A stretch of DNA of 34,645 bases from Candidatus Rokuibacteriota bacterium (GTDB lineage Bacteria > Methylomirabilota > Methylomirabilia > Rokubacteriales > CSP1-6). Below the pieces are notes generated by a model. That model had not been told where the DNA came from. It saw only the letters and a list, made by a program, of their open reading frames with translations, and did not search any database. The stretch covers positions 1 to 34,645 of the forward strand of contig JACQWA010000428.1 of the NCBI GenBank assembly GCA_016209425.1, written 5' to 3'. A program made the position numbers and the translations under genes. This document shows positions 1 through 34,645 of the stretch, piece after piece (within the stretch, counting starts at the first letter, position 1; each line of letters starts with the position of its first letter).

Positions 1-1359
1 ATGGGTGCCACCGCCCGCCTTGCCGAGTTCGTCGTGAAGAGCCGCTGGGAGGAGCTGCCCGGGGCGGCCATCGAGCAGGTCAAACGCGCCATCCTGGATA
101 GCGTCGGGGTCATGCTGGCCGGGTCAGCAGAGCCACCGGCCCGCATCGTCCAGCGCGTCGCCGAGGCCGAAGGGGGTGCGCCGCTCTGCACGGTGCTCGG
201 GACACAGATGCGAACCGGAGGGGTGTGGGCCGCGCTGGCCAACGGCACCGCCGGCCACGCGCTGGACTTCGACGACACCAACTTCGCTCTCCTCGGACAC
301 CCCAGCGTGCCCCTGCTCTCCGCCGCTCTGGCGGCCGCAGAACTGGCGCTTGCCGACGGGCGTGCCCTCATCCACGCGTTCCTCCTAGGCTTCGAGGTGG
401 AGACCACGCTGGCCGAGGTGATGAATCCCGCCCACTACGCCCGGGGCTGGCACGCGACCTCCACCCTCGGCACCCTCGGCGCCGCGGCCGCCTCGGCCAA
501 GCTCCTCGGTCTCGATCCTGCCGAGAGCCGACACGCGTTGGCCATCGCGGCGTCGCAAGCGTCGGGGCTCAAAGAGAACTTCGGGACGATGACCAAGCCA
601 TTTCACGCCGGCCATGCGGCGCGCAGCGGTCTCCTCGCCGCGCTGCTCGCCCGCGAGGGCTTCACGGGATCGGCCGTCGCCCTCGAGGGAGCGCAAGGGT
701 ACCTGCGCCTGCTGGGAAGCCAGAGCGAGGAGCCCGCGGCGGCGCTCGAGCGGCTCGGCTCGCCCTGGAAGATCCTCACCACCGGGGTCGCGGTCAAGCC
801 CTATCCATCCTGCGCCTGCACCCATTCGATCATCGCGGCCCTCCTGGAGCTCCGTCAGACCCGTGCGCTTCGCCCTGAGACCGTCGCCGAGGTCACCGTG
901 GGGGTGAATGCCCTCGTCCCGAACATCCTGATCCACCACCAGCCCCGGACCGGCCTCGAGGGGAAGTTCTCGGCGGAGTTCTGCGCGGCGGCGGCGCTCG
1001 TGGACGGGCGCGTCGGCATCGCCACCTTCACCGACGAGCGGACCGCCGATCCCGCCATTCGCAGCCTGATGGGGCGAGTGAAGATGGAGGTGGACCCGAC
1101 CATCGCCGGTGACCTGGAGCACCATGTCTGGTCCCGGGTCAGGGTGAGGCTCGCCGACGGACGCGCGCTGGAGATCCCGCCGCGCGAAGTCTTGGGCCAC
1201 CCGGCCGCGCCCCTCTCCCGGGACGCACTCCTCGCCAAGTTCACCGACTGCGCCAGCCGCGTGCTGGCCGGGGACCGCGTGGAGTCGATGGCCGAGATGC
1301 TCGACGAGCTCGAGGGCTGCCCCGACCTTCGGAGCCTGACCGCGATCCTCCGCCCCTAA
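1..1359 (+). CDS. MmgE/PrpD family protein
   Basis: 452-aa ORF with MmgE/PrpD-like features (GTAGHALDFDDTN, HPSVPLLSAALA, KPFHAGHAARSG, KPYPSCACTHS). Confidence 0.9.
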   Translation: MGATARLAEFVVKSRWEELPGAAIEQVKRAILDSVGVMLAGSAEPPARIVQRVAEAEGGAPLCTVLGTQMRTGGVWAALANGTAGHALDFDDTNFALLGHPSVPLLSAALAAAELALADGRALIHAFLLGFEVETTLAEVMNPAHYARGWHATSTLGTLGAAAASAKLLGLDPAESRHALAIAASQASGLKENFGTMTKPFHAGHAARSGLLAALLAREGFTGSAVALEGAQGYLRLLGSQSEEPAAALERLGSPWKILTTGVAVKPYPSCACTHSIIAALLELRQTRALRPETVAEVTVGVNALVPNILIHHQPRTGLEGKFSAEFCAAAALVDGRVGIATFTDERTADPAIRSLMGRVKMEVDPTIAGDLEHHVWSRVRVRLADGRALEIPPREVLGHPAAPLSRDALLAKFTDCASRVLAGDRVESMAEMLDELEGCPDLRSLTAILRP

Positions 1360-1385
1360 GCGCCTCTGAGCGCCCCCTCACCCTT

Positions 1386-1419
1386 CCCTCTCCCCCAAGG
1401 GGCGAGGGGATTCGCCCCT
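1386..1419. terminator. Hairpin(s) between convergent genes
   Basis: CCCTCTCCCC-CAA-GGGGCGAGGG (1386-1408, one mismatch) and a competing perfect AGGGGCGA-GGGGAT-TCGCCCCT (1398-1419) between convergent PrpD and LivF genes; no U-tract. Confidence 0.45.
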
Positions 1420-2140
1420 AGCCGCCCAGGTAGAGGCGCTTGACTTCGGGATCGGTCAGCAGCAACTGACCGGTCCCTTCAAATCGGTTTTGCCCCAGCT
1501 CGAGGACATAGCCGCGGTCCGCCACCGACAGCGCTTTCGCCGCATTCTGCTCGACTACCATCATCGTGTAGCCCGCCCGCTTCATCTCCACGAGCTTCTC
1601 GAAGATCAGCGTGACAAACTTCGGGGAGAGCCCCAGGGACGGCTCGTCGAGGAGGATGAGCTTGGGCGTCGTCATGAGGGCCCGCGCGATGGCGACCATC
1701 TGCTGCTCCCCTCCTGACATGGTGCCGGCCTTCTGGCGCGTCCGCTCCGCCAGGATCGGAAAGAGGGCGTAGACCCGCTCGAGCGCCTCCCGCACCCGGG
1801 CCGGATCCCGCTCGATGTACCCCCCCATTTCGAGGTTTTCGAGGACCGTCATCTGGGGAAAGACGATCCGGCCCTGAGGGACATACGCCAGGCCCAGCCG
1901 CAGCACCTGATCCGGTCTGAGCCCGGTGATTTCCCGACCGTCGAAGAGGATCCGGCCGGACCTCGGGCGCAGCAAGCCGATGATGGTCTTGAACGCAGTG
2001 GATTTGCCCGCGCCATTGGGGCCGATGACGCTGACCAGCTCCTGCCGCCGCACCTCCAGGCTGACCCCATGGAGGATCTCCAGCTTGCCATAGCCGGCGT
2101 GAATCCCGTCCGCCTGGAGCAGGAGACCGTCAACGGCCAA
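1418..2140 (-). CDS. livF: Branched-chain amino acid ABC transporter ATP-binding protein LivF
   Basis: Walker A GPNGAGKST, signature MSGGEQQMVAIARALM, Walker B LILLDEPSLGL; LivF-type length. Confidence 0.92.
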   Translation of the reverse strand: MAVDGLLLQADGIHAGYGKLEILHGVSLEVRRQELVSVIGPNGAGKSTAFKTIIGLLRPRSGRILFDGREITGLRPDQVLRLGLAYVPQGRIVFPQMTVLENLEMGGYIERDPARVREALERVYALFPILAERTRQKAGTMSGGEQQMVAIARALMTTPKLILLDEPSLGLSPKFVTLIFEKLVEMKRAGYTMMVVEQNAAKALSVADRGYVLELGQNRFEGTGQLLLTDPEVKRLYLGG

Positions 2141-2840
2141 AGTACGCCTCGATCACGCGCTCATCCGTCTGGATGACGCCGGGCGGCCCCTCGGCGATCT
2201 TTTCCCCGTAGTCGAGGACGAAGACTGCCTCGCAGAGCCCCATGACGACCTTCATGTCGTGCTCGACGATCAGGATGGTCTTGCCCTGGTCCCGGAGCCG
2301 GGCGATGGCCGCCAGCAGTTCGTTCAGGAGGGTGCGGTTCACGCCCGCGGCGGGCTCGTCCAGGAGGATCAGCTCCGGGTCCGTCATCAGGACGCGGATG
2401 AACTCGAGGAGCTTCTGCTGGCCGTAGGAGAGGTTCCCCGCGTACTCATGCTGGAGGCGCTCCAGCGTCACGAACTTGAGTAGCTCCTGAGCCTTGCGCC
2501 GAGCCGTCTCGAACGGCTCCCGCGTGACCACGAGGAGATTCTCCAGGGCGGTGAGCTCGGGAAAGACCCGGATGATCTGGAAGGTCCGCCCGATCCCGCG
2601 CCGGGCCACCTGGTGGGGCTTGAGGCCGTCGATGCGCTCGCCCTTGAAGCGGATCTCCCCTTCGTCGCGCGGCTCGATGCCAGTGACGCAGTTGAACAGG
2701 GTCGTCTTGCCCGAGCCGTTGGGGCCGATGAGGCCGTAGATCTTCCCGGGGGTGAGGGCGAGCGAGCAGCGGTTGACCGCGGTCACCCCGCCGAAGCGTT
2801 TGGTGACGTCCCGGATGTCGAGGATGGATGCGTCCGGCAT
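2130..2840 (-). CDS. livG: Branched-chain amino acid ABC transporter ATP-binding protein LivG
   Basis: GPNGSGKTT, LSYGQQKLLEFIRVL, LILLDEPAAGVN; likely start MPDASILDIRDVTKRFGG inside the longer ORF 2130..3017. Confidence 0.9.
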   Translation of the reverse strand: MPDASILDIRDVTKRFGGVTAVNRCSLALTPGKIYGLIGPNGSGKTTLFNCVTGIEPRDEGEIRFKGERIDGLKPHQVARRGIGRTFQIIRVFPELTALENLLVVTREPFETARRKAQELLKFVTLERLQHEYAGNLSYGQQKLLEFIRVLMTDPELILLDEPAAGVNRTLLNELLAAIARLRDQGKTILIVEHDMKVVMGLCEAVFVLDYGEKIAEGPPGVIQTDERVIEAYFGR

Positions 2841-2841
2841 T

Positions 2842-3768
2842 TCAAATCGTTCGCGGAAGACGGTAGCGCTCCTGCAACACCCCCAGGATCCCCCTGGGCA
2901 TGAGGAGCACCACGCCGACGATGAGGGCCCCGAAGATGGCCTGGTGGACGAAAAGGAAGCGGGCCCACACCAGTTCCTGGAACACGGACAGCAGCCCCGC
3001 CCCCAGGACGGGCCCAAAGACCGTCCCCTTTCCGCCGAACAGGCACATGATGATCATCGTGATGGTGGTGAGGAGGGGGAACACGCTCAGCGGCTCCACA
3101 TGGCTGGCGTACCAGGCGTAGAACCCCCCCACGATCCCCGGGAACACGGCGGAGAGGAGGAAGGCGTAGAGCTTCAGGCGCGCGGTGTTGATCCCCATGA
3201 CCTCGGCGGCCATCTCGTCCTCGCGGATCGAGAGCAGGCGGAGGCCGAACTGGCAGGTGATGATCCGATAGGTCAGGAGCGTCACGGCCATGGCAACGGC
3301 ACCCATCGCATAGTAGACCGGCACGATCGAGAGAATGGGCGGCAGGGAGACGCCGGACCCGCCCCCGGTAAAGCCCTCGAAGTAGGAGACCAGGGCGCGC
3401 ACCACCTCATTGAGCCCGAGCATGGCGATGGCGAAGTAAGGGCCCTTCAGCCGGAGGCAAGGGTAGCCGATGACAAGCGCCAGAGCCGCGGCCGGGAGGC
3501 TCCCAGCCAGGCCGGCCAGCAACCAGTGCCAGCCGGCCTTGGTGATGAGGAGGGCCCCGGTGTAGGCTCCGACGCCGAAGAAGGCCACGTGGCCGAAGGA
3601 GACGTAGCCGGTGAAGCCGGAGATGAGATTCCAGCTCCCCGCCAGAGCCATCCACATGAAGACCTGGATACTGAAGCTGACGACATAGCCAGAGCCAAAG
3701 AACGGCAGGACGGCCAGGCCCGCGAGGATGACAAGGAGGAGCGAAAGGGCTCCCACCATCGGGCTCAC
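2842..3768 (-). CDS. livM: Branched-chain amino acid ABC transporter permease LivM
   Basis: Hydrophobic 308-aa protein with the LivM motif GYVSFGHVAFFGVGAYTGALL. Confidence 0.9.
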   Translation of the reverse strand: MSPMVGALSLLLVILAGLAVLPFFGSGYVVSFSIQVFMWMALAGSWNLISGFTGYVSFGHVAFFGVGAYTGALLITKAGWHWLLAGLAGSLPAAALALVIGYPCLRLKGPYFAIAMLGLNEVVRALVSYFEGFTGGGSGVSLPPILSIVPVYYAMGAVAMAVTLLTYRIITCQFGLRLLSIREDEMAAEVMGINTARLKLYAFLLSAVFPGIVGGFYAWYASHVEPLSVFPLLTTITMIIMCLFGGKGTVFGPVLGAGLLSVFQELVWARFLFVHQAIFGALIVGVVLLMPRGILGVLQERYRLPRTI

Positions 3769-4643
3769 GCGCGCCCTCCCAAGAGCCCGGTGGGACGGAC
3801 CAGCAGGACGATCACCAGGAGGATGTAGGCGATCACCTCGCTAAGCTGGGCGGTGAGGAACAGGGAGGCCAGCCCCTCCACGAGCCCGAGCAGCAGGCCG
3901 CCGAAAAACGCCCCGGGGTAGTTCCCCGCCCCGCCGAGCACGATCACCAGGAACGACTTGAACACGTAGACCTGCCCCATCTCCGGATAGACGGCGAACA
4001 TGACGGACACGAGGCTGCCGCCGGCACCGGCCAGCGCCGCTCCCAGGCCGAAGGTGATGAGGTCGATCCGGCGCACGTTGATCCCGCAGACCTGGGCGAC
4101 GTCCCGGTGCTGGGAGGTGGCCCGGATGGCCTTGCCGGTCTTGGTCCTGTGGAGGAAGACAAAGGCCAGCCCTGTGAGCGCGAGGGCGACGCAGAAGCTG
4201 ACGAGGCGGGGTTTGGAGAGGGCGATGGGCCCCAGGAGGAAGGAGCCGGTCAGAAACTCCACCGAGCGATAATCGGCGCTCCAGGCCAGCATGGCGACGT
4301 TGGCGATGAAGATCGAGATCCCGAAGGTGAGGAGCAGCGACGACAGCTCGGGGGCGTTCACCACCCGGTGGACGAAGAGCTTCTGGAGGATCGCCCCGAC
4401 CACGAAGAGAATCGGAATGGAGACGACGAGAGAGACAAACGGGTTCATCCCGGCGAGGGCGAAGAGCCAGTAGGTCGTATAGGCGCCGAGCATGAGGAGG
4501 GTCCCGTGGGCGATGTTGATGACCCGCATGACGCCGAAGATGAGGGAGAGGCCCAGGGCCACCAGGGCGTACAGACCGCCGGCCAGCAGGCCGGACACGA
4601 CCAGCTGGAAGAGCATGGTCCCCGTGATCTGGACCGACGTCAT
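3765..4643 (-). CDS. livH: Branched-chain amino acid ABC transporter permease LivH
   Basis: GLYALVALGLSLIFGVMRVINIAHGTLLMLGAY; likely start MTSVQITG; 4-bp overlap with livM. Confidence 0.9.
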   Translation of the reverse strand: MTSVQITGTMLFQLVVSGLLAGGLYALVALGLSLIFGVMRVINIAHGTLLMLGAYTTYWLFALAGMNPFVSLVVSIPILFVVGAILQKLFVHRVVNAPELSSLLLTFGISIFIANVAMLAWSADYRSVEFLTGSFLLGPIALSKPRLVSFCVALALTGLAFVFLHRTKTGKAIRATSQHRDVAQVCGINVRRIDLITFGLGAALAGAGGSLVSVMFAVYPEMGQVYVFKSFLVIVLGGAGNYPGAFFGGLLLGLVEGLASLFLTAQLSEVIAYILLVIVLLVRPTGLLGGRA

Positions 4644-4669
4644 CGCGCGCCGGAGATCAGAGACATGAA

Positions 4670-4701
4670 GAGGGGGTCTCCTCGCACCAGGAGACCCCCT
4701 C
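4670..4701 (-). promoter_or_regulatory. Intercistronic stem-loop between binding-protein gene and livH
   Basis: Perfect 12-bp arms GAGGGGGTCTCC-TCGCACCA-GGAGACCCCCTC. Confidence 0.75.
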
Positions 4702-4726
4702 AAGGGCTAGAGGCGACGCCTGCCCA

Positions 4727-5899
4727 TTACCTGCGCTGCCAGGGCGGGGTGGGATAGAGCGGCTTCCCTTCAGCCACGGCGGCGGGCCAGACCGTTACCT
4801 TCTTGCCGTCCTGCCACTGGTGGAGGACCATCTTGTGGGCGATCTGGAAGCCCCGCTCATCCACCTGGTAATCGCCAAAGGCGGTGGACACCTTCAGCTT
4901 CAAGAGCTGCTCCCGGAGCTTGTCCGAGTCCAGAGAGTTGGCCCGTCTGACGGCCTCGGCGTAGATCTGGCACCCACCATAGGCGGCCGCCGAGTGGTAC
5001 ACGGGCTCCCGATTCCACATCTTCTCGTAGTTCGCCACAAACTCCTTGATACCGGGATAGGGGAGGCTTTTCTCCCACTGGCTCGACCCATACACGAACT
5101 CGGCGGTCTTCCCGAGGAGCTGATAGAACTCCGGCAGGTCGCCTCCCACCGTGACCCCGTACATCCGGGGATTGACGTCCAGCTCCTTCATCTGCCGCGT
5201 CGTGGCCACCGCGTCGTCGAAGTAGGAGCCCGCCGCGATCACGTCGGGGTTCAGCGACTTGATCTTGATCAGAAGGGCGGAGAAGTCGGTGGTCCCCTTC
5301 GGATAGGCCTCGTGGAAGACCACCTGCACCCCCTTCTTCTTGGCCAGCTCGATGGTGCCCTTCGCTGCGGCCTTGGAGAAGAGGGTGTCCTCGTTGATCA
5401 CCGCGATGGTCTTGAGGCCACGCTCGACGGCCAGATCGACCAGCCCCTCCAGGTAGACCTCCGCCGGGGAGATGGTCATGACGAGGTACTTGAAGCCCCG
5501 CTCCCAGATCGACGTGGTCGCGGCCAGGGTGGCCATCATCAACTTCTTGTACTTCTCACTCACCGTCGAGGCGGCATTCGTAACGGGGCTGGAGTAGGGC
5601 CCCAGAACCAGCTCCACCTTGTCCTCGGTGATGAGCTTTTCGTAGAGCTTGATGGCCGTGGGCGGCTCCGACTTGTCGTCGTAGATGATGAACCGAACCT
5701 TGCGCCCGAGAAGCCCGCCCTTGTCATTGATCTCCTTCTCGCAGAGGAGGTACCCCTCCTGCGTGTACTTCCCCGGCTTGGCGTAGGTTCCGGTCAACGA
5801 GATCGACGCCCCGACCTTGAGCTCCTGAGCCGCCGGCGACGTCGCCAACCCGGCAACCATCGCCGCGACCAGGAGGGCCCCGAACCAATGTCTTTTCAT
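4727..5899 (-). CDS. ABC transporter substrate-binding protein (LivK/amide-urea type)
   Basis: Signal peptide MKRHWFGALLVAAMVAGLATSPAAQ then LKVGASISLTGTYAKPGKYTQEGY; SD GGAGG upstream of the start. Confidence 0.9.
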   Translation of the reverse strand: MKRHWFGALLVAAMVAGLATSPAAQELKVGASISLTGTYAKPGKYTQEGYLLCEKEINDKGGLLGRKVRFIIYDDKSEPPTAIKLYEKLITEDKVELVLGPYSSPVTNAASTVSEKYKKLMMATLAATTSIWERGFKYLVMTISPAEVYLEGLVDLAVERGLKTIAVINEDTLFSKAAAKGTIELAKKKGVQVVFHEAYPKGTTDFSALLIKIKSLNPDVIAAGSYFDDAVATTRQMKELDVNPRMYGVTVGGDLPEFYQLLGKTAEFVYGSSQWEKSLPYPGIKEFVANYEKMWNREPVYHSAAAYGGCQIYAEAVRRANSLDSDKLREQLLKLKVSTAFGDYQVDERGFQIAHKMVLHQWQDGKKVTVWPAAVAEGKPLYPTPPWQRR

Positions 5900-5942
5900 G
5901 TTGTTCCTCCCCGCGTACGGAATGGATCGCACGCGCAGCACC

Positions 5943-5971
5943 AAATACCAGATTTGACGGGCAAGTGTCAA
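5943..5971 (-). promoter_or_regulatory. Sigma70-like promoter for the substrate-binding protein gene
   Basis: On minus strand: TTGACA-N17-GTATTT, about 45 nt upstream of the proposed ATG. Confidence 0.5.
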
Positions 5972-5976
5972 GACTA

Positions 5977-7275
5977 TCACGATGCCTGCCCCGTCGCCGT
6001 CGGGTCAAGCTCGCGCGTGCCAGGCAGCGGACCGGTCGCCGTCCAGTAACGCGTGCCCGCCACGATGAGCGTCTCGGCTGGAAACCGCGTCAGGATCTCG
6101 TGCCCGGTCTCGGTGACAAGAATCTCCTCTTCGATCCGAGCCGCCGACCAGCCGTCCGACGCGGGCCAGAAGTTCTCGAGCGCGAAGACCATGCCGGGCT
6201 CAAGCGTGACGGGATGGTCCAGCGACACGAGGCGGCTGATCACGGGCTGCTCCCAGATCGAGAGCCCGACGCCATGCCCGTACTGGAGGCCGAAGCAGGC
6301 TTCTTCGTCGGGAAACCCGAACTCCTGAGCGCGCGGCCAGTTCGCCGCGATATCCGCCGTGGTGATGCCCGGCTTCACGAGCGCGATGGCCTGGTCAAGT
6401 AGATCGCGGCACCGCTTGTACGCGTCCACCATGGCCTGCGACGCGCTGCCAACCGCGAACGTCCGATAGTAGCAGGTGCGGTACCCCATGTAGGAATGGA
6501 GGATGTCGAAGTACGCCGGATCGCCCGGCCGCAGGGCCCGATCGGAAAACACATGTGGGTGCGGGTTACAGCGCTCGCCCGCGATCGCATTCACGGCCTC
6601 CACGTCCTCCGAGCCCAGGTCGTACAGCGTCTTCGCCGCGATCCCCACCAGCTCGTTCTCGCGGATACCAGGGCGAAGCGCACGGTAGAGGTCCTCATAG
6701 GCGGCGTCCACCATCATGGCTGCCGTGTTTAGGAGGACGATTTCGTCGCGCGTTTTGATGCGGCGTGCGGCCTGCATGAGTTGCTGGCCGTCCACGACGG
6801 CCAGCCCCTCCCGCTGGAGCGCCGAGAGGATCGGCAACTCGATGACGTCGACACCCAGCGGCGCGTTGTGCACGCCGCGCGCCTCAAGCTCGCGCTTGAT
6901 CTTCCGCGCCAGGTCCTCCGCCCGCCCCATCTCGGGGGTCATCGCCCCCCGGAGCAGGGAGATGCCCGCGCGCGACCGCTCGCCCAGCCACGGACAGTAG
7001 AGCTGGTGGTGCCTGGCTGCCGAGCCGAAGTCCCACATGATGGGCTGGTCGCCACGCGGCAGCAGCGCGAAGCGGGAAAGCTTGTCTCGCGCCCACTCGC
7101 CGATCGTGGTGTTGGTGACGTAGCGGATGTTGTACATGTCGAAGCAGAGCAGGCCGCCCAGCTCCGACCGCTCGAGCTCGGCCTTCACCCGCGCGAGCCG
7201 ATCACGCCGGAGGCGCTCGAAGTTCACCCGCTCCTCCCAGTCCACGGCCATCGTCCCGTACGTCGGTAGCGCCAT
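5977..7275 (-). CDS. M24 (pita-bread fold) peptidase/creatinase-superfamily protein
   Basis: GDPAYFDILHSYMGYRTCYYRTFAVG, QYGHGVGLSIWEQP, LEPGMVFALEN, ARIEEEILVTETG; likely start MALPTYGTMAVDWEERV. Confidence 0.85.
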   Translation of the reverse strand: MALPTYGTMAVDWEERVNFERLRRDRLARVKAELERSELGGLLCFDMYNIRYVTNTTIGEWARDKLSRFALLPRGDQPIMWDFGSAARHHQLYCPWLGERSRAGISLLRGAMTPEMGRAEDLARKIKRELEARGVHNAPLGVDVIELPILSALQREGLAVVDGQQLMQAARRIKTRDEIVLLNTAAMMVDAAYEDLYRALRPGIRENELVGIAAKTLYDLGSEDVEAVNAIAGERCNPHPHVFSDRALRPGDPAYFDILHSYMGYRTCYYRTFAVGSASQAMVDAYKRCRDLLDQAIALVKPGITTADIAANWPRAQEFGFPDEEACFGLQYGHGVGLSIWEQPVISRLVSLDHPVTLEPGMVFALENFWPASDGWSAARIEEEILVTETGHEILTRFPAETLIVAGTRYWTATGPLPGTRELDPTATGQAS

Positions 7276-8180
7276 CACGCACCTCCCGTCGACTTCGCGC
7301 TCCCTGAGAGCCCGCTCATCCCCGCGAGGACGTCGAACACAACGGCGAAATCCCACGAAGCCAGGCCAAACCCCCGAGCTGCGGTCAGCATCTCGTGCGC
7401 GAGGGCCGTGCCCGGCAACGGGACCCCAACGGCGCGGCCCAGCTCGAGCGCCAGCTGAAGGTCCTTTTGCATCATGCCCACATTGAACCAGGCTTCCTGC
7501 GGCATCTCCAGCACGAACGGCCCGCGATACTTCAACATCGGCGAGGCCATGACGCTCTTGAGGAGCGCCTCCACCGCGCGCTCGCGGCCGATGCCCGCCT
7601 TCTCGGCCAGCAGGACGGCTTCGCTGAACGCCAGCATCTGGACCGCCAGGCCCAGATTCGTGGCGATCTTCATCGTCGCCGCGAGCCCAAGCGGACCCAC
7701 GTGCGTGATCGTCGGCCCGATCGCCCGCAGGCAGGGGCGCACCCCCTCAAGCACGGCGGCATCACCGCCAACCATGATCGAGAGCTGGCCTTGCTCCAGC
7801 GTGGCCACGCTTCCGGAGACGGGCGCGTCGAGCATCGCCGCCCCCGCCGCCGCCGCGCGCTCACCAAGCTCGCGGATCGCGCCCGGGCTGACCGTGCTCA
7901 TCTCCACCCATGTCGCCCCGGGGCGCAGGCCGGCGATGATCCCGTCCGCACCGAGCGCCACCGCGCGTAGCGCCGCCGTGTCGGCCACCATGCTGAAGAC
8001 CACGTCGCAACGCTCCGCGACCGCACGGGGCGACTCCGCCAGGCCCATCCCGGCAGCCGCGAGCCTCAGGGCTTTGGCGCGAGTCCGGTTGTAGCCCACG
8101 ACGCTGTAGCCGGCGTCGAGCAGGCGCTGGACCATCCGACTGCCCATGGAACCAAGGCCGACGAAGCCGACGGTCGCCAT
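7275..8180 (-). CDS. NAD(P)-dependent 3-hydroxyisobutyrate dehydrogenase-family oxidoreductase
   Basis: VGFVGLGSMGSRMVQRLLDAGYSVVGYNRT Rossmann motif, DAPVSGSVATLEQGQLSIMVGG, conserved Lys in ATMKIATNL. Confidence 0.9.
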   Translation of the reverse strand: MATVGFVGLGSMGSRMVQRLLDAGYSVVGYNRTRAKALRLAAAGMGLAESPRAVAERCDVVFSMVADTAALRAVALGADGIIAGLRPGATWVEMSTVSPGAIRELGERAAAAGAAMLDAPVSGSVATLEQGQLSIMVGGDAAVLEGVRPCLRAIGPTITHVGPLGLAATMKIATNLGLAVQMLAFSEAVLLAEKAGIGRERAVEALLKSVMASPMLKYRGPFVLEMPQEAWFNVGMMQKDLQLALELGRAVGVPLPGTALAHEMLTAARGFGLASWDFAVVFDVLAGMSGLSGSAKSTGGA

Positions 8181-8611
8181 CAGGCGTCGTCGGCCACCGC
8201 AATGGCGCTGATCTCGAGTTTGCAGCGCGGATGCGTCGCCAGGCGCGAGACCTCGACGGTCGTCGTCGTCGGCCGGTGACCACCGAGATACGAGGCCCAG
8301 ACGCGATTGAGCTCGTCCTGTTCCGCGACATCCGTGAGATAGCGCGTCGCCGAGACGACATCGGAGAGCGTGCAGCCTGCGGCCTCGAGCGTCTTCTTGA
8401 GATTCTCCATCGTGAGCACTGCCTGCTCATGCATGCCGGCGGGCAGGTCGAACTCCTCCTCGCGGTGCGGGTGGCTATGGTAGACCGCCGCAGCCGTCAC
8501 GCCCGAGAGGAAGACCAGCCGGCCCCGGCGCACGACAATCCCCGGGGCATATGGCATCACCACGTCCGTTCGACGGTCGGAGTGGTGGACAATCGAGATG
8601 TCCTTCGCCAT
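8180..8611 (-). CDS. RidA/YjgF/UK114 family protein
   Basis: YAPGIVVRRGRLVFLSGVTA...TMENLKKTLEAAGCTLSDVVSATRYLTD...KLEISAIAV; likely start MAKDISIVHHSD. Confidence 0.85.
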   Translation of the reverse strand: MAKDISIVHHSDRRTDVVMPYAPGIVVRRGRLVFLSGVTAAAVYHSHPHREEEFDLPAGMHEQAVLTMENLKKTLEAAGCTLSDVVSATRYLTDVAEQDELNRVWASYLGGHRPTTTTVEVSRLATHPRCKLEISAIAVADDA

Positions 8612-8717
8612 GGGTGTTAGAGCGGCAGGAGCGCCGAAACCTGGCCGAACGCTACCAGGAGGGAAGCGCATGTGTCAAGGCAAACATATCAGCCAAGATC
8701 GGGAAGCGCCCGACGGC

Positions 8718-8746
8718 TTGACACCGCGCGGAAGCCTCTCTAGACT
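8718..8746 (+). promoter_or_regulatory. Sigma70-like promoter of CoA-transferase gene
   Basis: TTGACA (8718-8723)-N17-TAGACT (8741-8746); GTG start at 8753. Confidence 0.6.
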
Positions 8747-8752
8747 GCCCGC

Positions 8753-9955
8753 GTGACATCGCCATCGCCGGCCGCCCCTCCGCTTGAGGGCCTTCGCGTT
8801 CTCGACCTCTCGACTCAGCTGTCCGGCCCCTACTGCTCCATGCTCCTCGGCGACCTGGGGGCCGACGTGATCAAGGTGGAGCGACCGGGGCGAGGGGACG
8901 ACGCGCGCGCCTTTCCGCCGTTCGTCAACGGCCAGAGCGCCCCGTTCATGACGTTCAACCGGAACAAGCGGAGCCTCGCCCTGGATCTCAAGCAGCCGGC
9001 CGGCCGGGAGATCTGTCTGGCGCTGGCGGCGCGGGCCGATGTGCTCCTCGAAAACTTCCGGCCCGGAACCACCGACCGGCTCGGCCTCGGCTCCACGCAC
9101 CTGGAAGCGGTGAACCCTCGCCTCATCTACTGCTCGATCTCGGGCTTCGGGCAGACCGGCCCCTACCGGGACCGCGGCGGGTTCGACCTGATCGCCCAGG
9201 GGATGTCCGGGCTCATGTCCATCACGGGGGAGGAGGACGGCCCGCCGCTGCGCGTGCCGATCCCGCTCTCGGACATCGGAGCCGGAATGTTTGCTGCCAT
9301 CGGGATCTTGGCCGCTCTGGCCGCGCGGGAGCGCACGGGCCGGGGACAGTGCGTGGACACCTCCCTCCTCGAGACCCCGATCGCCTGGTCGGTCTACGAG
9401 GCGGCGAGCTACTTCGCCACCGGCGAGGTCCCGCCGCGCCTCGGGCCCGGCCATCGCACCAGTGCTCCCTACCAGCCTTTTCGTACAAAGGATGGCTGGC
9501 TCAACCTCGGGGCGGCCTCCCAGCAATTCTGGCCCAAGATCTGTCGCCTCCTGGATCTTCCGGAACTGGAGAAGGATCCCCGGTTCGCCACCAACCCGGA
9601 TCGAGTCAAGCACCGGAAGGAGCTCGCCGCGCTGCTCCAGCAGCGGTTCGAACGCGAGACAACCGCCCACTGGCTGGCACAGCTCGAGGCCGACGGGGTG
9701 CCGGCCGGTCCGATCCTGACCTACGACCGGGTCTTCGCTGATCCCCAGGTGGCCCAGCGCCAGATGGCCGTCGACGTGGACCACCCGGTGGCGGGAAGAT
9801 CCCGGGTCCTGGGGGTGCCCATCAAGTTCTCGGAGAGCCCGGCAACGATCCGTCGCCCCGCGCCGACGGTGGGCCAGCACACCGAGGAAATCCTGAGAAC
9901 CCTCGGCTACTCCGACGATGATTTGGCCCGTCTCCGAACCGAGGCCGTCATCTAG
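8753..9955 (+). CDS. CaiB/BaiF (class III) CoA-transferase
   Basis: LEGLRVLDLSTQLSGPYCSMLLGDLGADVIKVERPGRGDDAR, GGFDLIAQGMSGLMSITGEEDGPPLRV; GTG start. Confidence 0.93.
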   Translation: MTSPSPAAPPLEGLRVLDLSTQLSGPYCSMLLGDLGADVIKVERPGRGDDARAFPPFVNGQSAPFMTFNRNKRSLALDLKQPAGREICLALAARADVLLENFRPGTTDRLGLGSTHLEAVNPRLIYCSISGFGQTGPYRDRGGFDLIAQGMSGLMSITGEEDGPPLRVPIPLSDIGAGMFAAIGILAALAARERTGRGQCVDTSLLETPIAWSVYEAASYFATGEVPPRLGPGHRTSAPYQPFRTKDGWLNLGAASQQFWPKICRLLDLPELEKDPRFATNPDRVKHRKELAALLQQRFERETTAHWLAQLEADGVPAGPILTYDRVFADPQVAQRQMAVDVDHPVAGRSRVLGVPIKFSESPATIRRPAPTVGQHTEEILRTLGYSDDDLARLRTEAVI

Positions 9956-10610
9956 GACGGGCGCGGGGCCGCCCGGCCCCGGTCCGGCTCCCGGGTCGCG
10001 AGGCGCGGGCTGCCCCTTCCAAAGCGGGACGATACTCCATCTGCTGGGCGATGCGCTCCCGCGCCTTGTCCCCCCAGAACCGTTCCACGAGATAAAGCCC
10101 GAGGTCCAGCGCCGACGACACGCCCCCCGCGGTGATCACATTTCCCTCGTCCACGATCCGCCGATCCCGCACCACCTCGCGGCAGTACGGGGCGAGCAGG
10201 TCGTAGGCGTTCCGATGGGTGGTGGCGCGTTTGTCCCGGAGGTAGCCGGCCTTGCCCAGCAGGAGCGCCCCGGTGCAGACGCTGGCGATCGGCCGCTCCA
10301 CGCCCCACCGACGCAGATAGTCCAGACACCAATCGTCTCCCATCAACCGCCGCGTTCCAACCCCGCCGGGAAGATAGAGGAGGTCGAACGTCGAGAGATC
10401 GTCGTAGACCGCATCGGGTCTCAGCACGATGCCGGTCTCGTCCGAAATCTCGGACTGGGTGCCGATGAACCGATGGGTGAGCGCCGGATCGATCCCCATG
10501 AGGGCCACGCGCCGGAGGCTGTCATAGGCGCCCACCAAATCCAGGAGCGTCAGACCGGGAAAGATGAAGAAGGCGATCTTCTTGATCGGCCGCACCGTGT
10601 CCCCCCTCAT
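9948..10610 (-). CDS. DJ-1/PfpI family protein (GATase1-like)
   Basis: IAFFIFPGLTLLDLVGAYDSLRR, nucleophile-elbow motif ASVCTGALLLGKAG, ITAGGVSSALDLGLYLVER. Confidence 0.88.
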   Translation of the reverse strand: MRGDTVRPIKKIAFFIFPGLTLLDLVGAYDSLRRVALMGIDPALTHRFIGTQSEISDETGIVLRPDAVYDDLSTFDLLYLPGGVGTRRLMGDDWCLDYLRRWGVERPIASVCTGALLLGKAGYLRDKRATTHRNAYDLLAPYCREVVRDRRIVDEGNVITAGGVSSALDLGLYLVERFWGDKARERIAQQMEYRPALEGAARASRPGSRTGAGRPRARPR

Positions 10611-11500
10611 ACCACGCCTGCCCGCCTGGCCCGCTCGATGACCTTCTGGGCGCGGGTCAGGTGGGGCATATCCACCATCTGCCCCTTGAAGGCAAACGCC
10701 CCACTCCCCTTCCTGCCCTGCTCCTCAAAGGCGGCGATCAACGCCCGGGCCTCCTGGACCTCCTCCCTCGTGGGGCTGAAGACCTCGTTGATCACGGGGA
10801 TCTGGCTCGGGTGAATGGAGATCTTTCCCGTGAACCCCATCCAGACCCCCTCCTGACACTCCCGACGGAGCTCCGCCAGGTTGGGGATGTCGGTGAAGAC
10901 GGTATCGATGGCCTCGACCCCTGCGGCAGCGGCAGCCAGGGTCGTCATCACCCGGGCATAGCGCGGGATGTCGAGGTATCGCCCGTCGGCATCCCGCGTC
11001 CGCGACAACCCCATGGCCGCCGACAGGTCCTCGATCCCCCACGAGACGGCCGCGATGCGTGGACTGGCTTTGGCCATCTCGGCGATGTTCAGGAGCCCCT
11101 CGGGAGTCTCGGTCGCGATGAGAATGAGCCTGGTTGACCCGAAGACGATGCCGTGCTTCTCCTCAAGTCTGTCAAGGATCGAGGCAACGGCGCGAATGTC
11201 AGCCGCGTTCCGCGGCTTGGGAACCATGTAGCCGTCGGGGCGCCCCGCAATCGTCCATTCGAGGTCGGCCTCGCCGAAGCCCGTGACCAGGGGGTTCATG
11301 CGGATCCATCGCTCCTTGCCGTCGAAGTCCAGGGTCTGGAGCCACCGGAGCACGATGCCCCGCGCCTCGGCCTTCCTGTCCACCGTGACCGCGTCCTCCA
11401 GGTCGAGGATCAAGCCGTCGGGGGGGAGCGTGAGGGCTTTGGCCATCATCCGCTCGTTTCCCCCGGGGACAAAGTGGAGCGAGCGCCGGAGCCCCGTCAT
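10607..11500 (-). CDS. HpcH/HpaI aldolase / CitE-like CoA-ester lyase
   Basis: LRRSLHFVPGGNERMMAKAL, LILDLEDAV, SWGIEDLSAAMG, GFTGKISIHPSQI; likely start MTGLRRSLHFVPGG. Confidence 0.9.
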   Translation of the reverse strand: MTGLRRSLHFVPGGNERMMAKALTLPPDGLILDLEDAVTVDRKAEARGIVLRWLQTLDFDGKERWIRMNPLVTGFGEADLEWTIAGRPDGYMVPKPRNAADIRAVASILDRLEEKHGIVFGSTRLILIATETPEGLLNIAEMAKASPRIAAVSWGIEDLSAAMGLSRTRDADGRYLDIPRYARVMTTLAAAAAGVEAIDTVFTDIPNLAELRRECQEGVWMGFTGKISIHPSQIPVINEVFSPTREEVQEARALIAAFEEQGRKGSGAFAFKGQMVDMPHLTRAQKVIERARRAGVV

Positions 11501-11590
11501 ACCTCGGCGGGGGGCTCCGCCCCCCTTCCGATCCCGCCCCCCGGCGGGTGCGCGGGCCATGCCCGCGCTCGAACAAGCGCGGGGTAACGT
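11501..11590 (-). repeat. Two-hairpin intergenic repeat, copy A
   Basis: GCGCGGGC-CAT-GCCCGCGC (11550-11568) and GGGGGGC-TCC-GCCCCCC (11509-11525); shares order and motifs with copies near 15.3 kb and 25.2 kb. Confidence 0.7.
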
Positions 11591-11591
11591 A

Positions 11592-12056
11592 TCATGCGGG
11601 TGCTCCGGGAATCCGGCGGCGCATCATGGCCGCGCGCCGGCACCGCATGACGATCTCGCCTCGCTGGTTCTTGGCCCGGTGCTCGAAAATCACGATCCCC
11701 CACTGAGGACGCGAGCGCGACTCGCGCTTCTCGACGACCTCGGTCTCGGCGTAGATGGTGTCGCCGTGAAAGACCGGCTGGGGAAACTCCACCTTCTCGA
11801 AGCCGAGGTTCCCCACCGTTGTCCCGAGCGTCGTCTCCCCCACCGACAAGCCCACCGCGATCCCGAGGGTCAGCAGGCTGTTCACCAGGGGCTTGCCGAA
11901 TTCGGCCTTCGAGGCCGCCTCGAAGTCGAGATGGAGCGGTTGGGGGTTCATGGTGAGGCAGGTGAAGAAGACGTTGTCGGCCTCGGTGACGGTACGGCCG
12001 GGTTGATGCTGGAAGACCTGCCCGACGCTCAATTCCTCGAAGAGCTTGCCGGCCAT
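11592..12056 (-). CDS. MaoC family dehydratase (R-hydratase-like)
   Basis: [43 protein letters not shown]; likely start MAGKLFEE. Confidence 0.9.
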
Positions 12057-12060
12057 CTCC

Positions 12061-12456
12061 TCACTCCCTCGTGCGTGGCTTCCAGACCCCGGAGGCCCTG
12101 AACTTTTCCTGCTCGCCCGGCGGCGAGAACGTCCAGGTGAGGCGGGCGGGCTCATGGGTGTGGTTCACGAACCCGTGGGGCGTTCCCGGCGGGATGAAAA
12201 TGGCGGTCTCCGGACCCACCTCCACTTCGGCCGCCCCCACCCGGGCGCGGCCGGAGCCTTGATACACGAAGAGAATCTCTTCGGCCTCAGGGTGGACGTG
12301 AACGGGAATCTGGCTCCCGGGGCCGACCTCCTCGGTCCCCATGGCCAGATGCTCGGCTCCTGTGGTCCCGGGCTCAATCATGAGCTGCACCGAACGGGGA
12401 AATCCGTCTTCCGCCTCCCGCCACTCCGCCTCGCGTTTCGGCACGATCCTGCGCAT
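12061..12456 (-). CDS. Cupin domain protein
   Basis: [28 protein letters not shown]...[18 protein letters not shown] cupin motifs. Confidence 0.88.
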
Positions 12457-12563
12457 CGCTCGCCTCCGCGCTCCAGTGGGTGCGCACCCTAGCGTAGCCG
12501 CCCGACGCCGCCTGGGCAAGCCCCACCTCTTCCCCTTGACAGCCGGGGACAAACGTCCTATCA

Positions 12564-12751
12564 ATGGGACGTTTTTGAGGGACGCCCTCGAGAGCGGTTT
12601 TGAGCCAAGCCCCCACCTGACGGCTCGGCTCGTGGAAAAATCCGGGTCCCCCGCCGTCTATTTGACCGGGGCAGGCGTGGCCTACTCGACGCGGTGTCAG
12701 CCCCATGGGGAGCTGGTCTCTTTCACCGAGATGGCCGAGCGGGCTGATGCC
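12564..12751 (+). pseudogene. N-terminal remnant of an isocitrate lyase/PEP-mutase (ICL/PEPM) family gene
   Basis: Reading frame gives TFLRDALESGFEPSPHLTARLVEKSGSPAVYLTGAGVAYSTRCQPHGELVSFTEMAERADA, resembling ICL/PEPM N-termini; similarity stops and the TIM-barrel remainder is absent. Confidence 0.6.
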
Positions 12752-12770
12752 CCGCGAAGTTGGAACGGCA

Positions 12771-14228
12771 CTAGCGATGCGCAGGCGCGTGGAGCCCCAC
12801 GGGCCGTTTGACGTACCGTCCGACGGGGCGGCCCTGGGGCGTCCCCGCACGCCACACCACCTGCCCCCGCAAGAGCGTCTCGCTCGGCCAGCCGCGGACC
12901 CGCATCCCCGCGAACGGGGTGAAGTCCTGCGCCGAGTTCAGAACCTCGGGGGTCACGGTGAGCTCGCGGTCCAGATCGACCATCACGAGATCCGCGTCGC
13001 TGCCGACGGCGATCGCACCTTTCGTGGGGTAGAGCCCGAAGGCGCGCGCCGGGTTCGCGCTCGCCAGCTCGGCCACGCGCACCAAGGAGAGGCCGCGCCT
13101 CAAGTGTCCTTCGGAGAGGAGGTAGGGATAGAGGAGCGCCGTCCCGCCGAAGCCGGGCAAGGCTTTCCAGAGATCCCGTCCCTTGTCTGCTTCGGCGCAG
13201 CAGGCATGGTCGCTGACCACCGTATCGATCCGGCCATCCTCGACGGCCCGCCAGAGGGCCTCGCGATCGTCCTCCGTTCGGATCGGCGGATTGACCTTAC
13301 CGAGGATGCCTCCGGCGGTCTCGTAGGTGAGGGCCAGGTGGTGCAACGTCGTCTCGAGCCGGATGTCGAGGTGGGGAAAGTCTCGCCGCGCCTGGGCGCC
13401 GCTCGCGACCGCCTCGGCGCTCGAGAGGTGGAGAAGGTTCACGGGGCAGCGGGTGGCGTCGGCCAGCACGACCGCCTCCGCCATCGCCAGGCGCTCGGTC
13501 AGAGGGGGTCGCGACCGGTGATACGCGTCGAGCCCTTCAAGGCCTGCCCGCTTCACCTCTTCCATGAAGACGCGGATCAATTCGGCCTGCTCGCAGTGAA
13601 GGCTGAGCGAGACGCGTCCATGCCGCCCGTACTTCCCCGCGGCTGCCGCCACGCGCTGCATGAGCACGTACAGGTGACCCAGGTCGTAGGCCTCCGCCAT
13701 CGTATAGTCGCTTCCCCGCGTGGAGTCCGCGGTCAGGTTGAGCCCCTTGTAGAACATGTAGTACTTGAACGAGCCCACGCCCTGCTGACCAACCAGCCAA
13801 TCCACCTCGTCGAGCTGATCTGCCGTCATGACCGCGATGTGGTAGCCGAAATCGGTGTGGACCTGGCCCGACGTCGCCGCCAGCACCGCGGGGAAGATTT
13901 CCCGGTAGGGACCGCTCTTGTTGAGGTAGTGACGACCCGTGCGGAAGTAGCTGATCACCGTGGTCACCCCGCCCACGAGAGCGGAGGCGGTCTCGCTCCG
14001 GGCGTCTTCGGCGAGGCCGCGATAAATGCCGAGGTGACAGTGCGAGTCTACCGCCCCGGGCAGCACCACTGTCCCCCGCGCGTCCACCACTTCGTCGGCC
14101 TCGCTCGGGCTGATCGCATCGGCCAGCGCGGCGATCCGCCCATGGCGGATCCCGATATCGCAGCGCACCGTCCCCACGTAGGGGACGACCACCGTGCCAT
14201 TGATCACCGCTGCCTCGTAGCGCGGCAT
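12771..14228 (-). CDS. Amidohydrolase-superfamily hydantoinase/dihydroorotase-like protein
   Basis: VVDARGTVVLPGAVDSHCHLGIYRG, GVGSFKYYMFYKG, LHCEQAELIR, LLHLSSAEAV, VVSDHACC. Confidence 0.9.
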   Translation of the reverse strand: MPRYEAAVINGTVVVPYVGTVRCDIGIRHGRIAALADAISPSEADEVVDARGTVVLPGAVDSHCHLGIYRGLAEDARSETASALVGGVTTVISYFRTGRHYLNKSGPYREIFPAVLAATSGQVHTDFGYHIAVMTADQLDEVDWLVGQQGVGSFKYYMFYKGLNLTADSTRGSDYTMAEAYDLGHLYVLMQRVAAAAGKYGRHGRVSLSLHCEQAELIRVFMEEVKRAGLEGLDAYHRSRPPLTERLAMAEAVVLADATRCPVNLLHLSSAEAVASGAQARRDFPHLDIRLETTLHHLALTYETAGGILGKVNPPIRTEDDREALWRAVEDGRIDTVVSDHACCAEADKGRDLWKALPGFGGTALLYPYLLSEGHLRRGLSLVRVAELASANPARAFGLYPTKGAIAVGSDADLVMVDLDRELTVTPEVLNSAQDFTPFAGMRVRGWPSETLLRGQVVWRAGTPQGRPVGRYVKRPVGLHAPAHR

Positions 14229-14308
14229 GGGAGATCCTCCTTTCGCGGTGAGGCCAGACCCGAGCGCTCCCCACTATACCAGACACCGCCGATCCTCAAG
14301 GGCCGCCA

Positions 14309-14911
14309 GTGACCCTCGAGCGCGGTAGCACCGCCCTCCTCCTCCTCGGCCTCCAGCGGGATTTCCTCGACCCCGCGGGGCTGTACGCCCGCCACGGCCT
14401 CCCCGTCGACAAGCTCCGCAGCATCATTCCCGCCGTGGCGCGGGTCGCCCGCGGGGCGCGGGCCGCCGGCCTGCCGATCTTCGCCACCAAATTCACCGTG
14501 TACACATCCCCAGGCGGCGAGCCGTTGGGGCTCGACCACATCGTCAAGGTCCGGCCCTTTCTGCTGACCGAGGGCTTTCGCCTCGGCGACCCCGGGCGGG
14601 AGCTGATCCCCGAGCTCCCGCGGCCCGACTACGAGCTGGATCAGCCGCGCTTTTCCGCCTTCCACGGCACGTCCCTGGAGGTGCTGCTCCGGAGCCTCGA
14701 CATCCAGACCCTGGTCCTCACCGGCGTCGTCACCCACGGCGGCGTCGAGGCCACGGCCCGGGACGCCATGATCCGCGATTTCGCGGTGGTGATCCTCGAG
14801 GACTGCGTCGCCGCCTTCGACGAGGAACTGCATCTGGCCTCGCTCAGGGGGATGGGATTGTACCTCAGCGTCACGGACTCCGCCGCCTTCCTCCACTCCC
14901 TCTCCGGCTGA
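14309..14911 (+). CDS. Isochorismatase-fold (cysteine hydrolase-like) protein lacking the canonical catalytic triad
   Basis: TALLLLGLQRDFLDPAGLYARHGLPVDK...RFSAFHGTSLEVLLRSLDIQTLVLTGVVTHGGVEATARDAMIRDFAVVILEDCVAAFDEELH; GTG start. Confidence 0.85.
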   Translation: MTLERGSTALLLLGLQRDFLDPAGLYARHGLPVDKLRSIIPAVARVARGARAAGLPIFATKFTVYTSPGGEPLGLDHIVKVRPFLLTEGFRLGDPGRELIPELPRPDYELDQPRFSAFHGTSLEVLLRSLDIQTLVLTGVVTHGGVEATARDAMIRDFAVVILEDCVAAFDEELHLASLRGMGLYLSVTDSAAFLHSLSG

Positions 14912-15018
14912 TGTTGGAGATCGAAGGGCTCGAGGTCTTCTACGGCGACCTGGGAGCCAACGGCCGGGGGGTGGTGGCGAGCGGCAACGGAGTGGAGCGC
15001 GTGCCCGAGGCGCGCTAG
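14911..15018 (+). pseudogene. Possible truncated LivF-type ATPase N-terminus
   Basis: ATG overlaps the upstream TGA; 35-codon ORF begins MLEIEGLEVFYGDL, typical of LivF N-termini, then terminates. Confidence 0.4.
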
Positions 15019-15024
15019 CGAACG

Positions 15025-15267
15025 GCATCGGGCGTTCTCGCCGAGAATCTTCCGCTTCACCCGATCGGTCAGAAACTCCGTGGTCGCCAGCGCCTCGGTC
15101 GAACAAGGGAACCGGCAGTCGAAGTGAGGGTAGTCGGTGGCGAAGACGAGCCGGTCCTCCCCGATGAGGTCGATCACCCGAGGGGTGATCCCCTCGTCCG
15201 GATCGCAGGAGATCCAGCACTGGCGCGCCGTCGGCGTCAACAACCGAAACCCGTACCTGGCGCTCAT
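15025..15267 (-). pseudogene. C-terminal remnant of amidohydrolase-2 (metal-dependent hydrolase) gene
   Basis: Minus frame: MSARYGFRLLTPTARQCWISCDPDEGITPRVIDLIGEDRLVFATDYPHFDCRFPCSTEALATTEFLTDRVKRKILGENAR, then similarity stops; N-terminal domain missing. Confidence 0.65.
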
Positions 15268-15276
15268 GCACTCCCC

Positions 15277-15370
15277 TGTTCGAGCGCCCACCCGCACCTC
15301 CGCGCGGGTACCCGGCCGGCGCAACCGCCGGGGGGAGGTCCGGAAGGGGGGGCGTCAGCCCCCTCCGGGG
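15277..15370 (+). repeat. Two-hairpin intergenic repeat, copy B
   Basis: CTGTTCGAGCGC...GCAACCGCCGGGGGGAGGTCCGGAAGGGGGGGC-GTCA-GCCCCCTCCGGGG; same motif order as copies A and C, first hairpin degenerate. Confidence 0.6.
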
Positions 15371-15371
15371 T

Positions 15372-15773
15372 TTACTCGACGGCGACGGCGGTGACCGTGA
15401 ACTTGCCGTCTTTCTCGTCGAGCGTCACCGCGCCCTTCCCTTTTCGTTCCGAGCCCCCCGCCTTCACCGCAATCTCCTCCACCGTCACCCCCTTTACTTT
15501 CCCCTCAACCCGGACCGCGGAAAGGCCGCGGAAGGGGAAAATCAGCTGGACGTCGGCTTTCTTGCCCTGGACATCGAGCGTGTACTCAGTGCCACCGACC
15601 TTAACCGTCACCTTGTCCCCTGCCTGAGCTTTCACCGCCTCCCAATTCCCCTTCCCCCAACCCATCAGGAACTCCTGTGCCGCCTGGATGTGAGGCGGCA
15701 TCTGTGCCCGGGCGTGGGCCGCGCTGAGAAGGGCCACCAGCGAGCTTGCCAGGATCGTCCCGAATCGAGCCAT
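15372..15773 (-). CDS. Small secreted/periplasmic protein of unknown function
   Basis: Signal peptide MARFGTILASSLVALLSAAHARAQ plus about 110 aa beta-rich sequence; no family recognised. Confidence 0.75.
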   Translation of the reverse strand: MARFGTILASSLVALLSAAHARAQMPPHIQAAQEFLMGWGKGNWEAVKAQAGDKVTVKVGGTEYTLDVQGKKADVQLIFPFRGLSAVRVEGKVKGVTVEEIAVKAGGSERKGKGAVTLDEKDGKFTVTAVAVE

Positions 15774-15916
15774 GTGAGCCAGTCCTCCTCTCATTCGTTG
15801 ACGAGACCGGAATTCCCTCGAACCACGATGAAGTCGACCCCCTCAGGACGTTCTGAGGGGCAGGGCGGCGCCGGGGAAGGAGGTGAGGCCACAACACAAC
15901 CTCTCGGGTCTTTCCG

Positions 15917-15946
15917 ACTCTACGCGGGCCACGCGCACGTTGTCAA
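15917..15946 (-). promoter_or_regulatory. Sigma70-like promoter for the small secreted protein gene
   Basis: Minus strand TTGACA-N18-TAGAGT. Confidence 0.45.
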
Positions 15947-16083
15947 TTGCTAAACCCCCTGGAAAATGCGGCATTCCTCTCAAACGCGTAACGGTTCTTT
16001 GACACTCCGTTATCCACATGTTAGCCACATCTGGTGGATAAATTTGCTTGATGGACCTATATTTTGTGTCAAGACAGTCTGGT

Positions 16084-16129
16084 CAGAGGAAAGTCCTCTG
16101 TTGACAGGGGTTTGGGCTTCGTCTACAGT
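16084..16129 (+). promoter_or_regulatory. Promoter plus adjacent inverted repeat upstream of DGQHR gene
   Basis: Perfect inverted repeat CAGAGGA-AAG-TCCTCTG (16084-16100) abutting TTGACA (16101-16106)-N17-TACAGT (16124-16129). Confidence 0.6.
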
Positions 16130-16150
16130 GGTGGTCCGGGTGGAGGGCCC

Positions 16151-17287
16151 ATGATCACCGTTCCGGCTCACCGTGTAAAGCAGTTCGGGCTCGAGTTCTA
16201 TCAAGCCTCATTTTCCGCCAAGGACATCGACCGCCTGGTGAAGTTTGAGGTCCTGGGTTACGCGGGAGGGCTGCCCAAAGAGCCCTCCAAAGCCCGGCGC
16301 GCTTCTCGGGCTCGTGTCAATTGGGAGATGCTGGAAAAACGGATTGGCGAGAGCGAGGCCGCCTACCAGCGCCCGGTGATCCGTCGAAAGATCGAGGAGC
16401 TCGTCTCGTACTACCGGGACTGCAAGGAGGCGGGGACCCTCCCGGCGATTCCGGGGGCCGTGATCATCACCTCGGAGAAGCGCTTCACCTTCACCCCCAT
16501 GGCGAGCCACCACGACCTGGGGTTGCTCCAGATTCCTGAGGAGCACGGCGTCCTCCGGGTCCTGGACGGCCAACACCGCCTCCTCGCGCTCCATGCCCTG
16601 ACCCAAGCCGGCGAGGTGCTGGCAATCGAGGTGCCGGCGGTGCTGTTCGACACCCTGGACGCTCGGCAGATCGTGGAGCTTTTCGTCACCATCAACGCCA
16701 AGCACACGCGGCTCAACCCCTCGCACATCGTGAGCCTCGCCGGCCGCAAGCTCTACCCCGACCCCAACCAGGCGCTGGCCCACGACGTCATCCGCTCGCT
16801 CAACGAGGACGAGACCTCGCCGCTTCATGGCGAGATCAAGATGCTCGGCACCGGGCGCGGGAGAGTTTCCCAGGCCCCGCTGGCCGAGGAGACCGTGGAT
16901 TTCCTGGGGACGGTGGAGAACATCGGGGGGAGCGCGCGGATCCAGGAGCTGCGCCAGGGAGCCAAACGGTTCTTCCTGAACTATATGAAGGCCGTGGCGG
17001 GCGTGTTTGCGGCGGCGTGGGCGGGCCGAAAATACTCAATCAAGACCGGCGCGGCTCTGCGGGCGTTCATCCGCGTCGCGCCGGACGTGATGGCGCGCGC
17101 CCGGGAGCTCAGGAAGGATCCCTTCGACCTTCACGCCATCCGCGAGGCGATCAAGCCATGGGGGACCCGGCTGGGTGACCGCCGCTTCGAGACCGAAGGC
17201 GAGTGGAGACAGAAGCTGGCGGGCGGCACCCGGGGAACGGTCGAGACGCTGACCAAAGAACTTCGCGACGCCTTGAAGTCATCCTAA
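16151..17287 (+). CDS. DGQHR-domain protein (DndB/DpdB-type, ParB-like superfamily)
   Basis: Literal motif LRVLDGQHRLLALHAL plus VELFVTINAKHTRLNPSHI; likely start MITVPAHRVKQFG. Confidence 0.88.
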   Translation: MITVPAHRVKQFGLEFYQASFSAKDIDRLVKFEVLGYAGGLPKEPSKARRASRARVNWEMLEKRIGESEAAYQRPVIRRKIEELVSYYRDCKEAGTLPAIPGAVIITSEKRFTFTPMASHHDLGLLQIPEEHGVLRVLDGQHRLLALHALTQAGEVLAIEVPAVLFDTLDARQIVELFVTINAKHTRLNPSHIVSLAGRKLYPDPNQALAHDVIRSLNEDETSPLHGEIKMLGTGRGRVSQAPLAEETVDFLGTVENIGGSARIQELRQGAKRFFLNYMKAVAGVFAAAWAGRKYSIKTGAALRAFIRVAPDVMARARELRKDPFDLHAIREAIKPWGTRLGDRRFETEGEWRQKLAGGTRGTVETLTKELRDALKSS

Positions 17288-17302
17288 GTTTCCCGAGTTT
17301 CC

Positions 17303-17980
17303 TCAAGATCCCCCTTCCGTCTTCTCTGGCCATCTACACCACCTCCGCAAAACGCACTCGGGGCATTCAGGCTTCCTAGCCGTGCATACCAACGCTGCGA
17401 AGTCGAACACCGCCCAGTTATACTCCCTGGCCCCTTTCTTTGGAATTAGCACCTGGGCTATTTCCCACAACCTATCGTCCGTGTGGGGCCGATTTTTCTC
17501 TGATCGAATTCCAAAATAGCGTCCCAGCATGCGCACGACGTTCGCATCCACAACCGCACGCCTTTGTCCGAGGGCAAAGCAAAGCACGGCGTTAGCCGCA
17601 TAGCGACCTACCCCCTTTAACTCCATCAAACCGCCCTCCGCGGCGGGAAGCTTCCCTCCGAATCGCGAAACGGCTATGCGCGCCATTTCCTTCAGATTCC
17701 GAGCCCGGCCGACCAATCCTAGGGACCAGACCGAGCGTCTGATTTTCCTCAACGGGGCCCGGGCCAATACCTCGATCACTGGAAACTCCTTCAGGAATCG
17801 ACGGTATACCGGCTCCACCTGCTTGGCCTGAGTCTTTTGAAGGAAGAGTTCAGCGATGAGCACCTTGTATGGATCTCGTGTCCGTCTCCATGAAAACGTC
17901 CGCCCATGCCGCCGGTGCCAGGCGAGCAGCGCCCTGCGGAATCGTTGACTTTCAGCCGAGGTGCGCCGTAGACTACGCAT
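17303..17980 (-). CDS. HhH-GPD DNA glycosylase with Fe-S cluster, Mig.MthI/MutY-like (candidate thymine-DNA glycosylase)
   Basis: FSWRRTRDPYKVLIAELFLQKTQ, HhH LKGVGRYAANAVLCFALG, VVDANVVRMLGRYFG, and C-x6-C-x2-C-x5-C (CTARKPECPECVLRRWC). Start could be 17980 or 18010. Confidence 0.88.
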   Translation of the reverse strand: MRSLRRTSAESQRFRRALLAWHRRHGRTFSWRRTRDPYKVLIAELFLQKTQAKQVEPVYRRFLKEFPVIEVLARAPLRKIRRSVWSLGLVGRARNLKEMARIAVSRFGGKLPAAEGGLMELKGVGRYAANAVLCFALGQRRAVVDANVVRMLGRYFGIRSEKNRPHTDDRLWEIAQVLIPKKGAREYNWAVFDFAALVCTARKPECPECVLRRWCRWPEKTEGGS

Positions 17981-18665
17981 CCTGACACTCGCCCATGGAT
18001 TTGACAGCATAGCGTTGGGAGCCAGGGACCGAATCCTAAGACTGCTCCAAGATCACCACCCGCAAGCAGTTTCCATCGATAAGATTGCCCGGGTGGCACA
18101 GATCCACGACTGGGCCCGCCGCATCAGGGAATTGGTTGCGGCTGGCTGGGACATCGAAGCGCTTCCTTCCCAGAGAGCCTACCGGCTGCGCGCGCAACAG
18201 CGAAGGCAGCCGCGAACACAGCAGGTCGGCATTACAGCTAAGCAGCGATATCGCATCCTCCACCGCGATCAATCCCGGTGTCGCCGCTGCGGCAGAACTC
18301 CGGCAGACGGAGTCAGGCTCGTCGTGGACCATATCATACCCCGCGACTGGGGTGGTTCGAACGACGACGAGAACCTCTGGACCCTTTGCGAAGACTGCAA
18401 TCTGGGGAAAAAGGCGTGGGAATCCGATGTCGACGCGGAAGCGATGAGAACGGTCCTGGCTCAGGTCAGCGCCAAAGCACGACTACGAGAATACTTTAAG
18501 CTCCGTCCCAGCCAAGTGCTCCGGAAGGAGGAACTCCAAATCGTCGCAGGAATTGCTGATTATCAGCGAAGGATTAGGGAGCTACGGCAGGACGAAGGAA
18601 TGAACATTCGCTCGAACTATGAAGATGATGAGCTGAGGCCGGGGGATTACCGCTTCATCCCGTGA
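17961..18665 (+). CDS. HNH endonuclease (candidate type II restriction enzyme) with N- and C-terminal winged-helix-like repeats
   Basis: CRRCGRTPADGVRLVVDHIIPRDWGGSNDDENLWTLCEDCNLGKK; GTG start at 17961 or a later start such as TTG 18015. Confidence 0.85.
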   Translation: MRRRLRILTLAHGFDSIALGARDRILRLLQDHHPQAVSIDKIARVAQIHDWARRIRELVAAGWDIEALPSQRAYRLRAQQRRQPRTQQVGITAKQRYRILHRDQSRCRRCGRTPADGVRLVVDHIIPRDWGGSNDDENLWTLCEDCNLGKKAWESDVDAEAMRTVLAQVSAKARLREYFKLRPSQVLRKEELQIVAGIADYQRRIRELRQDEGMNIRSNYEDDELRPGDYRFIP

Positions 18666-19716
18666 GCAATCTCTTCACCTCCTTCGCTATCGCACGTGCG
18701 AGTCTACACGGAACGGCATTCCCAATCTGCTTTGCCACTTCAATCTTCGAGCCCACAAAGATGAACTCATCCGGGAACGTCTGAATCCGGGCCGCCTCCC
18801 GGTGGGTGATCGGCCGATCCGCCTGTGGATGAAGATATCGGCCTTTCTCCGGTTTGAAGAACTCCGTTCGGATTGTAAACGCGGGCTGATTCCACCATAA
18901 CCTTCCGAAGAGATCAGTACCCCCCGATACTTTCCTGATCCAGCACTCAGGCATGAGCCGTTTCGGAAGGTCCCAGCGATTCCCTCCCTCGGGAATGCAG
19001 CGATAACGCTCTTTTGACTTTGGCGTCGGATTTCGCCCGATGTGCCAATTCTTGCCGTCCGGGTCCAGCGGGAGATCCCCGATGGCCTCCTTCAGAGTGA
19101 CCCATGGTTCCTTGTCGATAGAAAAAAGGTCCGCCGACTTCAGGTCGAAATGAGTTGGAACCGGGAGAGACGGGACCTTGTTCAGTGCCCCAATCACTAT
19201 GGCCCGCTTTCGGCGCTGGGGAACCCCGAAGTCCGCAGCATTCAGCACGTCAGCTCCAACCCGGTATCCCAACCCCTCCGCCAGCTCTCTAAAGCTTGCA
19301 AACTCAGCCGATTTCAGGAGTTCCGGTACGTTCTCCATAACGAAAACCTTGGGCCGCACCTGCGTCACTGCGCGGTAATAATGCCGCCAGAGTTGGTTTC
19401 GGGGGTCGTTGGGAATGTGGCTACCAAGTTGAGAAAACCCTTGGCAGGGGGGACCGCCGATGATTACCTCTGCCTTTGGAAACCTTCGAATTTTGCGGAT
19501 GTCCTTGCACACTCCATGGGGTCCTAAGTTGCTCTCGTATGTCTTGACGGCCCACTTATCTAAGTCGGCGCCCATGATGGGCTCAAACCCCTCCCAAACG
19601 AAACCCAAGGTGAAGCCGCCAGCCCCACAGAAGAGGTCTAGAAGACGAGGTCTCTTTGAGCTTGGTGACGGACGCGGACGCCGCTTGGAATCTGAAACCA
19701 TTCTGCCCCCCATCAT
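18655..19716 (-). CDS. DNA (cytosine-5-)-methyltransferase
   Basis: Motif I LLDLFCGAGGFTLGF, IV GGPPCQGFS, VI VMENVPE, VIII VPQRRKRAIVIG, IX REAARIQTFPDEF, X QIGNAVP; start at 19716 or 19701. Confidence 0.95.
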   Translation of the reverse strand: MMGGRMVSDSKRRPRPSPSSKRPRLLDLFCGAGGFTLGFVWEGFEPIMGADLDKWAVKTYESNLGPHGVCKDIRKIRRFPKAEVIIGGPPCQGFSQLGSHIPNDPRNQLWRHYYRAVTQVRPKVFVMENVPELLKSAEFASFRELAEGLGYRVGADVLNAADFGVPQRRKRAIVIGALNKVPSLPVPTHFDLKSADLFSIDKEPWVTLKEAIGDLPLDPDGKNWHIGRNPTPKSKERYRCIPEGGNRWDLPKRLMPECWIRKVSGGTDLFGRLWWNQPAFTIRTEFFKPEKGRYLHPQADRPITHREAARIQTFPDEFIFVGSKIEVAKQIGNAVPCRLARAIAKEVKRLLTG

Positions 19717-19926
19717 CCGGAAAAAACCACAACCCGTAGATAAAAGGATACACCGTTGGCCCACGATGTTGGGCAGAACACGGAGCTTGACTCATACTCA
19801 TCACTTGTTGGGTCCGTGTCAAGAAAAAAATTAGTACCCAAGGGGAGCTAGGGCGGCTAGTAGGTGATTGCTTCGAGACAGCCCAGAGGACCAGCCCTGT
19901 CGGGAACTGCGCGAGGCGCTCCGGAG

Positions 19927-20424
19927 CTAGCCCGTCGGCGCGTTGTCCTCCCACCTGAAGTTCGCCGCGAGGATCTCGTAGATTTTCTTCCCGCCGGGCA
20001 CCTGCGCGGTCACCGTCTGGCCGACCTCCTTGCCGATCAGCGTTCGGGCCAGCGGCGACATGATCGAGATCCTCCCCTTCGCCGGCTCCGCCTCGTCGGA
20101 ACCCACGATCCAGTAGCGGACTTCCTTGCCTTCCTGGTCCTGGAGGCGGACGGTGGAGGCGAACGTCACCCGGTCTCCATTGCTGGGGGGATCGATGATT
20201 TCGGCGTGGCCCAGCTTGGCCTGGAGGTCCTTGATGCGCCCTTCGATGAAAGATTGTTTCTCCCGGGCCGCGTGGTATTCGGCATTCTCCCAGAGGTCGC
20301 CGTGGCTCCGCGCCTCGGCGATGGCCCTGGTAATCCGCGGGCGCTCCTCCTTCTTGAGCCGCTCGAGCTCGGCTTTGAGCCGGTCGTAGCCCTGCCGGGT
20401 CATGGGGGTCCGCTGGGTTGCCAC
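19927..20424 (-). CDS. greA: Transcription elongation factor GreA
   Basis: [63 protein letters not shown] start. Confidence 0.93.
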
Positions 20425-20543
20425 CGCGATGTCTCCTTACGCGAGCGATAACGGATCGACCAGTTCTGCATTCTACGACATCCGCCCGCCAGGCGTCGAG
20501 TTCTCCCGGTATCGGCCTGGGACGATGGGGTACAATTAACCCC

Positions 20544-21833
20544 ATGCGCCGGCTCCTGTCGCTCCTCGCCCTCTCCCTCCTCGCGTCAGCCTGCGGGCAG
20601 TCCCGGGCCGAGGACCCCAGAAAGAAGGAAGCGACCGGGCTCAAGCCGCTTGCCGTGACCGTTGCCCGCGTGGAGACGCGCTCCGTCCAGCGGAGCGTGG
20701 AAACCGTCGGAAGCCTCCTCGCGTGGGAGGAAGTGCAGGTGAAGTCCGAGCTCGCCGGCACCTTGGCGCGCGTTCTGGCGGATCTGGGCGACCGGGTCAC
20801 CTCCGGCACGGTCCTCGCCGAGTTCGACAAGCGGGAAGCGCAGTTCGCCACCGAGCAGGCCGAGGCCGAACTCCTCGCCGCACGCGAAGCGCTGGCCCGA
20901 GCCCGGGCGAACGTCGAAGCCAGCCGCGCCAACCTGACGCGGGTCCAGGAGCAGCAGGCCACGCTTCAGGCTGAGGTCGCGAGGGCCCGTGCGCAGATCG
21001 AGTGGGCCGCCCTCGAGCTCGAGCGAGGCCGCCAGCTCCTGGCCAAGGAGCTGATCTCGACCCGCGATGTGGATAACGCCCGGACCCAGCACCAGGTCGC
21101 TCTCGCCCAGCTGCGGATGGCCGAGACGGCGCTGAGCCAGCACCCGGATCAGGTGCGAATCGCCCAGGCCCAGCTGGAGTCCGACGTCGCCGCCCTCAAG
21201 CTGGCGGAGGCCAATGTGAAGCAGCGCGAGGCGGTCCTCGGCCTCGCCCGGAAGCGCATGGCGGACACAACCGTGCGCGCGCCGCTGGCGGGCCAGGTGG
21301 CCCGCCGGCACGTTTCGGCCGGCGAGTACGTCAAGGATACCCCCCTCTTCACGCTCGTGGTTGCCGATCCACTCAAATACACCGGCAGCGTTCCGGAGCG
21401 ATATGCCCCCGCCGTGCGGATCGGCCAGGCCCTCCAGCTCACGGTGGAAGCCTATCCTGGCCAGACCTTTTCCGGCCAGGTGACCCGCGTGGCGCCCGCC
21501 GTGGACGTCCCGACGCGGAGCCTCGCGCTGGAAGCCCGGGTGCCGAATCTCGAGGCTCGCCTACGCCCCGGCTTCTTCGCCAAGGGCGCGGTGCTGACCC
21601 GAAAGGACGAGGCGGTCACCTTCGTCCCCGCGGAGGCGGTCACGTACTTCGTCGGCATCAACAAGGTCTTCGTGGTGACGGACGGCAAGGCTCTGGAGCG
21701 CCTGGTCAGGCCCGGGACCCGCCAGGGCGGCTGGATCGAGATCCTGGAAGGGGTCAAGGCCGGTGAGGCCGTCGCGACGACCAACCTCTCCCAGCTCTTC
21801 AACGGGGCCCCCGTCACCGTCATGGGAAAATGA
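20544..21833 (+). CDS. RND efflux transporter periplasmic adaptor subunit (lipoprotein)
   Basis: Lipobox LLASAC, SVETVGSLLAWEEVQVKSELAGTLARVLADLGDRVTSGTVLAEFD, long coiled coil, DTTVRAPLAGQVARRHVSAGEYV. Confidence 0.93.
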   Translation: MRRLLSLLALSLLASACGQSRAEDPRKKEATGLKPLAVTVARVETRSVQRSVETVGSLLAWEEVQVKSELAGTLARVLADLGDRVTSGTVLAEFDKREAQFATEQAEAELLAAREALARARANVEASRANLTRVQEQQATLQAEVARARAQIEWAALELERGRQLLAKELISTRDVDNARTQHQVALAQLRMAETALSQHPDQVRIAQAQLESDVAALKLAEANVKQREAVLGLARKRMADTTVRAPLAGQVARRHVSAGEYVKDTPLFTLVVADPLKYTGSVPERYAPAVRIGQALQLTVEAYPGQTFSGQVTRVAPAVDVPTRSLALEARVPNLEARLRPGFFAKGAVLTRKDEAVTFVPAEAVTYFVGINKVFVVTDGKALERLVRPGTRQGGWIEILEGVKAGEAVATTNLSQLFNGAPVTVMGK

Positions 21834-21891
21834 CCACGGTCGTGCCTGATGGCCGACCCTCGGGCGCGAGAGCGCCCCGAGGCCAAGCTCA

Positions 21892-24800
21892 ATGAGCTTT
21901 CTTGAAGTCTTTGTGCGGCGCCCGGTCTTCACGACGATGCTGATCGCTTCGTTCGTCGTCCTGGGGGCAGCCTCCTTCCTCCAGCTGGGCGTGGATATTT
22001 TCCCCAAGGTCGATCTCCCCACCATCACGATCACCACCCGCCTGCCGGGCGCCAGCCCCGAGGAGATCGAGAGCCAGATCACCAAGCCCATCGAAGAGGT
22101 CGTCAACACGATCAGCGGCCTCGACGAGCTCCGCTCGAGCACCATCGAGGGGCAGTCGCAGGTCCTCGCCACGTTCGTGCTCGAGCGGAACGTCCAGGAG
22201 GCCGCCAACGACGTGCGCGAGAAGGTCGCCACGGTCGTCTCGCGGTTTCCGGCCGGCACGGAGTCGCCCGTCATCGAGAAGTTCGACCCCGATTCGGCTC
22301 CCGTCATGGCGGTGGTGGTCTCGGGCCAGCGCTCGGCCCGCGAGGTCACCGAGATCGCCGACAAGCGGATCAAGCGCCAGCTCGAGACCGTGAAGGACGT
22401 CGGGGCCATCACGCTGGTCGGCGACCGGAAGCGCGAGATCCAGGTGCTCGTGGACCCCCACAAGCTCACCGCCTTCGGCCTCTCGATCCAGCAGATCAAG
22501 GAGGCGCTGCTCCGCCAGAACGTCGAGATCCCGGGCGGGCGCGTGACCGAAGGCGGACGCGAGGAGGGCCTTCGGACCCTCGGCCGGATCGAGTCGCCGG
22601 CAGCGTTCAACGACCTGATCGTGGCCGATTTCAAGGGGGGGCCGGTCCACATCCACGACATCGGCACCGTGGTGGACGGCGAAGAAGAGCCCCGGACGCT
22701 GTCGCGCCTGAACGGCCAGACCGCCGTCAGCCTCCTCATCCGGAAGCAGTCGGGGACCAACACGGTGGCGGTGGTCGATGCCGTGAAGAAAAAGCTCGCG
22801 GAGGTTCAGAAGGGACTGCCGCCAGATATCCAGTTCGACGTCGTCCGCGACCTGTCGCGCTTCATCAAGCGTTCTTTCCACGAGGTCCAGGATCACCTCT
22901 TGCTGGGCGGTCTCCTGGCCAGCCTCATCGTGGCGGTGTTCATCGGCAACCTCCTCTGGTGGGAGAGCGCCGCGATCGCCGCGATCGTCGCCGCGGTAGG
23001 AGCGGCTTTCCTTTCGGGCGACCCCCAGCTCCTCCTTCAGGTCACCGGCGGAGCCATCCTGGTCACCATGCTCCTGTTCCTCACAATCCGGAAGCTCCGG
23101 CCGGCCTTCGTCGCGGCCCTGGCCATCCCCTGCTCGATCATCGCGACCTTCACGGCCATGCGCATCGCCGGCTTCACGCTCAACAACCTGACGATGCTCG
23201 GGCTCTCCCTCGTCACGGGCATCGTGATCGACGACGCCATCATCGTGCTGGAGAACATCTTCCGCCACACCGAGGAGGAGGGGCGCTCACCCTTCGAGGC
23301 GGCCATCACCGGAACCCGGGAGATTGCCCTGGCGGTCATGGCCACGACCCTGTCGCTCGTCGTGATCTTCCTGCCGGTGGCCTTCATGGGCGGGCTCGTG
23401 GGGAAGTTCTGGAACTCCTTCGGGCTCACCGCGACCTTCGCCATCCTCGTCTCGCTCGTCGTGGCGTTCACCCTGACCCCCATGCTGGCGGCCCGGATCC
23501 TGGCCGCCCGCCCCGCGGACGACGCGACACGGAGGTCCAAGGAGTCCCCGTTCTACCGAACCATCGAGCACTGGTACGAGGTGGCGCTGGCGTGGGGCCT
23601 CCGCCACCGGCTGGTCGTGCTGGGCGCAACGCTCCTCATCCTTGTCGGCGGTGTCTTTCTCCTGAGTCGCGCGAAGCTGGAGTTCGTGGTCGACGACGAC
23701 ATGAGCGAGTTCGAGGTGGTGGCCGAGGCCCCGCCCGGCTCGTCACTCGAGCGCACCGCCGGGATCGCCCGGACGCTGGAGGGGGAGATCCGGAAGATCT
23801 CCGAGGTGCAGACCCTGTTCACCACCATCGGGGTCCGCGGCCAGTACCAGTCCAACGTCACGGACATCTCGATCTACGTCGGCCTCAAGCATCTGTCCAT
23901 GCGCACGCGGACCCAGGACGAGATCAAACAGGAGGTGCGAAAGCGGCTGGCCGCCCACCCCGGGCTCCGCATCAGCGCCCAGCAGATCAACCTGATCGGC
24001 GGCGGCGGCTTCCGGCAGACCCCGTTCAACCTGATCCTCCGCGGGCCGGATCTCGGCAAGCTGGACGGCTACGCCGCCGCGGTCATCCGGGACCTCTCGA
24101 CCAAGCCCGGCTTCGTGGATCTGGACACGGCGCAGTCCCAGCGGCAGCCCGAGCTTCAGGTCCTGATCGACCGCCAGAAGGCCTCCGATCTCGGGGTGCG
24201 GGTGGCCAGCATCGCCTCGGCGCTCCGGACCATGGTGGGCGGCGAGAAGGCGGGGTTCTACCGCGAGGAGGGCGAGCAGTACGACGTCCGCCTCCGTCTC
24301 AAGGAAGATTTCCGGAAAGACGCGTCGGTCATCGCCGATCTCACCGTGCCGGGAGCCGGCGGCCAGCTCGTCAAGCTCTCCAACGTCACCTCGCTGGCGC
24401 CCGGGATGAGTCCCGGCCAGATCGAGCGATACGCCCAAGAACGCTCCATCACCATCGTCTCAAACCTCTCCCAGAAGCCGCTGGGAGAGGCCCTCGCCGA
24501 AGGCTACGCGGCCGTGCGCAAGCTCACGATGCCACTGGAGTACGGCATCGTGACGATCGGCCGGGGCAAACTTCTCGCCGAATCGATCCAGAACTTCCTG
24601 ATCGCCTTTGTCCTGTCGCTGGCCTTCATCTACATCGTGCTCGCCGCCCAGTTCGAGTCGTTCATCCACCCCGTCACGATCATGGTTTCCCTGTTCCTGT
24701 CGATCCCCTTCGGGCTCCTCTCCCTCCTGCTCGTCGGCAAGACCCTCAACATCTACTCGATCATGGGCCTCTTCCTCCTGATGGGGGTTGTCAAGAAGAA

Positions 24801-25188
24801 CGCGATCCTCCAGGTGGACTACACCAACGTGCTCCGGGGGCGGGGCATGGCGCGCTTCGAGGCTCAGATGCAGGCCGACCGGGCCCGGCTCCGACCGATC
24901 CTGATGACCACGCTGGCCATCATCGCGGGGATGTTGCCGGTGGCCCTGGGACGGGGCGACGGAGCAGCCTCCCGGGCCTCCCTCGCCACGGTCGTGGTCG
25001 GAGGCCAGGCCCTCTGCCTCGTCGTCACGCTCCTGGTGACGCCGGTGATCTACTCGATGTTCGACGACCTCCGGGGCCTCCGCGTCTTCTCCTGGGTCCG
25101 TTTCCCGCGCTGGCGGGAAGCCCTCGCCGCCCGCTTGGACTGGCTGGGGGAACGGCGCGCCGCCAACAGCCGCCGCCCAACGACTTAA
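21892..25188 (+). CDS. RND efflux permease (AcrB/MdtB-type, HAE1-like)
   Basis: [77 protein letters not shown] proton-relay Asp pair. Confidence 0.96.
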
Positions 25189-25194
25189 CCTCGC

Positions 25195-25275
25195 GCCTGT
25201 TCGAGCGCGGGCTTCGCCCGCGCAAACCTTTCGAGGGGGAGGCCTCGGAGGGGGCGGCCGAGGCCCCCTCCGAAG
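25195..25275 (+). repeat. Two-hairpin intergenic repeat, copy C
   Basis: GCGCGGGC-TTC-GCCCGCGC (about 25205-25223) then CGGAGGGGGC-GGCCGAG-GCCCCCTCCG (about 25246-25272), filling the gap between convergent genes. Confidence 0.75.
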
Positions 25276-25680
25276 TTACATCCCCCAGGAGAAGACGTGG
25301 GTGGGAGTCACCTCGACGATCACTGAATCCTTTTCGTCGAGGGCCGCCTCGCTGGGGTACTGGGGGTACTTCTTGTAGAAGAGCGCGCGGACCTTCCGAA
25401 AACGGGGCCCGCGGTCGATCAGTTTGGCTCTCCCCTGAACCATCACGCCTTTTAAGTGCTCCCAGGCGTCCGAGTAGCAATCGACGGTCACCGTGACGCG
25501 CGGGTTCGCCTGGAGGTTCCGGATCTTCTTGGCGTCGTCCCCGGAGGCGAAGTAGATCCGGCCCCCTTCCAGGACGTGGCAGACGGGAACGCTATGGGAC
25601 CACCCGCTGGCCCCGACCGTGGCGACGCGACACACGCGCTCCCATTGGATCAGCTGAGCTTCGGCCTTCTTGAGACGCAC
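25276..25680 (-). CDS. Pyridoxamine 5'-phosphate oxidase-family protein
   Basis: CRVATVGASGWSHSVPVCHVLEGGRIYFASGDDAKKIRNLQANPRVTVTVD; likely GTG start at 25680. Confidence 0.85.
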   Translation of the reverse strand: MRLKKAEAQLIQWERVCRVATVGASGWSHSVPVCHVLEGGRIYFASGDDAKKIRNLQANPRVTVTVDCYSDAWEHLKGVMVQGRAKLIDRGPRFRKVRALFYKKYPQYPSEAALDEKDSVIVEVTPTHVFSWGM

Positions 25681-25697
25681 GGAGCTCTCCCTGGTCG

Positions 25698-27602
25698 TCA
25701 AGGGGTGGCAGAACCGAGGCCGGACGAGACCTGGATCTTGGCCTCCGCCCTCAGGCCCCGCGCCCAGCCCTCCCACGCCTGGTTCTTCTTCTGCTCCAGC
25801 ACCTGCTGACGGAGCTCCTCCCGCTCCTTCTCAAATCCGGCCGCGTCTGGGGCCCGGCGCTCGAGCGTCTTGACCACGAAGACCCCCTCGGGGGTCGCCA
25901 CGGGCTCGGCGACCTTCCCCACGGCCAGTCCGAGGGCGACCCGCATCACCTCACCCGGCACCCGGCGGTCGGCCGCCGGCTCGGAGCGCGAGAAGAAGCC
26001 GGTGTCGCCCGAAGGCAGCCCCTGCTTCTTGCCCGCCCCGAGCAGATCGTCGCCCTTCTCGGCCGCCTCAGCCAGCGCTTTCGCGCGGGCGAGGGCCAAG
26101 GTCTCGGCCTTTTGCCGCTTGACGGCCTCGGCCACCTTCCCCTTGACTTCGGCGAACGCGGGGACGGCGGCCGGGATCTGCTCGACGACCTTGACAATCA
26201 CGTACCCGGCCGGGGTCTTGAGCGGGCTGGACACCCCCCCCACGGCGAGGGAGAACAGGGTGTCCTCCAGAGCCTGGAGCCGCCCGATTTCCTCCAGCGA
26301 ACCGCCCCGCGCCAGGAGGGCGCCCTTCGGCTCGAGGCCACGTCGCCCGGCCTCAGCCATGAAATCCTTCGCGCCCTGGAGCGCCCCCTTGACCTCATCG
26401 GCCTTGGCCAGGGCGGCGCGCTCGCTCCGCTCGCCCTGGAGCTTTTCCCGAATCTGCCCCGCCACCTCTTTGAGGGAGCGCCGTCCCCCGTCCTGGATCT
26501 CCGAAACCTTGATCGCATGATAGCCAAAGGGCGTGCGCACCGGCTCCGGCGAGATCTCGCCCTTCCGCAGGGCAAAGACCGCCTGCTCAAAGGCCGGAAC
26601 CACCTCGCCCCGCCCGATGTAGCCGAGGTCCCCTCCCGAACCCGCCGAGGCCGGATCCTCGGAGATCTCCCTGGCGAGCTTGGCGAAATCCTCCCCCGCC
26701 CGGGCCCGCTTGATGGCCGCCTCCACCTTGGCCTTGGCCTTTTCCTCCGCCTCGCTCCCGCCCACGGGAGGGACACGCACGAGGATGTGGGCCGCCCTCA
26801 CGCGCCGGGGCGCCTCGAACTCCGAGGCGTGCTCCTTGTAGTACGCCTCTACGTCAGCGTCCGTCACGGAGGCCATGAAGGCCCTGGGGCTCACCAGCAC
26901 ATAGTGCAGGCGCCGTCGCTCGGGCTCCTGGAAGCGCATCGGGTTCGTCTTCAGGAACGCTTCCAGCTCAGCCTCGGTGGCGCTGACCTCGGCCATGAGC
27001 TGCGCAATCCCAACCTCGGCCCAGGCTGCTCGGACCTTCTCGCGCCGGAAGTCGTAGGCCTGCTTGAGCTCCATGTCGGAAACCTTGATGCCCTCCCTGA
27101 TCATCGCCTCCATCTTCTTGCGAACCAGCTCGCGCCGCTGCTCGGTCTCGAAGGTCGCCGGATCGATCTTGGCGCGAGTCAGGATCTGCCGATAGCGCTC
27201 CCGCGAAAAGCGCCCGTCCTCCTGGAAGGCCCGGATGGCTTGGACCTTCGCGCGGAGCTCGTCGTCCCCCACCTGGATCCCGTCGGCGTTCGCCCGCTGG
27301 AGGATCAGCGTCTCCAGGATCAGGTCGTTCACGACCTGCTGGGAGATCCCCAGGCGCTCGGCGACCTCAGAGGTGAAGCGCTCCTTGTACAGCTGGCGGT
27401 AGAACTCCATGTAGGACCGGTAGAGCCGCTGGTAGCGCTCGAGCGGAATTTCCTCGCCGTTGACCGTCGCCACCGCCGTGGGATCGCTCCCGGTAATGCT
27501 CCCCTTCCCCCAGACGAAGAACGAGGTCCCGACGAAGGCGGCGATCACGACCCACAGGGTGATCGAGAGCGCTTTCAGATTCCGTCGCAATGCGCTGATC
27601 AT
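25698..27602 (-). CDS. SurA N-domain / PpiD-like membrane-anchored peptidyl-prolyl isomerase
   Basis: N-terminal [23 protein letters not shown], SurA_N-like region, parvulin domain [11 protein letters not shown]...[29 protein letters not shown]. Confidence 0.92.
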
Positions 27603-27650
27603 TCGGGTCTCCTTGAACCTCTTAAGCCTACCACACGGACGGGAGCGCTG

Positions 27651-29036
27651 CTAGAAGCCGAGGAGAGGGCGAAGCCACGGCAGGGCGAAGTACACGAGGA
27701 AGGCGAGCGTGGCGCCGTACATCATCGGATGGACCTGGGTCGCCTTCCCGCGCACCAACTTCACGAACGAGTACGCGACGAAGCCCGCGCCGATGCCGTT
27801 GGTGATGGAGTAGGTGAACGGCATGACAGTCATCGTGAGCAGCGCGGGAAATCCCTCCTCCAGCTCCCCGAAGGGAATCTCGCGCACGATCTTGCACATC
27901 AGGTACCCGACCACAACCAGCGCGGGGGCCGTGGCCTGAGGCGGGACGACCCCCGCAAGCGGGGCAACGAACAGCGCCAGCAGGAAGCAGAACCCGGTGA
28001 ACACCGAGGCCAGGCCGGTCTTGGCTCCCTCGGAGACCCCTGCGGCCGATTCGATGTAGGTCGTGGCGGACGAGGCGCCGGCCGCTCCCCCCGCGACGGC
28101 GGCAAGCGAGTCCACCAGCAGGACGCGGTGCAGACGCGGGAGCTTTCCGTCCCGGTCGAGCCAGCCCGCCTCCCCGCCGATCCCGATCACCGTCCCCATG
28201 GTGTCGAAAAAGTCCGAGAGCATGATCGAGAAGATCGTGACCGCCGCCGCCACCACCCCCACGCGCCAGAACACCTCCACGTTCAGCCCGGCGCCCAGCG
28301 TGGACAAATCGGGCAGCGCCCAGATCTTCGGTGGGATGACGGCCTGGCCCGGCGTGGGGAACGCCTGGCCTCCCGTGGCGGCATTGACCGCGATCGCCAG
28401 GAGGGCGGTGAGGAGGATGCCGATGAGGAGCGCGCCCCGAACGCGAGCCGCCTGAAGCCAGAGAGTCATGAGGAGGCCGACCACCGCCACCACGACGGGG
28501 GCGGTGGTGAGATCGCCCAGCGTGACGGGAATGCCCGGCGGTCCCGGCTTCACGAAGCCGCCCGACACCAGGCCGATGAACAGGATGAAGAGGCCGATCC
28601 CGACGCTGATGGCCTGCTTGAGAGCCAGGGGGATCGCGTCCATGATCACCTCGCGGAAGCCGGTCAGGACCAGGAGCGTGATCGCCACGCCCTCCAGGAA
28701 GACGACGCCCATGGCCGCCTGCCAGGGCAGCTTCATGCCAGCCACGAGCTGGAAGGCCACCACGGCGTTGAGGCCCATGCCGGACGCCACGGCGAGCGGA
28801 TAGTTGGCCACTACCCCCATGGCGATGCTGAGGAGCCCCGCCACCAGACACGTGGCGGCCAGCGTGGAGGCGAACGGCGGCCCTTGTCCCTCGAGCCCCT
28901 TGATTCCGGAAAAGGAGAGGATGGCCGGGTTCACAAAGATGATGTACGCCATCACCATGAACGTGGTGAGGCCGCCCGTCAGCTCGATCCCGACCGTGGT
29001 GCGGCGCTCGCTGAGGCCAAAGAGCCGGTCGAGCAT
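27651..29036 (-). CDS. NCS2 family purine permease (AzgA-like)
   Basis: MLDRLFGLSERRTTVGIELTGGLTTFMVMAYIIFVNPAILS; SDFFDTMGTVIGIG; multiple TM segments. Confidence 0.92.
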   Translation of the reverse strand: MLDRLFGLSERRTTVGIELTGGLTTFMVMAYIIFVNPAILSFSGIKGLEGQGPPFASTLAATCLVAGLLSIAMGVVANYPLAVASGMGLNAVVAFQLVAGMKLPWQAAMGVVFLEGVAITLLVLTGFREVIMDAIPLALKQAISVGIGLFILFIGLVSGGFVKPGPPGIPVTLGDLTTAPVVVAVVGLLMTLWLQAARVRGALLIGILLTALLAIAVNAATGGQAFPTPGQAVIPPKIWALPDLSTLGAGLNVEVFWRVGVVAAAVTIFSIMLSDFFDTMGTVIGIGGEAGWLDRDGKLPRLHRVLLVDSLAAVAGGAAGASSATTYIESAAGVSEGAKTGLASVFTGFCFLLALFVAPLAGVVPPQATAPALVVVGYLMCKIVREIPFGELEEGFPALLTMTVMPFTYSITNGIGAGFVAYSFVKLVRGKATQVHPMMYGATLAFLVYFALPWLRPLLGF

Positions 29037-29038
29037 CC

Positions 29039-29848
29039 TCACTCCCGCGGGCTGGTCTCCTCGGGAACCACCCGCCGGGCCACGGTGATGAAGCCGGTAT
29101 GCGCCACCATCCGGTGAAACGGGCGCACCGACGGCCCCTCGATGTTCCACGGGCGGAAGAGCGTCTCGAAGGTTTCGACGAGGCCAAAGGCGGGATGCCG
29201 CCGGAGCGCCTCGTTGATCTGCTGGGATTGGAGAATGGTCGGCACATAGCTCAGGAGGATCCCCCCCGACCGGAGGATCCTCACCACGGGATCAACCAGC
29301 CGCCAGGGCTCGGGCAAGTCCAAGATCACGCGGTCGACCGGCTCCTCGTCCGCCAGCCCCTCTTCCACGGCAGCGAACCGCACGGAGAGGGTCGTGACTT
29401 CTCCCAGGCGCGCCCGGATGTTGGCCAGGGCCCGACGGGCGAACTCCTCGCGCTGCTCGTAGGTGATGACTTTTCCCTCGGGCCCCACCGCGCGGAGCAG
29501 CGCCAGGGTGAGGGCGCCGGAGCCCGTCCCAGCCTCCAGAACCCGACAGCCAGGATACACGTCCGCCCAAAAGAGGATCATCGCCAGGTCCTTGGGGTAG
29601 ATCACCTGCGCGCCCCGCGGCATCTCCAGGACGTACTCGGCCAGCGTGGGGCGGAGGGCCAGGAACCGCAGGCCGAGCGATGAGCGCACCCAGCTCCCGT
29701 CCGGGTGGCCGATGACGGCGTCGTGGGGGATCCAGCCGCGGTCCGAGTGGAACGTCTCGCCCTTGCGCAAGGTGAGGAGGTGACGCTTCCCCCGCTGATC
29801 GATGAGGAGAACCTGCTCGCCGTCCTGGAAGGCGTCGAGGACGCTCAT
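29039..29848 (-). CDS. trmI: tRNA (adenine-N1)-methyltransferase TrmI (m1A58)
   Basis: VIYPKDLAMILFWADVYPGCRVLEAGTGSGALTLALLRAVGPEGKV; VILDLPEPWRLVDP. Confidence 0.9.
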   Translation of the reverse strand: MSVLDAFQDGEQVLLIDQRGKRHLLTLRKGETFHSDRGWIPHDAVIGHPDGSWVRSSLGLRFLALRPTLAEYVLEMPRGAQVIYPKDLAMILFWADVYPGCRVLEAGTGSGALTLALLRAVGPEGKVITYEQREEFARRALANIRARLGEVTTLSVRFAAVEEGLADEEPVDRVILDLPEPWRLVDPVVRILRSGGILLSYVPTILQSQQINEALRRHPAFGLVETFETLFRPWNIEGPSVRPFHRMVAHTGFITVARRVVPEETSPRE

Positions 29849-29903
29849 CGCGCGATCCGACGAGAGTTATAGCACACCCGGCCGCGCGGTGGAAAGTCGT
29901 GAA

Positions 29904-31142
29904 TCACGTGCGCCGGGGTTCCGGAAGAAAACACGCGGCGACGAAGCCGAGGAACGGCATGACGGCGGTGATGCCGAGGGCCAGCGGCAGCCCCCAGTGG
30001 TCGGCCACCCATCCCAGGAGGGCGACCCCCACACCGCCGGTGCCGATGGCGAACCCGACGATGAGCCCCGAGGCCATTCCCAGGTGGCGCGGCAGGTAGG
30101 CCTGGGCCAGGACCACCGACACGGAGAAGGTCGAGACCAGGACAAACCCCACGGCGCCGAGCAGAACGAAGGCCCAGAGGCCCCGCGCGAAGAGAAAGAG
30201 AACGGCCAGCGGCGTGGCCAGCAGGAAGACGCTGATAATGAACCGCCGGGGGCCCCAGCGATCGGCCAGCGGGCCTCCCACGAGGGTTCCGACGGCGCCC
30301 GCCCCGAGGAACACGAAGAGGAGGGGCCCCACGATCCTCGGGTCAGCCTTGAGGAGGTCGATGTAGAAGAACGGAACGTAGGTGGTGAGGCCGAGCTGGG
30401 TCCAGGAGCGAAGCGTCACCACCAGAATGAGGAGGGCCATGGCTCGCACCATCGCCTCCCGGCCGTCGGCCGACAGAGTAGCCCTGGGCTTTTCCGACCT
30501 CTCCGCCGACAGCACCGGAAGCGCCGCGGTCAGCAGCCCGGCAACCACCAGTCCCGGCGCCAGCATTCCGAGGCTTCCCCAGAGGCCCCAGCCGGCGACG
30601 AGAGCCGTGATGATGGGCGGCCCCAGCGCAAATCCCACGTTGCCCCCGATCGAGAAGAACGACAGCCCCGTGGCTTTCCGATCCCCCGCCACGTGGCTCG
30701 CGGTTTTGTAGCCCTCGGGATGATAGGCGGCCACCCCGAGCCCGCCGATGACCACCAGGGCGAGGATCGCCCCGTAGCTCGGCGCCATGCCGGTCAGCGC
30801 CAGCCCGAGCCCGGAGACCAAGACCGAAAGCGGCAGCAGCCAGCGCCGCGCGGTTTGGTCCGAAAGGTATCCGAACAACGGCTGGATAACCGACGAGGTC
30901 AGGTTGGCCGCCAGAATGATCGTGCCGGCGGCGGCGTAGGAGAGCTGGAAGGCCTCGCGGAGGAACGGGAGGATCGCGGGGAGCGCCCCCTGGTTGGTAT
31001 CGATGACCAAGTGCCCCAGGGCCAGCAGCGTCAGGAGCCTGGCGTTAGGCCGCGTGCGGGTCGTCTCCCGCGTTGTCGAGAGCAGCGTGGGAGCCAGCGA
31101 CGAAGGGGCGAGGTCGGTGGACGGGCCGCGGTCGGCGGTCAC
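29904..31142 (-). CDS. MFS transporter
   Basis: 412 aa, about 12 hydrophobic segments; HLVIDTNQGALPAILPFLREAFQLSYAAAG, FGYLSDQTARRW. Start uncertain. Confidence 0.88.
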   Translation of the reverse strand: MTADRGPSTDLAPSSLAPTLLSTTRETTRTRPNARLLTLLALGHLVIDTNQGALPAILPFLREAFQLSYAAAGTIILAANLTSSVIQPLFGYLSDQTARRWLLPLSVLVSGLGLALTGMAPSYGAILALVVIGGLGVAAYHPEGYKTASHVAGDRKATGLSFFSIGGNVGFALGPPIITALVAGWGLWGSLGMLAPGLVVAGLLTAALPVLSAERSEKPRATLSADGREAMVRAMALLILVVTLRSWTQLGLTTYVPFFYIDLLKADPRIVGPLLFVFLGAGAVGTLVGGPLADRWGPRRFIISVFLLATPLAVLFLFARGLWAFVLLGAVGFVLVSTFSVSVVLAQAYLPRHLGMASGLIVGFAIGTGGVGVALLGWVADHWGLPLALGITAVMPFLGFVAACFLPEPRRT

Positions 31143-31168
31143 GGGGCCTATGGTACACTACCTCCGCA

Positions 31169-31585
31169 ATGGGCGCCCCGCTGAAGGTCCAGGAGCTCGG
31201 CCATGTCTCGCTCTTCGTCAGGGACCTCGACGCGTCGATCCGCTTCTATCGCGACCTCCTCGGATTACGGGACGTGGGCAGAGGCAAGAACGGCAAGATC
31301 GCCTTCTTCTCGGCGGGCCCTCATCACCACGACCTCTCGATCGAGGTGGCGCGCGCCGACGGCCCCGAGCGACCGAAGGGCGCGCCCGGCCTCTACCACA
31401 TCGCCTTCAAGGTGGGCGAGAGCCGCAACGCGCTGGAAGAGGCCCGCCGCTGGGTGGAAGCTCACGGGCCGACGCCGTTCGGCGAGATGACCGCGCGCGA
31501 GAGCGCGTCCTTCTCGATTCATGATCCCGACGGCCACGAGATCGAGCTCTACGTGGACCTCCGCGCCGGCGGCCCCCCGGCCTGA
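31169..31585 (+). CDS. VOC family (glyoxalase/dioxygenase-like) protein
   Basis: VQELGHVSLFVRDLDASIRFYRDLLGLRDV...SIHDPDGHEIELYVD. Confidence 0.92.
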   Translation: MGAPLKVQELGHVSLFVRDLDASIRFYRDLLGLRDVGRGKNGKIAFFSAGPHHHDLSIEVARADGPERPKGAPGLYHIAFKVGESRNALEEARRWVEAHGPTPFGEMTARESASFSIHDPDGHEIELYVDLRAGGPPA

Positions 31586-32808
31586 GGCGGGGGAGACACC
31601 TGCCAGATCGCCCCGATCCCGGCCAGCAGGACCAACACCACCAACCCGAACGCCCAGAGGTAGCTGCCCGTCAGATCAAAGATCGCCCCGCCCGCCCAGG
31701 CCCCGAGCCCCTCGCCTGGCCCGGTGGCCAGCACGATCCAGCCATAGATGGTGCCGAAGCTCACCCCCGCAAAAATATCCGCCACCCGCGCCGCCGTGAC
31801 GATTCCGCCGGACCCTTGCGCCAGCCCGTAGAAGAGCACGTAGCCGATCAGCCAGCCCGGCCAGCCGGTCGACGTCAGGAGAGCCAGGTGCCCGATCCCG
31901 ACCACCGCGCTGGCGTACGTCAGCGTGAGCGTCGGCGCCCGCCCCAGCCAGTCGGCCAACCACCCGGTCAGGAGCCGACCCCCGAGGCTCACCAGGCTCA
32001 CGGTGCCGAGGGCGGCCGCCCCCCTTCCGGGGGAAATCCCGGCTCCGACGGCAAAGGCCACCAGATGGACGTTCATGAGTGGGAACGCCACCGCAGAGAA
32101 AAAGCGGACGGCCACGAGCCACCAGAAGGCCCGCGCTCGGGCCGCGCTCGAGATCGTCCACTCGACGCGGTCCTGTGACGGGCTGCCGGACGCTTGCCCG
32201 CCAGCCGGCCTCATTGTGCCGTGAGCGGCCACGGGAAAACTGGGCAGGCGCTGGAAGGCGTTGGCGGGGATCAGGAGGGCGACGAGCAGGGCCGCCCAGA
32301 CCACGAGCGTGGCCCGCCAACCATAACGGGCCACGAGCATCTGGGCGAGGGGAATGAAGAGAAAGGCGCCGAAGCCGGTACCGAGGTCGGCCACGGCGAT
32401 CGCTCTCCCGCGGGCTCCAGGGTACCAGAGCGCGGCCACCACCATGTTAGGCTGGCTGCCGAGCGCTGCCAGGCCGAGCCCGGCCATGAGCCCGTAGGTC
32501 AACAGCAGGAACGGAAGGCCTGCGGCGCCACTCGCCAGCACGAGCCCCAGCGCCGCCAGCAGCGCCCCGCCCTGAAAGAGACGGCGCGGCCCCAGCCGGT
32601 CCAGGGCGTAACCGATGGCGGGCCCGCTGAACCCGCCGAGGAGCAGAACGGCGGACTGAACGACCGCGACGTCCGCCCGAGAACCCCCGAACTCCTGGAT
32701 CAGCGGCAGGTAGAGGACGGCGAAGGCCATGACGATGCCGTTCTGGATCGCCATGGTGAGCGCGGCGATCGCCAGGCTCCACCGCGCCCGCTGGGCCTCG
32801 TCGGTCAC
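31549..32808 (-). CDS. MFS transporter
   Basis: 419 aa, multiple TM segments; GGFSGPAIGYALDRLGPRRLFQGGALLAALGLVLAS. Confidence 0.9.
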   Translation of the reverse strand: MTDEAQRARWSLAIAALTMAIQNGIVMAFAVLYLPLIQEFGGSRADVAVVQSAVLLLGGFSGPAIGYALDRLGPRRLFQGGALLAALGLVLASGAAGLPFLLLTYGLMAGLGLAALGSQPNMVVAALWYPGARGRAIAVADLGTGFGAFLFIPLAQMLVARYGWRATLVVWAALLVALLIPANAFQRLPSFPVAAHGTMRPAGGQASGSPSQDRVEWTISSAARARAFWWLVAVRFFSAVAFPLMNVHLVAFAVGAGISPGRGAAALGTVSLVSLGGRLLTGWLADWLGRAPTLTLTYASAVVGIGHLALLTSTGWPGWLIGYVLFYGLAQGSGGIVTAARVADIFAGVSFGTIYGWIVLATGPGEGLGAWAGGAIFDLTGSYLWAFGLVVLVLLAGIGAIWQVSPPPQAGGPPARRST

Positions 32809-32849
32809 GGCGGTCCGCCCTCACGCGGGAGGGGTTCGCGGAACGGAGC

Positions 32850-34625
32850 TCAACGCCCCTTCTTCGGCCGCTCCAACCCCTTGACGATCTGGGAGCGGAC
32901 CAGCCGGGGGAGCATCATCTGGTGATGGGGACAGATGGAGCTGGGGTTGTGGTAGGCGCACCCCGCGAACGCCACCATGTAGCGGCGGAGATCCTCGAAG
33001 CGGACCACCTCATCCACGAACCCGTGCTTGGCACAGTAAATGGGCCGGGACTGCTCATGGTACTGCCTGGCCAGCGCGTTCATCTGCTCGATCACCGGCT
33101 CCAACGCTCGCCCCGACTCCTTCTCCTTGACCAGCCGGCGGGAGAACGACGCCACCGCGGCCGTCTCCCCGTGCATCACGTAGATCTCCGTCGTCGGTGT
33201 ACCGAGCGTGAACGCGTTGTGGTTGTTGGCCGTGGGACCGCCCATGATGTAGTGGGCGGCGGCCGTCCCCTTTCGCAGCACCACCAGCATCATGGGGAGA
33301 TTCGTCTGCTCGATGGAGTAGATGAGCGACTGGCCCAGGGCGAGCAGCTCGGCCTTCTCGGCGGTGTCCCCCACGTCGATCCCGGTGGTGTCCTGAAACC
33401 AGACGATGGGGATCCGATCCCGCCCGCAGTGCGTCACGAACTCGTTCAGCTTGATCAGGCCCTGGCGGTAGAGCTTCCCGCCGATGCCGATGTAGTCGGC
33501 AGTGTACTCCGGGTAGTTGGGTCCCAGGAGCCCCTGGCGGTTCCCGATCGCCCCGACCAGGAACCCGTCCACTTTGACCAGGCCCGTGTAGACCTCGGGC
33601 CCGAAGCCGGGCCGGAATTCCAGGTGCTCGCTCCCGTCCACCAGTCGAGCCAGAAAATCCTCGAAGCTGTAGACGGCCTTCTGGTTCACGGGAACGATCG
33701 AGGAGAGATCGGAGAGCGGATACCTGGGCTCGGACGGCTCGGCGACCCGGAAGAAGCTGGGGTGATACGCCGGCACTTGGGCCACGCACTCTTTGAGGGC
33801 CTCCAGCACCTGGGCCTCCTTCTCGAAGACCGCCCGGAAAAAGCCGGTGGCGTCATGATGAATCCTGGCGCTCCCCGGAGGGACTTCCTTGAACCGACGG
33901 GCGGCGTCGATGATCTGCTCCGCTCCCGCCGCGTCGAAGAACCCCTTGGGGCTCATTCCGCTGACGATCCCCCCGCCTCCGACCGCCATGTTGGCGTTCT
34001 TGTGAGCGAAGAGAATTGTCGGGCTGATGCTCTGATACCCCCCGCCGGCCGGGTTGGTCCCCCAGATTCCGGCCAGGACCGGGATCCCCAGCTTCTCCAG
34101 CTCGGCGTGACGGAAAAACGTGGTGCCGCCGCCCCGGCGGTCGGGATAGACCCCCTCCTGCGCCGTCAGCTTCACCCCGGAGCACTGGACCAGCCAGACC
34201 AGCGGCACGCGGAGGCGCTTGGCCAGGTCGGTGACCCGCAGCTGGTTTTCGGCCTGCCCGGGGAGCCAGGCCCCGGCCATGACCTTGGTGTCAAACCCGA
34301 TGAGGACGCACCACCTGCCGCTGATCCGGGCGAGCCCGTCCACCACACCGGTCACGCCTTCCTCGGTGCCCCGGGGGTTGTACAGCGTGTGCAGCGGACA
34401 GAACGTGCCGGGATCGACCAGGTACTCGATCCGGTCCCAAACCGTCATCTCTCCCCGCTCGTGGATTTTTTCGGCCGGCAGGCCGGCGCTCTTGACCCGG
34501 TGCGCCTCGACCTCGAGCTCCTGGAGCACGGCGTCGATCTGAACCCGGTTTTCGGCCATCTCCTCGATCTCGGCGGGCTTGAGGGGCTTGCCGAGGAGAT
34601 CCATTCTCTCGAAATACGGGCGCAT
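32850..34625 (-). CDS. Acyl-CoA carboxyltransferase subunit, glutaconyl-CoA decarboxylase alpha (GcdA)-like
   Basis: 591 aa; VQCSGVKLTAQEGVYPDRRGGGTTFFRHAELEKLGIPVLAGIWGTNPAGGGYQSISPTILFAHKNANMAVGGGGIVSGMSPKG; GIGGKLYRQGLIKLNEFVTHCGRDRIPIVWFQDTTGIDVG. Confidence 0.85.
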   Translation of the reverse strand: MRPYFERMDLLGKPLKPAEIEEMAENRVQIDAVLQELEVEAHRVKSAGLPAEKIHERGEMTVWDRIEYLVDPGTFCPLHTLYNPRGTEEGVTGVVDGLARISGRWCVLIGFDTKVMAGAWLPGQAENQLRVTDLAKRLRVPLVWLVQCSGVKLTAQEGVYPDRRGGGTTFFRHAELEKLGIPVLAGIWGTNPAGGGYQSISPTILFAHKNANMAVGGGGIVSGMSPKGFFDAAGAEQIIDAARRFKEVPPGSARIHHDATGFFRAVFEKEAQVLEALKECVAQVPAYHPSFFRVAEPSEPRYPLSDLSSIVPVNQKAVYSFEDFLARLVDGSEHLEFRPGFGPEVYTGLVKVDGFLVGAIGNRQGLLGPNYPEYTADYIGIGGKLYRQGLIKLNEFVTHCGRDRIPIVWFQDTTGIDVGDTAEKAELLALGQSLIYSIEQTNLPMMLVVLRKGTAAAHYIMGGPTANNHNAFTLGTPTTEIYVMHGETAAVASFSRRLVKEKESGRALEPVIEQMNALARQYHEQSRPIYCAKHGFVDEVVRFEDLRRYMVAFAGCAYHNPSSICPHHQMMLPRLVRSQIVKGLERPKKGR

Positions 34626-34645
34626 AGACTCTTCCCTCCGATCTA

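Follow-up and report, generated by a model that had tools for sequence, protein, structure and literature searches.

A foreign three-gene island in the chromosome of a Candidatus Rokuibacteriota bacterium quite probably forms a type II-like m5C restriction-modification (R-M) system in which a Mig-type thymine glycosylase sits in the slot of Vsr, with a predicted GCCGGC site and an HNH protein as restrictase. The preliminary description of the 34,645-nucleotide stretch analysed here (the window) had proposed a type II-like m5C R-M system with Mig.MthI-type deamination repair, and both co-occurrence in other genomes and the specificity residues of the glycosylase lend support to this proposal. 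Gene content, synteny, the empty insertion site, family membership, partner statistics and the pattern of specificity residues are read directly from the sequence.

m5C methylases cause mutations in the host that carries them. In the proposed mechanism, the methyltransferase (MTase) would methylate one cytosine of the predicted GCCGGC site on host DNA, and the wHTH-HNH-wHTH protein would cut the same site when unmethylated. Deamination of the methylated cytosine to thymine would leave a T/G mismatch, from which the Mig-type glycosylase would remove the T, allowing host AP endonuclease, polymerase and ligase to restore the C. The glycosylase would in this way fill the job done by Vsr in most relatives of the island MTase, and is proposed to be monofunctional because it has Tyr, not Lys, at the EndoIII lyase position. 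All enzymatic activities in this scheme, the recognition site and the restriction role of the HNH protein are predictions from sequence.

An island between two host genes

The features of the locus are as follows.
16064-17287, plus strand: DGQHR-domain gene, ORF intact, conserved part from near the ATG at 16151; flanking host gene and insertion target
17255-19900, no strand: inserted lower-GC island of ~2.65 kb, flanked by the host genes DGQHR and greA
17255-17287, plus strand: left junction, substituted DGQHR 3' end (KELRDALKSS-stop), with lower-GC codons and a protein tail conserved relative to RELREALRS-stop in relatives
17303-18010, minus strand: HhH-GPD Fe-S glycosylase of Mig/MutY type, intact ORF of 235 aa, alternative start at 17980; predicted G/T (thymine) glycosylase
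17961-18665, plus strand: wHTH-HNH-wHTH protein, intact ORF of 234 aa; predicted type II restriction endonuclease
18655-19764, minus strand: C5-cytosine DNA methyltransferase, intact ORF of 369 aa; predicted GCCGGC-type specificity
19901-19930, plus strand: right junction, 30-bp relic of the ancestral DGQHR 3' end (RELREALRS-stop), overlapping the greA stop
19927-20424, minus strand: greA, by PF03449/PF01272 and synteny in relatives; flanking host gene outside the system

The ORF coordinates bear out the gene positions and overlaps described previously. The HNH and MTase genes overlap tail-to-tail at exactly 18655-18665, and the glycosylase and HNH genes overlap head-to-head, at 17961-18010 if the longest glycosylase ORF is taken and at 17961-17980, the span given earlier, if translation begins at the second glycosylase ATG. 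The family assignments made at that stage also hold, through profile matches to PF00145, PF01844, HhH-GPD and TIGR03187.

GC content falls from ~67% in the surroundings to 57-60% across the three-gene part. In close relatives, DGQHR and greA are directly convergent and adjoining with no island between them, and the relic at the right junction aligns with the DGQHR 3' end and the DGQHR-greA junction of locus L060 and other relatives. These comparisons indicate that the three genes are a foreign island inserted into the 3' end of the host DGQHR gene. The DGQHR 3' end was also considered as a defence hotspot and rejected: longer DGQHR-greA intervals in other genera hold no R-M-looking genes, and consist of genes common to those relatives, of host-like GC, whose products are metabolic- or transport-looking by appearance.

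The grouping of four genes into one DNA-modification locus, as first described, stands for the MTase, HNH and glycosylase genes but fails for DGQHR, which by comparison across genomes belongs to the syntenic core of the phylum and is unrelated to the R-M island. The DGQHR gene product matches TIGR03187 (3.2e-35) and scores below the DndB/DpdB equivalog cut-offs. It occurs in 66 of 95 genomes of the phylum, with full-length matches at 65-94% identity; most of the genomes bearing it have no m5C methylase, and dozens have no detectable MTase relative. A four-gene module in which the DGQHR protein cooperates with the R-M genes could be read from their adjacency and from the membership of the DGQHR-family proteins DndB and DpdB in other DNA-modification systems. 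However, synteny with greA is kept in genomes without these R-M genes, the DGQHR relic is found at the opposite, greA-side end of the island, a genome-wide search found no DndC in the bacterium's own genome, and no Dnd/Dpd partner genes had been noted within the window; we give such a module next to no credence.

The methyltransferase and the HNH protein

The MTase matches PF00145 (1.3e-69, residues 41-364), with the catalytic PPCQGFS and ENV motifs visible in alignment, and is the single MTase of this type in its genome, where there is no second close match. Its target-recognition region is 58-64% identical to those of NgoMIV-, HNH- and Vsr-linked MTases, as against 48-50% overall, and the best target-recognition identity to relatives reaches up to 77%. 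The relatives were found with the target-recognition alignment as query, whereas single-protein scans with the HNH protein or the glycosylase against genome and viral contigs gave no matches. Neighbourhoods of the MTase subfamily were compared in the top 80 among at least 572 confirmed loci, and in these 80 the partner nucleases are NgoMIV, NaeI or winged-helix HNH proteins. NgoMIV and NaeI are GCCGGC enzymes. Because these are the partners of the subfamily, a GCCGGC-type modification site is predicted for the island MTase, together with an HNH restriction enzyme. The sampled genome is not depleted of GCCGGC (observed/expected 1.05) and therefore carries no footprint of long-term restriction; avoidance of the site was accordingly rejected as such a footprint. 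The site is absent from the 2.6-kb island, which is not significant by a rough estimate.

The HNH protein, which is probably the restriction enzyme matching the MTase site, matches PF01844 (2.5e-12) and gives a weak NaeI match (PF09126, 7.9e-5) below the cut-off. Foldseek searches with its structure model (pLDDT 89) returned weak matches to an HNH nicking endonuclease and to NaeI, with further weak fold matches to the modification-dependent McrA and ScoMcrA enzymes. These last matches are consistent with an alternative in which the MTase and glycosylase are an orphan modification/repair pair and the HNH gene encodes an independent nuclease, mobile or modification-dependent, as is the occurrence of HNH relatives in phages and away from a closely linked MTase (the nearest subtype also occurs without an adjacent MTase, on a Priestia plasmid). 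However, wHTH-HNH genes are neighbours of subfamily MTases at 56 of the top 80 loci (out of at least 572) and occupy the position taken by NgoMIV or NaeI in others, the C-terminal wHTH weakly resembles NaeI, and the HNH and MTase genes meet in an exact tail-to-tail overlap, all of which makes the orphan pair unlikely and favours a restriction enzyme. In no other locus was precisely this HNH subtype seen together with an MTase and a glycosylase.

The glycosylase and the repair slot

The glycosylase matches HhH-GPD (1.1e-13) and the EndIII 4Fe-2S motif, and its best PDB match, at 2.4e-50, is 1KEA (Mig), labelled 'possible G-T mismatches repair enzyme'; the match to MutY is weaker, at 9e-42. It ends just past the C-terminal Cys cluster (the 4Fe-4S cysteines) and has no MutY C-terminal domain; the reading frame of the host MutY is likewise short, at 240 aa, and length is thus not diagnostic of a Mig-type enzyme. 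The genome encodes separate MutY and Nth proteins besides the island glycosylase, and is alone among 95 in having two MutY-family matches at E<=1e-25.

The choice between adenine and thymine is known to depend on residues V45 and Q182 of EcMutY, the counterparts of Mig A50 and L187 (PMC2714593). At these positions the island glycosylase has Ala and Trp, whereas typical MutYs have Val and Gln. Sampled R-M-linked enzymes carry mostly A, G, P or S at the V45 position and Leu or Trp at the Q182 position in all cases; sampled MutYs have mostly Val at the first and Gln at the second, the latter in all except two divergent ones. Trp at the second position is shared with three Thermus plasmid R-M-linked enzymes, while Mig itself has Leu, and no biochemical precedent for this replacement was found. 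The Tyr at the Mig Y126 position is present in the island enzyme and also in MutYs of the phylum; Tyr at the EndoIII Lys position was rejected as a Mig marker, being common to those MutYs. Also rejected was G094:C163 as a relative of the glycosylase (50% identity), which has MutY residues and groups with MutYs.

In the tree, a 99/98 branch sets 23 MutYs apart from the island glycosylase, although the deep branches are unresolved and placement of the glycosylase with MutY is not significantly rejected by the AU test (p=0.43). Clustering with housekeeping MutY or Nth had been named beforehand as an outcome that would count against a Mig-type enzyme; the glycosylase falls outside the sampled MutYs and has Mig-type specificity residues, while the tree by itself still allows a MutY affiliation. 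The enzyme might instead be a divergent MutY, active in A/G or A/8-oxoG repair, present in the island by chance and with no role in m5C repair: the nearest protein by identity is a MutY of the phylum (49-50%), the closest named Pfam/NCBIfam family is MutY (under the curated cut-off), and the AU test permits this grouping. We consider a MutY rather improbable given Ala and Trp at the adenine-specificity positions, Mig as the best solved match, a separate MutY in the host, and a position in the slot used by Vsr or Mig-type enzymes, which together point to the predicted Mig-type G/T (thymine) glycosylase. Glycosylase restriction enzymes exist (PMC10273834), and the island glycosylase could in principle itself restrict, like the base-excision PabI family. 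However, PabI-type enzymes have the HALFPIPE fold whereas the island enzyme is an HhH-GPD protein with Mig/MutY residues, and the island already holds a nuclease gene, making this role extremely improbable.

Among the best 80 of at least 572 loci, Vsr adjoins 56 MTase relatives and a Mig/MutY-type glycosylase adjoins four, and the two never occur together (Fisher p=0.0067). Glycosylase-MTase-HNH loci are found in other phyla (L130, L134), as are loci with a glycosylase, NgoMIV and an MTase (L126, L139), and a further locus (L164) combines an HNH protein (41%) with an MTase and Vsr. The conserved co-occurrence that the preliminary description had proposed to look for is therefore present in other phyla as MTase with HNH or MTase with glycosylase. 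The balance tips slightly towards a GCCGGC-type R-M lineage in which Vsr and the Mig-type glycosylase, which are unrelated, may have replaced each other more than once, within three-slot modules composed of a methylase, one of three nuclease types and one of two repair types. No report of a Vsr/Mig exchange was found in the literature searched, which comprised openly licensed papers only.

Relation to known systems and significance

The M.MthTI/R.MthTI/Mig.MthI system of plasmid pFV1 (L107) likewise combines an m5C MTase, a restriction enzyme and an HhH Fe-S thymine glycosylase. However, it is plasmid-borne whereas the island occupies a chromosomal site, its MTase is only 32% identical to the island MTase, and its glycosylase has Leu where the island enzyme has Trp at the Q182 position. 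Its restriction gene is of NgoPII type, with GGCC as the site, in contrast to the HNH nuclease and predicted GCCGGC-type MTase of the island. NgoMIV- and NaeI-type (GCCGGC) systems with Vsr share the MTase subfamily and a conserved target-recognition region, but pair a Vsr mismatch endonuclease with a PD-(D/E)XK restriction enzyme in place of glycosylase and HNH. The MTase-HNH-vsr locus of a Sphingomonas parapaucimobilis plasmid (L100) resembles the island in having a winged-helix HNH gene tail-to-tail with the MTase gene and a repair gene beyond, but has Vsr in the repair slot and the domain order wHTH-wHTH-HNH rather than wHTH-HNH-wHTH. Actinobacterial loci (L126, L130, L134, L139) share the MTase subfamily with an adjoining Mig/MutY-type glycosylase and no Vsr, although their glycosylases are only 34-42% identical to that of the island and the partner is NgoMIV or another HNH subtype. 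The island is thus a variation on the MthTI/Mig kind of system.

Where a gene next to a cytosine methylase is annotated as MutY, the annotation is probably wrong, and the comparison yields a set of predicted thymine glycosylases with residue combinations (Ala/Trp) beyond those covered in the mutagenesis work found on Mig and MutY. If the substitution between Vsr and Mig is true, the MTase subfamily would offer a natural experiment on two questions: whether a selfish R-M system has to bring along its own repair of deaminated bases, and which of the two routes, incision by Vsr or base excision by Mig, serves a given host better.

Insertion between the DGQHR gene and greA

On re-examination of the window, the four open reading frames of the preliminary description and their overlaps proved real, and the protein families match its assignments. 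The features are as follows:

16151-17287, + strand: DGQHR gene, its C-terminus now reading KELRDALKSS*, which keeps the protein tail at a lower GC content
17303-18010, - strand: glycosylase gene
17961-18665, + strand: HNH gene
18655-19764, - strand: C5-MTase gene
19901-19930: right junction, encoding RELREALRS*, the ancestral DGQHR end, as in relatives' loci L058, L060 and L062
19927-20424, - strand: greA

In close relatives, DGQHR and greA lie tail-to-tail (in most with a gap ranging from a few bases to some tens), and in the window the glycosylase, HNH and MTase genes are interposed. The relic at the right junction and the substituted DGQHR tail show that a ~2.65-kb piece entered DGQHR at its final codons and supplied a new gene end. 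GC content falls from ~67% to 57-60% across the three interposed genes, with the DGQHR region intermediate (~63%). No recombinase gene was found in the inserted piece.

The proposal that DGQHR is a fourth gene of the system is ruled out by its spread and synteny: it is present in 66 of 95 phylum genomes at E<=1e-6 (31 of 33 genera; full-length matches 65-94% identical), whereas relatives of the window MTase at E<=1e-20 occur in only 3 of 95, and in close relatives it directly abuts greA. The gene encodes an orphan DGQHR-domain protein that is core to the phylum, and DndC is absent from the host genome. Conservation of the DGQHR protein exceeds that of the adjacent greA (for example, 93% vs 86% in L058 and 87% vs 72% in L072).

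The MTase subfamily, its nucleases and its site

The window MTase has no other close match in its own genome. Over the target-recognition region it shares 58-64% identity with MTases that have NgoMIV, HNH and Vsr genes as partners, above the 48-50% of the whole proteins. Scanning this region against 85,000 species genomes gave at least 572 confirmed relatives, the best 80 of which were analysed, with neighbours identified by local tblastn; 63 viral contigs also matched. Among these best 80, an HNH-type nuclease adjoins 56 MTases (54 alone, two with NgoMIV), NgoMIV 14 (confirmed by PF09015, E 8e-114) and NaeI seven (PF09126, E 8e-63), while six have no recognised nuclease. NgoMIV, NaeI and winged-helix HNH nucleases are alternatives for one slot. 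In L122, L129 and L133 a NaeI-family gene lies between MTase and Vsr.

The site of NaeI, misprinted in the review PMC4081073, is GCCGGC. NgoMIV cuts the same sequence (PMC4081073), so GCCGGC is the predicted site of the window MTase. In Caulobacter, the m5C MTase ScmA, which is accompanied by a Vsr-like protein, modifies YGCCGGCR (PMC12907096). GCCGGC is not avoided in 204 kb of host genome (o/e 1.05; relatives 1.04), suggesting that the island is recent, restriction weak or the predicted site wrong. GTCGAC is strongly depleted in sampled host relatives (L283-L302, genomes G071 and G073; 30 seen, 113 expected, z -10.4), which suggests a GTCGAC-specific system there; depletion is less marked in the host (71 against 94, z -3.2).

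The AlphaFold2 model of the HNH protein (14-sequence alignment, mean pLDDT 89) has an HNH core flanked by a winged helix on either side. Foldseek returned nothing at E<=0.001; weaker matches are, among others, to a nicking endonuclease of the HNH type and to NaeI, and the C-terminal wing has a weak sequence match to NaeI, under the Pfam cut-off. The closest relatives adjoin a subfamily MTase and Vsr (L164, 41%) or are found on a Priestia plasmid (42%) and in a Blautia phage. The protein is best regarded as a putative restriction enzyme.

In the Blautia phage NatCom_27009 (L088, 726-3605), consecutive genes encode a Vsr-like endonuclease, a pair of HNH proteins and a DNA methyltransferase, closely resembling the bacterial loci, and Heliobacterium chlorum (L121, 5517-6610) has two wHTH-HNH genes in tandem next to the subfamily MTase. 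In another phylum genome (L089, G033:C48, 7022-9173), a short MTase ORF (196 aa), whose match to the window MTase is confined to the N-terminal part, precedes two HNH genes, possibly a decayed system.

A glycosylase probably filling the repair slot

The best solved match of the glycosylase is Mig.MthI (1KEA, 2.4e-50, compared with 9e-42 for E. coli MutY). The host has separate MutY and Nth genes and is the sole genome among 95 of the phylum to contain a second MutY-family match at E<=1e-25. V45 and Q182 are key to the adenine specificity of EcMutY, and A50V/L187Q shifts Mig towards adenine (PMC2714593). These positions hold A and W in the window protein; in R-M-linked enzymes the first is A, G, P or S (V in one) and the second L or W, and in sampled MutYs they are V and Q, two divergent ones excepted. 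A Tyr at the Mig Y126 position was dropped as a marker, being common to MutYs too. Clustering with MutY, raised earlier as a possible objection, is partly answered by the tree: a 99/98 branch separates 23 MutYs from the window protein, but a topology that groups it with MutY is not rejected (AU p=0.43), so that the Mig-type argument is made by residues and context rather than by the tree.

Within 2.5 kb of the MTase, Vsr is present in 56 of the best 80 of at least 572 loci and a Mig/MutY-type glycosylase in four (L126, L130, L134, L139), never both (Fisher p=0.0067, the loci not being phylogenetically independent). On a quick MTase tree, the placement of the five glycosylase-linked MTases (the window's among them) takes four repair-slot changes, of which well-supported branches force at least two. 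Comparative evidence favours the preliminary reading of a type II-like m5C R-M system with its own deamination repair, all activities being predicted; in this island a Mig-type thymine glycosylase would replace Vsr. Other plasmid-borne Mig-type glycosylases adjoin cytosine MTases in Thermus, Caldicellulosiruptor and haloarchaea, so that the glycosylase-MTase pairing is widespread beyond Mig.MthI.
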